Shown here in pieces: positions 1 through 64,000 of a DNA stretch of 64,000 nt. Made by a program: the position numbers and the translations under genes. Source of the stretch: Ectothiorhodosinus mongolicus (GTDB lineage Bacteria; Pseudomonadota; Gammaproteobacteria; Ectothiorhodospirales; Ectothiorhodospiraceae); contig NZ_CP023018.1 of NCBI RefSeq assembly GCF_022406875.1, positions 159,575-223,574 of the forward strand, written 5' to 3'. Below the pieces are notes generated by a model that made no database searches, was not told the origin of the DNA, and saw nothing but the letters and a program-made list of their open reading frames with translations. Positions within the stretch are counted from its first letter, which is position 1, and each line of letters begins with the position of its first letter.

Positions 1-1203
1 GCTTATAACCGCGTACATGGCTATTACATCGAGATTGGCCGCCAACATGCCGATAGCGTGCCGCAGGACTATCAGCGCCGCCAGACTCTTAAAGGCGCTG
101 AGCGATACATCACGCCTGAGCTTAAAAGCTTTGAGGACAAAGTGCTGTCGGCACGCGAGCGGGCTTTGGCGCGGGAGAAACAGCTTTATGAAGACCTGCT
201 ACAGGGCCTGCAACCCGAACTGCCGGCTTTGCGGCAAACGGCCATGGCCCTGGCTGAGATTGATGTGTTGGTGAATTTTGCTGAACGTGCCGAGGCGCTC
301 AATTACACCCGGCCACTACTCGTTCACCAGCCGGGCATCGAGCTGTTGGAAGCACGGCATCCAGTGGTGGAGCGGGTTTTGGATGAACCCTTCGTGCCCA
401 ATGATCTGCGCCTGAATGATGAACGCCGCATGCTGATCGTTACCGGCCCGAACATGGGCGGCAAATCGACCTATATGCGCCAAGCCGCTCTGGTGGTATT
501 GATGGCGCACATCGGCAGCTATGTTCCTGCGCGCCAGGCACACATCGGCCCGATTGATCGGATTTTTACGCGGGTTGGCGCCAGCGATGATCTGGCCTCT
601 GGGCGATCGACTTTCATGGTGGAGATGACCGAGGCCGCGCATATCCTGCATCACGCCACGGAAAACAGCCTGGTATTAATGGATGAGATCGGACGCGGTA
701 CCAGTACCTTTGACGGCCTATCCCTGGCCATGGCCTGCGCCGAATACCTTGCCAAGACCAATCGGGCTTTGTGTTTGTTTGCCACCCATTATTTCGAGCT
801 CACCAGTCTGCCAGAGGCGTTACCCGCCGTGGTGAATGTGCATATTGATGCCGTGGAACATGGCGAACAACTGGTGTTCTTACACGCCGTCAAAGAAGGC
901 CCGGCTAACCAAAGCTATGGGCTGCATGTGGCAGCTCTGGCGGGCGTACCCCGCGCGGTGATTCGTCGTGCCCGTCAGCATCTGCAACACTTGGAGGCCA
1001 AAGCCTTTGGCCCGGCAGGATCCAGCCAAGCGCCGACGCCGCAATTGGGCTTATTTGATAGTCCGCCTGCCCTCGATGCTGAACTGCAAGCCGAGCTGGA
1101 ACGTTGGGAGCGACTGCGCCCCCTCATCGATGAGTTCGATCCCGATCAAATGACACCGCGTCAAGCGCTGGAGCTATGGTATCAGCTCAAGGCCTTGTGC
1201 TAA
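1..1203 (+). CDS. mutS: DNA mismatch repair protein MutS, C-terminal part (5' end outside window)
   Basis: The reading frame is open from base 1, so this is the C-terminal ~400 residues of a normally ~850-residue protein. The visible part starts in the core/lever region ([12 protein letters not shown]), then has the clamp and the ATPase domain. Walker [10 protein letters not shown] is at 445-471, followed by [13 protein letters not shown] (Walker B and signature region) and FATHYFEL. The C-terminus ends in the short dimerisation segment usual for the family. MutS recognises base mismatches and recruits MutL using ATP. fdxA follows on the same strand, as in Pseudomonas. Identity is certain; only the N-terminus is missing, because of the window edge. 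Confidence 0.98.
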
Positions 1204-1212
1204 CCGGGGTTA

Positions 1213-1242
1213 TTGTCGAAATTTCCGGCGCGTATCTATATT
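1213..1242 (+). promoter_or_regulatory. Candidate sigma-70 promoter for fdxA
   Basis: TTGTCG (1213-1218), an 18-nt spacer and TATATT (1237-1242) lie between the mutS stop and the fdxA start. The -10 matches consensus at 5 of 6 positions and the -35 at 4 of 6. Identified by eye only. Confidence 0.45.
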
Positions 1243-1284
1243 ATTCCGGATTGATTGCCACGCCAGATTCAATGGAGATGGGCT

Positions 1285-1608
1285 ATGACCTTTGTCGTGC
1301 TGGAAAACTGTATTCGCTGTAAGTTCACCGATTGTGTGGAAGTCTGTCCTGTTGACTGCTTCCATGAGGGCCCCAATTTTTTGGTGATCGACCCGGATGA
1401 GTGCATCGATTGCTCGTTATGCGAGCCTGAATGTCCAGCGAATGCGATTGTTCCGGAAGACGAAGTACCCGAGGGTCAAGAGCACATGATCGACCTGAAT
1501 GCCGAGCTTTCGCCGCAGTGGCCGGTCATCACCCGCAAGAAAGATCCCCTGCCCGACGCCGATGACTGGAACGGTAAGCCCGACAAACTGCAGTACCTCG
1601 ACAAATAA
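1285..1608 (+). CDS. fdxA: Seven-iron ferredoxin FdxA
   Basis: A 107-residue ferredoxin closely resembling Azotobacter ferredoxin I. Cysteines at C9, C17 and C21, then the [12 protein letters not shown] block, supply ligands for one [3Fe-4S] and one [4Fe-4S] cluster. The C-terminal half ([18 protein letters not shown]) is the typical FdI extension. It is a small cytoplasmic electron carrier; its partner here is unknown. The ATG at 1285 is chosen over an upstream in-frame codon at 1255 because it has a GGAGATG ribosome site just upstream and matches the usual family N-terminus (MTFVV..NCI). It lies directly downstream of mutS, and its stop codon is three bases before the palindromic element. 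Confidence 0.96.
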
Positions 1609-1611
1609 TGC

Positions 1612-1677
1612 AAAAAGGGGACCAAAAAAGGGGACGGATTTATTTTTTGTTAAAAAAATAAATCCGTCCCCTTTTTT
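1612..1677. repeat. Palindromic KKGTDLFF element, copy at fdxA/ispF junction
   Basis: A partial direct unit (AAAAAGGGGAC, 1612-1622) is followed by a perfect inverted repeat: left arm 1624-1648, loop GTTA, right arm 1653-1677. Each arm contains GGGGACGGATTTATTTT. Because each arm ends in a T run on its strand, the hairpin could act as a bidirectional terminator for the convergent fdxA and ispF. The ispF stop codon (1652-1650) lies in the loop, so the last residues of IspF are encoded by the element. The same element recurs at 52655-52739. It resembles REP/BIME-type palindromes; no REP-associated transposase lies in the window. Confidence 0.9.
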
Positions 1678-2147
1678 GTTATTAAGACCACGGCGTGGGC
1701 GGCGATGCCTTCTTCGCGGCCAGCAAAGCCCAGGCGTTCGGTGGTGGTGGCTTTGACGTTGACCCGCTCGACGGGGATCTCGCAATCTTTCGCTAAGTGC
1801 GCGCGCATCTGCGGGATGTGCGGCCCCATTTTTGGCGCCTGAGCGATAATCGTGGCATCGATATTGCCGATCTCAAAACCTTGGCTTTTGATTAACGCCA
1901 CAACCTGACACAGCAGGATCCGGCTATCGACACCCTCGTAGGCGGGATCTGTGTCTGGGAAATGCTGACCGATATCACCCAAGGCCGCTGCGCCCAAAAT
2001 CGCATCAGTGACCGCATGCGCGAGCACGTCTCCATCCGAATGAGCCTTGAAAGCACGGTCATGCGGCACACGCACTCCGGCCAAAACCAAGTGATTCCCC
2101 TCGGTAAAGGCATGCACATCATAGCCATGACCAATACGCAGATTCAT
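1650..2147 (-). CDS. ispF: 2-C-methyl-D-erythritol 2,4-cyclodiphosphate synthase IspF
   Basis: A 165-residue MEP-pathway enzyme. It converts CDP-methylerythritol 2-phosphate to the cyclic diphosphate with release of CMP. Metal-binding GHGYDVHAF is at the N-terminus, followed by AHSDGDV, the [11 protein letters not shown] segment and [13 protein letters not shown]. The ATG at 2147 overlaps the ispD stop (ATGA) and matches the usual start; an in-frame ATG 15 nt upstream is possible. The C-terminus is odd: after AVVLI, where homologues finish within a few residues, the protein reads TKKGTDLFF, encoded wholly by the palindromic element. The active site is intact, so the enzyme is probably functional. 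Confidence 0.97.
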
Positions 2148-2848
2148 TGCTTCGATCTCCAATAAAACTCCGCCAACTCAAGATCTTCCGGCCGGGTAAT
2201 TTTGATATTACGCGCGCTGCCTGCAACCAACTTGGGCGCATAGCCCGCTCGCTCCATCGCACCGGCCTCATCTGTGACCAAAGCCCCGCCGGCAATGGCC
2301 GAGCTCAAGGCTTGATGCAGCATACCTAGACGAAACATCTGCGGCGTCAGCGCCCGCCAAACACCGGTGCGATCCAGCGTCTGCGCAATCTGCCCCGCGC
2401 CGTCATCCCGTTTCAGAGTATCCCCAACGGGCGAGGCCAGGATGCCGCCCACCGCATCATCGCTCAGCGCCTCGATCAATCGGTCTAGATCGGTTTGCGA
2501 CAGACACGGACGGGCGGCATCATGCACCAACACCCAATCCTGCTCCTGGGCGCCTGAGGCCAGCAAAACTTCTAAGGCATGACACACGGAATGGCAACGC
2601 TCTGCGCCACCTGGCGCTATCAGTAAAGGCTTGGACGCTCGGATATCTAACTCAGCAAACCAAGGATCATGCGGCTGTAGCGCCAAGGCCACACCAGCAA
2701 TCGCCGAATGCATCAAAAACGGCTGCACACTACGTTCTAGAACGGCTTTGCCGGCCAAAGTCAAATACTGCTTAGGGCGATCGGCCTGCATGCGCTGACC
2801 CACACCGGCGGCCGGAATCACCGCCCAATAACGACTTTCAGTGGCCAT
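2144..2848 (-). CDS. ispD: 2-C-methyl-D-erythritol 4-phosphate cytidylyltransferase IspD
   Basis: A 234-residue nucleotidyltransferase of the MEP isoprenoid pathway. The N-terminal CTP-binding loop reads [29 protein letters not shown], the [11 protein letters not shown] segment and [10 protein letters not shown] near the C-terminus are all family motifs. It makes CDP-methylerythritol from MEP and CTP. It overlaps ispF by four bases downstream and shares one base with the ftsB stop upstream, so ftsB-ispD-ispF are probably translated from one mRNA. Length is normal. Confidence 0.97.
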
Positions 2849-3135
2849 CAGGGCTCCTGACGCGGCTGGGTGACAATATGGAAAAAGGTCTCACCCTCAC
2901 CCACCATGCCCATTTCCAAGCGCGCACGCTCCTCAATGGCATCCAAACCGGTTTTCAGATCATCCACCTCAGCTTGTAGCGCCTGATTACGTAGGCGCAA
3001 CAGCTCATTGCTGGCCTCTTGCTCGGTTACCGCAACGCGTAGCTGCAAGACCTCGGGGATACTGCCCTCACCAAACCAAAGCTTGGCCTGCAAACCCAGC
3101 ACCACCAAAGCCAAACCGATCAGGACCAGTCGCAT
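2848..3135 (-). CDS. ftsB: Cell division protein FtsB
   Basis: A 95-residue bitopic membrane protein: a short N-terminal transmembrane helix (LVLIGLALVVLGLQAKLWFG, roughly residues 3-22), then a coiled coil to about residue 75. The end of the coil has the family motif LKTGLDAIEERARLEMGMVGEGETFF. FtsB forms the FtsQLB complex that activates septal peptidoglycan synthesis. Its location between eno and ispD is the conserved gammaproteobacterial position, which supports the call for a short protein. Confidence 0.95.
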   Translation of the reverse strand: MRLVLIGLALVVLGLQAKLWFGEGSIPEVLQLRVAVTEQEASNELLRLRNQALQAEVDDLKTGLDAIEERARLEMGMVGEGETFFHIVTQPRQEP

Positions 3136-3158
3136 GCTCAGAGTCTAGCAAAAACGCC

Positions 3159-4448
<1,290 letters not shown>

Positions 4449-4470
4449 CTATCATAATTAACCAATTTAA

Positions 4471-5318
4471 TTAAACTTCAGCCCTAAGATATTGATCTTC
4501 AGGATATTCATTCTGCTTAACCACTGAATCCAACTCCATCAAAATCTGCAAGAGCTCACGCATTTTCCCCAATGGCCAAGCATTAGGCCCATCGGATAAG
4601 GCACGATCGGGATCCGGATGGGATTCCATAAATAAACCTGCGACACCCGACGCGATGGCCGCGCGCGCCAGTACAGGCACAAATTCACGTTGACCTCCGG
4701 ATGCCGTGCCCTGCCCCCCGGGCTGTTGCACGGAATGCGTGGCGTCAAACACCACGGGACAACCCGTCTGACGCATCACCGCCAATCCGCGCATATCCGA
4801 GATCAAGGTGTTGTAACCAAATGACACACCCCGCTCACAAACCATGATCTGCTCATTGCCTGTGGCACGGGCTTTTTCAACAACATTGGCCATATCCCAG
4901 GGCGCGAGGAATTGCCCCTTTTTGATATTTACCGGCACACCGGCCTGCGCCACACGCTGAATAAAGTTGGTTTGACGACACAAGAAGGCCGGCGTTTGCA
5001 GCACATCCACCACATCCGCGACTTCATCAATGGGCGTGTCCTCATGAACATCGGTTAAAATCGGCACATCCAGCTGCGCCCTAACCTTGGCCAAGATCTC
5101 TAAGCCCGCTGCCATGCCCGGCCCACGGTAACTACTGGCCGATGAGCGGTTGGCTTTATCAAACGAAGATTTATAGATAAACGGAATCCCCAGATCCCCG
5201 GTCATCGTCTTTAAGGCCGTTGCGGTCTCAAAGGCCATTGCCTCGCTCTCAATCACGCAAGGCCCGGCGATCAGGAAAAACGGCAGGTCATTGCCAACGG
5301 TAAAATCACACAAGTTCA

Positions 5319-5319
<1 letters not shown>
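4471..5319 (-). CDS. kdsA: KDO-8-phosphate synthase KdsA (metal-dependent type)
   Basis: 282 residues. It condenses arabinose-5-phosphate with phosphoenolpyruvate to give KDO-8-phosphate, the precursor of the LPS inner-core sugar. Motifs: [12 protein letters not shown] at the N-terminus, [38 protein letters not shown] and FMESHPDP. C21 in AGPC, with the downstream His, Glu and Asp, matches the metal ligands of the metal-dependent class (Aquifex type). The E. coli-type enzyme has Asn at this site and needs no metal. ATG at 5319 overlaps the pyrG stop. Confidence 0.97.
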
Positions 5320-7001
<1,682 letters not shown>

Positions 7002-7068
7002 CTAGCGCGCCAGATGGCACGATAGATTAACAGAATGCCCCCCCGCGCCTCAATCATAGCGACATGCC

Positions 7069-7791
7069 TCACATCAGTGAAAAAGCGATGGGCACGACGA
7101 CTTCGAAGCGATCGCCAGACAAGTGTGAAGGCATAGGAGGCAACGGAGAAGCGCGTTGCAACAGCTCCTCAACCTCGTCATCGAGAAGGCGATGCCCAGA
7201 ACTTTGATCAATACGCGTTGCCAGTACTTCACCTTGTCGGCTCACGGTAAAAAACACCATGACAACGCCGGATTGTCGCCGCAGCAATGCTTGACGCGGG
7301 TACTGTTTATGTCGATCTAGCCAAGCCTGAATCGTTCGGGTGTAATCTTCGCGGGCCTGCAGATCACCACCCCTATCCAGGGCCTGACCGCCCTCAACTT
7401 CTGGCACGAATTGCGTCGGTGGCGTCACAGGCTGTGGCGGCGGAGGCTGCACCACCGGCTCCGGTTCCGGTTCCGGTTCCGGCTCGGGTTCCGGCTCGGG
7501 TTCAGGCTCGGGTTCCGGCTCGGGTTCAGGCTCGGGTTCCGGCTCGGGTTCAGGCTCGGGTTCAGGCTCCGGTTCCGGCTCGGGTTCCGGCTCCGGCTCG
7601 GGCTCCGGTTCAGGCTCCGGCATAGCCTCGACCGCCGGTGCCAAATCAATCACGATGCCGCCAGCACCCTCATCAATCGCGCCAGCTGCGGTGGTCGGCG
7701 GCATGCGATACCACCACACCAACACCACAATATGCAGCGCTAATGCCACCCCTGCGGCAATGGCCCAATGACGCGCCGTGATGCGCCTCAT
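7069..7791 (-). CDS. TonB-family energy transducer with a 27-fold Glu-Pro linker
   Basis: 240 residues in the TonB layout. There is a short cytoplasmic N-terminus, one transmembrane anchor (about residues 10-27), then a periplasmic linker with 27 consecutive Glu-Pro dipeptides (residues 59-112). A Pro-rich stretch follows, and then a TonB C-terminal domain beginning near [20 protein letters not shown]. That domain carries YP and SGHRLLDDE features and ends [10 protein letters not shown]. It should transmit proton-motive force to outer-membrane TonB-dependent receptors. The start codon overlaps the exbD stop (ATGA), so it is the last gene of exbB-exbD-exbD-tonB. No receptor gene lies nearby, so the substrate cannot be inferred. 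Confidence 0.9.
7456..7617 (-). repeat. Hexanucleotide tandem repeat encoding (Glu-Pro)27
   Basis: 27 consecutive 6-nt units of the form GA[AG]CC[TGAC], read on the minus strand, encode the rigid linker of the TonB protein. The unit is a multiple of three, so copy-number change alters linker length without a frameshift. Unit sequence varies between a few synonymous forms arranged in blocks, which suggests duplication of multi-unit segments. Confidence 0.93.
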
Positions 7792-8213
7792 AGCCCATTC
7801 CCAACCACAGCCAATAGAGTGATGCGTTGAATTCCAGCATCCCGCAAATGGTCCATCAGCATCAGTAGCTGCTCGGTCGTGACTGAGGCATCTGCTTTAA
7901 TGTGCACACGAAGAGCGTCAGTCTCACCACCCAGCGCTGTGATGCGCGTGCGCACGGCCTCGGTCAGGGAATCCAGCGGCACTATCGTCTCATCGAGGGC
8001 GGTCTGCCCCTGAGCGTCCAGCAAAACCAAAATATCGCGTTCATCCGAGGCTTGAGTCACCACCGAATCAGGCGGATCCACATTCAGTATATTCTGCGCC
8101 TCGAGAACGCCGGCCACCATGAAGAAAATCAGCAGCAAGAACACAATGTTGATCAATGGGATCATCTGGTTATCGTCGTGGCGAGCGGTGACTGCTTCAG
8201 AGAGACGAATCAT
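7788..8213 (-). CDS. exbD: ExbD/TolR family protein (second copy)
   Basis: 141 residues with a short cytoplasmic N-terminus, one transmembrane helix ([21 protein letters not shown]) and a periplasmic ExbD/TolR domain. The motif [13 protein letters not shown] carries Asn where most ExbD proteins, including the neighbouring copy (PLIDVVFILLVFF), have the Asp that senses protons. This copy may therefore be a structural partner rather than the proton-carrying one. ATGA overlaps link it to the other exbD upstream and tonB downstream. Confidence 0.9.
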
Positions 8214-8602
8214 CGCGCCAACCTCATTGAGCCCGGGCTCGCCAGACGCACCGCATCGACGACATTCACCAGCATTTGCAGATCCACCGCAGGATCGGGT
8301 TTTACTAGAACGTGCAGTTCTGGCTCATCCGCCACCCGCGAGCTGAGCTCAGCACCCAAGACTGACCGCTCAGTCAGGACATTATCAACAAAAATCTGGC
8401 CTTCGGCATCGATACGCACATTGAGCACAACTACCTCCGAGACAGGGGCAGCGGACTGCGCGGGAACGCTTAAAGGCAAAGCCGTCCAATCCAAAAAGCT
8501 GGTGGCCAGCATAAAAAATACCAACAGGATAAACACCACATCAATCAGCGGCGTCAGGCTGATCATGGCGCGACCCTTAGGTTTAGGGGCTTCCAGCTGC
8601 AT
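8210..8602 (-). CDS. exbD: ExbD/TolR family protein (first copy)
   Basis: 130 residues: cytoplasmic N-terminus, a transmembrane helix with SLTPLIDVVFILLVFFMLAT, and a periplasmic domain with the usual VRIDAEGQIFVDN segment. The Asp in PLIDVVF is the conserved protonatable residue of ExbD/TolR. It works with ExbB as the proton-driven motor that energises TonB. The stop overlaps the start of the second exbD. Two ExbD paralogues in one operon are known from Xanthomonas-type TonB systems. Confidence 0.92.
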   Translation of the reverse strand: MQLEAPKPKGRAMISLTPLIDVVFILLVFFMLATSFLDWTALPLSVPAQSAAPVSEVVVLNVRIDAEGQIFVDNVLTERSVLGAELSSRVADEPELHVLVKPDPAVDLQMLVNVVDAVRLASPGSMRLAR

Positions 8603-8605
8603 GCT

Positions 8606-9250
8606 TTAGCGCGCCGCCTGGGTAAACACTCGCGTCAAAGAATCCTGTAAATGGTGGCGAAATCCGTCCACCCAACGCTCGAGGCCATTGAGCACCGCCA
8701 CAACAGGAATGGCTACCGCCAAACCCACAGCCGTGGTGGTCAAAGCCACCCAAATCCCCCCCGATAGGATCGAGGGATCGACGCGCGCGCCAGCCGACTC
8801 CAATTGTTGGAAAGCCGCAATCATCCCCAAAACCGTTCCCAGCAATCCGAGTAACGGGGACAGCGTGCCGATCACCTCCAGGGTACGAAATTGGGAACGC
8901 AGCGACTGTAAAACCTCAGAAGCCTGGCGCATCACTTCTTCGCGTAACACAGGCTCGGGTAGCTGCGCCTTTACTTGTCCATTTATCGCATGACTGATGA
9001 CGCCAGCAGCGGGATTTTTTACATCCGCCAGGCCTTGCAAAGCCGCTTGGCTATCACCGCTTTGCCACAGCATCATGGCTTCATCAATGGCCGCATGATC
9101 GTGAATTTTCAGGCGCATGAACTGCGCTATCTTCAGCAAAATCACGGTCAGCGCCAGCACCGACATGAGCATCAAAACCACAACAACCGGGCCGCCCAAG
9201 TTAATCAGACCAAACAAACCCTGTATCCAACCCCCAGATCCCTGGTCCAT
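8606..9250 (-). CDS. exbB: ExbB/TolQ/MotA-family proton channel protein
   Basis: 214 residues with three predicted transmembrane segments: GPVVVVLMLMSVLALTVILL near residues 20-40, IGTLSPLLGLLGTVLGMIAAF near 125-147, and IWVALTTTAVGLAVAIPVVAV near 165-188. The cytoplasmic loop lies between the first two. The motif LLGLLGTVxGMIxxF is diagnostic of the family. The ATG at 9250 is preferred to the TTG one codon upstream. As first gene of the exbB-exbD-exbD-tonB operon it is more likely ExbB than TolQ; no tolA, tolB or pal is nearby. Confidence 0.92.
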   Translation of the reverse strand: MDQGSGGWIQGLFGLINLGGPVVVVLMLMSVLALTVILLKIAQFMRLKIHDHAAIDEAMMLWQSGDSQAALQGLADVKNPAAGVISHAINGQVKAQLPEPVLREEVMRQASEVLQSLRSQFRTLEVIGTLSPLLGLLGTVLGMIAAFQQLESAGARVDPSILSGGIWVALTTTAVGLAVAIPVVAVLNGLERWVDGFRHHLQDSLTRVFTQAAR

Positions 9251-9330
9251 CAAGCACTCCTTAAATCATTACAACGCATTGCGAGAAGCCGAGAGTGTAA
9301 CCAACCTTTCGCAGAAATCACATTTTCTTG

Positions 9331-9439
9331 ATACCGGACCTACCCGGACCTCACTGCTTCGGGTATCTTTGCCGGTTGGAAACCATTGGGGGGTGTCACT
9401 TGAGGCGCCCGATAAGAAACAAAGGGGAGCGCCGCGCTC
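9331..9439 (+). promoter_or_regulatory. Candidate structured 5' leader of metK
   Basis: By eye, the 109 bases before metK can form several helices. One is TACCCG/CGGGTA (9341-9346 with 9360-9365) with a 13-nt loop, and another is GGTT/AACC (9374-9377 with 9381-9384). Loop bases CCTCA (9349-9353) can pair with TGAGG (9401-9405), giving a possible pseudoknot. GGCGC (9404-9408) can pair with GCGCC (9429-9433), enclosing the AAGGGGAG ribosome site. A competing hairpin GAGCG-CCG-CGCTC (9427-9439) abuts the start codon. Mutually exclusive helices at a ribosome site suggest translational control. I could not match it to a known SAM or SAH riboswitch consensus. Confidence 0.4.
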
Positions 9440-10597
9440 ATGAGTAAGAACTACTTATTTACCTCCGAATCTGTGTCTGAGGGACACCCAGACAAACTCT
9501 GCGACCAGGTCTCTGATGCGATTCTGGATGCTTATCTGGCGGCGGATCCCAAAGCACGTGTGGCAGCAGAGACCGTCACCAAGACCGGCATGGTGCTGGT
9601 CGCCGGCGAAGTAAAATCCACGGCGCAGATCAACCTCGAAGAACTGGTGCGCGAGGTCGTGTTGGATATCGGGTACAACCACTCTGACACGGGTTTTGAT
9701 GGACATACCTGCGCGGTGCTCAATGCTCTGGGCGCGCAATCCATGGATATCAATCAGGGCGTCGATCGTTCCCGACCTGAGGATCAAGGCGCTGGCGATC
9801 AGGGCCTGATGTTTGGTTTTGCCTGCAATGAGACCGAGACATTGATGCCTGCACCCATTGACTTCGCGCATCGTTTGATGCGCCGCCAGGCCGAAGTGCG
9901 CAAAAACGGCACCCTACCCTGGCTGCGTCCCGATGCCAAAAGCCAAGTCACCTTCCACTATGAAGGCAGCACGCCAGTGGCCATTGATGCGGTGGTGATC
10001 TCTACCCAGCACGGCCCGGATGTCTCTGATAAAGAGCTTCACGAAGGCGTGATGGAAACCATCATCAAGCCGGTTTTAGGCGAGCGCTGGCTGCATAAAA
10101 ATACGCGTTTTCATATTAACCCCACGGGCAAGTTCATTGTCGGTGGACCGCTGGGAGACTGCGGTCTGACCGGGCGCAAGATCATCGTCGATACCTACGG
10201 CGGCATGGCACGGCATGGCGGTGGTGCCTTTTCTGGCAAGGACCCCTCCAAGGTCGACCGTTCGGCCGCTTATGCCTGCCGCTATGTCGCTAAGAACATC
10301 GTTGCCGCGGGGCTGGCGGATCGCTGCGAAGTTCAGGTGTCTTACGCCATTGGTGTGGCCGAGCCCACCTCGATCAGTGTCGAGACCTTCGGCACCGGCA
10401 AGATCGATGAAGCCCGTCTGACCGAGCTGGTGCGCAAGCACTTTGACCTGCGTCCCTACGGCATTCTCACCATGCTGGATCTCGAGCGGCCCATCTACCG
10501 CCCAACCGCCGCTTACGGCCATTTCGGTCGTGAGGACTTGGGCGTGAGTTGGGAGCGCACCGACCGCGCTGAGGCGTTAAAAGTCGCCGCTGGGTAA
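9440..10597 (+). CDS. metK: S-adenosylmethionine synthetase MetK
   Basis: 385 residues. It makes S-adenosylmethionine from methionine and ATP in the cytoplasm. Motifs: [24 protein letters not shown] (ATP and metal site), the [13 protein letters not shown] signature near residue 115, [28 protein letters not shown], and [27 protein letters not shown]. An AAGGGGAG ribosome site lies 9-16 nt before the ATG. It is divergent from exbB and followed after 14 bp by the desaturase gene, so the two may be co-transcribed. Confidence 0.98.
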
Positions 10598-10611
10598 GCA
10601 TCCCCACCTCA

Positions 10612-12105
10612 ATGATAAATAGCACTGCCTCTTCGCAACGCGCCGTCATTATCGGTGCTGGTTTTGCTGGGCTGGCGGCCGCAGCCACCTTGGCGCAGGC
10701 CGGAATGCGGGTCACGGTGCTGGAAAAGCATGACATCCCAGGAGGTCGCGCGCGGCAATTCTCGGCGGAAGGTTTCACCTTTGACATGGGGCCAAGCTGG
10801 TATTGGATGCCGGATGTCATGGAGGATTTTTTTGCCGGTTTTGGTCGCCGCTGCGCCGATTATTTTTCCCTAGAGCGACTTGACCCTTCCTATCGGATCT
10901 TATTTGGGCCTGACGATGTGGTGGATTTGCCCGCGCGCGTGCCCGATGCCATGGCTTTGTTCGAGTCGATTGAACCGGGCGCCGGAGCCGCTTTGGCGCG
11001 TTTTTTGGATGAGGCCAAGATCAAATATGAGGTGGGTATTGGCGAATTTGCGGGCAAACCCTGTTTGTCGTTTATGGAGTTTGCCGATCCTCGCCTACTG
11101 AAATACCTCTCATCCATGCATCTGCTCCGATCCTATCGCAGTCATGTATCCCGGTTTTTCAAGCACCCGCGACTGCATCGCCTGCTGGAGTTTCCCATCC
11201 TCTTTTTAGGGGGTACGGGCAAGAGCACGCCAGCCCTCTACAGCATGATGAATTATGGTGACTTGGTCTTGGGTACCTGGTATCCCAAGGGCGGCATGTT
11301 TGAGTTGGTCAAAGCCATGCACCAACTGGCCGAGGAAATGGGTGCTGAGTTTATGTTCGATACCGAGGTGACCAGCATTCACACTCAGGGGCGCCAAGTA
11401 ACGGGGGTTGAGGCTGATGGCCAGCATTTTCCCGCGGACTTTGTCCTAGGCGCCGGAGATTATCACCATATCGAACAAGAACTGCTGCCAGCCCAATCCA
11501 GGCAGTACAGCGCGCGTTATTGGCAAAACCGAGTCATGTCACCCTCGGCGCTGATTTTCTACCTGGGTATCGACAGACCTCTGCCGGGGCTATTGCACCA
11601 CACGCTCTTGTTTGATGCCGACTTTGAGGCCCACGCAGCGCAGATCTATGAACAACCCGCCTGGCCAACTCATCCAGCGCTGTACTTGAACGTCACCTCA
11701 AAAACCGACCCCAGTACTGCCCCCGAGGGTATGGAAAACTTGATGGTGCTGATTCCTGTGGCCACAGGTCTTGAGGACACGGAGGCGACCCGGGCACATT
11801 ACCAACGACTGGCGCTTGAGCGTATCAGTCGCATGGTGGACTTTGATGTGGCGCCACATGTCATTTATGCGCGCAGCTATGCGCATAAGGACTTTGTCGG
11901 TGATTACCACGCCTTCGGCGGCAACGCGTATGGTCTGGCGAATATCCTCAAACAAACGGCCTTATTAAAACCTCGCCTGAAAAGTCGGCGCCTAGACAAC
12001 CTATACTATGCCGGTCAGCTGACAGTTCCCGGCCCGGGCGTGCCGCCTACCATCCTGTCAGGCCGCAGTGCGGCGCGGGAAATCATCAAACGAGCTAACC
12101 GTTAA
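10612..12105 (+). CDS. CrtI/CrtN-type carotenoid (phytoene) desaturase family oxidoreductase
   Basis: 497 residues. The N-terminal FAD-binding Rossmann motif VIIGAGFAGLAAAATLAQAGMRVTVLEK is followed by IPGGRARQF. Further family motifs are FDMGPSWYWMPDVMEDFF, YPKGGMFELV and a C-terminal YYAGQLTVPGPGVPPTILSG that resembles the CrtI signature. The family desaturates or isomerises polyene chains such as phytoene with FAD. From memory the internal motifs most resemble the flavobacterial phytoene desaturase subgroup. No phytoene synthase or other carotenoid gene is in the window, so the substrate is unknown. It lies between metK and pdxH with no shared pathway. Confidence 0.85.
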   Translation: MINSTASSQRAVIIGAGFAGLAAAATLAQAGMRVTVLEKHDIPGGRARQFSAEGFTFDMGPSWYWMPDVMEDFFAGFGRRCADYFSLERLDPSYRILFGPDDVVDLPARVPDAMALFESIEPGAGAALARFLDEAKIKYEVGIGEFAGKPCLSFMEFADPRLLKYLSSMHLLRSYRSHVSRFFKHPRLHRLLEFPILFLGGTGKSTPALYSMMNYGDLVLGTWYPKGGMFELVKAMHQLAEEMGAEFMFDTEVTSIHTQGRQVTGVEADGQHFPADFVLGAGDYHHIEQELLPAQSRQYSARYWQNRVMSPSALIFYLGIDRPLPGLLHHTLLFDADFEAHAAQIYEQPAWPTHPALYLNVTSKTDPSTAPEGMENLMVLIPVATGLEDTEATRAHYQRLALERISRMVDFDVAPHVIYARSYAHKDFVGDYHAFGGNAYGLANILKQTALLKPRLKSRRLDNLYYAGQLTVPGPGVPPTILSGRSAAREIIKRANR

Positions 12106-12127
12106 AAACATCATATGGATGACATGT

Positions 12128-12766
12128 ATGGCCCAAATTGACCACCGCCAGACGCGGCGCAGCTATACCCGCGGAGCCTTGGACCGCAGTGACCTCAGCC
12201 CTGATCCTTTGCTGCAACTCGGGCGCTGGCTGGATGATGCGGCTGATCAACCCGATGCCACGGCGATGATTCTCGCCACCGCTGATGCGCAGGCCAGGCC
12301 TTCCGCACGGGCGGTGCTGCTTAAGCATGTTGATGCGAAAGGTCTTTGCTGGTATTCCAATGATATCAGCCAAAAAGGCGAAGAACTTAAAGTGAATCCT
12401 TATGCTTCTTTGTTGTTTTTTTGGGCACCGCTTGAGCGCCAGATTCGGGTGCAAGGCCAAGTGGAAAAGCTCTCAGCGGCCGAGGCCGATGAATACTTTG
12501 CCAGCCGACCACTGGGCAGCCAGCAGGCCGCGGTGGCCTCGCTGCAAAGTCACCCGGTGGAAAGCCGAGAGGCATTAGAACAGCGCCTTGCTGAGGTCGA
12601 AGCGCGCTACCCTGCCCCGCCTATCCCACGTCCCGAGAGCTGGATTGGTTATCGTCTGGTTCCCGAGCGTTTTGAGTTCTGGCAAGGGCGGGAAAACCGT
12701 CTGCATGATCGACTGGTTTACACCCCGTTGGGAGACGGCTGGGAAATACAGCGGCTGATGCCCTGA
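12128..12766 (+). CDS. pdxH: Pyridoxamine/pyridoxine 5'-phosphate oxidase PdxH
   Basis: 212 residues. An FMN enzyme that oxidises PNP or PMP to pyridoxal 5'-phosphate. It aligns along its length with E. coli PdxH: RRSYTRGALDRSDLSPDPL, ARAVLLKHVDAKGLCWYSN, SLLFFWAPLERQIRVQG, ASRPLGSQ and FEFWQGRENRLHDRLVY near the end. The start is uncertain: ATG at 12128 has a GGAT seven bases upstream and fits the family, while ATG at 12119 is also in frame. A second vitamin B6 gene, pdxJ, is at 53106. It converges with the VWA gene. Confidence 0.95.
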   Translation: MAQIDHRQTRRSYTRGALDRSDLSPDPLLQLGRWLDDAADQPDATAMILATADAQARPSARAVLLKHVDAKGLCWYSNDISQKGEELKVNPYASLLFFWAPLERQIRVQGQVEKLSAAEADEYFASRPLGSQQAAVASLQSHPVESREALEQRLAEVEARYPAPPIPRPESWIGYRLVPERFEFWQGRENRLHDRLVYTPLGDGWEIQRLMP

Positions 12767-12788
12767 ACCAAGTGAGCGCTCAGACCAA

Positions 12789-14072
12789 CTAATCGATCAG
12801 CGGTAGGGTTTCTCCGAAAGGCGGCTTGGTTTTGGCAAACTGCGGGGAAAGCAACCAAAGCACTGGGCAGCCGGGTTGATAGTCGGCTGGACCTTGAAGA
12901 TCAGTGAGTACCAAACACATATCCGGGCCGTGACGCTCAGCTTCGATCAACAGGGGCGAAAAATCCGTGCCGCCGCCTCCCTCAAACACGATATCTTCTA
13001 AACGTCGCCGACCCAACTCCAAAGTCTCGACTGCGCGCACATGATCATCGCCAATGATCAAGGTGAGACTGGCCTCGGTACGCCGCACAATGGCTTCAAC
13101 CTCAGTCGCAAAACGTGCCAATAAGGCCTCGTCAATGGACCCAGAAACATCGACGATCAGCGCCAAGCGTGGCACCTTGCGAGCACTAACCCGGCCTGGC
13201 TCCCAAGGCAGCCGCCGCCCGCCTGCGGTACGTCCCTGGTTGGCTAACCAAGACCGTGCCGGCCGAGACCATGAGGTTTCTGGCAAGCGCGCCAGGCCCC
13301 GGGCCACCCGCGTACGCAGGATGTGTTCCCACGGCGTACGCAGCCGCGGCATATCCGCCAATAACGCCCGCAGCATGGAGAACTCGCCATCACCGGCATG
13401 GGCGCGCACCATGCGCTCGCGCCACTCGCGCGTATGATCGGCCTTATCCTCCGCCGCCTCAGACTCCTCCGCCGGCAAGAGATCCGCGAGAATCCCCGCA
13501 CCCGAACGCCGCAGGCGATCAGCCAGATACCCATCCTCCTGAAATGGGGTACGACCCCACTTATCCACAGGGGTCGTACCCCGTTTGGGGGTGGGGGTCG
13601 TACCCCGTTGGGTGAAGCGGCGGTAGAGGCTTTCGACGTCCCATTGCAGCAGCGAGGATTCGGGGCTCTCGCGGATGTGTAGGTGTTCCTCGAGCAGCGC
13701 CTCGAGGAACACAGAGCCGGCGGGTAGCTGAAGCCAGGGCAGGTGGCTCAGGCTGCTATTGATGATGGCATCGGCACAGATGTTGTAGAGCTGCAGGTCG
13801 ACCTCACCGATCAGGCGGCGCAGCTCTTCCAGGCGCTGGCTGTGACGCAAAGCCACATGCAGAACCTGATGCGCGACCAAGCCCACCTGCTCTTCCAGTG
13901 GTCGCTGTGCGAATAAGGGGCCGTAAAAGACGCTGTTACCGTCATTGGCGATAATCGCCACCTCGGGGCGGTCATCGACATCATGGTGCTGCATCCACAA
14001 AGCCAGTCCTCCGGTTGATGGTGCATACTCCACCATCACTTGGATGGCACGGGTGCCTCGGTGGCCGCTCAA
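12789..14072 (-). CDS. VWA-like protein with N-terminal metallopeptidase-like (DUF2201-type) domain
   Basis: 427 residues. The N-terminal ~150 residues resemble the putative metallopeptidase domain of the DUF2201/COG3864 family: LVAHQVLHVALRHSQR at 66-80 occupies the HExxH position, but with Gln instead of Glu. A von Willebrand A-like domain starts near residue 302 with a DVSGS metal site (308-312) and a later GGGGTDFSP loop. Between them is a charged linker containing three 8-residue repeats (156-179) encoded by DNA hairpin units. The TTG at 14072 is taken as start: it has GAGG nine bases upstream and preserves the domain N-terminus; ATG at 14036 is the alternative. The MoxR gene is immediately upstream. 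MoxR/VWA pairs usually remodel or activate a partner complex. Confidence 0.8.
   Translation of the reverse strand: MSGHRGTRAIQVMVEYAPSTGGLALWMQHHDVDDRPEVAIIANDGNSVFYGPLFAQRPLEEQVGLVAHQVLHVALRHSQRLEELRRLIGEVDLQLYNICADAIINSSLSHLPWLQLPAGSVFLEALLEEHLHIRESPESSLLQWDVESLYRRFTQRGTTPTPKRGTTPVDKWGRTPFQEDGYLADRLRRSGAGILADLLPAEESEAAEDKADHTREWRERMVRAHAGDGEFSMLRALLADMPRLRTPWEHILRTRVARGLARLPETSWSRPARSWLANQGRTAGGRRLPWEPGRVSARKVPRLALIVDVSGSIDEALLARFATEVEAIVRRTEASLTLIIGDDHVRAVETLELGRRRLEDIVFEGGGGTDFSPLLIEAERHGPDMCLVLTDLQGPADYQPGCPVLWLLSPQFAKTKPPFGETLPLID
13546..13606. repeat. Three 24-nt hairpin units in frame inside the VWA gene
   Basis: The 13-mer GGGGTCGTACCCC occurs at 13570-13582 and 13594-13606, and as its reverse complement at 13546-13558. 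Copies are spaced exactly 24 nt apart. Each can fold as GGGGT/ACCCC with a three-base loop. On the coding strand the units read RGTTPTPK, RGTTPVDK and WGRTPFQE. Twenty-four bases is eight codons, so insertion kept the frame. A fourth 13-mer is in tilS at 17669-17681. Confidence 0.9.
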
Positions 14073-14076
14073 TGGC

Positions 14077-15171
14077 TTAGGCCTCGCGTGCCGCCATATA
14101 GTTTTGATAGGCAGCGCTGCCCAAAATACTGTTTTCCAGGCCCTGAGCCAGACCGCGCTGCAACAATAGTTCCATGGTCAAGGTCTGAGCTTCTCGCACA
14201 GGCAACGCCGCCTCACCCTGCATCTCCGGGAATTGCTCGACAATCGCCAAAGCGCGCTGCATCCGCGACTCATCGGTCACTGCCGCTACCAAACCATAAA
14301 TCATGCCATAGAGCGCATCTAAGCTGCGTGGCAGCAGAGCACGGGTCTCATCGCCAGGCTGCGCCGCCAATAGCTGCGTCACATCCACCCCCGCCTGAAT
14401 TTCGGCTAAGACACCAAACAATTCAGCGGCATTGGCCGCCCCAATACGCCCCTGAACAAACAGGCGTTTGACGCGATCTTCCAGCGGGCTTTTCAGTACC
14501 TTAGAGACATCTTCCCAGCCCCGCGGACTGGCGCCCACCAAATGGTCTCGCGCCAGCTGCGTCTGCGTGTCATCCAAGCGATCAGCGCGCACCCGCAGAT
14601 AAGCCATTACCTCGGGCGCCAGATCATGCTCGAGCGCATACTGCAAAAACGCCTCAATCGCGGACTGCACATTGAAATGAAACATGCGATCGGCCAGCGC
14701 CGTACCCATGTCATGGCTGACGGCGCCATGAAACCGTGCATTACCCGCCGCCACCACCATCCAGCCATCGGGCAGGCGGTAATGCCCCACACGACGATCG
14801 AGAATCAACGAATACGCCGAAATCTGCAGCCGCTGATCCGCCGCCGTCAACTCGTCCAAGAATAAGATCCCTTCAGGCTGGTCCGCCTCCGGCAAGAACT
14901 CCGGCGGGAACCAGACGGTGCGCTCTTGCTGCTCATCGGCATATATCGCACCGCGAATATCCACCGGCTCAATCGTGGTTAGGCGCAGATCAATCACCGG
15001 CGCCCCATAATGTTCGGCTACCTGCGCCACCACTGAGGACTTACCCACGCCGCGCGTACCCCACAGCATGGTGGCTCTATGGCGCAGTGCTGGATCGGCA
15101 TATTGCGCAATCAACGCCTCTTTTACCGAGGCAATCGACACTGCTGGGATATTCATCGGATCAGCCTGCAT
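14077..15171 (-). CDS. MoxR-type AAA+ ATPase
   Basis: 364 residues. Walker A GTRGVGKS is at 38-45, Walker B GILFLDELT at 101-109, and VVAAGNARF is sensor-1-like. The arrangement EPVDIRGAIY and an ADRMFHFNV segment are typical of MoxR ATPases that pair with VWA proteins. The C-terminal ~150 residues are helical and unrecognised. It overlaps the upstream 2-TM gene by 11 bp and ends five bases before the VWA start, so the three genes are almost certainly one transcript. It likely acts as an ATP-driven chaperone for maturation or disassembly; the client is unknown. Confidence 0.88.
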   Translation of the reverse strand: MQADPMNIPAVSIASVKEALIAQYADPALRHRATMLWGTRGVGKSSVVAQVAEHYGAPVIDLRLTTIEPVDIRGAIYADEQQERTVWFPPEFLPEADQPEGILFLDELTAADQRLQISAYSLILDRRVGHYRLPDGWMVVAAGNARFHGAVSHDMGTALADRMFHFNVQSAIEAFLQYALEHDLAPEVMAYLRVRADRLDDTQTQLARDHLVGASPRGWEDVSKVLKSPLEDRVKRLFVQGRIGAANAAELFGVLAEIQAGVDVTQLLAAQPGDETRALLPRSLDALYGMIYGLVAAVTDESRMQRALAIVEQFPEMQGEAALPVREAQTLTMELLLQRGLAQGLENSILGSAAYQNYMAAREA

Positions 15172-16147
15172 GCGTCTTCTCCATGGCGCCCTGCCAATGC
15201 GCCGCCGTCAACGGTTTAGGCCTAGGCGGTATCTCAAAGCGCGGCACTTCCCACGACCAAACCAAAAACGTCAGCACCAACAAAACCGGTGGGATATTGT
15301 TCACCCACATCGGCACTTGATCGGGCTCACCGACATCAAAAGCCCACAGCATCAGTGCCATGCCCAGCAAAATCAATAAACCGAGCTGCAACCACAGACT
15401 GCGCCACCAAAATACCCGCCAGCGTTGCCAGAAAAACTGGCGATGAAACCCCTCGGGATGCATCCCCTCCAAGACCGCCTGCAAGTGCGCCACCCCTTCC
15501 AGAAACAGCGCCTCAGCCCGTTCGGATCGCAAGGGCTGGCGTTGTGGCAGCTTCAGACTGCCTTTCCAAGCCGTGCTAAAGCGCTGCAAGGGCCGCCAGG
15601 CATGCCCCAAAACACTCAGCAAATCATCCGGCAAGTCCACATCGCCCTCGGCATGATGGCTAATTAGCACCGGCGAGGAAGCGCCCAAACTACTACCCGC
15701 CTCCAAAGTAAACTCGCGCCCGGCAATGGTGGTTTGCGCCAACACCAAAATCCGCTGCCAAGCCACTTCGGCACCAGGGCGGGCGCGGTTTTGCAGACGA
15801 TAGGAAAACCGCACATCGGCGCCAGACTGATGATGATAATGCATACTCGGGTCGCATTGCTCCAGCCCCTCATACACCTGCGCCGCTTCCCGACCCCGCA
15901 CCTCAAGCGTTGCCTCATGGCCATCGGCGAAACATAAGTGACGCCAGAGTATGAATTCCTTAGGCGCGGGGTTGTGCAAACTGAGTTTTTGGATATGCGC
16001 AGGAAGCCCGGGCACTGCTGGGACCTCCAAGCTTTCAAAGCGAATAATGCGCTTGGCCCGATCCGATGCCGCCAAATCCACCCGCTGACCATCGCGGGCA
16101 AAAACCGCAACCAAAGTCAGCATTTCATGGTGGGTAAGCGGCTTCAC
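15161..16147 (-). CDS. Hypothetical protein with two C-terminal transmembrane segments
   Basis: 328 residues that I do not recognise. The first ~240 residues look soluble and cytoplasmic, with beta-rich stretches. Two transmembrane helices follow, at about 250-270 and 284-299, separated by a short loop (DVGEPDQVPMWVN), and a Pro-rich tail. This hairpin topology leaves both termini on the same side. It is the first gene of the operon with the MoxR ATPase (11-bp overlap) and VWA gene, suggesting it anchors the complex to the inner membrane. The start is GTG at 16147 without a clear ribosome site; ATG at 16123 is an alternative. Confidence 0.72.
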   Translation of the reverse strand: MKPLTHHEMLTLVAVFARDGQRVDLAASDRAKRIIRFESLEVPAVPGLPAHIQKLSLHNPAPKEFILWRHLCFADGHEATLEVRGREAAQVYEGLEQCDPSMHYHHQSGADVRFSYRLQNRARPGAEVAWQRILVLAQTTIAGREFTLEAGSSLGASSPVLISHHAEGDVDLPDDLLSVLGHAWRPLQRFSTAWKGSLKLPQRQPLRSERAEALFLEGVAHLQAVLEGMHPEGFHRQFFWQRWRVFWWRSLWLQLGLLILLGMALMLWAFDVGEPDQVPMWVNNIPPVLLVLTFLVWSWEVPRFEIPPRPKPLTAAHWQGAMEKTHAG

Positions 16148-16283
16148 AGCGGCAGAAAGCTCATAGGTGTTGTAAAGCGTTGTTATGCATCACCCTAATT
16201 TAACCAGCCACGCTCGCAGTGACCAGCCTTAGCTCGATAAGCTGTGCTATGCTGCGCTGCACCTAAATCCTGCGTTTGTGTTT

Positions 16284-17348
16284 ATGGTTGCCAGCGAAAT
16301 CCAATTTGACCCAGCCCAAGAGCGCGCCTTGACGAGCTTGAGCAGTTTGGCCCAGCGCCTGCAACAACCGGCCGAGCCTGCCAACAACGGCTTGTTAGCG
16401 CGACTTCGCGGACGGGCAGCACAAAAACCCAACGTGCGGGGTTTGTATCTCTGGGGGCCAGTAGGCCGTGGCAAGACCCTGCTGATGGACCGCTTCTATG
16501 AGGACCTAGCGGACATTCCAAAGCGCCGCCTGCATTTTCATCGCTTTATGCAGCAAGTGCATGCCGATCTCGCAAAGCGCAAAGCCATGCAAGACCCCTT
16601 AGCGGATATCGCCCAGCAATGGGCCGATGAAGTGCGCCTGCTGTGCTTGGATGAATTTTTCGTCGCCGACATCACCGATGCCATGCTGCTTTATCGCCTT
16701 TTGGAGGCGCTCACTGAGGCGGGCGTGACTTTAGTCACCACTTCCAACGTACCGCCGGATGAGCTCTACCGCGATGGGCTGCAGCGGGCCAGATTTTTGC
16801 CAGCGATTGAGCTGTTAAAACAGCACTTAGAAGTCGTTGAAATCGATGGCGGCACGGATTATCGCCTGCGCCATTTGGATCATGCGCCGGTTTATCAAGT
16901 ACCCGCCGATGCATCGGCCCATGCGGCCTTGCTGGCTTCTTTTGAGGCATTAGCGCCCTGCACCGGTCGCGAAGACGTCTTGATAAACATCAACGAGCGT
17001 GAGCTGCCGGTCAAACGCCTCAGTGATGGCGTGGTTTGGTTTGATTTTGCGGTGTTATGCCAAAGTGCGCGCAGCGCCGCTGATTATGTGGAAATCGCCC
17101 GCGAGTTTCATACCGTGTTGCTCTCGGATATTCCCCTGTTGCCGTTAGAGCAGGACAGCGCTGCCCGGCGGCTAATCACCCTAGTGGATGAGTTTTATGA
17201 TCGGCGCGTGAAGCTGATGATCTCTGCTGCCGCGCCCGCTGAGCAGCTTTATCAAGGGCATAAACTTAAGTTCGAGTTTGAACGCTGCATCAGTCGCTTG
17301 TTGGAGATGCGCTCGCAGAGCTATCTGGCCGAGCCCCATCTGCCCTGA
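16284..17348 (+). CDS. zapE: Cell division ATPase ZapE (AFG1 family)
   Basis: 354 residues. Walker A GPVGRGKT with LYLWG before it, Walker B LLCLDEFFVADITDAMLL, the TTSNVPPDELYRDGLQRARFLPAI segment and the C-terminal LVDEFYDRRVKLMISA are all ZapE/AFG1 hallmarks. In E. coli ZapE is a membrane-associated ATPase that acts on the Z ring under stress. Start chosen as ATG 16284; GTG at 16278 is also in frame and neither has a strong ribosome site. It is divergent from the 2TM-MoxR-VWA operon and convergent with tilS. Confidence 0.95.
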   Translation: MVASEIQFDPAQERALTSLSSLAQRLQQPAEPANNGLLARLRGRAAQKPNVRGLYLWGPVGRGKTLLMDRFYEDLADIPKRRLHFHRFMQQVHADLAKRKAMQDPLADIAQQWADEVRLLCLDEFFVADITDAMLLYRLLEALTEAGVTLVTTSNVPPDELYRDGLQRARFLPAIELLKQHLEVVEIDGGTDYRLRHLDHAPVYQVPADASAHAALLASFEALAPCTGREDVLININERELPVKRLSDGVVWFDFAVLCQSARSAADYVEIAREFHTVLLSDIPLLPLEQDSAARRLITLVDEFYDRRVKLMISAAAPAEQLYQGHKLKFEFERCISRLLEMRSQSYLAEPHLP

Positions 17349-17395
17349 GCTTTGCCAGTGCCAGCGGGCGCCCTCAGACATGCGCGATAGAGGCG

Positions 17396-18682
17396 CTACC
17401 CGGCCGCTGACTCGCAGCGCCAAAATCCCCACACAATCACCAACTCATCACCTTGATATAAAAGCGGGATACGATCCCGCTCCCACGGCGGCACACCGGC
17501 CTCTTGCAGCAATTTTTTCAAACTGTGGGTCTGACCCCGCAGCCGGCAGCGCTCACCGCCCTGTCGCAGGCGCACCGTAAAAGGCTGCTGTAGCGCCTCA
17601 GGCGCGACCCCATAGCGCTGACGCAGCACCTCAGGCTCCAATCTCACCGCCAAGGGCTCAATCCAAATGGGGTCGTACCCCATCCATTGCCATTGGCTGG
17701 TGGGATCTAGCGGACCCAAGGGTTTTAAGGCGTGGATGCGCTGGCGGTAGACGCGCAGTTCGGCGCTGGGCCAAGCGCAGAGGATTTGCGCATCGGCGGC
17801 GGCGCTGCGCAATTGCGACAAGAACTCTCGCAGGCGGGCCTGATTGGGCAAAGGCAGACCGCGCTCGCGCAGCCAGCCGCGCACGGCATTACGCTGGCGC
17901 TCAGAAGGCAAGCGCAGCAAGGCCGCTGCATCCAGGGTCCCATCCACCTCGGTACTCAAGTCTTCCACATCCTCACGAGCGCGCTCGGCCAAAAGGCTTT
18001 CGGCTTCGGCCTGCAACCCCGAAGCACGGCATAGGGTGGCATCCACCCCCGGCCACCGCTGGCGCAGCATTGGCATCACCTGATGACGCAAAAAATTGCG
18101 ATCCGCCCGCGCCACAGCGTTGCTCTCATCCTCGACCCAATGCAATTTATGCTGCGCAGCATAAGCGGCGATATCTGCCTCGCTCAAATCCAAAAAAGGT
18201 CGCCCATGCCACCCACCGCCAAACGGTTGAAAACGCGGCATCGAGGCCAGCCCCGCAGGTCCTGCGCCGCGCAGCAATTGCAGCAATAGTGTTTCAGCCT
18301 GATCGCGCGCGTGGTGGGCTGTTAGCAACAGTCCACCCGCCGGTAAGGCCTCTGCTAAGGCAGCATAACGCAGCGCCCGCGCCTTGGCCTCTAAGCTCTC
18401 GCCCGTATCCGGACGCGCGTCGACCTGAAGCAAGCGTAATGGCACGCCCCAGTCATGACATTGCTGCGCGCAATGCTGCGCCCAAGCATCGGCTTGAGCA
18501 CTTAAGCCATGGTGGACATGTACCGCAGTGAGCGGGGGAAGAGATGACGTGGCTGAGTGCTCAGAGCAAAGCAGATGCAGGGCATGCAGCAAAACACTGG
18601 AATCCCGTCCGCCACTGTAGGCGACCACCCAGGCGGTCGCGGGCGGACCTTGTTTTAAGGTTGCTGCGATTGTGTGCAGCAC
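17396..18682 (-). CDS. tilS: tRNA(Ile)-lysidine synthase TilS
   Basis: 428 residues. The N-terminal PP-loop AYSGGRDSSVLLHAL binds ATP. HHARDQAETLLLQLLRGAGPAGL and the PFL..SEADI segment follow. The C-terminal domain has LKKLLQEAGVPPWERDRIPLLY. It attaches lysine to C34 of the tRNA that reads AUA codons, which is essential. Start is GTG at 18682 with AGG seven bases upstream. The stretch MGYDP in its linker is encoded by a 13-mer identical to the hairpin core in the VWA gene. Here tilS follows accA but is no longer next to pyrG. Confidence 0.96.
   Translation of the reverse strand: MLHTIAATLKQGPPATAWVVAYSGGRDSSVLLHALHLLCSEHSATSSLPPLTAVHVHHGLSAQADAWAQHCAQQCHDWGVPLRLLQVDARPDTGESLEAKARALRYAALAEALPAGGLLLTAHHARDQAETLLLQLLRGAGPAGLASMPRFQPFGGGWHGRPFLDLSEADIAAYAAQHKLHWVEDESNAVARADRNFLRHQVMPMLRQRWPGVDATLCRASGLQAEAESLLAERAREDVEDLSTEVDGTLDAAALLRLPSERQRNAVRGWLRERGLPLPNQARLREFLSQLRSAAADAQILCAWPSAELRVYRQRIHALKPLGPLDPTSQWQWMGYDPIWIEPLAVRLEPEVLRQRYGVAPEALQQPFTVRLRQGGERCRLRGQTHSLKKLLQEAGVPPWERDRIPLLYQGDELVIVWGFWRCESAAG
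17669..17681. repeat. Isolated copy of the GGGGTCGTACCCC 13-mer inside tilS
   Basis: An exact match to the 13-mer found three times in the VWA gene about 4 kb away. It falls in the variable linker between the catalytic and C-terminal domains of TilS and is read in frame. It may be a remnant of the same element or a coincidence. Confidence 0.55.
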
Positions 18683-18690
18683 ATCCAGAC

Positions 18691-19647
18691 CTAGCCCTTG
18701 AACTGTCCGTAACCCATCAGGCGTTGGTAACGACGTTCCAGCAATGCATCCATATCCTGTTCCTGCAGGCGCGACAAGGCCGCCAACAGGCTTTGCTTTA
18801 AGGTCTCAGCCATCATATCCGGATCACGATGCGCACCGCCCAGGGGCTCGGGCACAATTTCGTCAATCAACTTGAGCTCTTTGAGTTTGCTGGAGGAAAT
18901 ACCCATGGCCTCAGCCGCATCGGCGGCTTTTTCGGCGCTTTTCCATAGGATGGAGGCGCAGCCCTCAGGGGAGATCACCGAATAAGTACTGTATTGCAGC
19001 ATTTGTACATGATCACCGACGCCAATGGCCAAAGCACCACCAGAGCCACCCTCACCCACCACAGTACAAATAATGGGTGTGCGCAGCTGTGACATTTCCA
19101 ATAAATTGCGAGCAATGGCCTCGCTCTGCCCGCGCTCCTCGGCACCGACACCGGGATACGCACCCGGGGTATCGATGAACGTCACCACCGGCAGCCCAAA
19201 ACGCTCCGCCGTGCGCATCAAGCGCAAGGCCTTGCGATAGCCTTCAGGACGCGGCATACCGAAATTGCGCAGAATCTTTTCCTTGGTATCTCGGCCTTTC
19301 TGATGGCCAATAATCATCACCGGCTGATCATCAATCCACGCCGGGCCGCCGACAATCGCCGCATCATCGGCATAGGCGCGATCGCCGTGCATCTCCTCAA
19401 AGCCGCTGCACAAGCGCTCGATATAGTCATGCGTGTAAGGACGCTGCGGATGCCTGGATAGCTGTGAGACCTGCCAGGTGGTGAGCTTGCTGAATATGGA
19501 GCGGGTCAAACCCTCGCACTTCGTTTCCAGCTTAGCGATTTCGTCCTCGATACTGATCTCACCGGCATCACCCACGGTGCGCAGTTGTTCGATCTTCGCT
19601 TCCAGCTCAGCAATCGGTTGTTCAAACTCTAAAAAATCTGGATTCAT
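18691..19647 (-). CDS. accA: Acetyl-CoA carboxylase carboxyltransferase subunit alpha AccA
   Basis: 318 residues, the same size as the E. coli subunit. The coiled N-terminus ([16 protein letters not shown]) is followed by [71 protein letters not shown] and [17 protein letters not shown], all in the carboxyltransferase fold. With AccD it moves the carboxyl group from biotin to acetyl-CoA, committing carbon to fatty acids. The ATG at 19647 gives the standard [12 protein letters not shown] start; an upstream in-frame codon is rejected. It lies between dnaE and tilS. Confidence 0.98.
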
Positions 19648-19701
19648 GCAAGCGCCTAGTGTTACGTCGAGCAAGTGCGGCATTGTACACGGGCAAAACC
19701 C

Positions 19702-22700
19702 TTAGCGGTAATGCACGCGTACATCCGTCACCCCCTCAAGATTTTGCAGCTGACGCAGCAAGGCTTCATGCGGCTTAACCTGCCAATCCGGGGCCAAGCG
19801 CAGCACCGCTGCCGCCTGCTGGTTTTTATAGTGAATATAGACCGCGCAGTCACCTCGGCGAAAAGCATCCAACTGACCGCGCAGTACCGGCATCAAACCG
19901 GGATCCGAGCGCCCATTGAGGTGAATCTCTAGGCGCTTGGCATACGCCTCACGCGCTTGATCCAAATCCAGCACTTGGCGCGCTCGCAGCCGCAGACCGC
20001 CACTGAAATGATCGATCCCCGCCTGCCCCTCAACAATCAACAAACGATCCTTACTCACCAAATGCTGATAGCGCTGCGCCTCATCGCCAAATAGAGCCAC
20101 TTCAATGCGGCCACTGCGATCATCCAAGGTCACAAACAGCATGCGCCCGCCATTTTGTGTGCCGCGGCTGCGCACCTCAGCCACAAGGCCGGCAATCAGC
20201 ACCGTCTGCTCTTTAGAGCGCCGCCCCCCGCCAGCGCCCATTCGTGCCATCTCCGCCTCACTGCCCACCTCACTCAATAAATCGGCGATGCGCTTACCCG
20301 TTAACTGAATCAGTTCCCCCTCATAGCGCAAAATGGGGTGACCGGTCAGATACAAACCCAGCGTCTCTTTCTCGGCCTGCAGGCGCGACTCTTCATCCCA
20401 CTCCGGCACTTCCGCTAGCAGCTCGATAACGCTCTCCTGGGTAGCCGCGCCGCCAAACAAGTCCTCCTGCCCCTGAGCTTGGTCACGGGCATGTTGCTCA
20501 GCTCGAGAGATCGCTTGTGGTAGGCGCTGCATGAGCGTGGCGCGATTAGGACCGATGGAATCCAAAGCACCCGCTCGGATCAAGGCCTCAAAAGTGCGCC
20601 GATTGAGCTTTTGGCCGTCCATGCGCAAACACAAATCCTCCAGACTGGCAAAAGCACCGGCTGCCTCACGGGCATCAATCAGCGCCTGGATCACCGACTC
20701 CCCGACGCCTTTAATCGCACCTAACCCATAGATAATGGTGTTCTCACGCACAGTGAAGCGAAAAGCCGAGACATTGATATCCGGCGGCCGCACTTCCAGC
20801 TCCATCGAGCGGCACTCATCAATCAAATTGACGATCTTATCGGTCTGATCCATATCTGCCGACAGCACAGCGGCCATGAACTCGGCGGGATAATGGCATT
20901 TAAGCCAAGCGGTTTGATAAGACAACAAGGCATAAGCCGCCGAGTGCGACTTGTTGAATCCATAGCCAGCGAATTTCTCCATGAGATCGAAGATGTGCGT
21001 GGCAATGCCCGAGTCGACGCCGCGCTGCAAAGCGCCACTAATGAAGATCTCGCGCTGCTTGGCCATCTCCTCGGGCTTTTTCTTGCCCATGGCGCGGCGC
21101 AACAGGTCCGCCCCGCCCAAGGTGTAACCCGCCAGCACCTGAGCAATCTGCATCACCTGTTCTTGATACAAAATCACCCCATAAGTGGGCTTTAAAATCG
21201 GCTCAAGCTCAGGATGCGGATATTCCACCTTGGCGCGGCCGTGTTTGCGGTTGATGAAATCATCCACCATGCCCGACTGCAGCGGACCGGGGCGGTACAA
21301 AGCCACCAAGGCAATAATTTCTTCAAAGCTGTCGGGCTGCAGACGTTTGATCAAATCCTTCATGCCGCGCGATTCCAGCTGGAAAACCGCCGTTGTTTCA
21401 TGGCGCTTTAATAAGGCATAGGTCTCGGGATGATCTAAGGCGATGTCTTCGATCAATATCGGCTCTTGACCTTGGCGTTGGCGCGAGGCGTTGACGCTTT
21501 GCACCGCCCAATCAATGATGGTCAGCGTGCGCAAGCCCAAAAAGTCAAACTTCACTAAGCCGATGGCTTCCACATCGTCTTTATCAAAATGGGTCACCAC
21601 ACCCTGCCCACCGGGCTCACAAAACAGCGGCGAGAAGTCGGTCAGCTGGGTGGGGGCAATCACCACGCCACCGGCGTGTTTGCCGGCATTACGCGCCAAG
21701 CCCTCGAGCTTTTTCGCCAAGTCCATCAGCTGGCGCACCTCTTCATCATTGTCATAGGCCTCGCGTAGCTGCTGCTCCTGCTCCATGGCCTTATCCAAAG
21801 TGATGCCGATTTCGGTGGGGATCCACTTGGCAATGCGATCACCAAAGCCAAACCCTAAGCCCAGCACCCGCGTCACATCGCGCACCACAGCGCGCGCCGC
21901 CATGCTACCGTAGGTAATGATCTGCGAAACGCGCTCACGCCCATAGCGACTGGCCACGTAATCAATCACCCGGTCACGGCCCTCCATACAAAAATCGATA
22001 TCAAAATCGGGCATGGACACACGCTCAGGGTTCAAAAAACGCTCGAATAAGAGCTCGTAGCGGATGGGGTCCAAATCAGTGATCCCCAGGGCATAAGCCA
22101 CCAAGGATCCCGCTCCGGAACCGCGCCCCGGACCCACTGGCACGCCGTTCTCCCGAGCCCAGCGAATAAAGTCGGCAACAATCAGAAAATATCCAGGAAA
22201 GCCCATCTGACAAATCACATCCAGCTCACGCTTTAGGCGCTCCCGATAAAACTGGCGTTGCTGCTCGGGCTCGGTCTCGGACACGACGATGCCACGCGCA
22301 AAGCGCGCATCCAGGCCCGCCTGCGACTGAGCACGCAGATACTCATCAACGCTTTGCTGAGCAGGCACGGGGAAATCTGGCAAATAGTTTTCCCCCAAGC
22401 TAATGGGCAGGCTGCAGCGCCGCGCGATCTCCACGGTGTTCTCAATCGCTTCGGGAATATCGGCAAACAGCTCGGCCATCTCTTGGGCGCTGCGCAGATA
22501 TTGCTGTGGGCTATATAGCTTGGGACGACGCGGATCATCCAGCACGCGCCCGTCATGGATACACACCCGCGCCTCATGCGCCTCAAAATCCTCCGAGGTC
22601 AAAAAACGCACATCATTAGTCGCCACTACCGGCAAATCCTGTGAAGACGCCAATGCCACTGCAGCCTCAATATAGCGCGCTTCATCATCCCGCCCGGTGC

Positions 22701-23220
22701 GTGTGAGTTCTAAGTAAAAGCGCTGCGGGAAGATGGCTTGCCAGTGCTGCGCCCATTCTTGCGCTAACTCGGGTTGAGCCGACAGCAAGCCGCGCCCGAT
22801 CTCGCCGTCTCGCCCGGCCGAAAGGGCAATCAAGCCGTCACAGGCCTCGCGGGTCAGCCACTCACGCGCTAGGATCGGCTCGCCACTTTGCTGGCCTTCC
22901 TGATAAGCGCGGCTGATTAACCGACAAAGGTTGGCGTACCCCTGCGTGCCCTGACACAGCAATACCAAACGCGTGGGCGCTTCCGAGGTCGTGGGGTGGG
23001 CCAGCAAAATATCGGCACCGATAATGGGCTTGATTCCCGCCGCCGTGGCGGTTTTGTAGAACTTCACCATGGCAAACAAGTTGCAATGATCGGTGATTGC
23101 GCAAGCCGGCATGGCTTTTTGCCGCAGCGACTCCACCAATGGTTTCAGCCGCACCACGCTATCCACCAGCGAAAATTCGCTGTGCACCCGCAAATGAACA
23201 AAGCTTGGTTGATCGCTCAT
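19702..23220 (-). CDS. dnaE: DNA polymerase III subunit alpha DnaE
   Basis: 1172 residues, the normal length for DnaE1. The N-terminal PHP domain begins FVHLRVHSEFSLVDSVVRL. The catalytic palm carries VGPGRGSGAGSLVAYALGITDLDPI and PDFDIDFC, whose aspartates bind the metals. The fingers and helix-hairpin-helix region are followed by an OB-fold (VLIAGLVAEVRSRGTQNGGRMLFVTLDD) and a tau-binding C-terminus. It is the replicative polymerase. ATG 23220 overlaps the rnhB stop. The rnhB-dnaE-accA order is conserved in gammaproteobacteria. Confidence 0.98.
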   Translation of the reverse strand: MSDQPSFVHLRVHSEFSLVDSVVRLKPLVESLRQKAMPACAITDHCNLFAMVKFYKTATAAGIKPIIGADILLAHPTTSEAPTRLVLLCQGTQGYANLCRLISRAYQEGQQSGEPILAREWLTREACDGLIALSAGRDGEIGRGLLSAQPELAQEWAQHWQAIFPQRFYLELTRTGRDDEARYIEAAVALASSQDLPVVATNDVRFLTSEDFEAHEARVCIHDGRVLDDPRRPKLYSPQQYLRSAQEMAELFADIPEAIENTVEIARRCSLPISLGENYLPDFPVPAQQSVDEYLRAQSQAGLDARFARGIVVSETEPEQQRQFYRERLKRELDVICQMGFPGYFLIVADFIRWARENGVPVGPGRGSGAGSLVAYALGITDLDPIRYELLFERFLNPERVSMPDFDIDFCMEGRDRVIDYVASRYGRERVSQIITYGSMAARAVVRDVTRVLGLGFGFGDRIAKWIPTEIGITLDKAMEQEQQLREAYDNDEEVRQLMDLAKKLEGLARNAGKHAGGVVIAPTQLTDFSPLFCEPGGQGVVTHFDKDDVEAIGLVKFDFLGLRTLTIIDWAVQSVNASRQRQGQEPILIEDIALDHPETYALLKRHETTAVFQLESRGMKDLIKRLQPDSFEEIIALVALYRPGPLQSGMVDDFINRKHGRAKVEYPHPELEPILKPTYGVILYQEQVMQIAQVLAGYTLGGADLLRRAMGKKKPEEMAKQREIFISGALQRGVDSGIATHIFDLMEKFAGYGFNKSHSAAYALLSYQTAWLKCHYPAEFMAAVLSADMDQTDKIVNLIDECRSMELEVRPPDINVSAFRFTVRENTIIYGLGAIKGVGESVIQALIDAREAAGAFASLEDLCLRMDGQKLNRRTFEALIRAGALDSIGPNRATLMQRLPQAISRAEQHARDQAQGQEDLFGGAATQESVIELLAEVPEWDEESRLQAEKETLGLYLTGHPILRYEGELIQLTGKRIADLLSEVGSEAEMARMGAGGGRRSKEQTVLIAGLVAEVRSRGTQNGGRMLFVTLDDRSGRIEVALFGDEAQRYQHLVSKDRLLIVEGQAGIDHFSGGLRLRARQVLDLDQAREAYAKRLEIHLNGRSDPGLMPVLRGQLDAFRRGDCAVYIHYKNQQAAAVLRLAPDWQVKPHEALLRQLQNLEGVTDVRVHYR

Positions 23221-23822
23221 CAAGAATCTGCTGCTAAAAGACGCTGTACGGGGGCAAAACTTCGGCGATGCACAGGACTTACCCCTCGCTCTGCCAAAGC
23301 TGCCAAATGCCTGGCGGTAGGATACCCCTTATGGACCGCAAATCCATATCCCGGAAATTGCTGATCCAACGCCAACATCAAGCGATCGCGAGTCACCTTG
23401 GCAATAATGGAGGCGGCGCTGATGGCCGGCAACAAAGCATCGCCACGCACCAAAGCCTGCACTGGACAGGCCAACTTAGGTGTCCTATGTCCATCCACCA
23501 CCGCTAGACTGGGAACGTCACTCAGCGCTTCGACTGCCCGCTGCATGGCCAGCAGACTGGCCTGAAGAATATTCACCGCATCGATCTCAGCCGGTGTGCA
23601 CATACCCACCGCCAGATCGAGAGCCTCATTAGACACGGCATCAAAAAGCTGTTCGCGGCGCCTGGCGCTGAGTTTTTTGGAGTCGTTCAGGCCGGCAATG
23701 GGTCGTTTGGGGTCGAGTATCACGGCCGCGGCCACCACCGGCCCCGCCAAAGGACCGCGTCCCGCCTCATCGACCCCGGCCAGGCCCGGCAAATGCAAAA
23801 GGCTTAAGAGTTCTGCATCCAC
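23220..23822 (-). CDS. rnhB: Ribonuclease HII RnhB
   Basis: 200 residues. The N-terminal [21 protein letters not shown] contains the Asp-Glu pair of the active site. [22 protein letters not shown] and [12 protein letters not shown] complete the family pattern. It removes ribonucleotides from DNA and RNA from hybrids. The stop overlaps the dnaE start, as is common. In related genomes lpxB lies directly upstream of rnhB; here lpxB sits in an inverted segment instead. Confidence 0.97.
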
Positions 23823-23923
23823 ACAAGACCTTCACAATCCCGTAAACTAAGCAATGAAAAGCTTAGCATAGGCGCACACCCAAAACTGGGTTCCATGACG
23901 CCGAAGTGTTGCCGGAGTGGTGT

Positions 23924-24898
23924 ATGAAATCAGTTCCTTGTGCGGTCATTGGCGTGGGCTATCTGGGCCGCTTTCACGCGCAAAAATACGCAGCGATACC
24001 GCAAACCGAGCTTATCGGCGTGGTCGATACAGACCCGGAACAGGCGCAGCGGATTGCCGAGGAAACCCAAACGCAAGCCTTCACAGATTATCGAGAACTG
24101 CTCGGCAAAGTCGAAGCCGTCAGCATCGTTGTGCCCACCACCCTGCACTTTGAAGTCGCGCGGGACTTTTTAGACAGCGGCGCGCATGTATTGGTGGAAA
24201 AACCTATCACCACCACCACCGAAGAAGCCAAACAACTCATTGATTTGGCCAAAACGCGAAATCGGATATTGCAGGTCGGCCATCTCGAGCGGTTTAATCC
24301 GGCGTTAATGGCGCTCACCGAAGAGCCCCTAGAGCCCCTGTTTATCGAATCGCATCGCTTAGCACCGTTTAAACCTCGGGCCACCGATGTGAATGTCGTC
24401 TTGGATCTGATGATTCATGACATCGACATCATCTTAAACATGTTGCGCTCGCCTATCACCGACATGGCTGTCAGTGGTGCCTGTGTGCTCTCCGAGGCTT
24501 TGGACATCGTCAACGCCCGCCTGGCCTTCGCCAATGGCTGCGTCGCCAATGTCACCGCCAGTCGCGTCAGCCAGAAAACCGAACGCAAAATGCGCATCTT
24601 CCAAAAACAGGCCTATTTCTCGGTGGATTTTCAAAACCGCGAGCTGGCCATGCACAGCGTCGATCGTGATGCTTCCGCCCAAGATAAGCTACATTTTGAC
24701 TCCAAAACTCGCGTGTTTGCCGCCGCCGATGCCCTTCTCGCCGAAATCCAGGCCTTTATTGCTGCCATCCAGGGTGAAGCCGAAGTGGTAGTCAGCGGTG
24801 AAGATGGCCTGCGCGCTCTTCAGGCTGCGTATGACATCACCCAACACCTACAAGCCAATATCACCCAGCTGGCCAACAGGGAGCCCACAATCCAATGA
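23924..24898 (+). CDS. gnnA: Gfo/Idh/MocA oxidoreductase, probable UDP-GlcNAc 3-dehydrogenase GnnA
   Basis: 324 residues. N-terminal NAD-binding motif CAVIGVGYLGRFHAQKY, the EKPITTT segment with the catalytic Lys, and GHLERFNPALMAL follow the Gfo/Idh/MocA plan. In Acidithiobacillus and Leptospira GnnA oxidises UDP-GlcNAc at C3, and GnnB then aminates it, giving the substrate for amide-linked lipid A. The case here is context: the next genes are a DegT-family aminotransferase (ATGA overlap) and lpxB (1-nt gap). Alternatives are related 3-keto-sugar dehydrogenases of the WlbA type. The ATG at 23924 has GGAG nine bases upstream. Confidence 0.85.
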   Translation: MKSVPCAVIGVGYLGRFHAQKYAAIPQTELIGVVDTDPEQAQRIAEETQTQAFTDYRELLGKVEAVSIVVPTTLHFEVARDFLDSGAHVLVEKPITTTTEEAKQLIDLAKTRNRILQVGHLERFNPALMALTEEPLEPLFIESHRLAPFKPRATDVNVVLDLMIHDIDIILNMLRSPITDMAVSGACVLSEALDIVNARLAFANGCVANVTASRVSQKTERKMRIFQKQAYFSVDFQNRELAMHSVDRDASAQDKLHFDSKTRVFAAADALLAEIQAFIAAIQGEAEVVVSGEDGLRALQAAYDITQHLQANITQLANREPTIQ

Positions 24899-25992
24899 TC
24901 CCCATGGTGGACTTAAAAACGCAGTATGAAAGCCTCAAAGAAGACATTGATGCCAGCGTCTTAGACGTGTTGGCGAATACGCAATTTATCTTGGGGCCCA
25001 ATGTTCAAGCCTTAGAGGCCGAGGTCGCAGCTTATCTAGGCGCGCCTCATGCAGTGACTTGCGCCTCAGGTACCGACGCCTTGCACTTAGCCTTGCGCGC
25101 CGCCGGTATCGGCCCGGGCGATGAGGTGATCACCAGCGCTTTTACCTTTATCGCTACCGCCGAAGCCATCGCCTATGTGGGCGCGACACCTGTTTTCGTC
25201 GACATCGACCCACGTAGCTTTAATCTGGATCCCGACCTCACCGAGGCGGCAATCACCCCGAAAACGCGTGCCATCATGCCCGTGCACCTGTTCGGCCAGC
25301 CCGCCGACATGCCGCGTTTTAGCGCCATGTGCCAAGCTCATGATTTACTGCTCATCGAAGATTGCGCACAATCCTTTGGCGCGCGTATTGGCGAGCAACA
25401 AACCGGCAGTATCGGCGACATGGGCTGTTTCAGTTTCTTTCCCAGCAAAAATCTTGGTTGTTATGGTGATGGCGGTCTGGTGACGGCTCGGGATGAGGCC
25501 CAAGCAGCGCTCCTGAAAAACTTAAGAAATCACGGTAGCGATGTTCGCTATCATCATGATCGTATAGGTTATAACAGCCGTCTTGATGAGATGCAGGCCG
25601 CCATCCTGCGGGTTAAACTAAGGCATATTGATGCCTTTAATGCGGGACGCCGCCGCGCAGCTGGCGACTATCGCCAAGCCCTCAAGGATGTCCCTGATCT
25701 GCACATCCCCCATGAGGACGGCATTGGCGAGCATGTCTACCACCAATACACCCTACTCTCGCCGCGACGCGATGACATCATGAAAGCCTTGCAAGCGGCG
25801 CAAATCGCCTGCGCTATTTACTACCCCATTCCGCTACATCAACAAAAAGCCTTCACCGACTGGGCAGAGCCGGTGACGCTACCGCACACAGAAGCCGTCG
25901 CCGCTCAGTGCTTGTCCCTGCCCATGTACCCCGAGTTGCCCGAAGAAGCAATTGCACAGATTGCCGATGTCATCCGCACCAGCTTGCGCTGA
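24895..25992 (+). CDS. gnnB: DegT/DnrJ/EryC1 aminotransferase, probable UDP-GlcNAc3N transaminase GnnB
   Basis: 365 residues, PLP-dependent. The N-terminus MVDLKTQYESLKEDID is typical. CASGTDALHLALRA binds the cofactor phosphate, HLFGQPADM and IEDCAQSFGA follow, and the Schiff-base Lys is in FFPSKNLGCYGDGG. NSRLDEMQAAILRVKL is conserved. With GnnA it would convert UDP-3-keto-GlcNAc to UDP-2-acetamido-3-amino-sugar for LpxA. Homologues also act in other amino-sugar pathways, but overlap with gnnA and lpxB argues for lipid A. Confidence 0.86.
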   Translation: MIPMVDLKTQYESLKEDIDASVLDVLANTQFILGPNVQALEAEVAAYLGAPHAVTCASGTDALHLALRAAGIGPGDEVITSAFTFIATAEAIAYVGATPVFVDIDPRSFNLDPDLTEAAITPKTRAIMPVHLFGQPADMPRFSAMCQAHDLLLIEDCAQSFGARIGEQQTGSIGDMGCFSFFPSKNLGCYGDGGLVTARDEAQAALLKNLRNHGSDVRYHHDRIGYNSRLDEMQAAILRVKLRHIDAFNAGRRRAAGDYRQALKDVPDLHIPHEDGIGEHVYHQYTLLSPRRDDIMKALQAAQIACAIYYPIPLHQQKAFTDWAEPVTLPHTEAVAAQCLSLPMYPELPEEAIAQIADVIRTSLR

Positions 25993-25993
25993 A

Positions 25994-27172
25994 ATGCCAC
26001 AGGATACTGGCCATATCATGGTGGTGGCCGGCGAATCCTCAGGCGATCTGCACGCAGCCAATATGGTGCGTGCGCTTAAGGCGCTGCGGCCGGGATTACG
26101 CTTTAGCGGTATGGGCTGCGAGGCCATGGCTGAGGCGGGCGTGGCGCGCCAAGTCGACGCCAGTCGTTTGGGCGTGGTTGGGCTATGGGAGGTCTTGGCC
26201 CAATATCGGCAGATAAAAAAAGCACTCAACACCCTCAAACAAGCCTTGCGCCGTGATCCGCCCGATCTCTTAGTGCTGGTGGATTATGTTGAATTTAATC
26301 TGCGTCTGGCCAAGGCCGCCAAAGCTTTGGGTATTCGCGTGTTGTTTTATGTGAGCCCACAGATCTGGGCCTGGCGCTCGGGCCGGGCGCGCAAGATCGG
26401 CGCAGTGATTGACGCCATGGCGGTGCTATTCCCCTTTGAGGTCGACATCTACCGTCAACACGGCATCCCCGTGCGTTATGTGGGTAACCCCTTGGTCGAT
26501 GTGGTGCGGGTTGACGGTGATCATCAGTCATGCTGCCAGTCCTTAGGACTAGACCCTGAGCGACCGATTTTGGGGCTACTCCCCGGGAGTCGCAGCAGCG
26601 AACAAAAAAACCACTTACCCATCATGCTAGAGACTGCGGCGCTGCTGCGACAAGCCCTGCCCGAACTGCAAGTGGCAGTGGCCTTGCCGGCAAAACGCCA
26701 GCTGTCGGCGTCACTTCAAGAGCAATTGGCGCGGCAACCCGATATTCGGCTGTGCAGCGGACAGACTTATGCGCTGATGGCCGTCAGTCGCGCCTTAATT
26801 GTGGCCTCAGGAACCGCCACCCTAGAAGCGGCACTGATGAAAACCCCCATGGCCATTATTTATCGCATCTCACCGCTGAGCTACGCCATTTTGAAGCGCC
26901 TGATCCGTATTCCCCACATCGGCCTGGCCAATATCGTCGCAGGTAAACCCGTGGCGCCCGAATACATTCAAGCCGCGGCGACAGCTGAAGCGCTGAGTGC
27001 CTGGGCACAACGCATACTCAGTGATGATCGCTATCATCAACACATGGTTGAGGACTTAGATATCGTGCGCGAACGTCTGGGGGCGTCGGGCGGCTCGGAG
27101 CGCGTAGCATGCATGGCGCTAGAACTCTTGGATCACGGCCGCTTACTGGAGGAAGAAGCGGCCCCCTCATGA
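25994..27172 (+). CDS. lpxB: Lipid-A-disaccharide synthase LpxB
   Basis: 392 residues, glycosyltransferase family 19. Motifs: VVAGESSGDLHAANMVRAL, GLWEVLAQYRQI, VLVDYVEFNLRLAKAAKALGIRVLFYVSPQIWAWR, YVGNPLVD, LLPGSRSSE and VASGTATLEAAL. It joins UDP-diacyl-glucosamine and lipid X to form the tetraacyl disaccharide at the inner membrane. ATG 25994 starts one base after the gnnB stop. It is on the strand opposite to lpxA-fabZ-lpxD, unlike the usual lpxD-fabZ-lpxA-lpxB order. The next gene overlaps by four bases. Confidence 0.96.
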   Translation: MPQDTGHIMVVAGESSGDLHAANMVRALKALRPGLRFSGMGCEAMAEAGVARQVDASRLGVVGLWEVLAQYRQIKKALNTLKQALRRDPPDLLVLVDYVEFNLRLAKAAKALGIRVLFYVSPQIWAWRSGRARKIGAVIDAMAVLFPFEVDIYRQHGIPVRYVGNPLVDVVRVDGDHQSCCQSLGLDPERPILGLLPGSRSSEQKNHLPIMLETAALLRQALPELQVAVALPAKRQLSASLQEQLARQPDIRLCSGQTYALMAVSRALIVASGTATLEAALMKTPMAIIYRISPLSYAILKRLIRIPHIGLANIVAGKPVAPEYIQAAATAEALSAWAQRILSDDRYHQHMVEDLDIVRERLGASGGSERVACMALELLDHGRLLEEEAAPS

Positions 27173-29004
27173 TCCGCCGCCACGGTATTTGGGCCGCGCT
27201 GCTGATTCTGGCTTGGGGCTTATGGATTAACCCCGATTTAAAAACCATTGCCGGCGGCGTCGCCCTGTTTTTGTTTGGCATGGTCTGCTTGGAGCAAGGC
27301 TTTAAAGCCCTAGCCGGCGGTTTGCTTGAGCAGGGCCTGCGGCGCAGCACCGATCGGCTTTGGAAAAGCATCGGCTTTGGCATCGCCACTACCAGCCTGA
27401 CTCAGTCCAGCACCCTGGTATCGTTAATCACCATCTCCTTTGTCAGCGCCGAGATGATCAAACTCGCTGCCGGCATCGGCATCATCATGGGCGCGAATTT
27501 AGGTACCACCACCGGCGCTTGGCTGATTGCGGCTGTGGGCTTACGGGTCGATATGGCGGCTTACGCCCTACCCGCTTTGGTATTTGGCGTTGTGCTGGCT
27601 CTGCAAAAGAGCCTGACGCGCCGCGGTTTGGGTTACATCATCCTCGGCATAGGCTTTCTGTTCTTCGGTATCGCCTACATCAAAATAGGCTTTGACACCT
27701 TCCAAGATGGGTGGGATTTATCGCAGTACATGATCCCCGGTTTATTAGGCGTACTGATTTTCACCGGTATTGGCATGGCCATGACCGTGGTGATGCAGTC
27801 CAGCCATGCCACCTTATTGGTAATCATTGCCGCACTGGCCTCCGGGCAGGTTAGCTATGAAGCGGCTTTGGGCATGGCCATTGGTGCCAATCTCGGCAGC
27901 GCTGTCACCACTGCCATCGGTGGCTTGACCGCCAACTTGGCCGGTAAGCGCCTGGCGCTGGCCCATGTGTTATTCAATGTATTCACTGCTGCAGTAGCCA
28001 TTGCTCTCATTCAACAAATGGTCTGGATGGTGGACTATCTGGCGGGTTTTCTCGGCATTCAAGATGATCTTTTGTTTCAACTGGCCTTATTCCACACCCT
28101 GTTTAATGTTTTGGGTGTGTTGATGCTCGCTCCGTTTGTGGGATTAATGGAGCGACTGCTCACCCGCTACGTGCAGTTTGATTCACCCAATCGCGCCAAG
28201 CCCCGCTATCTCTACCCCGGCGCCTTGGAAACACCCGCTACTGCAGTCAGCGCGCTCAACAAAGAGGTGAGTCATCTGTACGACAATGCCCATGACTTAA
28301 TCACCCATGGCGTCAGCCTACGGCGCGCCACCATCGCCTCTAAAGATTCACTGGAGGATGCGGTGCGCAACACGCGCCGCATTATCAGTCTCGATGTCGA
28401 TGATGAGTATGAATACAAGGTCAAAAGCCTACACAATGCCATCATCGCTTTTATCAGCGAGATCCAGGGTCAAGCGCTCTCGGAAAACGACGGCGCGCGC
28501 ATCTTTGCCCTGCAGCAGGCCAGCCGGGATATTGTCGAGGCGGTGAAAGCCACCAAGCATCTGCACAAGAATCTCATCCAATACGGCGTCTCATCACAGC
28601 CTACAGCGCGTCATGCCTATGATCGAATCCGCCTGCAGATCGCGCAAACCTTGCGTGAGATCGGGGCCCTGAGGGCGCAGGAGAGCGAGACTGTCACACG
28701 ATTGTCACTCGATGCATTCAAAATCAGCGTGGAAAATTTCGCTAAAACCCTAACGGCACAGATCAATCAAAACGTGCGCATGCGCGCACTATCCCCTGCC
28801 GTGGCCACCTCGATTCTGAATGACGAAAAATATGCTGTGGAAATTTGCGTTAATCTACTCGATGCCGCAGCTGCCCTGCTCCAGCCCGAATCCGCCCAAG
28901 AGCGTGCCGCTGAAGGCACTCTGGCGCTGGATGAAGAAGATAGGGCGCAAATATCAACAGCCCGGGAGGCGGTCGATCATGGCGACCCAAAATCTACTCG
29001 CTAA
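27169..29004 (+). CDS. Na/Pi cotransporter family protein with C-terminal PhoU-like domain
   Basis: 611 residues. Two related membrane halves carry the Na/Pi cotransporter repeats: TSLTQSSTLVSLITISFV with GIIMGANLGTTTGAW, and VMQSSHATLLVIIAALASG with GMAIGANLGSAVTTA. About eight to ten transmembrane segments lie between residues 5 and 350. From about 370 to 580 is a soluble helical region resembling PhoU. E. coli YjbB has the same plan and exports phosphate. ATG 27169 overlaps the lpxB stop (ATGA). A role beside lipid A genes is not obvious; it may only share their transcript. Confidence 0.9.
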   Translation: MIRRHGIWAALLILAWGLWINPDLKTIAGGVALFLFGMVCLEQGFKALAGGLLEQGLRRSTDRLWKSIGFGIATTSLTQSSTLVSLITISFVSAEMIKLAAGIGIIMGANLGTTTGAWLIAAVGLRVDMAAYALPALVFGVVLALQKSLTRRGLGYIILGIGFLFFGIAYIKIGFDTFQDGWDLSQYMIPGLLGVLIFTGIGMAMTVVMQSSHATLLVIIAALASGQVSYEAALGMAIGANLGSAVTTAIGGLTANLAGKRLALAHVLFNVFTAAVAIALIQQMVWMVDYLAGFLGIQDDLLFQLALFHTLFNVLGVLMLAPFVGLMERLLTRYVQFDSPNRAKPRYLYPGALETPATAVSALNKEVSHLYDNAHDLITHGVSLRRATIASKDSLEDAVRNTRRIISLDVDDEYEYKVKSLHNAIIAFISEIQGQALSENDGARIFALQQASRDIVEAVKATKHLHKNLIQYGVSSQPTARHAYDRIRLQIAQTLREIGALRAQESETVTRLSLDAFKISVENFAKTLTAQINQNVRMRALSPAVATSILNDEKYAVEICVNLLDAAAALLQPESAQERAAEGTLALDEEDRAQISTAREAVDHGDPKSTR

Positions 29005-29233
29005 GCTGACGGATTTTCTGCTCGCTGATGCCTCAGCCCAGCGCAAAGAAATCGAATCCATCAGTAAGGTGCTGAAAAAACTCAAACAAAAAGAAAAAGA
29101 GCTCACCCGACAAATGGCCGAATCGGGTGATGAAAGCGAGCGGCAAAATCTGCAAGCGCAGCTGGAGGTCATTGCCGTACAAAGGCGCAAGGGCCGGGAG
29201 CGCGTGCGCGAGATTCGCGACCACAAAAACTGA
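28979..29233 (+). CDS. Small conserved-looking coiled-coil protein
   Basis: 84 residues, rich in Lys, Glu, Gln and Arg, with a long predicted coiled coil from about residue 18 to 78. No signal peptide or membrane segment. The ATG at 28979 has GGGAGG nine bases upstream and lies inside the last 26 bases of the Na/Pi transporter gene, indicating translational coupling. I do not recognise the family. Its position between the transporter and the PH-domain gene suggests co-expression, not a function. Confidence 0.68.
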   Translation: MATQNLLAKLTDFLLADASAQRKEIESISKVLKKLKQKEKELTRQMAESGDESERQNLQAQLEVIAVQRRKGRERVREIRDHKN

Positions 29234-29293
29234 CCCGGGCCACCAAGTTCCCCGCTTGCCTGTTCTATACTGGGCAAAAATGGGAGATCAGCT

Positions 29294-29986
29294 GTGCGCA
29301 CATCGGCAAGAAAATTCCTGTACGTCTTGGCCGTCTTGATTGTCCTGGTCACCGCGAGCAATTTATTTTTGGGCGTCCACTACTTCGGCGCACTCCTGGG
29401 TAATCAGTTTTTACTGGCTGGCATTTTGTTATTGCCCCCGTCGCTTTTTATTTGTTTGTTGGCTATCGCTTCAGCGCGTGCCCCGCTAGCCCAAGAATCG
29501 CTGGCCCGCGATGAAACGATTATTGCCGAGGCGCGTATGCACTGGGGGGTTTGGCTAGCACCCCTGTCGCTGCTTGTATTGTGCTTTGCTCTGGTATTTG
29601 GGCCGGTCGGATTAAGCGGTCAAGTGATTGCCGCCGTCTTATATCTCTTGGTTTTGCCGGTTTTATTGGTGCGCAGCATCGATATGCATATGAACACCGA
29701 GCTGGTGATTACCCAACGCCACCTTTTGAGCATTCATGGCTTATTATTGCGGCGCGTCAAACGCATCAAGCTCGATGACGTGTCAGCAGTCGGATTGGAT
29801 CAAAATATCCTCGCCCGCATGCTGGGAATGGGCCGTTTAGCCATTGTCTGCAGCAGTGGGAGAATCATCAAACACGGCGGTATTGCCGACCCCAACCGCC
29901 TGCGCAGCATTCTCGATCCCACCTTACCTCACCCGCATACCCAGCAGACCAAAGCCAAAGAAAAACCGCTTACTCTATCCCAGTGA
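29294..29986 (+). CDS. Membrane protein with bacterial PH (YdbS/bPH2-like) domain
   Basis: 230 residues. Two N-terminal hydrophobic segments (about 7-28 and 36-60) and two more at about 85-107 and 110-125 are followed by a PH-like region. That region contains ELVITQRHLLSIHGLLLRRVKRIKLDDVSAVGLDQNILARMLGMGRLAIV, the usual bPH2 pattern. GTG start at 29294 with GGGAG upstream. Function is unknown; such proteins are often tied to membrane stress. Its 3' end overlaps that of convergent lpxA by 17 bp. Confidence 0.8.
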   Translation: MRTSARKFLYVLAVLIVLVTASNLFLGVHYFGALLGNQFLLAGILLLPPSLFICLLAIASARAPLAQESLARDETIIAEARMHWGVWLAPLSLLVLCFALVFGPVGLSGQVIAAVLYLLVLPVLLVRSIDMHMNTELVITQRHLLSIHGLLLRRVKRIKLDDVSAVGLDQNILARMLGMGRLAIVCSSGRIIKHGGIADPNRLRSILDPTLPHPHTQQTKAKEKPLTLSQ

Positions 29987-30764
29987 CCTGTCGACCACTG
30001 CGCAAAACGCCGCGCTTGCTGGCTTGAATAAACGCCACGAACTCCTCCACTTCGGGATGTTGCGCCATCAAGGGGGCTAATTGCGCCGCCCCGGCCGATC
30101 CTTGACGCTGCCTAACCATGACGCGAAAGGCGTGTTGTAAGGCTTGAATCGCCTCTGCACTGATTCCAGCGCGGCGCAACCCTACTTTGTTGATGCCGAT
30201 GGCGCGCGCGTAATTCCCTGAAGCCAAACAAAAAGGTGGTAAATCACGATTCAGCGCCGCGCCCATGCTGGTGAAAGCACGTCGCCCAATCAAAGAAAAC
30301 TGGTGAATCAATGAAAACCCACCCAAAGTGGCATGATCGCCAATTTCGCAATGACCCGCTAATGAGGCCGCATTGGAAAAAATCACCCCATTACCCACCT
30401 GGCAGTCATGCGCCACATGCACCTGGGCCATAAATAGCCCATCCGAGCCGATACGGGTCACGCCGCCGCCTTTCTCTGTGCCGCGACTCATGGTGACACC
30501 CTCACGAATCACGCAGCGATCGCCCATCTCTAAGCGCGTCTGCTCGCCGCGATAGCTCAGATCCTGGGGATCTTCACCCACCGATGCAAATTGAAAAATC
30601 TCGCAGTCAGACCCGATTCGGGTATCAGACCCAATCACCGCATGCGGGCGAATACGCGTGCCACTGCCAATCTCACTGCGCGCGCCAATGATGCTATAGG
30701 CACCCACCTGCACATCCGCATGCAGCTGAGCGCTGGGATCGATGATGGCCGTTGGGTGAATCAT
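29970..30764 (-). CDS. lpxA: UDP-(GlcNAc or GlcNAc3N) acyltransferase LpxA
   Basis: 264 residues with left-handed beta-helix hexapeptide repeats and a helical C-terminus. The catalytic base is H119 in HVAHDC (E. coli H125). H154 matches E. coli H160. At the acyl-ruler position (E. coli G173) this protein has M167; the Pseudomonas enzyme also has Met there and prefers C10 hydroxyacyl chains. LpxA starts lipid A synthesis. With gnnA and gnnB nearby its acceptor may be the 3-amino sugar. ATG overlaps the fabZ stop. The 3' end overlaps the PH-domain gene. Confidence 0.96.
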
Positions 30765-31216
30765 GCATCGATGTCCTTACCCGCACACATCAAAGTCGCC
30801 GTGGTGACGACCTCCCCATCCACGGTGGCCACTGCGGAAAAGCGCCAGATTCCGCGCACCACGCGCAGCAACTCAACTTTGAGATGCAGTTGATCACCTG
30901 GCTCCACCTGGCGGCGAAAGCGCGCTTCATCAATGCCCACAAACAGGTAAAGCTGTTGTTTGCTGGTCTCGCCACGATGCTCTTGCGTCTTAAACGCCAA
31001 AAGCCCAGTGGCCTGCGCCAGAGCCTCAAGAATCAGCACTCCAGGCATCACCGGCTTTACCGGAAAATGCCCCGGAAAATAGGGTTCGTTAATGGACACA
31101 TTTTTGATCGCTTCTAAAGACTCGCCCGGGGTACAGGCGGTAACGCGATCCACCATGAGAAACGGAAAACGATGCGGCAGGTAACGCAAAATCTGATGTA
31201 TATCAAAAGCTTCCAA
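30761..31216 (-). CDS. fabZ: 3-hydroxyacyl-ACP dehydratase FabZ
   Basis: 151 residues, hotdog fold. The motif [13 protein letters not shown] carries the catalytic His; [34 protein letters not shown] carries the catalytic acidic residue and helix. It dehydrates 3-hydroxyacyl-ACP in fatty acid synthesis and competes with LpxA and LpxD for that substrate. The start is TTG with AGGA eight bases upstream. Between lpxD and lpxA, the normal order. Confidence 0.96.
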
Positions 31217-31246
31217 AGTATTATCCTATAATGATCTAAGCTGCGC

Positions 31247-32227
31247 TCATCTCTTTACCAATCGTCTCAGAGAGGCCAACTGCTTATTCCACAAGCGCGC
31301 TGGTGCGTGCGGAACCCCAGATGAATAAACCCCTTTTTCGGTAATCGTACGGGTCACCAACGTCATAGCGGTGATGGTCACCCCATCGACAATTTGCAAA
31401 TGCCCCAGTATACCCGCTCCACCGCCAATCGCGCAGTGTCGACCGATGTGTGCACTGCCGGCAATACCCACGCACCCAGCAATCGCTGTATGCGCCCCTA
31501 TATGCACGTTATGGGCAATGTGCACTTGGTTGTCGATAATCACCCCGTCCTCGATCACTGTGTCCTCGAGAGCACCCCTATCGATGGTGGTATTGGCGCC
31601 AATCTCGCAATCATCACCGATCGACACCGAACCGACCTGCGGAATGCGCAACCAGCGCCCGTCCCCGTTTACAAAGCCAAAACCATCGCTGCCGATCACC
31701 GCTCCGGGCTGAATCAGATTCCTAGCCCCCAATCGCACGCCATGGCCAAGCACAACCTTGGCTAACAACCGAGAATCGGCGCCAATCTCGCAATCATCAC
31801 CGATGCTACAACCGGGCCCCAACGTCACCCCCGAGCTGACGCGGACATTTTTCCCAATGACTACCTGGGCCTGAATGCAGGCATTGGGATCTATGGTGGC
31901 TGTGGGATCCACCACCGCACTGGGATGGATACCTGGCTCAAGCACGGGTACAGGATGTAATAGGCGAGCCACTTTGGCATAAGCCAGATAGGGATTAGTG
32001 ACCACTAAGCTAGGCACAGGGCATTGCGCTGCGTGTTCAGCATTGAGTATCACTGCTGATGCCCGCGTCCGCGAAAGGTCGCGCTGATAATGCGCACTCG
32101 CCAAAAAACTGATGTCACCCTGACCCGCTTGACTGAGCCGGGCAACCCGCTCAATTTCAACACCCGAGACTTCGCTGCTGAGTGTGGCATCAATCGCTCT
32201 GGCGATATCACTCAGACAAAGGCTCAT
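31247..32227 (-). CDS. lpxD: UDP-3-O-acyl-glucosamine N-acyltransferase LpxD
   Basis: 326 residues. An N-terminal uridine-binding domain (to about 95) is followed by beta-helix hexapeptide repeats. GSDGFGFV, NTTIDRGALEDTVIEDGVIIDNQVHIAHNVHIG and the catalytic His within HIAHNV are present. It adds the second hydroxyacyl chain (N-linked at C2) in lipid A synthesis. ATG 32227 is used; GTG at 32233 is also in frame and has a GAGA at better distance, so the start is uncertain by two codons. Confidence 0.96.
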   Translation of the reverse strand: MSLCLSDIARAIDATLSSEVSGVEIERVARLSQAGQGDISFLASAHYQRDLSRTRASAVILNAEHAAQCPVPSLVVTNPYLAYAKVARLLHPVPVLEPGIHPSAVVDPTATIDPNACIQAQVVIGKNVRVSSGVTLGPGCSIGDDCEIGADSRLLAKVVLGHGVRLGARNLIQPGAVIGSDGFGFVNGDGRWLRIPQVGSVSIGDDCEIGANTTIDRGALEDTVIEDGVIIDNQVHIAHNVHIGAHTAIAGCVGIAGSAHIGRHCAIGGGAGILGHLQIVDGVTITAMTLVTRTITEKGVYSSGVPHAPARLWNKQLASLRRLVKR

Positions 32228-32240
32228 CGTCACGCCAATC

Positions 32241-32768
32241 TCAGTTGCGCTGTTGCGACTGAGCCCGCAAGGCCTCTAGAACCCGTGGCGTGATATCAAT
32301 GCGATCATTGGCAAATAACACATTACGCTCGGTCACCACCAAATCCACATCTTCTTGCTGTGCCAATTCGAGAATGACGTTGTGCACTAACCGCTGCAAA
32401 GTCGCCAACTCTTCGTTGCGGCGGGCATTCAGATCATCTTGAAAAATATCTTGCGAGCGCCGGAAGTCTCGTGAGCGACCGCGGAAGTCTCGCTCTAGCC
32501 GCGCCCGTTGTTCAGCAGCCATCACATCGATATCGCGTTCTAAACGTCGCTGCAGTTCCTGCAAGGCATCACGTTCAGCCACGAGCTCAGCATCGCGCGG
32601 CGCAAACTCTCGCTCTAGAGCCTGCATCGCCGCCTCAGCCTGAGGCGATTGCTCCATAATCTGATTGATATTGACGAAGGCAACGCGCACCCCTTGCTGC
32701 TGCGCCAACAAGCCCGCAGGTACCAGCATAAATAACAAGGCGATCGCCAATAAATAACGCTTTAACAT
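32241..32768 (-). CDS. skp: Periplasmic chaperone Skp/OmpH
   Basis: 175 residues. A signal peptide MLKRYLLAIALLFMLVPAGLLA is followed by VAFVNINQIMEQSPQAEAAMQALEREFAPRDAEL, the conserved start of the OmpH family, and a long coiled coil rich in Arg, Glu and Gln. The C-terminus returns to the body domain (VDLVVTERNVLFANDRIDITPRVLEAL). It carries unfolded outer-membrane proteins to BamA, encoded just upstream. An in-frame ATG at 32786 is an alternative; neither start has a clear ribosome site. Confidence 0.93.
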   Translation of the reverse strand: MLKRYLLAIALLFMLVPAGLLAQQQGVRVAFVNINQIMEQSPQAEAAMQALEREFAPRDAELVAERDALQELQRRLERDIDVMAAEQRARLERDFRGRSRDFRRSQDIFQDDLNARRNEELATLQRLVHNVILELAQQEDVDLVVTERNVLFANDRIDITPRVLEALRAQSQQRN

Positions 32769-32807
32769 CAAAGAAAAGAACCCCATGAAGACGTTTGCAA
32801 CCAGCGG

Positions 32808-35114
32808 CTAGAAGGAGGCACCGATGTTGAATTGGAAGGACTGGGTGCGATCCTCAGGCTTATCATTTAACGGCTTGGCCAAACTGAAAGTCAACGCACC
32901 CACCGGCGATAACCAAGTCATACCCGCGCCCACCGCATAGCGGATCTCTCCCGCATCAAAATCATCATAACTGGCATAGACTTGGCCGGCATCCAAGAAC
33001 AGACTGACACGCACACTCGGCATATTGTCTAAAAAGGGCGGCGGGAAGATCAGTTCAGCCCCACCGGCAACGCGAAAATTACCGCCAAAGGCATCATTAT
33101 TGGAGTCTGTCGGCCCCAGACTAAAATCGCGAAAACCGCGCACTGAGCGCGTGCCACCGGCAAAGTATTTTTCGAAAAACGGCAAGTCGCTGGTATTGCC
33201 ATAGGCGTCGCCATATGCCGCCTCACCATGCAATTTTAAAGTCAGATTCTCGCGCACCGGCAAGAAATACTGATTGCGATAATCCACCCGATAGTACTCC
33301 AGATCACTACCCGGCAGTGCCACTTCAAGATTAACCCGTTGCAAATTACCCCGTTCAGCAAACACCGTGCGATCGCGTGTGTCGTGCGTCAAACTGGCAT
33401 TCAGGGTATACAAATTGAAATCGGGACCATCATTGTCTCTGAGAAAATCCGTGATTTCATTGGGCGTACGGTCCGAGGTCTTAATTCTGACACTCTCGAA
33501 ACCGGGGGTGATGCGGAACGTATTAAACTCGGTCAGGGGGATGCCATAGGTCACACTCAAGCCAAATCGGTCTGAGGAGTAACGAGAGATATCGGCTTCG
33601 GCCGCATCGGTTTCGCGATAGAAAATATCAAAGCCGCGGCTGACCCCATCAATGGTGTAATAGGGATTAAAGAACGAGAAACTATAAATGCGGTTCACAC
33701 TGCTGTTGTTAAAGGCCACTGACACACGGTTACCGCTACCAAAGAAATTATCTTGAGATAAGCTGGTGTTAAACAGTAGGCCTTGGCTTTGGGAATACCC
33801 CAGACCGACCATGAAGCTACCTGACAAGCGCTCGGTAACGCTGATATCTAGGTCCACCTGATCATCGGTTCCCGGCACACGCCGAGTCTCTAAATTCACA
33901 TTCTCAACATAGGGCAAGCGCTGCAAGCGAACCCGTGAGCGCTCGACATTCGAGGTGGAATACCAACCGCCCTCCATCTGCCGCATTTCCCGGCGAAACA
34001 CTTCATCTTGCGTGCGGGCATTACCCGTGAAGTTGATGCGTCGCACATAGACGCGCTGACCGGGATCGACAAAAAAGGTCAATGCAACCTCATTGCCCTC
34101 TTCGGTGAGTTCAGGGATGGGGTTCACATTCGCAAAGGCATAACCCTCATCCCCCAAACGTCGACTGATGGCATTGGCCGAATTGGTGATCTGACGCCGT
34201 GAGAAGACATCACCCGGAGCAATCTCCAATAGAGACCGCAGCTCCTCTTCCGAGACAATTAAGTTCCCAGCGAGATTGATCTCTCTGACCACATATTGCT
34301 CACCCTCATCCAAGTTGATCGTGACATAGATATCGCGACGGTCCGGTGTCAACGTGACTTGGGTGGAATCGATATTGAAATTGACATAACCATCATCCAG
34401 ATAGCGCGAGCGCAAGGTCTCCAAATCTCCAGCCAATTTCTGACGCGAGTACTGATTGCGACGCGAAAACGGGTTGTACCAGCGCTTGCTACCCGATTCC
34501 AGGCGACGCGTGAGTTCCCGCTCCGAGAGCACTTCATTGCCGACCACACGCACTTGTTGGATACGCGCTACGCGGCCCTCAGCGATATCAATCACCACGT
34601 CGACGCGATTGCGTGCCAGGCTTTCGACCTCAACATCAACTTGCACGTTGTATTTGCCGCGGGCGAAATACTGCTGCAGCAGTTCATTCTCCATGCGCTC
34701 CAGGACCGTACGGTTAAACACACGACCGCGTGCCATGCCCACCTGCCGCAATGCATCGAGCAGCTGATCCGTTTTGATATCACGATTACCGCTAATGCGA
34801 ATCTCGTTAATCGCGGGCCGCTCTTCCATCACAACGATCAGCACATCATCGCGACGACGCAGCGAGACGTCAGAGAAAAACCCAGTGGCAAATAAAGCAC
34901 GGATAATATCGGCACTTTGCCCGGCGGCAATGCTGTCGCCCACGCTCACTGGCAAGTAGGTCAATACCGTACCTGGAGCAATACGTTGCAAGCCCTCAAG
35001 CTCAATATCGGCAACCACAAAATCCCGATCGACCGCCACACTCGGAATGGGAGCCAGGCTCATTACCAGGGCCAGTGCCGAAGCACCCATCAGTCGTTGC
35101 ATCTTTGAGCGCAT
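32808..35114 (-). CDS. bamA: Outer membrane protein assembly factor BamA
   Basis: About 768 residues. A signal peptide (roughly 1-27) is followed by five POTRA domains to about residue 420, starting FVVADIELEGLQRIAPGTVLTYLPV. A 16-strand beta-barrel follows, with the SVRGFRDF motif of loop L6 and a C-terminal strand ending in Phe (QSFQFNIGASF). It inserts beta-barrel proteins into the outer membrane. The ATG at 35114 is preferred over TTG 35123, which overlaps the rseP stop. Part of rseP-bamA-skp-lpxD-fabZ-lpxA. Confidence 0.97.
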   Translation of the reverse strand: MRSKMQRLMGASALALVMSLAPIPSVAVDRDFVVADIELEGLQRIAPGTVLTYLPVSVGDSIAAGQSADIIRALFATGFFSDVSLRRRDDVLIVVMEERPAINEIRISGNRDIKTDQLLDALRQVGMARGRVFNRTVLERMENELLQQYFARGKYNVQVDVEVESLARNRVDVVIDIAEGRVARIQQVRVVGNEVLSERELTRRLESGSKRWYNPFSRRNQYSRQKLAGDLETLRSRYLDDGYVNFNIDSTQVTLTPDRRDIYVTINLDEGEQYVVREINLAGNLIVSEEELRSLLEIAPGDVFSRRQITNSANAISRRLGDEGYAFANVNPIPELTEEGNEVALTFFVDPGQRVYVRRINFTGNARTQDEVFRREMRQMEGGWYSTSNVERSRVRLQRLPYVENVNLETRRVPGTDDQVDLDISVTERLSGSFMVGLGYSQSQGLLFNTSLSQDNFFGSGNRVSVAFNNSSVNRIYSFSFFNPYYTIDGVSRGFDIFYRETDAAEADISRYSSDRFGLSVTYGIPLTEFNTFRITPGFESVRIKTSDRTPNEITDFLRDNDGPDFNLYTLNASLTHDTRDRTVFAERGNLQRVNLEVALPGSDLEYYRVDYRNQYFLPVRENLTLKLHGEAAYGDAYGNTSDLPFFEKYFAGGTRSVRGFRDFSLGPTDSNNDAFGGNFRVAGGAELIFPPPFLDNMPSVRVSLFLDAGQVYASYDDFDAGEIRYAVGAGMTWLSPVGALTFSLAKPLNDKPEDRTQSFQFNIGASF

Positions 35115-35119
35115 GAAGT

Positions 35120-36481
35120 TCAACCAAAAATCCGTGTGAAATCATTATAGAGTGCCAGAGTCATCAACAGGCCAATCATGACAATCCCGATCCGCTGGCC
35201 GATGGCTTCAAGCGCCTCAGATACCGGACTACCCTTAATGACCTCGACCAGATAATAAAGCAAATGCCCCCCATCAAGCATCGGTATGGGCAATAAATTA
35301 ATGATTCCCAGACTGATACTCACCAATCCGAGAAAGCCCAGAAAAGCTGCCAGGCCCACCGACGCGCTCACCCCAGCATATTCAGCGATGCCCACGGGTC
35401 CGGCCAAATTACTCAGGGCCGCCTCACCGGTCAGTAAGCGCCACATCACCCGCAAGGTCAGCACACTCATGTCCCAAGTGCGTTGCATGCCTCGTGAGAC
35501 AGACTCAAATATGCCGTAACGAACCGTGGTCTGCAGCGCAACCACAGCCGCTTCATCAACATAAGGAAAAGCCCCAATCATGCCAATGCGCTGTCCATTA
35601 TCGAACCGCTCGTCGGTGCGCAGGCGCGTCTCAAAGACCCGACCTTGGCGTTCAATCTCGAGTTGTATCTCTGCATTGGGACGCTCGCGCACGCTATTCA
35701 CCCACGCGGTCCAAGTGCCAATTGCCTGTCCATCCACCGCCCTGATGCGATCCCCCGGCATCAAGCCCGCTCGCGCCGCCGCGCCGTCTGGCAATAATTC
35801 ACCCAAAACCGGCTCAGACCAAGGCTGTAGCGCACTGATACCCAACTTACCCAGCAGCGGACCATCACCCAACAACAAGCGAGAATCGCGGATATTTAAA
35901 GTGCGCCAAAACTCCTGACCGGAATCTGTGCGCACGCGCACCTCAATGGGATCGCCATTCATGCCCTGATCAATAAGGTTTAACGCCACCTGCTCCCAAG
36001 TTGGTGTGGCCCGGCCGCCCACTTCGATGATCTCATCGCGTGGCTGAAAACCCGCCTCCGCAGCCACCGAAGCCGGCTGCACCTCGCCAATCACCGGCCG
36101 CACGCCTTGCATCCCCACCAAAAACATCAGAGAAAACGCGAAGATGGCAAACAGAAAGTTAGCCGCCGGACCCGCCGCGACAATCGCAGCGCGGCGCCCC
36201 ACCGTTTGTCGATTAAAGGCCCTCGGCAAATCCTCGGCCGCCACGCTCTCATCGCGCTCATCAGCCATCTTCACATAACCGCCTAAGGGGATAGCGGCTA
36301 GCGCATATTCGGTTTGATCAGCCCCAGAGCAGCGCTGAAATAAGGGCCGGCCGAAACCCACGGAGAAGCGCAAGACCTTAACGTTGCAGCGGCGCGCCAT
36401 CCAATAATGCCCATACTCATGCACGGTGATGAGAATGCCAATGGCCAGTAAAAATGCCGCAATGCTCAACAAAAACATCAT
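35120..36481 (-). CDS. rseP: Site-2 protease RseP (MucP)
   Basis: 453 residues. The zinc motif HEYGH (residues 21-25) lies in the first transmembrane helix, and the LDGGH-type motif [11 protein letters not shown] lies near the C-terminus. Two periplasmic PDZ domains sit between. Four transmembrane segments in all. It cuts RseA within the membrane to release RpoE; both of those genes are at 62024-63262. The ATG at 36481 overlaps the dxr stop (ATGA); the adjacent ATG 36478 is equally possible. Confidence 0.96.
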
Positions 36482-37683
36482 AAATGTTTCACCCAGGGTT
36501 TTTGTTGAATGGCGTCCTGTGCCGCGCACCGCGCATTGGCATCGGCGGCCAACACCGCATCAATTGAATCGGCAGCGTGAATCGCCTCACTGGATAACAC
36601 CGACTCAATCAAATGGGGAATATCCGTAAACAATATCTGCGTAGTCAAAAATGCCTCCACCGCCACTTCATTAGCGGCATTCAACACAGCCATCGCTGTG
36701 CCACCGGTCTTAAATGCCTCATAAGCCAAACGCAGGCACGGAAAACGCTGCAGATCCGGCTGCTCGAAATCCAGGCGCGCCACAGCAAACAAATCCAAGG
36801 TCTCTACACCGGCATCAATACGCTCCGGCCAAGCCAGCGCATGGGCAATCGGCGTGCGCATATCCGGATGTCCCATCTGCGCCAGCACCGAGCCATCGGC
36901 ATAAGCGACCATGGAGTGAATCACACTTTGTGGATGCAACACCACCTCGATCTGATCCGGTGTCGTATTAAATAGCCAGCAGGCCTCGATCAGTTCCAAG
37001 CCCTTATTCATCATGGTGGCAGAGTCCACTGAAATCTTACGCCCCATCACCCAATTAGGATGGGCGCAGGCCTGATCCGGAGTCACCGCCTGCAAATCCT
37101 GGTGCTGCCAACTGCGAAAGGGCCCTCCCGAAGCGGTCAACAAAATGCGCTTGACACCCACGGAGGCTAGGCCACGCTGAAAATCAGCCGGCATACACTG
37201 GAAAATCGCATTGTGCTCGCTATCAATGGGCAGCAGTTGGGCGCCATTTTCACGCACTGCGTCCATAAACAAAGCACCGGACATCACCAGCGCCTCTTTA
37301 TTCGCCAACAGCACCCGTTTGCCACTCTTGGCTGCCGCCAAGGTCGGCAGCAATCCCGCCCCGCCCACAATGGCCGCCATCACAGCCTCGGTCTGCGGTA
37401 AGCTGGCCACGTGACACAGCGCATCAACACCAGCCAAAGCTTGAGTCTGTAAACCGGCCTGCTCAAGCCCCTGCACCAACACATCCAGCAAAGCCTCATC
37501 GGCCACCACCGCATACTCAGGGCGATGGACTTGGCATTGTTCCACCAAGCGCTGTACATTGCCATTAGCCGTCAAAGCGATCACCCGATAGCGCTCGGGA
37601 TGGCGAGCAATCACGTCCAGCGTATTCACGCCAATCGTGCCGGTCGCACCGAGAATAGTGATGCCCTGGGGGGCTACACTCAT
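36478..37683 (-). CDS. dxr: 1-deoxy-D-xylulose 5-phosphate reductoisomerase Dxr
   Basis: 401 residues. NADPH-binding [58 protein letters not shown] and the metal-site region [26 protein letters not shown] are present. It makes MEP from DXP, the second step of the MEP isoprenoid pathway that also uses IspD and IspF from this window. Its product stream supplies UppS three genes upstream. Confidence 0.97.
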
Positions 37684-37724
37684 TGAATCACCTTCGCCTA
37701 AGGATAACGGGTTTGCACAAAGCC

Positions 37725-38570
37725 TTATCTTGCCACAATTCCGGCCCAGAGCAGACCCAATAAGAATACCGGCGCGGCGGCCGTAAGGCTGTCAATACGA
37801 TCCAAAATACCGCCATGTCCCGGCAACAGACGGCCACTGTCTTTGGCATTAGCGGCGCGTTTTAGTAGGCTTTCAAATAAATCTCCGACGACCGAAATCA
37901 GCGCAGTGATCAGGCACAAGCACACAAAAATAAACCAAATACTCAGCTCCAAGCCAAACCAGCTGGCACCCAGCAATGACAGCACAGCCACACCCACCAA
38001 GCCGCCCAAAAGACCCTCACGGGTTTTGCCTGGACTGATGTGAGGTGCCAGTGGCTGGCGCCCAAAGCGCTTGCCAGTGAAATAGGCGGCGGTATCTGCC
38101 GTCGCAGTTAACAACAAAAGAAATAGCAGCCAACTTGGGTGGATAGCTTGCAAAATAATCAAAGCCAAACCCGAGGGTACCAAGGCGACCAAACCGGCCG
38201 CGCCGAGCCCCCAACGCCGAATCAAAAGCTGTTTTTCTTGCGGCGGCTGGCCCACAGCGATAATCACCACCACCACAGCCCAAGCCAGCGCGGTCAGAAG
38301 CAATAGCGTCCCGAGCATAGAAGCGTCGACCCAGAAATAAAACCCAGCCAAAGCCATGACACTGAGTGCCGCGTAGCCCGTTTTTAACAGTGGATGGGTA
38401 ATCGCCGCTAGACCCGCCCATTCCCAAGCGCCTAAGGCCACCACCATCATAACGCCTAGAGCAAATCCCAAGGGTGGCAATAAAAAAATCGCCGCCAATA
38501 CGCTCAGACCCAACACCAAGGCCGTGATCAAACGCTGCTTAAGCACGCTCCTGCCTATTGAGCTGCTCAT
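37725..38570 (-). CDS. cdsA: Phosphatidate cytidylyltransferase CdsA
   Basis: About 281 residues with roughly eight transmembrane segments. The family signature near the C-terminus reads [20 protein letters not shown]. The earlier segment [25 protein letters not shown] is also conserved. It makes CDP-diacylglycerol from phosphatidate and CTP. The start is uncertain: ATG 38570 lies 32 bp inside uppS, while GTG 38546 begins VLKQRLITA, which lines up with the E. coli N-terminus. Confidence 0.95.
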
Positions 38571-39291
38571 CAATGTGACCAAAACGCCGAGAGCGCGAGG
38601 CGAAAAACTCGAAGGCTTGATCCATATCCGCCGATTGCATATCCGGCCACAAAATCGGCGTGAAATAGAGTTCGGTATAAGCCATTTGCCACAACAGGAA
38701 ATTACTGATGCGCTGCTCGCCCCCAGTGCGAATCAGCAGGTCGGGATCTGGCATGGCCGCTGTCGATATGTGCTTGCGAAGGTGCTCAGGCGTCACATTG
38801 GCAGCCTCCACGCGCCCAGCGGCGATGTCCTCAGCCAGGCTCAAGGCGGCCTGGGTGATGTCCCAACGCCCGCCATAGCCTACAGCCACAAAGAGGTCCA
38901 TGCGCTGATTGTCAGCGGTATCGGCCTCAGCCTTGGCCATGGCTTTTTGCAGCTTTTGAGAAAAGGCTTGGCGCTCGCCAATGAAGTTCAGGCGGATGCC
39001 TTTTTCGATCAAATCTGGCACTTCCTTGCTCATCGAGCGAATGAATAAATCCATCAGCGTACCGACTTCAGCCTGCGGCCGCTTCCAGTTCTCACTGCTA
39101 AACGCAAACAGAGTCAGCACCTTGACGCCATGCTCGGCACAATAGCGCACAACCATACGCGCCGGCTCGATGCCCCTCCTATGCCCCTCGGTGCGAGGTA
39201 AGCCGCGGCGCCCGGCCCAACGACCATTGCCATCCATAATAATGGCAACATGTTCTGGGGCACCCCGGGTTGTGGAAGGAATATGAGTCAC
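38539..39291 (-). CDS. uppS: Undecaprenyl diphosphate synthase UppS
   Basis: 250 residues, cis-prenyltransferase. IIMDGNGRWAGRRGLPRTEGHRRG carries the catalytic Asp; FAFSSENWKRP and the C-terminal DLLIRTGGEQRISNFLLWQMAYTELYF are diagnostic. It builds the C55 carrier lipid for peptidoglycan and LPS O-antigen. GTG start at 39291. Its end overlaps cdsA. Confidence 0.97.
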   Translation of the reverse strand: MTHIPSTTRGAPEHVAIIMDGNGRWAGRRGLPRTEGHRRGIEPARMVVRYCAEHGVKVLTLFAFSSENWKRPQAEVGTLMDLFIRSMSKEVPDLIEKGIRLNFIGERQAFSQKLQKAMAKAEADTADNQRMDLFVAVGYGGRWDITQAALSLAEDIAAGRVEAANVTPEHLRKHISTAAMPDPDLLIRTGGEQRISNFLLWQMAYTELYFTPILWPDMQSADMDQAFEFFASRSRRFGHIDEQLNRQERA

Positions 39292-39310
39292 AATACCCGC
39301 CTACAAAGAC

Positions 39311-39868
39311 CTAGATGGCCATGAGTTCTTTTTCTTTTTGTTCTAGCACCTGTTCGACACGCGCCACGTACTCATCGGTGAGCTTTTGCACTTCATCCTC
39401 ACCGCGACGCTCATCATCTTCGGAGATTGCTTTATCTTTGACCAGCTTTTTCATCTCGTTATTGGCATCCCGGCGGATATTGCGAATCGCCACCCGCGCA
39501 TTCTCCGCCTCATGACGCACCACCTTAACCAAATCTTTACGGCGTTCCTCGGTTAAAGCCGGCAAGGGCACACGAATCACCGTGCCAACGGTTGCCGGAT
39601 TCAAACCCAGATCTGAGTTCATAATGGCCTTCTCAACCTTGCCGACCATGTCCCGCTCCCATGGGGTCACGGTTAGCGTGCGCGCATCTTCGGTGTTGAC
39701 GTTGGCGACCTGATTAATCGGCACATCACTGCCGTAGTATTCGACCATGACGTGGTCCAACAAACTGGGGTGAGCGCGCCCAGTGCGGATTTTCGCCAAC
39801 TCCAGTTCCAACGAATCAACGCTCTTGCCCATCCGCGTTGCTGTATCTTTCTTGATTGCATCCAACAT
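39311..39868 (-). CDS. frr: Ribosome recycling factor Frr
   Basis: 185 residues, the standard length. The L-shaped three-helix protein shows [91 protein letters not shown] and the usual C-terminal [12 protein letters not shown]. It splits post-termination ribosomes with EF-G. It lies between pyrH and uppS in the conserved rpsB-tsf-pyrH-frr-uppS order. Confidence 0.98.
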
Positions 39869-39874
39869 CGTGCA

Positions 39875-40606
<732 letters not shown>

Positions 40607-40645
40607 TTAGCCTTGTTGTCGTGAAAAAATCCCGCCTAGTTTACC

Positions 40646-41524
40646 TTAAGCGCCCTTGGCTTGCGCCATGACTTCTTCGGCAAAATTCTCTACTTTCTTC
40701 TCAATCCCCTCGCCCACTTCATAACGCACGAAGCGCTTGACGCTGGCACCAGAAGATTTAAGCAGATCGGCGACGCTCTGATCTGGATTCTTCACAAACG
40801 CCTGACCCAATAAGGTCACCTCGGCCAAATACTTGCTTATCCGCCCCGTCACCATCTTCTCAACGATCTCCGCGGGCTTGCCGCTCTCTTCAGCCTGGGC
40901 ACGGAAAATGGCTTTTTCCTGCTCGAGCAACTCCTGAGGCACATCATCGGCATTGACACACACCGGGCGGCTGGCCGCGATATGCATGGCCAGATCTTTA
41001 GCCAAGCTTTCGTCGCCCCCTTCCACCTCGATCAAGACACCAATACGACCACCGTGCAAATAGGCGGCCAAATGTCCGGCACCAGCACTCATCGACTCAA
41101 AGCGACGCACTTGCACGTTTTCACCGATCTTGGCGATCAAGGTGGCGCGCTGTTCTTCCCAACTGCCGGAGGCGCTGCTCAGCGCCATCAGTGCCTCAAC
41201 ATCGGCAGGCTGATGGGTCAAAGCATCTGCGGTAATTGCTTGGGCAAACTGCTGGAAGTTCTCGTCTTTGGCGACGAAATCAGTTTCGCAGTTGACCTCT
41301 AAGATGACGCCCTGCTTGGCATCAGCACTTAACTTGACGACAATCTGACCTTCAGCCGCCACACGGCCGGCCTTCTTTACGGCCTTGGCCGCACCGGATT
41401 TGCGCATCGCCTCAACCGCGGCTTCCATATCGCCACCGGCTTCGCTGAGGGCTTTTTTGCATTCCATCATGCCGGCGCCGGTTCTCTCGCGCAGCTCTTT
41501 GACCATGCTCGCTGAAATTTGCAT
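40646..41524 (-). CDS. tsf: Translation elongation factor Ts
   Basis: 292 residues. The UBA-like N-terminus [38 protein letters not shown] is diagnostic. [20 protein letters not shown] and [12 protein letters not shown] segments form the core, and the C-terminal [12 protein letters not shown] is conserved. It exchanges GDP for GTP on EF-Tu. A 78-nt gap containing a strong hairpin separates it from rpsB. Confidence 0.98.
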
Positions 41525-41566
41525 TACTGACTCCTGAAAATCTTGGTACGGGTTCGAGCGCAGCCA

Positions 41567-41587
41567 GCCGGGGACAATGCCCCCGGC
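41567..41587 (-). terminator. GC-rich hairpin between rpsB and tsf
   Basis: GCCGGGG (41567-41573) pairs with CCCCGGC (41581-41587) around a 7-nt loop. No T run follows, so it is not a canonical terminator. It may attenuate readthrough or protect the rpsB mRNA; in E. coli the rpsB-tsf gap also has an attenuator. Confidence 0.45.
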
Positions 41588-41602
41588 AGCGCACTCATAC
41601 GA

Positions 41603-42655
41603 TTAAGCCTGGCTGTCTTCCGACGCGCTATCGTCGGCAGCGGCTGCGTCTTTCTTGCTGGCGGCTTTCTTGGCAGGCGCCTTAGCCGGCGCCTTGGCTT
41701 TCGCCGGTGCTTTGGCTTTGGCTGGTGCCTTGGCCTTCGCAGCCGGTTTTGCTTCGGTCTCGCTGACTTCTACAGCCGCCGCCTCAGTGGCCTCCGTAGC
41801 TACTGCTTCGTCGGCCACAACGGTTTCAGCTTCAGCCGGTTTTTCGGCGACCTTGCGCTTAGGCTTTTCGGTCACCTCGGCTTCGGACTTGCTGCTCTTG
41901 GCACGAGCCTTAGGCTTTTCTGCTGCCGCGGCTTCATCCACCTCAGCAAATTCCTTGGCTGAGCTGGCGCGTGCCACTTGACGGCCTTCCAAAATCGCGT
42001 CAGCCACGGCCGTCACATAAAGCTCAATCGCCCGCATCGCGTCGTCATTGCCAGGGATAACGTAATCAACGCCATCCGGAGAATTATTCGAATCCACAAC
42101 GGCCACCACCGGAATACCCAGTTTATTGGCTTCGTTGATGGCGATTTTTTCATAGCCCACGTCGATGACAAACAAAGCATCAGGTAAGCGCGGCATATCT
42201 TTAATACCGCCCAAGCTGCGCTCGAGTTTTTCCATCTCACGGGTACGCATCAAGGCCTCTTTCTTGGCCAAGCGCTGCATCGTGCCGTCGGCCACCATCG
42301 CTTCAAGATCTTTTAGGCGGCGAATGGACTCACGCACGGTCTTAAAATTGGTGAGCATGCCGCCCAGCCAACGCTGATTCACATAAGGCATTTCGCAGCG
42401 AGCGGCATGAGTCGCCACCAATTCACGCGCCGAGCGCTTGGTGCCGACAAACATCACGCTACCGCCATTGGCGGCCATCTTGCCCAGATAGTTGATCGCA
42501 TCATTGAAATGCGGCACGGTCTGTTCAAGGTTGATGATGTGGATTTTGTTGCGGTGACCGAAAATGAAAGGCTTCATCTTCGGGTTCCAGTAACGGGTCT
42601 GGTGACCGAAATGCACGCCGGCTTCGAGCATCTGGCGCATGGTAACGCTGGGCAT
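41603..42655 (-). CDS. rpsB: 30S ribosomal protein S2 with long Ala/Lys/Glu-rich C-terminal tail
   Basis: 350 residues against about 240 in E. coli. Residues 1-228 are normal S2: [64 protein letters not shown] and [30 protein letters not shown]. From about 230 a tail of some 120 residues follows. Its first part is mixed acidic and basic, residues 309-330 are a Lys-Ala-Pro-Ala repeat like bacterial histone-H1-like tails, and the end is acidic. The ATG at 42655 is the standard start ([10 protein letters not shown]); an upstream in-frame start is rejected. Confidence 0.97.
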
Positions 42656-42785
42656 GAGTAAACTCCTAGTTAAGGGTTGGGCCTCCATACACCCCAGAGC
42701 AGCAACCCCATTCTCATGAGGCACCCCGCTGTCCGTGACGGTGCATGTGCGGATTTAAATTTGCGTTTGCAAGCAACGCGGGCGC

Positions 42786-42814
42786 TTTATACCATAACCG
42801 GCTTATTGCCACAA
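42786..42814 (-). promoter_or_regulatory. Candidate promoter of the rpsB operon
   Basis: On the minus strand TTGTGG (42814-42809), a 17-nt spacer and TATAAA (42791-42786) lie about 130 nt upstream of rpsB. A GC-rich stretch (GCGCCCGCG) follows the -10, as in promoters under stringent control. The ~125-nt leader to rpsB leaves room for the S2 autoregulatory structure known in gammaproteobacteria, which I could not verify. Confidence 0.5.
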
Positions 42815-42846
42815 ACGCCTCATGCCGCCGACCAAGGCCTTGCCTC

Positions 42847-43623
42847 ATGCCCGTCACCATCAAAACCGCCGAAGAAATTGAGCAGATGCGCATTGCCTGC
42901 CGCAAGGCTGCGCAGGTGCTGGAGATGATTGAACCCTTTATAGAGGCGGGCGCAACCACAGCTCAGCTGGATGAGCGGTGCCACGACTACATCACCCAAA
43001 CCCTAGGCTGCACGCCTGCCCCCTTGAACTACCGCGGCTTCCCCAAATCCATATGCACCTCGATCAACCATCAAGTCTGTCACGGCATCCCCGATGATCG
43101 CCCCCTGAAAGACGGCGACATCATCAACGTCGACATCACCGTGATCCATGAGGGATTTCATGGCGACACCAGCCGCATGTTCATGATCGGCACGCCCTCG
43201 ATTCAAGCGCGACGGGTGGTGGATATTGCCCATGAAGCGTTGTGGCGCGGCATCCAAGTGGTGCGCGCCGGGGCGCATCTGGGCGACATTGGTCATGTCA
43301 TCCAGCGCTATGCTGAAGCACAACGCTGCAGCGTGGTGCGTGAATACTGTGGTCATGGCATTGGCCGCGCCTTCCACGAAGACCCGCAGGTGCTGCACTT
43401 TGGTCAGGCCGGCAGTGGCCTACAGTTAGAATCGGGCATGATTTTCACCATCGAGCCCATGATTAACGCCGGCAAGCGCCACACGAAAATTTTGGCCGAT
43501 GGTTGGACCGTAGTCACCAAGGACCGCAGCCCCTCAGCGCAATGGGAGCATACGGTATTGGTGACAGATTCGGGCTGTGAGGTACTGACCCTGCGCAGTG
43601 ATGAACAGGTTCCCGCAGCCTGA
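42847..43623 (+). CDS. map: Methionine aminopeptidase Map
   Basis: 258 residues, type Ia. Metal ligands appear in INVDITVIHEGFHGDTSRMF, in GHGIGRAFHEDPQVLHF, in FTIEPMIN and in the final SAQWEHTVLVT segment. It removes the initiator Met. Divergent from rpsB, as in E. coli and Pseudomonas. The ATG at 42847 gives the family start (MPVTIKTAEEIEQMRIACR). Its stop shares a base with the glnD start. Confidence 0.97.
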   Translation: MPVTIKTAEEIEQMRIACRKAAQVLEMIEPFIEAGATTAQLDERCHDYITQTLGCTPAPLNYRGFPKSICTSINHQVCHGIPDDRPLKDGDIINVDITVIHEGFHGDTSRMFMIGTPSIQARRVVDIAHEALWRGIQVVRAGAHLGDIGHVIQRYAEAQRCSVVREYCGHGIGRAFHEDPQVLHFGQAGSGLQLESGMIFTIEPMINAGKRHTKILADGWTVVTKDRSPSAQWEHTVLVTDSGCEVLTLRSDEQVPAA

Positions 43624-46325
43624 TGTCCGCCCGCCTGCACGCCCTACCCCCGAGCATCCGCCATCGACTGGACTGGCCTGCCATCGAGTCAACGCTGCGT
43701 GCCTGCCAAGACCCTCAGGTCGCTGCATTTAGCCAAGCCGTAACGACGGTACGCGAGTGTCTCTCTACAGCTTTTAATGACGGCTGTGATGTCGCTGACT
43801 TGGTGCATGCGCAAGCTTTCACTACCGATAGACTGCTGATCACCCTGTGGGAGCTGCTGGGTTTGCAAGCCAACACCAGCGTCGCCTTGGTGGCCGTGGG
43901 GGGCTATGGGCGCGGTGAACTGCATCCCGGCTCGGACATCGATATTCTGATTTTGCATGACATTTCGCTGGATGAGGCGGCCCAAGAGGGCCTTAGCCGC
44001 TTTTTCACCCTGCTTTGGGATATGGATTTACAACCTGGCCACAGCGTCCGCAGCATCGACGAATGCGTGATCCAAGCAGCAGCGGATATCACCGTGGCCA
44101 CCAACTTGGTGGAATGTCGGCCGCTGGCCGGTAATAAGCAGCTGCTGGAGCGCTTGGAAGCCCTGATCGCACCCCAACATATGTGGAATAGCCGGGCCTT
44201 TTTTGCCGCCAAACTCGAAGAACAAACCGCCAGACATCAGCGCTATGGCGAGACCGCTTATCGCCTCGAGCCCAATATCAAGGAAAGCCCCGGCGGGCTG
44301 CGTGATATCCAAATGATCGGCTGGGTCACCAAACGCCAATTCGGCAGCGGCGCCTTTGAAAAACTCGTCTCTCAGGGATTTCTCACCCTCGCGGAATACG
44401 AAGACCTCATGGCGGGCCAGTCCTATTTATGGCGGGTGCGCTTTGCCCTGCACATGCTCAGCGGGCGTAAGGAAGACCGCTTATTGTTTGATTTTCAGCG
44501 GCGTATGGCGACGCTTTTGGGCTTCACCGATGTGGATAATAACCTCGCGGTTGAGCAATTCATGCAAGAGTATTTTCGCAATGTCATCCGCCTAGAGCGC
44601 CTCAATGAAATGCTACTGCAACACTTCCGTGAGGCCATTTTGCTGGACATGGAAGACGATGACATCATCCCCATCAACCGCCGCTTTCAATCCCGCCGCG
44701 GTTATCTTGAAGTCACCGACCCCCAGGTATTTTTGCGCTATCCACCGGCGCTGCTCGAGGTTTTTTTGCTGTTACAGCAACACCCGGAGCTCAAGGGCAT
44801 TCGCGCATCCACCATTCGTCTGATCCGTACCCACCGCGATCTCATCAATGACGCTTTTCGCGCTGACCTAGGCTGTCGCAGCCTGTTCATGGAAATTCTG
44901 CGCCAGCCACACGGCGTCACGCGACAACTGCGGCGCATGAACCGCTATGGCGTGCTGGCTCGCTACCTACCGGCTTTTGGCCAAATCGTTGGACGCATGC
45001 AGTACGACCTTTTTCATGTGTATACGGTCGATGAGCACACCCTAACGGTGATTCGTAATCTGCGGCGTTTTGCGATTGCAGAACACAACGAAGAAGTCCC
45101 CGAGTGCTCACGTATTTATCGCCTGCTGCCCAAGCCGGAGCTTTTGTTGCTGGCCGGGCTGTTTCACGATATCGCCAAGGGCCGCGGTGGTGATCATTCG
45201 GAATTGGGCGCTGAGGATGCGCGGCGATTTTGTATGGACCATGGCTTATCGATTTACGATGCCAACTTGGTCTCGTGGCTGGTGAAATCACATCTGCTGA
45301 TGTCACTCACGGCGCAGCGCCGCGATATTTCAGATCCCGATGTGATTCATGAGTTTGCCCTGCAAATGGGCAATGCCATGCGCTTGAACTACCTGTATCT
45401 GCTGACCGTGGCGGATATCCGCAGCACCAACCCAAAGATGTGGAACTCTTGGAAAAACGCCCTGCTCTCAAATTTATATGATGCCACTCTGCGGATGCTG
45501 CGCCGCGGCTTGGAAAACCCACCGGATCAAGACGAGCTTTTGGGTGAGGTGCAAATGCACGCGCTGAGCATCCTGCGTCAGCGGGGTATTGATGAGCCCA
45601 GCTGTCTGGGTTTGTGGGCGCAGCTGGATGCCGACTACTTCTTGCGCCACTCAGCCGATGAAATTGTCTGGCATACCCTGGCTATCCATGATGCGCAGGA
45701 GGCGGATCTACCCTTGGTGCAAGTGCGCGAGGAGACTGCGCGCGGCGGCACAGAGATTTTCCTGTATACCCGCGACCATCCCAATGTGTTTGCACAGACC
45801 ACTACGGCGCTGATGCAACTGGGATTGGATATCGTCGATGCCCGCATTATCACCACAGCCACGGGCTACAGTTTGAACACTTTCTTAGTTCTTGAAGACT
45901 CAGGCGGCGTGATCCATCAAGCATTTCGCGCCGCGGAGATCGTCGATTATTTGCATCAGCACGTCGCCGACCCACAGCGCGCGCCCAAGCCGATTCGGCG
46001 CAGCCAGCCGCGGCAATTGAAGCATTTTGATGTGCCCACCCATGTGCATTTCGATGCCCAGTCGCAGCGCCAGCGCACAGTATTACACGTCACCACCGCA
46101 GACCGCCCGGGACTGCTGGCCAAAATCAGCTTGGTGCTGACCGATTGTGGCCTGCGGGTACACAACGCCAAGATCGCCACCGCCGGCGAGACCGCAGAAG
46201 ACGTGTTCTACGTCACCGATCTGGAGGGCGAGGTCATTAGCGACCCGCAACAGCAGGCGCAGATTCGCGATAAGCTGGTAGCGGCACTAGAAATGCCTGC
46301 CGCCCCCAGTGTTGTCAACGCGTGA
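43623..46325 (+). CDS. glnD: Bifunctional uridylyltransferase/uridylyl-removing enzyme GlnD
   Basis: 900 residues, the usual size. The nucleotidyltransferase motif GGYGRGELHPGSDIDILIL is at 93-111, followed by ESPGGLRDIQMIGWVTKR. The HD hydrolase region has LAGLFHDIAKGRGGDHSELGAEDA. Two C-terminal ACT domains include FLYTRDHPNVFAQTT and VTTADRPGLLAKISLVLTDCGLRVHNAKI. It modifies PII proteins according to glutamine level and so controls nitrogen assimilation. Overlaps map by one base and is one base from dapC. Confidence 0.98.
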   Translation: MSARLHALPPSIRHRLDWPAIESTLRACQDPQVAAFSQAVTTVRECLSTAFNDGCDVADLVHAQAFTTDRLLITLWELLGLQANTSVALVAVGGYGRGELHPGSDIDILILHDISLDEAAQEGLSRFFTLLWDMDLQPGHSVRSIDECVIQAAADITVATNLVECRPLAGNKQLLERLEALIAPQHMWNSRAFFAAKLEEQTARHQRYGETAYRLEPNIKESPGGLRDIQMIGWVTKRQFGSGAFEKLVSQGFLTLAEYEDLMAGQSYLWRVRFALHMLSGRKEDRLLFDFQRRMATLLGFTDVDNNLAVEQFMQEYFRNVIRLERLNEMLLQHFREAILLDMEDDDIIPINRRFQSRRGYLEVTDPQVFLRYPPALLEVFLLLQQHPELKGIRASTIRLIRTHRDLINDAFRADLGCRSLFMEILRQPHGVTRQLRRMNRYGVLARYLPAFGQIVGRMQYDLFHVYTVDEHTLTVIRNLRRFAIAEHNEEVPECSRIYRLLPKPELLLLAGLFHDIAKGRGGDHSELGAEDARRFCMDHGLSIYDANLVSWLVKSHLLMSLTAQRRDISDPDVIHEFALQMGNAMRLNYLYLLTVADIRSTNPKMWNSWKNALLSNLYDATLRMLRRGLENPPDQDELLGEVQMHALSILRQRGIDEPSCLGLWAQLDADYFLRHSADEIVWHTLAIHDAQEADLPLVQVREETARGGTEIFLYTRDHPNVFAQTTTALMQLGLDIVDARIITTATGYSLNTFLVLEDSGGVIHQAFRAAEIVDYLHQHVADPQRAPKPIRRSQPRQLKHFDVPTHVHFDAQSQRQRTVLHVTTADRPGLLAKISLVLTDCGLRVHNAKIATAGETAEDVFYVTDLEGEVISDPQQQAQIRDKLVAALEMPAAPSVVNA

Positions 46326-46326
46326 T

Positions 46327-47511
46327 ATGAATCCGCGTCTGCAACAGCTACAGCCCTATCCCTTCGAGCGCCTACGCCGTCTGTTTGCCGGGATTGCGCC
46401 GCCCGATGATCGCCCGGTGATTAGCCTGAGCATCGGCGAACCGCAACATCCAGCGCCCGAGGTGGCGCAACAAGCACTGGTCAACTCCTTGACGGGCCTT
46501 GGCCGCTACCCGATGACGCGCGGCGTGCCGCAGCTGCGCGAAACCATCGCCGACTGGCTGATGCAGCGCTATGCACTTGGGGCTCAAGGCATCGATGCCG
46601 AAAGTCAAGTGCTACCAGTGAACGGCACGCGCGAGGCTTTGTTCGCCATCGCCCCCTGTGTCGTCAATGCCAGCCGCCCGCGCCCCTTGGTGTTCATGCC
46701 CAACCCCTTCTACCAAATCTATGAAGGCGCAGCGATTCTCGCTGGCGCTCAGCCGCGCTTCATGAATCTCTTTGCCGAGCAGGGTTTTTTACCGGATCTG
46801 GACAGCATCCCCGCTGCCGATTGGCAGGACTGTCAATTGTTGTACGTATGTAGCCCCAGCAACCCGGCCGGCGCCATCATGCCCGAGGCGATGATGCAAC
46901 AGCTCTTAGATTTGGCTCAGGAGCATGATTTCGTGATTGCCGCCGATGAATGCTATGCCGAGATTTATGGCGGCGAAGCACCCCAGGGCTTCTTGGGGGT
47001 AGCCGCACGCATGGGACTGACGGATTTTCGCCGCTTATTGGTGTTTCACAGCCTATCCAAACGTTCCAATCTGCCGGGCCTGCGTTCGGGCTTTGTGGCG
47101 GGTGATGCCCAGCTCATCGAGGCGTTTCACCTGTATCGCACCTATCATGGCTGCGCCATGGCCCCGCCCACTCAGGCCGCCAGCATCGCCGCCTGGCAGG
47201 ACGAGGCTCATGTGATCGAGAACCGGCAGCGCTATACGGCGAAGTTTCAGGCCGTGCAGCCACTACTCGAGACGGTGCTGCCAGTGCAAGCACCGCCAGC
47301 GGGATTTTATTACTGGGTGCGCACGCCGGACTGCGATGAACAATTCACCCGCGAGCTATATCGCCAACAAGGTGTGGTGGTGTTGCCCGGCAGTTATCTC
47401 TCCCGCCCGACGCCCGAAGGCGACCCTGGCGCGGGTTTTGTGCGCCTGGCGTTGGTGGCCGAAGAAAGCGAATGTGTGGCCGCAGCAGAACGCATGCGCC
47501 AATTCCTGTAA
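46327..47511 (+). CDS. dapC: Succinyldiaminopimelate transaminase DapC
   Basis: 394 residues, class I/II PLP aminotransferase. [22 protein letters not shown] and [18 protein letters not shown] are typical of the proteobacterial DapC subgroup. The PLP Lys is in [27 protein letters not shown] and ADECYAEIY are also conserved. It makes N-succinyl-LL-diaminopimelate in lysine and peptidoglycan synthesis. dapD, the preceding enzyme of the pathway, follows 40 nt downstream. Confidence 0.94.
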
Positions 47512-47551
47512 ACTCGCGACCTCAAGTTTGATTGATTCTGGAGCATTGAGC

Positions 47552-48373
47552 ATGACCGATATTCAGCAACGCATTGAAGAGGCTTTCGAAAACCGGGTGG
47601 ACATCAATCCGCGTAATGCCGAACCGGCACTGCGTGATGCGGTGATGGAAGCACTGGATATGTTGGATCGCGGCACAGCTCGGGTCGCTGAAAAGCGCGA
47701 TGATCAGTGGGTGGTCAATGAGTGGCTGAAAAAAGCGGTATTGCTGTCTTTTCGCATCAATGACAATCAGTTCATCAAAGGTGGCTTCACCAATTACTAT
47801 GACAAGGTCGATGCCAAATGGGCCGACACCAATTCCCGTGAACTGCGCGAATCCGGCGTGCGCATTGTGCCGCCAGCCACCGCCCGCCGCGGCTCATACA
47901 TTGCTCCTGGCGTGGTGCTGATGCCCTCCTACGTCAACATCGGCGCTTACGTAGATAGCGGCACCATGGTCGATACCTGGGCCACGGTTGGCTCCTGCGC
48001 GCAAATCGGCAAAAACGTGCACCTCTCTGGCGGCGTGGGGATTGGTGGCGTGCTGGAGCCGTTGCAAGCCTCACCCACCATCATCGAAGACAATTGCTTT
48101 ATCGGCGCTCGCTCGGAAGTGGTCGAAGGCGTGATCGTGGAAACCGGTTCGGTGATCTCCATGGGTGTTTATATCGGTCAAAGCACGCGCATTTATGATC
48201 GCGAGACCGGTGAGATCAGCTATGGCCGCATCCCCGCTGGCTCGGTCGTAGTCTCCGGCAACCTGCCCTCTAAAGACGGAAAGTACAGCCTTTATTGTGC
48301 CGTGATTGTGAAAAAGGTCGATGAGAAAACCCGCTCCAAGGTGGGCATCAACGAGCTTTTGCGCGACCTTTAA
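47552..48373 (+). CDS. dapD: Tetrahydrodipicolinate N-succinyltransferase DapD
   Basis: 273 residues, close to E. coli (274). The helical N-terminus with [20 protein letters not shown] is followed by [71 protein letters not shown], the beta-helix core. It succinylates tetrahydrodipicolinate. ATG 47552 has TCTGGAG upstream. Its last 26 bp overlap the convergent rlmD end. Confidence 0.98.
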
Positions 48374-49685
48374 CAAACAGCGCCATCGACTCAACATGCG
48401 CGGTGTGCGGGAACATATCCATAACGCCCGCACGCTCAAGCACATAGCCATGGGTGTGCACCAGTTGCTCGGCGTCACGCGCCAGCGTCGCCGGGTTACA
48501 GGACACATACACCAAGCGCTCTGCCCCTGAAGCAGCCACTGCCGGCAAGGTGGCCAGGGCGCCGAGACGTGGCGGATCCAGCAGCACGCGCTCAAACCCA
48601 TGGCTTGTGAGATGGGTTAGCGCTCCAGCATCGGTGAGATCGGCTGCCTTAAATTGCACATTACTCAGGCCATTGAGGCGCGCATTGTCGGCCGCGCGCG
48701 CTACCATGGCGGCGTCGCCCTCCACGCCCAAAACGCTTTGCGCGCGACGCGCCAGCGGCAAGGTGAAATTGCCAAGGCCACAAAACAGATCCAAGACCCG
48801 ATGCTCGGGCTGCACATCCAGCCAAGCCATCGCCTGGGGCACCATAGCGCGGTTAATGGCGCTATTGACCTGAAAAAAATCCAGCGGCGAAAACTTGAGA
48901 CTGACATCAAATTCGGGGTGGCCATAGGCCAATTCCTGGGGTATTTGCGGCCACAGCGGCGTCACGCTCTCAGGTCCTGCTGGCTGCAAGTACACCTGCA
49001 GGCCCTCGGCCTGCGCAAATGCGGTTAATTGCTGCTGATCTTGAGTGCTCAGCGGATCAAGGTTACGAAACACCAAGGCAATCTGATCGCTTTCATCCAC
49101 CGCCACCTCGATTTGCGGGATGCGCGCTTTGGCCTCTAGCCCATCCATCAGCTGGCGCAGCTTCATGATGCGCTCGCCAACACCGGGATGTAGCACGGGA
49201 CAGCGCTCAATCATGGCCAAATAGGGGCTGGAACGCTCACGAAACCCCACCAGCACACCGCCTTTCTTGGGCACATATTTGACGCCCAAACGCGCTTTAC
49301 GGCGATAACCCCAAGGCTGGGCGGTGATGGGCTCGGCCCATTCCACCGGGCTGACTTTGCCAATGCGTTCTAAATTGTCTCTTAAGGTTTGTTGTTTCAT
49401 GCGCAACTGCGCGCCGGCGTTCATGTGTTGTAATGAACACCCGCCGCAGATGCCAAAATGCGCACATTCGGCGGCAACGCGATCGCTGCTGGCTTGCAGC
49501 ACTTCTTCAGTGCGCGCCTCATCATAGCGGCGCTGGCAACGCGTGTACCGAAACGACACGGTTTCGCCCGGCAAGGCGCCATCAACGAACACGGTTTTGC
49601 CGTCGATACGGGCGACGCCGCGGCCTTCGGGCGTCATGTTCTCGATGGTTGCAACCACCGGCTCTTGGGGAATACGCCTACCCAT
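48348..49685 (-). CDS. rlmD: 23S rRNA (uracil-1939-C5) methyltransferase RlmD
   Basis: 445 residues. A TRAM domain ([27 protein letters not shown]) is followed by the [4Fe-4S] ligands C74, C80, C83 and C162. The methyltransferase domain has [23 protein letters not shown] and the catalytic nucleophile in [11 protein letters not shown]. It methylates U1939 of 23S rRNA using SAM. It is near cysM, as in Pseudomonas, although relA is not next to it here. Confidence 0.96.
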
Positions 49686-49694
49686 GCTTGACGC

Positions 49695-50483
49695 CTAGCC
49701 CTGCCAGGACTTCAGGAACTGCTGAAAATGTTCGCCTTCGGCATTCTCCAGCCAGTCTTTGAGACGCTGTAACTCGCCGCTGAGCGCCGCCTCCCCCAAA
49801 CGCCCGCGCATGGCTTCAAAGCGCAGATAAACCAAATAAGTATTGAGGACATCGGTCTCGCAATAAGCGCGAATCCCGGCAAGATCACCCGCCAGCCAAG
49901 CTTCCCAGACTTTCGACCCATCCATGCCCATCTTTCCGGGAAAGCCCAGCAGGGTAGCGATTTCATCCAAAGGCGCATTGGCGCGCGGCGAAAAACCTGC
50001 CAGCACATCCATTAAATCCACATGACGCCAGTGGTAGCGCGACAGATAATTGTTGTAGCGAAAGGCTTTATCTTCATCACCCATCTCCCAATACCGTGGC
50101 GCCGCGATACCATGGCGCAGCGTACGGTAGTGCAGCACCGGAAGGTCAAAGCCGCCGCCATTCCAGGTCACCAGCGTTGGGCTGTAACGCTCCAGACCGT
50201 CATAAAAACGCTGAATCAGCTCGGCCTCGTCAGAGGACTCATCGCCCAAGGACCAGACCTTAATGTGCTCGCGCGTAGCCAGCACCACAGAGATGGCGCA
50301 AATACGTTGCAGATGGTGCGGTAAGAACTCGCGACCGGTTTTTTGCAGGCGCATCTGAAACATGGATTTGGCGGCGGCGGCCGGCTCTAGGCCTTTTAAG
50401 TCATACAACCGCGTACCGCCCTCAATGTCCGGGATGGTCTCGATATCAAACACCATCACCGGTGTCGCGAAGCTCAAACTCAT
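49695..50483 (-). CDS. Predicted 3'-5' exonuclease (PolB-like exonuclease family)
   Basis: 262 residues. The DEDD-type active site appears as VFDIETIPD near residue 12, LVTWNGGGFDLPVLHYR near 104, and YCETDVLNTYLVYLR near 206. The domain is that of the PolB-like exonuclease family (Pfam DNA_pol_B_exo2) without a polymerase. Probably degrades single-stranded DNA or RNA 3' ends; role unknown. It overlaps the end of cysM by four bases, and in many gammaproteobacteria it travels with cysM and rlmD. Confidence 0.9.
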   Translation of the reverse strand: MSLSFATPVMVFDIETIPDIEGGTRLYDLKGLEPAAAAKSMFQMRLQKTGREFLPHHLQRICAISVVLATREHIKVWSLGDESSDEAELIQRFYDGLERYSPTLVTWNGGGFDLPVLHYRTLRHGIAAPRYWEMGDEDKAFRYNNYLSRYHWRHVDLMDVLAGFSPRANAPLDEIATLLGFPGKMGMDGSKVWEAWLAGDLAGIRAYCETDVLNTYLVYLRFEAMRGRLGEAALSGELQRLKDWLENAEGEHFQQFLKSWQG

Positions 50484-51370
50484 GCGGGATAAACCCCTGT
50501 GGAGATGTAACGATCGCCGCGATCGCAGACGATGGAGGCAATCACCGCATGCTCAACCTCGGCGCTAATGCGCAGCGCCGCAGCCATGGACCCGCCGGAG
50601 GACACACCGGCGAAAATCCCCTCTTCTGCCGCCAGCCGGCGCATCATGGTCTCGGCATCATTTTGGCTGACCTCCAGCACGCGATCAACGCGACTGGCGT
50701 CAAAAATCGATGGCAAATAGGCCTCTGGCCAGCGCCGGATACCGGGGATGCTGGCGCCCTCGGCGGGCTGCACACCGACGATTTGAATGTTGGGGTTTTG
50801 TTCTTTGAGGTATTTTGACACGCCCATGATGGTGCCAGTGGTGCCCATAGAGCTGACAAAATGCGTGATCGTGCCTTGGGTGTCGCGCCATAGCTCAGGG
50901 CCGGTGGTGCGGTAATGCGCGCCGGGATTATCGGCATTAGCAAACTGATCCAGCACTTTGCCGCGGCCCTCGGCTTGCATGTGCTGCGCCAGATCGCGAG
51001 CGCCCTCCATACTTTGTTCGCGAGTGACGAGGATAATTTCTGCGCCAAACGCCTTCATGGTGGCGATGCGCTCTTGGCTCATGTTCTCTGGCATGATCAA
51101 CAGCATGCGATAGCCTTTGATGGCTGCGGCCATCGCTAGCGCAATGCCAGTATTGCCGCTGGTGGCCTCGATCAGCGTATCGCCGGGCTGGATCTCGCCG
51201 CGGGCCTCGGCACACTGAATCATGTTCAGCGCCGGACGGTCCTTGACCGAGCCGGCAGGGTTATTGCCCTCCAGCTTGCCGAGGATGGTATTCGTGGTTG
51301 GCCCTGGGATACGCTGCAAGCGCACCAAGGGGGTATTGCCAACACATTGTTCGAGCGTGGGATAATTCAT
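50480..51370 (-). CDS. cysM: Cysteine synthase B CysM
   Basis: 296 residues, PLP-dependent. GNTPLVRLQRIP, the Schiff-base Lys region GNNPAGSVKDRPALNMI, IEATSGNTGIALAMAAAIKGYRMLLIMPENMS and SMGTTGTIMGVSKYLKEQNP are conserved. QIVGVQPAEGASIPGIRRWPEAYLPSIFD is the form typical of CysM rather than CysK. It makes cysteine from O-acetylserine and sulfide or thiosulfate. ATG 51370 is preferred to the adjacent GTG. Divergent from the kinase gene with 34 bp between. Confidence 0.95.
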   Translation of the reverse strand: MNYPTLEQCVGNTPLVRLQRIPGPTTNTILGKLEGNNPAGSVKDRPALNMIQCAEARGEIQPGDTLIEATSGNTGIALAMAAAIKGYRMLLIMPENMSQERIATMKAFGAEIILVTREQSMEGARDLAQHMQAEGRGKVLDQFANADNPGAHYRTTGPELWRDTQGTITHFVSSMGTTGTIMGVSKYLKEQNPNIQIVGVQPAEGASIPGIRRWPEAYLPSIFDASRVDRVLEVSQNDAETMMRRLAAEEGIFAGVSSGGSMAAALRISAEVEHAVIASIVCDRGDRYISTGVYPA

Positions 51371-51404
51371 CACTGCGTCACCGAAGAATCAGGGGCCATC
51401 ATAC

Positions 51405-52679
51405 ATGCCGAAGGACGGTTTCGAAATCTCACTGCTGGCGAAGTTAGCACATGAGCTGCGCACGCCTTTAACCGCCAGCTTGGGGTATGCGCAATTGCTG
51501 GCCAAGCGCCCGAGCTTGGATGCCGAGTCCGGGGAGATGGCGGCGGCAATCGAGCAGGCCAGCCGAGCAGGCTTGGCTTTGGTGAATGACATGCTGGACT
51601 GGTCACGCCTAGAAATGCAGGTGTTGGCGCCACGAAAACGCGCTTTTGAGCTACGCTCGGTGATCACTCAGGCCGCCGATTGGGCATGGCAACGTCCCGG
51701 TATCGCGCATGTGCATCTGGATATCGATATCGCGGCGGAAGTGCCTGAGTGGTTGGTCGGCGATCCTGATCGACTGCGGCAGATCCTGATCAACGTGCTG
51801 CACAATGCCGCGCGTTTTACCCAAAGTGGTGAGGTGCGTTTGCGCGCTGAGTACTCATCTGAATCCGGTGGCTGGCTGGATTTGGCGGTGGAGGATGATG
51901 GTCCCGGCGTGCCTGAGGCTTTTGCCGAGCGTATCTTTGAGCCTTTTTTCCAAACCCCTGAGGCAGCGGCAAAGTCTGAAGGCTCGGGCCTGGGTCTGGC
52001 CATTGTCAAAGGCTTGGCCGAATTGATGGGCGGCTCGATTAAGCTGGTATCCCCACCGGATCGAGGCAGCGTGTTTTCTCTTGGACTGCCATTGCCCGTG
52101 GCTATAGAAGTCGAGAGCCCACCGCGGTCTACGCACCCGCAGCGCGTTTTGTTGGTGGATGATTCTAAGTTGCATCGCTATTACGGCCTGCAGGTTCTGG
52201 CGCCCCTAGAAGCCGAAATTGTGCAAGCTTCTTGTGGCGAAGAGGCGTTATCGCTGATTCGCGAGCAGCGCTTTGATCTGGTGCTGCTGGATCTGCAGCT
52301 GCCCGATATGAGCGGGCTGATGTTGCGCTCTGAGTTGCGCCAACGTGCATGTCTCGCACCGGTCATCGCGGTGACCGGTGCTCCTGAGCTTTGCGCAGCC
52401 GAAGATATGGCCGAGTTCGCGGCCGTGCTCAGCAAACCCCTAGACCCTTCGGTCTTGCAGGCCGAACTCCGTGCTCTATTCCCCAGCTGGGATAGCAGTG
52501 CGCTCACCGCGCAGCCCGCATCGCCAGACACCGACCTCGAGCAGCTCTGGCTGGCCGAGCTCGCCGAAACCATCGCCGCTCTGGAAAACCCCGACTACCC
52601 CCGCGAAGCGCTGGCCGCGTTGCTGCACCGCCTGCGCGGCAGCGCCGGCGTGTTAAAAAAGGGGACGGATTTATTTTAA
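51405..52679 (+). CDS. Short cytoplasmic hybrid histidine kinase, HPt domain cut by palindromic element
   Basis: 424 residues. The order is HisKA with phospho-acceptor H16 (LAKLAHELRTPL), ATPase (N134, DDGPG 164-168, GSGLGL 193-198), receiver (DD 252-253, phospho-acceptor D296, K344), and the start of an HPt domain with H408 (LLHRLRGSAG). Ten residues later it reads KKGTDLF and stops, all encoded by the palindrome at 52655. The second half of the HPt bundle is missing. It has no sensor or membrane segment. AGGGG nine bases before ATG 51405 supports that start. In Pseudomonas gacS lies near cysM, so it may be a shortened GacS/BarA relative, but this is not proven. Confidence 0.88.
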   Translation: MPKDGFEISLLAKLAHELRTPLTASLGYAQLLAKRPSLDAESGEMAAAIEQASRAGLALVNDMLDWSRLEMQVLAPRKRAFELRSVITQAADWAWQRPGIAHVHLDIDIAAEVPEWLVGDPDRLRQILINVLHNAARFTQSGEVRLRAEYSSESGGWLDLAVEDDGPGVPEAFAERIFEPFFQTPEAAAKSEGSGLGLAIVKGLAELMGGSIKLVSPPDRGSVFSLGLPLPVAIEVESPPRSTHPQRVLLVDDSKLHRYYGLQVLAPLEAEIVQASCGEEALSLIREQRFDLVLLDLQLPDMSGLMLRSELRQRACLAPVIAVTGAPELCAAEDMAEFAAVLSKPLDPSVLQAELRALFPSWDSSALTAQPASPDTDLEQLWLAELAETIAALENPDYPREALAALLHRLRGSAGVLKKGTDLF

Positions 52680-52739
52680 AAAAGGGGACGGATTTATTTT
52701 TCCTGCTCTTTCAGGAAAAATAAATCCGTCCCCTTTTTT
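52655..52739. repeat. Palindromic KKGTDLF element, copy at kinase/acpS junction
   Basis: A direct copy (52655-52677) is followed by a perfect 28-bp inverted repeat: left arm 52678-52705, loop CTCTTT, right arm 52712-52739. The core GGGGACGGATTTATTTT is identical to that at 1624-1677. The first copy supplies the kinase stop codon (52677-52679). The acpS stop (52740-52738) begins at the outer edge of the right arm. The hairpin with T runs on both sides could terminate both convergent genes. Confidence 0.92.
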
Positions 52740-53115
52740 ATTCAGCTACGACGAAGGCGAGGGCGTGGTCGGCTTCATCCGAGAGGCTGAGGTGCAAGCG
52801 GGTGACGCCAAGGCGGGCGGCGGTGGCCGCGCCAGCGCCGCTGAGCGCCAGCTCTGGGCGGCCCAGCTCGCTATGGGTGACGCAGATGTCATGCAGGCTG
52901 AGCTGGGCGCCAATGCCCACACCCAAGGCCTTGGCCAAAGCCTCCTTGGCGGCAAAGCGCTTGGCGAGAAGTGCCGCGGGCTGGGCCGATTCCTGCCATT
53001 GCGCGTATTCCTGCGGGTGCAAGATACGCTGTGCAAAGCGCTCACCATGGCGCTCTAGAGCGCGCTCGATGCGCTCAATGCGCACCAAATCCGTGCCAAT
53101 GCCAATTATCGGCAT
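52738..53115 (-). CDS. acpS: Holo-[acyl-carrier-protein] synthase AcpS
   Basis: 125 residues. [20 protein letters not shown] carries the metal-binding Asp, [14 protein letters not shown] and [20 protein letters not shown] carry the Glu-Ala-Lys motif. It attaches 4'-phosphopantetheine to ACP. The end [10 protein letters not shown] looks like the natural C-terminus, so the palindromic element reaches its stop codon without altering the protein. Overlaps pdxJ by 10 bp. Confidence 0.96.
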
Positions 53116-53858
53116 GCTGCCCGCCCCGCCTCCATGGCGCCGTGCATCTCACGCACCGCCTGAGCGATCCCCACAAACACCGCACGCGCGATTATCGCGT
53201 GACCAATATTTAGTTCATGCATCTCGGGTAAGGCTGCTATCGGCGCGACGTTCTCGTAATCCAGGCCATGACCGGCATTGATCACCAAACCCAATGACTG
53301 ACCCACCCGCGCTGCCTCAGCAATACCCGCCAGATGCTGATCCCGCGCAGCGCCCACAGCGTCATTGGCATAAGCACCCGTATGCAGCTCCACTACCGGC
53401 GCGCCAATACGCGCTGCCGCCTCCAGATGCGCGGCGTCTGGCTCGATGAACAAGGACACCTCTATGCCAGCCGCAGCCAAATCCGCACAAAATTCCCGCA
53501 GCCGCGCCTCGTGGGTAATCACATCCAGCCCACCCTCAGTAGTCAATTCCTCGCGGCTCTCTGGCACCAAACACACAGCCCTAGGCAACACATCCAAGGC
53601 AATGGCATGCATCGCCATGGTGGCCGCCATCTCCAGATTCATCGCCGTACGCAAAAACGGCTTTAAGGCATAAACATCGGCGTCTTGAATATGGCGGCGA
53701 TCTTCTCGCAAATGCAAAGTAATGATGTCGGCACCCGCCTCTTCCACCAAAGCCACAGCCGCCAACAAATCCGGATAGCGGGCGCGGCGCACCTGCCGCA
53801 AAGTGGCGATGTGGTCGATGTTCACGCCCAAGCGCAACGTTGATAAAGCCGATGTCAT
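53106..53858 (-). CDS. pdxJ: Pyridoxine 5'-phosphate synthase PdxJ
   Basis: 250 residues, TIM barrel. [81 protein letters not shown] and [12 protein letters not shown] are the family motifs. It condenses aminoacetone phosphate with deoxyxylulose phosphate to give PNP, which PdxH oxidises. ATGA overlap with recO upstream; pdxJ-acpS order is conserved. Confidence 0.98.
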
Positions 53859-54559
53859 GACTGTTTTTCCCGATGCATACGAGTAATGAGTTGGCGCGAG
53901 ACAATGGTTTTCGAGCCCAAATGATAATCCAGAAGCGCCCGCATCAGGCGCCTGGCCTCACGCAGCGCCACCCGATCGCCGAGCGTCCCGGCCACCAAAG
54001 CCTGCAAAGTCGCTCCATGAATACAAAAAGCCGAGTCCCGCTCGGCTTCCAGCGCCAAGCGCAGCTCATCCTGCGGCAACAAAATATAAGCGGCCGCCGC
54101 ATCCAGCTCGCTGGCATCAATAAACTCCAAACCCTCGCCCAACTGCACCAGCAGCTGCCACTCAAAGCGCCGCAACAAGGGTTCCACGGGCTGTTGCACA
54201 TCCGCCAGGCCCGCCAGACACGCCTCATAAGCCGCATACACCTCGGCCAAAGGCATATCCCGCGGCAAAAGCTTCAAACACAGTTCATTGACGTATAGGC
54301 CACAAACCGCGCGCTCTCCGGTCAAGGTAAATCGCCCCAACTCCTCGCACCGCGTGAGCGTCGCTAGGCTACCCCGTGCGCGCCAATTGACCTGCAAATG
54401 CAGGAAAGCCTGAGCCGCACTGCCAGAGCCGCTGCGACCGCGGCGCAAGAGACCGCTCATACGCCCCTCTTCAGCGGTCAACAGCTCCAACAGCTGGCTG
54501 CTTTCGCGATAACGGCGGGCGTGCAAGACATAACCCTCGGCCTGGCGCTCCTCGCTCAT
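53855..54559 (-). CDS. recO: DNA repair protein RecO
   Basis: 234 residues. The N-terminal OB-fold starts [35 protein letters not shown] helical region with [27 protein letters not shown] follows. It helps load RecA on SSB-coated DNA. It overlaps both pdxJ and era by four bases. Confidence 0.95.
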
Positions 54560-55461
54560 GTGCCGGTATCAATGCCCATGCGCCGGATGCTCTCGACATC
54601 CCGCTGCCAACCCTCGCGCAAGCGCACATGCAAACTCAGCATCACCTTGCGCTGCAACATCGCCTCTAAAGTCTGCCGCGCGCCCATGCCAATGGCTTTG
54701 ATCATGCGCCCACCCTTGCCCAAAACAATAGCTTTTTGCGAATCCCGCTCGACATAGATCACCGCGCCAATATGCAGGCTGCGGCCGCTGTCTTGCCACT
54801 GTTCGACCTCCACCGCTGTGGCATAAGGCACTTCTTGACCGAGGCGCTCCAAGATCTCCTCACGAATCACCTCAGAGACGCGAAACCGCTGTGGCCGATC
54901 GGTGATTTCATCCTCGGGAAACAACATCGGCCCCTCCGGTAATAACGCCATCAAACGCTGCAATAACTGATCGAGGCCCGATGCCGTCAGCGCACTGACC
55001 GGCAAAAACTCCGCCTGAGGTAAGCGCTCACCCAAACGCTGCAAAAAAGGCAGCAAGCGGCTTTTGTCTTTGAGCCGATCGATTTTATTAATCACCACCA
55101 ACACCGGCTGTGTTTGCGGCACGATCAAAGTCGCCAGATTTTCATCTCCGGCCTCCCAGCGATCCGCCTCCACCACAAACACAATCACATCCACATCGGC
55201 CAAAGCCGATCGCGCCGTCTCATTCAATACCCGCCCCAGTAACTTGGGGGTATCCGGATCCAGCCCTGGCGTATCCACCAACACCAGCTGACGCTGCGCC
55301 TCGGTGATAATGCCGCGGATGCGGTGGCGTGTGGTCTGCGCTTTGCGGCTGGTCGCGGCGATTTTCTCGCCCACTAACTGATTCAGCAGGGTCGATTTAC
55401 CCACATTTGGCCGCCCGACAATCGCCGCCAGGCCGCAATAACTCATCTCAGCTTGCGCCAT
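54556..55461 (-). CDS. era: GTPase Era
   Basis: 301 residues. GTPase motifs: G1 GRPNVGKSTLLN, switch region TRHRIRGI, G3 DTPGLD, G4 NKIDRL, G5 SALTASG. The C-terminal KH domain contains VIYVERDSQKAIVLGKGGRMIKAIG. It matures 16S rRNA and the 30S subunit. Overlaps rnc by 14 bp and recO by 4. Confidence 0.98.
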   Translation of the reverse strand: MAQAEMSYCGLAAIVGRPNVGKSTLLNQLVGEKIAATSRKAQTTRHRIRGIITEAQRQLVLVDTPGLDPDTPKLLGRVLNETARSALADVDVIVFVVEADRWEAGDENLATLIVPQTQPVLVVINKIDRLKDKSRLLPFLQRLGERLPQAEFLPVSALTASGLDQLLQRLMALLPEGPMLFPEDEITDRPQRFRVSEVIREEILERLGQEVPYATAVEVEQWQDSGRSLHIGAVIYVERDSQKAIVLGKGGRMIKAIGMGARQTLEAMLQRKVMLSLHVRLREGWQRDVESIRRMGIDTGT

Positions 55462-56146
55462 GAGCGCCTGTCTCCTGCTGTAACTGCGCTAATACCCGAG
55501 CCGCCGCGTCTTGTTCGGCGCGCCGCCGGCTAGACCCTTGACCCTCAAGAGACAGCGACAGCGCGGCAATCGCACAACTGACGCGAAACTGCTGCGCATG
55601 CGTTGGTCCCAAAACTTCAAGTGTTTTATACAAAGGGATCTCTATCCCTCTGTCTTGTAGATATTCTTGCAACTGAGTCTTCGGGTCTTTCAAGCTCTGA
55701 GCGGAGGGTAACTGCGCCAAACGCTCGGTATACAAATCGAGAATAAAACGCTGCGCTGCGGCGTGCCCCGCCAGCAAAAAAACCGCGCCTATGACCGCCT
55801 CTAAGGCATCCGCTAGAATCGAATCGCGCCGCTTACCGCCGCTTTTGCGCTCACCCTCACCCAGCAACAAACTCTCGCCCAGCCCGAGCCCACGGGCAAT
55901 AGCGGCCAGGGAATCCTGATTCACCAAACTGGCTCGCAGCCGGCTTAAATCGCCTTCAGGCGACTCGGGGCACTGATCGTAGAGCTGCGCAGAGATGACC
56001 TGGTTGAGCACACTATCGCCGAGGAACTCCAGGCGTTCATTGTGCAAAACAGCAGCACTGCGATGCGTCAACGCCTGAGTGAGTAAAGCGCTATCGGCCA
56101 CACCCGCAGGCAAACGCTGGCGCCAGGGGGCCTCAGCCGGCATCAT
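55448..56146 (-). CDS. rnc: Ribonuclease III Rnc
   Basis: 232 residues. The catalytic signature NERLEFLGDSVLNQVISAQLY and the second acidic cluster in DALEAVIGAVFLLAG are present. A C-terminal double-stranded RNA-binding domain starts DPKTQLQEYLQDRGIEIPLYKTLEVLGPTHAQQF. It cuts rRNA precursors and structured mRNAs. lepB-rnc-era-recO-pdxJ-acpS is the conserved order. Confidence 0.98.
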   Translation of the reverse strand: MMPAEAPWRQRLPAGVADSALLTQALTHRSAAVLHNERLEFLGDSVLNQVISAQLYDQCPESPEGDLSRLRASLVNQDSLAAIARGLGLGESLLLGEGERKSGGKRRDSILADALEAVIGAVFLLAGHAAAQRFILDLYTERLAQLPSAQSLKDPKTQLQEYLQDRGIEIPLYKTLEVLGPTHAQQFRVSCAIAALSLSLEGQGSSRRRAEQDAAARVLAQLQQETGAHGAS

Positions 56147-56152
56147 CCACGC

Positions 56153-56947
56153 TCACTGAATGCGCTGGCCAATGCGTGACCACTGCATTTCCCGGGCATC
56201 AAAATCCCAATGCATCCAGATCCGCGTTGCCCGGCCCACCAAATTGGCCTCAGGCACAAACCCCCAGAAACGGCTGTCATTGCTGTTATCGCGATTATCA
56301 CCGAGCGCAAAATACATACCCTCGGGCACCCGCACCTCGCCCTCCACTGCGCGCCGCCCCGGCCACGCCAAGGTCTCAAAGCGTTTATCGCCAATCTGTT
56401 CGATAATCAGATCAGCACCGCTCATACCCTCGCCAGAACCCGTGCCCACATAACTCTCAATCAGTTCCTGGGGCATGGGCTCGCCGTTGATATACAGGGC
56501 CTTATCGTAAAACCCGATCACATCACCGGGCAGCCCCACAATGCGCTTGATGTAGTCCTCTCGGGGATTTTGGGGATATTTGAATACCGCCACATCACCC
56601 CGCTCAGGGCTACCGGTCTCGATGATCCGCGTGCGCGTGATTGGCAAATGCACGCCGTAGCTGAACTTACTCACCAAAATAAAATCACCGACCAACAAGG
56701 TCGGCATCATCGAGCCAGACGGAATGCGAAACGGCTCGGCCACAAAACCGCGCAATACCAAAACCACCAACAACACGGGAAAGAAGGAGCGCGCGTATTC
56801 CACATACCAAGGATCATGCGCCGCCTGGCGACCTGCAGCCGCCAACTTAGCCTGCCGACGCCGACGCAGAACCGCGAGATCCAACAACCAAATGGCCCCG
56901 GTCAAACCAGTACCCACCACCAGAATCCATTCCAAATCCACTGCCAT
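56153..56947 (-). CDS. lepB: Signal peptidase I LepB
   Basis: 264 residues. Two N-terminal transmembrane segments (about 7-28 and 55-72). Catalytic S79 is in PSGSMMPTLLVGDFI and K134 in DYIKRIVGLPGD. The C-terminal ALGDNRDNSNDSRFWGFVPEANLVG box is diagnostic. It removes signal peptides in the inner membrane. Overlaps the lepA stop by one base. Confidence 0.98.
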   Translation of the reverse strand: MAVDLEWILVVGTGLTGAIWLLDLAVLRRRRQAKLAAAGRQAAHDPWYVEYARSFFPVLLVVLVLRGFVAEPFRIPSGSMMPTLLVGDFILVSKFSYGVHLPITRTRIIETGSPERGDVAVFKYPQNPREDYIKRIVGLPGDVIGFYDKALYINGEPMPQELIESYVGTGSGEGMSGADLIIEQIGDKRFETLAWPGRRAVEGEVRVPEGMYFALGDNRDNSNDSRFWGFVPEANLVGRATRIWMHWDFDAREMQWSRIGQRIQ

Positions 56948-58749
56948 TAGTGTTTCCCATCGACTTGTAAGACCGCCAAAAAGGCTTCCTGCGGCACTTC
57001 GACGCGGCCGATATTCTTCATCCGCTTCTTGCCGGCTTTTTGCTTCTCCAGCAGTTTGCGCTTACGCGAGGCATCACCCCCATAGCATTTGGCGGTCACA
57101 TTCTTGCGCAGAGCCTTGACGCTGGAGCGGGCAATAATCTTCGAGCCAATCGCCGCCTGAATCGCCACCTCAAACATCTGCCGCGGAATCAACTCAGCCA
57201 TGCGCTCAGTGAGCTCACGCCCGCGCGATTGTGACTGTTCACGGTGGGTAATGATCGACAGGGCATCAACTCGATCGCCATTAATCAAGACATCCACCTT
57301 CACCAGCGGCGAGGCTTGGAAACACTTCAGCTCATAATCAAACGAGGCATAACCGCGGCTGACCGACTTCAAGCGGTCAAAGAAATCCAGCACCACCTCG
57401 GACATGGGCATGTCGTACCCCAACACCACCTGCTTACCCATGTATTGCATACGCGTCTGCACACCGCGCTTCTCAACGCACAGGGTAATCACCGCACCCA
57501 CATAGTCCTGCGGCACCAAGATATTGGTGGCAATAATCGGTTCGCGCACTTCGCTGATGCTGTTGGCCGGCGGCAACTGCGCCGGATTATGGATTTGGAC
57601 CACCTCACCGGAGGTGGTTTCCACCTCGTAAATCACGCTGGGCGCCGTGGTAATCAAATCCAGATCGTATTCACGCTCCAGCCGCTCTTGGATGATCTCC
57701 ATGTGCAGCATGCCTAAAAAGCCGCAACGAAAGCCAAAACCCAGCGCCTGAGAGGTCTCCGGCTCATAATGCAGCGATGCATCATTCAAACGCAGCTTGT
57801 CCAAAGCCTCGCGCAGATCATTAAACTCATCGGCATTCACCGGAAAAATCCCAGCAAACACCCGCGGCTGGACTTCTTTAAAACCAGGCAACGCCTGATC
57901 AGCAGGATGCGAGGTATCGGTAATGGTGTCGCCCACCTTGGCGCCAGTGATGTCTTTAATGGTGCCCACCACAAAGCCCACCTGACCCACACTCAGGCTG
58001 TCACAGGGCGTGGGCTTGGGCGTAAAAACTCCCACCTGATCCACTTGATGACTGCGACCGGTGGACATCATGGTGATTTTCTGGCGCTTGCGCAAAGTAC
58101 CCTGCTTGATGCGTACCAAGGCGACCACACCGAGATAATTATCAAACCAAGAATCGATAATGAGCGCCTGCAGCGGCGCCTCAGGATCACCCAGCGGCGG
58201 CGGAATCCGCGCAATCAGAGTCTCTAATAAGTCCGGTATACCCTCGCCAGTCTTGGCACTGACACGCACCGCATCGAGCGCCTCAATGCCAATGATCTCC
58301 TCAATCTCCTCACAGACCCGATCTGGATCAGCCGCCGGCAAATCAATCTTATTCAAGACCGGAACGACTTCCAGGTCTTGCTCAATCGCCGTATAGCAAT
58401 TGGCCACGCTTTGCGCTTCGACGCCTTGTGAGGCATCCACCACCAACAGCGCGCCCTCACAGGCATACAAAGAGCGCGAGACCTCATAGGAGAAATCCAC
58501 ATGCCCGGGCGTGTCGATAAAATTCAGTTCATAAGTCTCACCATCGCGCGCCTGATACTTCAGCGAGACACTTTGCGCCTTAATGGTAATGCCCCGCTCG
58601 CGCTCCAAGTCCATAGAATCCAGAACCTGCTGCGACATCTCGCGTTGTGTTAGCCCACCGCAGACTTGGATGAAGCGATCAGCCAGCGTCGACTTGCCAT
58701 GATCGATATGGGCAATAATCGAGAAATTACGAATGTGGCTTTGATCCAA
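56947..58749 (-). CDS. lepA: Elongation factor 4 LepA
   Basis: 600 residues. The G domain begins [29 protein letters not shown] and NKIDLP follow. Later domains include [28 protein letters not shown] and the C-terminal [25 protein letters not shown]. It is a ribosome-bound GTPase affecting translation and assembly. The start is TTG at 58749 with AGGA eight bases upstream; no ATG or GTG could serve without losing the G domain. Confidence 0.97.
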
Positions 58750-58785
58750 CGGAGGGTCCTGAGTCAGGGGGATTTCGCGCCTCGC

Positions 58786-58814
58786 ATTGTACCGACTGCA
58801 TCGTGCAATGCCCA
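58786..58814 (-). promoter_or_regulatory. Candidate promoter for lepA-lepB-rnc
   Basis: On the minus strand TGGGCA (58814-58809), a 17-nt spacer and TACAAT (58791-58786) lie about 37 nt before the lepA start. The -10 matches 5 of 6 positions and the -35 matches 4 of 6. By eye only. Confidence 0.45.
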
Positions 58815-58833
58815 GCGCCTAAATCGTCAGTGC

Positions 58834-59076
58834 TCAGTCGGGTCGTAAGGCGGCGGCCAGGCCGTGGCGGTCGAGGCGATGGCAGCAGATAATGTCCTCA
58901 CCCAAGGTCAGCACCGGCACCTTCTCGTTGAAGCGCTCCCGCAATGCCGGATCTTCATCAATATCGACGATGCGCAACTGGAACTCTGGCCAATCTTTAA
59001 GAATGACCAGCTCCCGCTGCATTTGCTCACACAGATGGCAACCCTCGCGGGTGTATAAAATCAGCTCAGCGCCCAT
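58834..59076 (-). CDS. Glutaredoxin-like protein (DUF836 type)
   Basis: 80 residues, thioredoxin fold. LILYTREGCHLCEQMQREL holds a CHLC redox pair; IVDIDEDPALRERFNEKVPVLTLG carries the cis-Pro. It is shorter than classical glutaredoxins and matches the DUF836 group often found near mucD or lepA. Substrate unknown. ATG 59076 is chosen because the upstream in-frame region is not conserved-looking. Confidence 0.86.
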   Translation of the reverse strand: MGAELILYTREGCHLCEQMQRELVILKDWPEFQLRIVDIDEDPALRERFNEKVPVLTLGEDIICCHRLDRHGLAAALRPD

Positions 59077-59087
59077 ATGGCCCACCC

Positions 59088-60539
59088 CTATTCGGGGATT
59101 TCCAGGGCCAACCACACCGGCCCACGGCTGCGCTGTACCAGCACCCGCGCGGTACGCCCGGCCGGCAGCTTGGTCAGCACATCGCTAGCCTGCTGCGGCG
59201 ATTCCAAGGCTTGGTTATTCACCATCAAGAGAATATCGCCACGCCGAATGCCGGCGCGACTGGCAATACCCGACTCAAGCGCAGCGACCAACACGCCGCC
59301 CTCAGGCAGCTCCAATTGCTCGCGGCGCTGATCTGGCACGGGCTGCAGAGTCATACCTAAAGCGCCCACCTGGGTCGGCTCAGCCTTGGGCGGCTGCGGC
59401 TGAGCGCGGGCCACCGGCGAGTCATCCGGTAGGGCTTCGATGCGCACGCCGATGGTTTGTGCCTCACCGTCACGCAGCACATCCACCTGTGCCACCTGGC
59501 CAATGGGTGAGCGCCCAACAATCGGCGGCAAGGCCGAAGAACGAGGCACTTCCTCACCATTGAATTTCATGATCACATCACCAGCCTGAATACCCGCCTT
59601 TTCAGCCGGGCTGTCGGGCAGCACGCGTGCCACCAAAGCGCCGCTAGGCCGGTCCATACCAAAAGACTCGGCGAGCTCACGCGTGACTTCTTGAATAATC
59701 ACACCCAACCAGCCCCGATCAACCGAACCCGTTTCTTTGAGCTGGGCCACCACGTCCGCCGCCACTTCGATAGGAATGGCGAAAGACAAACCCATAAAAC
59801 CACCAGTGCGGCTAAAGATCTGTGAGTTAATTCCCACCACCTCACCTTGTAAGTTAAACAGGGGCCCGCCCGAGTTACCGGGATTAATCGCCACATCGGT
59901 TTGAATAAACGGCACATAATTCTCGCTGGGCAAGCTGCGACCTTTGGCACTCACAATGCCTGCCGTCACCGAGTGATCAAAGCCAAAAGGCGAACCAATC
60001 GCCAACACCCACTCACCGACTTTCAGATCCGAGGAATCGCCGAGTCTCAGCACCGGCAAATTATCCGCTTGAATGCGCAGCAGCGCGACATCAGTACTGG
60101 GGTCAGAACCCACCAGTTCGGCGTCGTAAGTCCGTCGATCGCTGAGGCGCACTTGAATCTCATCGGCATCGGCAATGACATGGTGATTGGTCACCACATA
60201 GCCGTCAGCGGAGATAATGAAGCCCGATCCCAAGGAGGTGCTGTCGCGGCCTTGCGGCGGCATCCCCCCGCCCCCTTCACCAAAGAAGCGGCGCAATAGA
60301 TCGCCAAACGGCCCATCCTCAGGCAATCCCTCGGGCAACATGCCCAGCGGTGGATGACCCTGCGGGAGATCAGCGGCCACGTTGCGTGTGGTGCTGATAT
60401 TCACCACCGCCGGGCTGTAGCGCTCGACCAAGGGCACAAAGTCCGGCAGACCTTGGGCCTGTGCCGTTGCCCAAACCATGGCCAGCAGCAACGCCAACAT
60501 TTGGCTGACCCGTAATCCCTGTTTTATCATCACTCGCAT
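59088..60539 (-). CDS. mucD: Periplasmic serine protease MucD/DegP family
   Basis: About 483 residues. A signal peptide ends near ATAQAQG. The trypsin-like domain has the triad His in TNHHVIADADE, Asp in GSDPSTDVALLRI and Ser in NPGNSGGPLFNLQGEVVGINSQI. Two PDZ domains follow: RGWLGVIIQEVTRELAESFG and the C-terminal GVLVAALESGIASRAGIRRGDILLMVNN. It degrades misfolded envelope proteins. Start ATG 60539; other in-frame starts are TTG 60560 and ATG 60530. Position after rseC matches the Pseudomonas muc operon. Confidence 0.96.
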   Translation of the reverse strand: MRVMIKQGLRVSQMLALLLAMVWATAQAQGLPDFVPLVERYSPAVVNISTTRNVAADLPQGHPPLGMLPEGLPEDGPFGDLLRRFFGEGGGGMPPQGRDSTSLGSGFIISADGYVVTNHHVIADADEIQVRLSDRRTYDAELVGSDPSTDVALLRIQADNLPVLRLGDSSDLKVGEWVLAIGSPFGFDHSVTAGIVSAKGRSLPSENYVPFIQTDVAINPGNSGGPLFNLQGEVVGINSQIFSRTGGFMGLSFAIPIEVAADVVAQLKETGSVDRGWLGVIIQEVTRELAESFGMDRPSGALVARVLPDSPAEKAGIQAGDVIMKFNGEEVPRSSALPPIVGRSPIGQVAQVDVLRDGEAQTIGVRIEALPDDSPVARAQPQPPKAEPTQVGALGMTLQPVPDQRREQLELPEGGVLVAALESGIASRAGIRRGDILLMVNNQALESPQQASDVLTKLPAGRTARVLVQRSRGPVWLALEIPE

Positions 60540-60566
60540 AAAGAATTCACTCTCTCCCAATATTCA

Positions 60567-61037
60567 TTAAGGCGCCAGCACACCCGGCGCCACCGGGATC
60601 ACCGGAGGTAGTCTACGCAGCACTACTGGCTGATAACGTGGGTCTTGCCGCATTCGGCGATTCTGCAGCGCCAACAAGCCAAACCCGGCCAGCAAACCCA
60701 GACCCCCCAACGCGATCACACCGCCTTCCGGAACACCGGCTGTCTGCGCCAACAGCGCCGCCAACAGCATGAACACCAACGGCAACAGATAAATCAGTAG
60801 TGAACCGCGCAGCAGCGCTGATTCTTCAATACCGACCATCACCTCATCACCCAATGACACGCCTACCGGGTCGATCACTCGCACCATAGCGCGGCGGTTA
60901 CTGAACATTTTGGCGATCACCGAAGTGCCGCAACCCTTGGCCACACTGCAGCTGCCGCAGGTCGACTGGCGCTGGGTTTCCACCCAAGCAAACCCTGACT
61001 CTTCGACACGGATTACCCGAGCCTTTTCCTCAATCAT
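60567..61037 (-). CDS. rseC: SoxR-reducing/sigma-E regulator RseC (MucC)
   Basis: 156 residues. IEEKARVIRVEESGFAWVETQRQSTCGSCSVAKGCGTSVIAKMF is the family N-terminus with a Cys cluster. Two transmembrane helices (about 80-102 and 107-126) follow. It modulates the RpoE response in a way that is not well understood. It overlaps the end of rseB by 8 bp. Confidence 0.93.
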   Translation of the reverse strand: MIEEKARVIRVEESGFAWVETQRQSTCGSCSVAKGCGTSVIAKMFSNRRAMVRVIDPVGVSLGDEVMVGIEESALLRGSLLIYLLPLVFMLLAALLAQTAGVPEGGVIALGGLGLLAGFGLLALQNRRMRQDPRYQPVVLRRLPPVIPVAPGVLAP

Positions 61038-62019
61038 CGGCGCTCTCCCGATAGATATTCTCGGCAATCATCTGCATCGTTGCCGCCGGCACCTCACCCA
61101 AAATGGTGATCTGATGGTCCTCATGCGGCCTCGCCAAAGCATGCATCGCCCCGGCGCGGGTCATGCCGACCAATAAATCGCGCGGCTGATCGACTTGAAC
61201 CACGAAGACCGAGACCGATGCCATCCCATCCGACAACAACAAATGCTCTACCGGATGCGTCTCGCCGGGCATTTGACGACGCGTCGCCTGGGTGAGTTCA
61301 AAACCACGGGGCAACTCGCGTATCCGCCATTGGGTCGGCATCGACTCGACCCTATCGTCGGCTGCTGGCTCTTGCCAATGCATCACCTCCCCACGATCAC
61401 TCATCAGCGTCGGTGCAAAGCGTTCCGCGGGAATGTGCTCAGCAAAGCTCAGCTGGGTGAACATAAACTGCTCGAGCACTTGCCCGGCGGGAGTGAGTAG
61501 CTGCGATTTGAGCAACATGCCAGATTCTTCGTGTACACACAGACGATGTCCGTAGCGCAGCTCGTCGCGCGGCTGGATATGCACCACCCGGCAATGCCAA
61601 TTGGCGACCCGCCAGGTCTCACCCAATCGCACTCGATAGTAGCGGCGCACCGGCGCTTCATACTCGCGCATCGGCACTACCCCCGGCAAACCTTGCAAAG
61701 TCTTGCGCGGCTCCATGCAGGGACCACTGCTATCTCTTCGCATACACAGCAAAACATCCCCTTCGCGCACCAGTTCCCGAGGATCACCAGAAAGCGTCAC
61801 CAAGCGTTCGCGAACAACCCCATCATCGACCCCATGCATGATCTGCATGGTCTCCACGCCATGGTCCTGAATGTAAACAAATATCCCTTCATAATTAATC
61901 CCTTGAACGGCATTCATCATGCGCTTTATGAGGCTATCAGCCTCCCCATCTGCCGCTATCAAAGGTACCGCCCAGAAAACCATGAGCAGACCAAAGAGGC
62001 TCCAACGCAAGGGGCGCAT
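61030..62019 (-). CDS. rseB: Sigma-E factor regulatory protein RseB (MucB)
   Basis: About 329 residues with a signal peptide (MRPLRWSLFGLLMVFWAVPLIAA). The MucB/RseB fold shows NYEGIFVYIQDHGVETMQIMHGVDDGVVRERLVTLSGDPREL and a C-terminal domain. It protects periplasmic RseA from proteolysis and responds to LPS and lipid signals. ATG 62019 is used; GTG 62034 overlaps rseA and is also in frame. Confidence 0.94.
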   Translation of the reverse strand: MRPLRWSLFGLLMVFWAVPLIAADGEADSLIKRMMNAVQGINYEGIFVYIQDHGVETMQIMHGVDDGVVRERLVTLSGDPRELVREGDVLLCMRRDSSGPCMEPRKTLQGLPGVVPMREYEAPVRRYYRVRLGETWRVANWHCRVVHIQPRDELRYGHRLCVHEESGMLLKSQLLTPAGQVLEQFMFTQLSFAEHIPAERFAPTLMSDRGEVMHWQEPAADDRVESMPTQWRIRELPRGFELTQATRRQMPGETHPVEHLLLSDGMASVSVFVVQVDQPRDLLVGMTRAGAMHALARPHEDHQITILGEVPAATMQMIAENIYRESADD

Positions 62020-62023
62020 CAAC

Positions 62024-62665
62024 TCAGTTACCACCGGAAACGGGCACGCCCACAGAAACCGCTACCGGCGCCCGACCCATCGTTGACTCGGCATGGTTTT
62101 GCATGTAGCGATTGATAAGCTGATGATTGATATCGATGCCTCCCGAAGTCAGCGTTGGTTGCGTCAGCGGCGAATACTGCGGGCTGGCCCACGCTGGCGA
62201 CTCCTGTCCCAGCCAAGGCAACTGACCTGCTGGCGCACTGGCCACTGGCTGCGCAGCGGCACTGGGTGCGCTGGTTGCGGGCTGCGTCGTTGGCGCGGTG
62301 GCGACCACCGGGCTCAAATCGGGCCCCACAGAGGTGGTGGTGAACTGCACACCCACTAAGATGGCCAAGGCAACGCCGGCGGCCACACCGATCCCGCCCA
62401 CGGCCTTTAAAGGACGGCGCTGGCGCACCCAAAATGGCGCCTTCTCCAGCGGCTCATCAGCCATGGCGGCCTGAATCCGCGCAGACAGATCGGTATCGGC
62501 CTGCCAGCGTGCGCCGCGCATCACATCACCCATGAGATGATAGCGGCTGTAACGCCCGCGTAGCTCGGCATCATGCTGCAACTCATCCATGAGCCGACGC
62601 TGCTCAAAAGCCCCAGCCTCTCCGTCTATCAGGGCTGACAACCGTTCCTCTTTGGATACACTCAT
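62024..62665 (-). CDS. rseA: Anti-sigma factor RseA (MucA)
   Basis: 213 residues. The N-terminal sigma-binding domain reads KEERLSALIDGEAGAFEQRRLMDEL and YHLMGDVMRG. One transmembrane helix lies at about 88-107. The periplasmic part starts with an Ala, Pro and Ser-rich linker and ends with IDINHQLINRYMQNHAESTMGR, the conserved C-terminal RseB-binding region. It holds RpoE inactive until cut by a site-1 protease and RseP. Confidence 0.95.
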   Translation of the reverse strand: MSVSKEERLSALIDGEAGAFEQRRLMDELQHDAELRGRYSRYHLMGDVMRGARWQADTDLSARIQAAMADEPLEKAPFWVRQRRPLKAVGGIGVAAGVALAILVGVQFTTTSVGPDLSPVVATAPTTQPATSAPSAAAQPVASAPAGQLPWLGQESPAWASPQYSPLTQPTLTSGGIDINHQLINRYMQNHAESTMGRAPVAVSVGVPVSGGN

Positions 62666-62686
62666 ACGCTTCTCACTTTCTGAACA

Positions 62687-63262
62687 TTAGCTCAGCAAAG
62701 GCTGTAACACTTTATCAATGGCTTCTCGAGCACGAAAAATACGCGAACGCACCGTGCCAATGGGGCACTCCATAGTTTGCGCAATCTCCTCATAGCTCAA
62801 ACCCTCGAGTTCTCGCAGGGTAATCGCCACCCGTAAATCCTCGGGCAAGCGCGCGATCACATCCTGCACGGCCTGACTTATTTCCTCAGACAGCAATTCC
62901 CCTTCCGGGGTTGCATAATCTTTTAACGCGGATTCGCCGCCCATCTGTTCCGCATCCTGCGCATCCACCCCATAATCAGGCGTACGCCGGCCTTCTGAGA
63001 CCAGATAGTTTTTAGCGGTGTTGATCGCAATGCGGTACAGCCAAGTATAAAACTGGCTCTCACCACGGAAGCGGGCAATGCCCCGGTAGGCCTTAATAAA
63101 GGCTTCTTGGGTCACATCCATGGCCGTGGCCTGATCACGCACATAGCGTGACACGAGGTTGACGATCCGATGCTGGTATTTGAGCACCAGGAGGTCGAAA
63201 GCCGCTTTATTGCCTGCTTGCACACTTCTGACCAACTCCTCATCACTTGCCTTGTTGCCCAT
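62687..63262 (-). CDS. rpoE: RNA polymerase sigma factor RpoE (AlgU)
   Basis: 191 residues, ECF sigma factor. Region 2 shows DLLVLKYQHRIVNLVSRYVRDQATAMDVTQEAFIKAYRGIARFRGESQFYTWLYRIAINTAKN. Region 4 shows ITLRELEGLSYEEIAQTMECPIGTVRSRIFRAREAI. It controls envelope-stress genes. GGGGGA lies upstream of the ATG. It heads rpoE-rseA-rseB-rseC-mucD, divergent from nadB, as in Pseudomonas. No convincing sigma-E promoter was found upstream. Confidence 0.98.
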   Translation of the reverse strand: MGNKASDEELVRSVQAGNKAAFDLLVLKYQHRIVNLVSRYVRDQATAMDVTQEAFIKAYRGIARFRGESQFYTWLYRIAINTAKNYLVSEGRRTPDYGVDAQDAEQMGGESALKDYATPEGELLSEEISQAVQDVIARLPEDLRVAITLRELEGLSYEEIAQTMECPIGTVRSRIFRAREAIDKVLQPLLS

Positions 63263-63409
63263 TCGGGCTATCCCCCTTTAAGGAGCGCTTCCCCTTGCTC
63301 CAGTGTGATGGACAGTGACTGCCTGAATTGGTTCGGGTGTTGATACAAAAATCGCCCCCAACATAACCCAAGGCATCAGAATGCCTCAAGTTGCATTACA
63401 CTGGCGGGC

Positions 63410-64000
63410 ATGACGACACACTCCTCCCCGCGCAACACCACCCACGGCGATGTTTTGATCATCGGCAGTGGGGCGGCCGGCCTGACCTTGGCGCTGCATT
63501 TAGCCGAGACGCAACAAGTCATGGTGCTGAGCAAAGGCCCGATCACAGAAGGCAGCACCCGCTATGCCCAGGGCGGCATCTCCGCGGTATTGGATCAACA
63601 AGACTCACTGGATGCACATGTACGCGACACCCTGACCGCGGGCGGCGGGCTATGCGATGAGCCGGCCGTGCGTTTTGCCGTCGATGCCGGGCCTGCAGCG
63701 ATTGCCTGGCTGCTGGATATGGGCGTGCCATTCACCCAAGAGACCAATGCCGAAGGCAAGGTGCAGCTGCATCTAACGCGCGAGGGTGGCCACAGCCATC
63801 GGCGCGTGGTGCATGCCGCTGACGCCACCGGTGAGGCTGTGGAAAACACCTTGGTGCAGCGCGTCCGCCAGCACCCCAATATCCGCCTATTTGAACACCA
63901 TATCGCCGTGGATCTCATCACCACCGAAAAGATGGGCCTGAGCGAGAACCGCTGTGCGGGCGCCTACGTGCTGGATTTAGAGGCGCAGCGGGTCGATGTG
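63410..64000 (+). CDS. nadB: L-aspartate oxidase NadB, N-terminal part (3' end outside window)
   Basis: The first 197 codons are present; the frame stays open to the window end. The FAD Rossmann motif DVLIIGSGAAGLTLALHLA is followed by TEGSTRYAQGGISAV, DTLTAGGGLCDE and TREGGHSHRRVVHAADATGEAVENTL, all typical of NadB. It oxidises aspartate to iminoaspartate for NAD synthesis. ATG 63410. The 147-bp gap to rpoE contains a small hairpin (AGGCAT/ATGCCT) at 63371-63386. Confidence 0.96.
   Translation, partial: MTTHSSPRNTTHGDVLIIGSGAAGLTLALHLAETQQVMVLSKGPITEGSTRYAQGGISAVLDQQDSLDAHVRDTLTAGGGLCDEPAVRFAVDAGPAAIAWLLDMGVPFTQETNAEGKVQLHLTREGGHSHRRVVHAADATGEAVENTLVQRVRQHPNIRLFEHHIAVDLITTEKMGLSENRCAGAYVLDLEAQRVDV

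Follow-up and report, generated by a model that had tools for sequence, protein, structure and literature searches.

The window analysed here is the whole stretch of 64,000 nucleotides of the Ectothiorhodosinus mongolicus genome (contig NZ_CP023018.1, positions 159,575 to 223,574). The genes fdxA and ispF converge near its start, and the gap between them contains a palindrome made of two head-to-head copies of a repeat (Table 1). The fdxA product aligns to positions 1-103 of the 104 positions of the FdxA model. The product of ispF ends in HAVVLIT followed by KKGTDLFF, and the TAA stop codon, at 1652-1650, is inside the loop of the palindrome. A second unit of the same repeat ends two more genes of the window, encoding a hybrid histidine kinase and AcpS. 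The kinase begins at its HisKA domain and, by eye, adjoins a cysteine-synthase-like ORF; the element cuts it just past a motif that looks HPt-like by eye (LHRLRGSAGV). The protein is probably devoid of the sensor and of most of the HPt. Its native end could not be recovered from orthologues of the genus, which are too distant (best hit 36%).

Table 1. Features of the window, in window coordinates. The slash marks the outer edge of an element.
Feature	Position	Strand	Remarks
fdxA, convergent neighbour of ispF	1285..1608	+	terminates ahead of both the partial copy and the complete unit
Partial copy of the outer end, AAAAAGGGGAC	1612..1622	+	directly before the complete unit 1623..1678
Complete inverted-repeat unit (miniature element)	1623..1678	.	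two A6-GGGGACGGATTTATTTT copies head to head, 26-bp stem, 4-nt loop
Left arm	1624..1648	+	core GGGGACGGATTTATTTT at 1630-1646
Right arm	1653..1677	-	core at 1655-1671, read by ispF
ispF (2-C-methyl-D-erythritol 2,4-cyclodiphosphate synthase)	1650..2147	-	core complete, start 2147
Tail KKGTDLFF plus TAA, element-derived	1650..1676	-	
Hybrid histidine kinase	51405..52679	+	ends ..LHRLRGSAGV-LKKGTDLF, stop inside the second unit
Second unit: two direct and one inverted copy	52655..52740	.	cores 52661-52677 +, 52684-52700 +, 52717-52733 -
acpS	52738..53115	-	outer edge of the second unit completes its TAA (GAA T/AA AAAAGGGG)

Folding pairs positions 1623-1648 with 1653-1678 in a perfect 26-bp stem, leaving 1649-1652 as the loop. 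The original prediction had placed a perfect inverted repeat of 25 bp at this junction, and this was confirmed, the 25 bp being the stem minus its outer C-G pair. The predicted energy of the fold is -38 kcal/mol, against -14.9 for shuffled sequences, and none of 200 shuffles was as good. The repeat has five matches in the window where 0.14 would be expected. In the whole genome (G000), a single contig of 1,995,095 bp, the 17-mer core is present in 36 exact copies and in 102 copies within two mismatches (100 of these places were listed), whereas the reversed pattern has none. The palindrome is thus not a chance one: the matches in the window, the number of copies in the genome and the comparison of the fold with shuffles all rule this out. 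The same copy counts support the original view of the palindrome as a dispersed repeat, which would have been abandoned had the 17-mer been absent elsewhere in the genome.

The arms of the family were counted in the stretches retrieved, using two core variants and allowing up to 3 mismatches. This gave 101 arms in 59 clusters. Inverted pairs number 28, and 18 of them have a spacer of 7-11 nt. In 14 of these 18 short-spacer pairs the variable base before GGGGAC is, by eye, identical in both arms. Immediately beyond the full ends of some units lie partial copies, consisting of AAAAAGGGGAC or of AAAGGGGAC with a few additional bases, for example at 1612-1622 of the window, at about 1753535-1753578 of the genome and upstream of the transposase gene in L083. 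These iterated partial copies look as if the element repeatedly entered after the GGGGAC(N) of an older copy. The genome also contains a second palindrome family, GGGGTNNNACCCC (GGGGTCAGACCCC, GGGGTACGACCCC), found at 213 places, whereas the reversed control gave 8. Two examples are at 13546-13606 and 17669-17681 of the window (converted from genome places), and several of these palindromes adjoin single copies of the ispF-type repeat. In two islands of small modules (L066 and L068, at 660-669 kb and 733-742 kb of the genome), copies of the repeat lie near many gene ends; their content includes toxin-antitoxin-like genes (by eye), sugar-nucleotide genes and the transposase described below. We considered integron attC sites because the copies have a gene-sized spacing at 660-669 and 733-742 kb, and set them aside, as no attC core motif was seen by eye. 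One exact copy, HKRGQIYFGSGGG, lies in frame within a chorismate-binding (PabB/TrpE-like) gene (L076:191-1690), where it may be either inserted or a native motif.

We then compared the end of IspF with those of its homologues. The core of the protein matches TIGR00151 over positions 1-155 of 155, and the end of the model coincides with the junction with the element. The original prediction that the frame of ispF runs through one arm, with the stop codon in the loop and an intact core, was borne out: the last eight residues, KKGTDLFF, and the stop codon come from the element. Matches to 30 PDB structures end at query residue 155-159 in 24 cases and at 151-154 in four, while the other two, which reach residue 164, are both fusion constructs. 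We searched IspF in 40 genomes, including this one, and found it in 38, i.e. in 37 relatives. The match ends at residue 155-159 of 164 in 36 of the 37; the sole exception (G028) reaches 163 and has a stop inside the match. The tail KKGTDLFF is absent from all 22 of the 37 relative C-termini that we viewed. Relatives having the same C-terminus without the repeat would have spoken against the original prediction, and none of these 22 has the tail. The match ends of the relatives and these 22 tail-less C-termini rule out an ancestral tail. Hence, we give practically no credence to the idea that we are dealing with an ancestral IspF C-terminus or with a chance palindrome, which the copy number and the relatives already refute.

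What could have brought the repeat to ispF? The genome has a single Y1_Tnp gene, encoding a tyrosine transposase of 241 aa, and copies of the repeat lie beside it. Two motifs were recognized by eye in the protein, HUH (NHVHLLL) and Y---NP (YIELNPVRA). It scores above the cut-off of Pfam PF01797 (Y1_Tnp) and obtains 67.6 with the NCBI model REP_Tyr_transpos, below the cut-off of 80. When a C-terminal HTH-like extension was sought, Y1_Tnp was the only model reported by Pfam at E 0.001. The end of the protein, ..PKMGTDLFKKGTDLLKN, lies inside repeat copies, and the copies next to the gene are in direct order, not inverted, unlike in its relatives.

The relatives reveal a tight pairing between this transposase and the repeat. 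We took the best 80 named relatives among the matches listed in genome contigs, and regarded the repeat as adjacent when a copy with at most 2 mismatches lay no more than 300 bp upstream of the gene or 120 bp downstream of it. Within these 80, the repeat is beside 25 of the 28 transposase genes with at least 50% identity and beside none of the 52 below this value. Copies are present at both gene ends, in inverted order, in 16 of the 28. Three relatives with at least 50% identity are without the repeat (L096, L100 and L104), the last of which has a diverged form with 3 mismatches. Nineteen relatives have a right-hand copy; in 14 of them the stop codon of the transposase falls inside this copy or no more than 2 nt away, and in 10 the stop is the TAA of AAAATAAATC. 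A tree was built from 74 of the 81 transposases, leaving out sequences that contain stops or are shorter than 190 residues; on it, presence of the repeat changes twice, against about 20 times on average when the labels are shuffled (0 of 500 shuffles as low).

We also looked at the distribution of the repeat across genomes. Exact copies occur in 16 of 96 genomes, including this one. Ten of the 16 have a transposase match or fragment with at least 60% identity among the matches listed, and the other six, with 1-2 copies each, have no such transposase among the matches listed. All seven genomes with at least 4 exact copies have a transposase match or fragments with at least 60% identity. In five genomes the matches listed include one of this kind or a fragment, but the exact repeat is absent; the sole one of these that we examined, G007, has a variant end, GGGGACAGACACC. 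Copies of the repeat were found in all 15 named genomes that we searched. The copies of G041 and of the Thioalkalivibrio sp. ALMg11 genome (G096) are at identical places, which suggests that the taxonomic family of the window is the one containing Thioalkalivibrio. A Nitrospirota genome, G105, has at least 87 exact copies, and 80 of its 83 examined arms are paired. At four places of G105 (L276, L287, L288 and L292) the flanks outside the element are palindromic too, as if the element had inserted into existing hairpins or the palindrome had been extended outwards. The transposase clade with this TIR spans Pseudomonadota, Thermodesulfobacteriota, Nitrospirota, Nitrospinota, Planctomycetota and Myxococcota. 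The element had been called mobile from the letters of the locus, which the matching transposase supports by inference rather than through observed transposition.

These results make it very probable that the hairpin is a miniature element composed of two TIRs, inserted at the 3' end of ispF and tolerated there. Several observations speak against this reading: the score of the transposase below the REP_Tyr_transpos cut-off, the direct order of the copies beside its gene, the three relatives with at least 50% identity that lack the repeat, and, among the matches listed, the six genomes with copies but no such transposase and the five with the reverse situation. The palindrome would be a non-autonomous element, two TIRs of a TIRYT-type element standing head to head around a short loop, that entered the convergent fdxA-ispF gap at the 3' end of ispF. 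The insertion would have replaced the last one or two codons of ispF, added KKGTDLFF and provided the TAA of the loop. This copy may have been mobilized by the resident transposase or by an ancestor of it, and the tail and the hairpin would be nearly neutral. A tolerated selfish insertion explains the tail of IspF, and such a tail can be tolerated because the fold of IspF is complete at the junction.

The gaps between fdxA and ispF in related genomes are informative in this respect. No empty site from a close strain was seen, the most similar IspF being no more than 74% identical, and we infer the insertion from the comparison of gaps. Of the 9 other genomes of the genus, 8 have the two genes in convergent orientation, with gaps of 4, 4, 4, 14, 14, 49, 51 and 121 nt. 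Exact copies of the repeat are absent from 8 of these 9 genomes, seven of which are among the eight with convergent fdxA. They are present in G009, though none is on the contig carrying ispF. A stable hairpin is absent from the gap in five of the eight convergent genomes, those with gaps of 4-14 nt, and the gaps of G006, G007 and G009 hold other stable structures.

These gaps also bear on the possibility that the hairpin has been kept as a bidirectional terminator, or as a stabilizer of the mRNA 3' ends, of fdxA and ispF. Folding predicts that the stem is very stable in both directions, and on both strands a GC stem is followed by a T tract, the predicted pattern of an intrinsic terminator. 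Five of the 12 hits of a terminator scan of window positions 1-6000 correspond to this hairpin, on both strands, against 6.0 hits in all in shuffled sequences. Such a role would suit a convergent gap, and the other stable structures in G006, G007 and G009 are consistent with it. Yet five of the eight gaps of the genus do without a stable hairpin, and translation of ispF enters the 5' arm, which should hinder the hairpin on the ispF mRNA: it may interfere with itself there because the terminating ribosome would open this arm. We therefore consider a selected role at the 3' ends possible but doubtful. The original prediction made the hairpin a terminator; as stated, this is unsupported, the evidence being a predicted fold and a terminator scan. 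Its wording that the element acts as a stop signal implies a role for the element to which our analysis gives no support.

Other genes end like ispF, as had been anticipated. The GTDLF tail is found on eight genes of this genome: ispF, the kinase at 51405, a CDP-alcohol phosphatidyltransferase, an NAD-dependent epimerase, a carboxymuconolactone decarboxylase-family gene, a DUF218 gene, a MarR-like gene and the transposase. This count excludes short GTDLF frames without a family check, e.g. those at 240250, 394863, 345074 and 1406906. Similar tails occur on several open frames of the Nitrospirota genome (G105). One might take this recurrence as a sign that selection maintains the tail of IspF, for instance for degradation or as a contact, and that the repeat encodes it by coincidence. 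This is very improbable: the proteins carrying it are unrelated, its sequence simply follows from that of the arm, and all 22 relative IspF C-termini viewed lack it. GTDLF-type tails in annotations should be regarded with caution as repeat-encoded.

The position of stop codons relative to the element revealed another pattern. For each arm we followed the longest reading frame entering it; these frames are ORFs, not curated genes. In this genome, 67 frames of at least 100 codons enter arms, and 24 of them have their stop codon at -9 to -6 relative to the core, which is where the element has its outer edge; every other stop position is used by at most two of the 67. The edge stops are TAA in 23 cases and TGA in one. 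The codon is TAA because the A run completes it (T/AAAAAN GGGGAC). Of the 79 arms that have an A run, 69 carry a T or a C at the outer position, and when the edge is T and the frame has at least 100 codons, the TAA is in frame in 22 of 33 arms (p = 9e-5 against 1/3), one of these 22 being a frame inside a tandem copy. In this genome, a TAA at the outer edge is thus a commoner gene ending than read-through into the arm. The picture differs in three other genomes, where edge stops amount to 9 of 100 frames: 2/15 in G009, 4/54 in G105 and 3/31 in G110 (for G105 and G110 we used 35 and 13 stretches around listed places, covering part of the copies). Frames ending within 60 nt upstream of the core number 10/15, 38/54 and 15/31, respectively. 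Leaving aside two doubtful frames of our genome (212258, inside a tandem copy, and 737710, an antisense frame), the comparison is 22/65 against 9/100 (Fisher exact test, p = 1.6e-4); all these p-values are rough since the arms are not fully independent. The counts in G009, G105 and G110 do not support a family-wide rule on stop codons.

We used family models to assess if the proteins ending at these junctions have their native length. The list of junction proteins omits the two doubtful frames (212258 and 737710) and uses a limit of 70 codons, and its 24 proteins are not the same as the 24 edge-stop frames. Ten of these proteins were compared with family models, four of the ten giving no match, and acpS was assessed besides. 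LolA (202/202 model positions), GMP/PMI (467/467) and malate dehydrogenase (327/328) end with their models, and AcpS covers 121 of 125 positions and is matched through its own last residue. Gmd, PPK2 and EIIA-man extend 15-31 residues past the end of the model, so that their native length cannot be judged. Judged by these models, protein length looks native in four of the seven.

Such observations raise the question of whether the element, or its transposase, favours stop codons in this genome, entering after the pyrimidine of Y/AA-like sites and restoring a TAA. The 24 edge stops in 67 frames, the 22 in-frame cases among 33 T-edge arms, the excess of T or C at the outer base (69/79) and the four junction proteins of seven that end with their model would all fit. 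However, edge stops fall to 9/100 in the three other genomes, and purifying selection against insertion inside genes could give the same pattern. By eye, the far flank would complete a stop codon in 4 of 8 simple junction units, and a T/RA target signature from this flank was not established. Finally, ispF itself has its stop codon inside the loop rather than at the edge, and the arms are not independent. We thus find a preference for stop codons unlikely. That a TIRYT-type miniature element homes to stop codons, entering behind the T of the codon or of a Y/AA site and rebuilding a TAA from its A-run end, the ispF copy being a misplaced one with an added tail, seems to us quite unlikely. If true, such homing would let an element spread through a gene-dense genome while leaving protein ends unchanged. 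The frequency of exact placement at gene stops in this genome is unusual, and the coincidence between edge and stop codon in one genome constitutes a testable hypothesis on target choice. At ispF, where we favour a tolerated insertion, the locus suggests how a gene of a core pathway can come to end in a transposon-derived hairpin. More broadly, one TIR sequence is tied to one transposase clade across several phyla.

Some of these features have precedents. No paper was retrieved with the form of the 17-mer that has A as its variable base, and in the literature searched, which mostly excluded subscription journals, we found no report of the TAA-edge pattern. The element nevertheless fits published TIRtron/TIRYT systems and is of a kind already known. 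In the sections available to us, the 2013 description of TIRtrons/TIRYTs reports RAYT-like genes flanked by inverted repeats, some of the form GGGGWSAS, with copies of the TIR elsewhere in dimers and clusters and with flanking repeats that may overlap gene ends (PMC3733652). Our element shares the tyrosine transposase, the GGGGWSAS-type TIR and the TIR dimers elsewhere in the genome (the 28 inverted pairs among 59 clusters). The GGGGACAG form agrees with GGGGWSAS, and the variant at the ispF site, GGGGACGG, departs from it at one position. Unlike the TIRtrons described in those sections, it has an extended 17-mer TIR, GGGGACRGATTTATTTT, common to several phyla, at least 87 exact copies in one genome (G105) and, in E. 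mongolicus, a TAA at the element edge. A later classification, in the parts we consulted, assigns 20 of the 26 TIRYTs to subclass 2.1 and calls for further analysis; it notes GGGG[AT][CG]A[CG] and found no REP-like sequences near subclass 2.1 genes (PMC6006769), whereas our genome has scattered dimers of the repeat that flanks the transposase. The Y---NP motif is shared with subclass 2.1 TnpA-Y1 / RAYT group 1, a likeness that does not imply assignment to the subclass.

The closest parallels beyond TIRtrons are REPINs/BIMEs and their RAYTs, as presented in the portions of the reports that we could consult (PMC3116915, PMC2817692). Both types of element form hairpins from inverted doublets, have a dedicated tyrosine transposase and are placed outside coding cores; REPs immediately downstream of rayt stop codons have also been noted (PMC2817692). 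The inverted doublet forming a hairpin, which characterizes REPINs, is present here, but its arms are TIRs rather than REPs. Reading GGGGACRGATTTATTTT reveals neither a GTAG head nor a palindrome within one arm, and we therefore rejected a classical GTAG REP. From the available sections of the 2013 study, the ends of GTAG REPs often supply a TAG stop codon to flanking ORFs, and convergent REPs adjoin the 3' ends of ORFs (PMC3733652). As in those REPs, the end of our repeat gives the neighbouring gene its stop codon, although here this is a TAA made of a T and the A run, or a stop codon in the loop after KKGTDLFF. Repeats that supply stop codons are therefore already known from GTAG REPs, and what stands out here is the quantified enrichment at the edge of the element.
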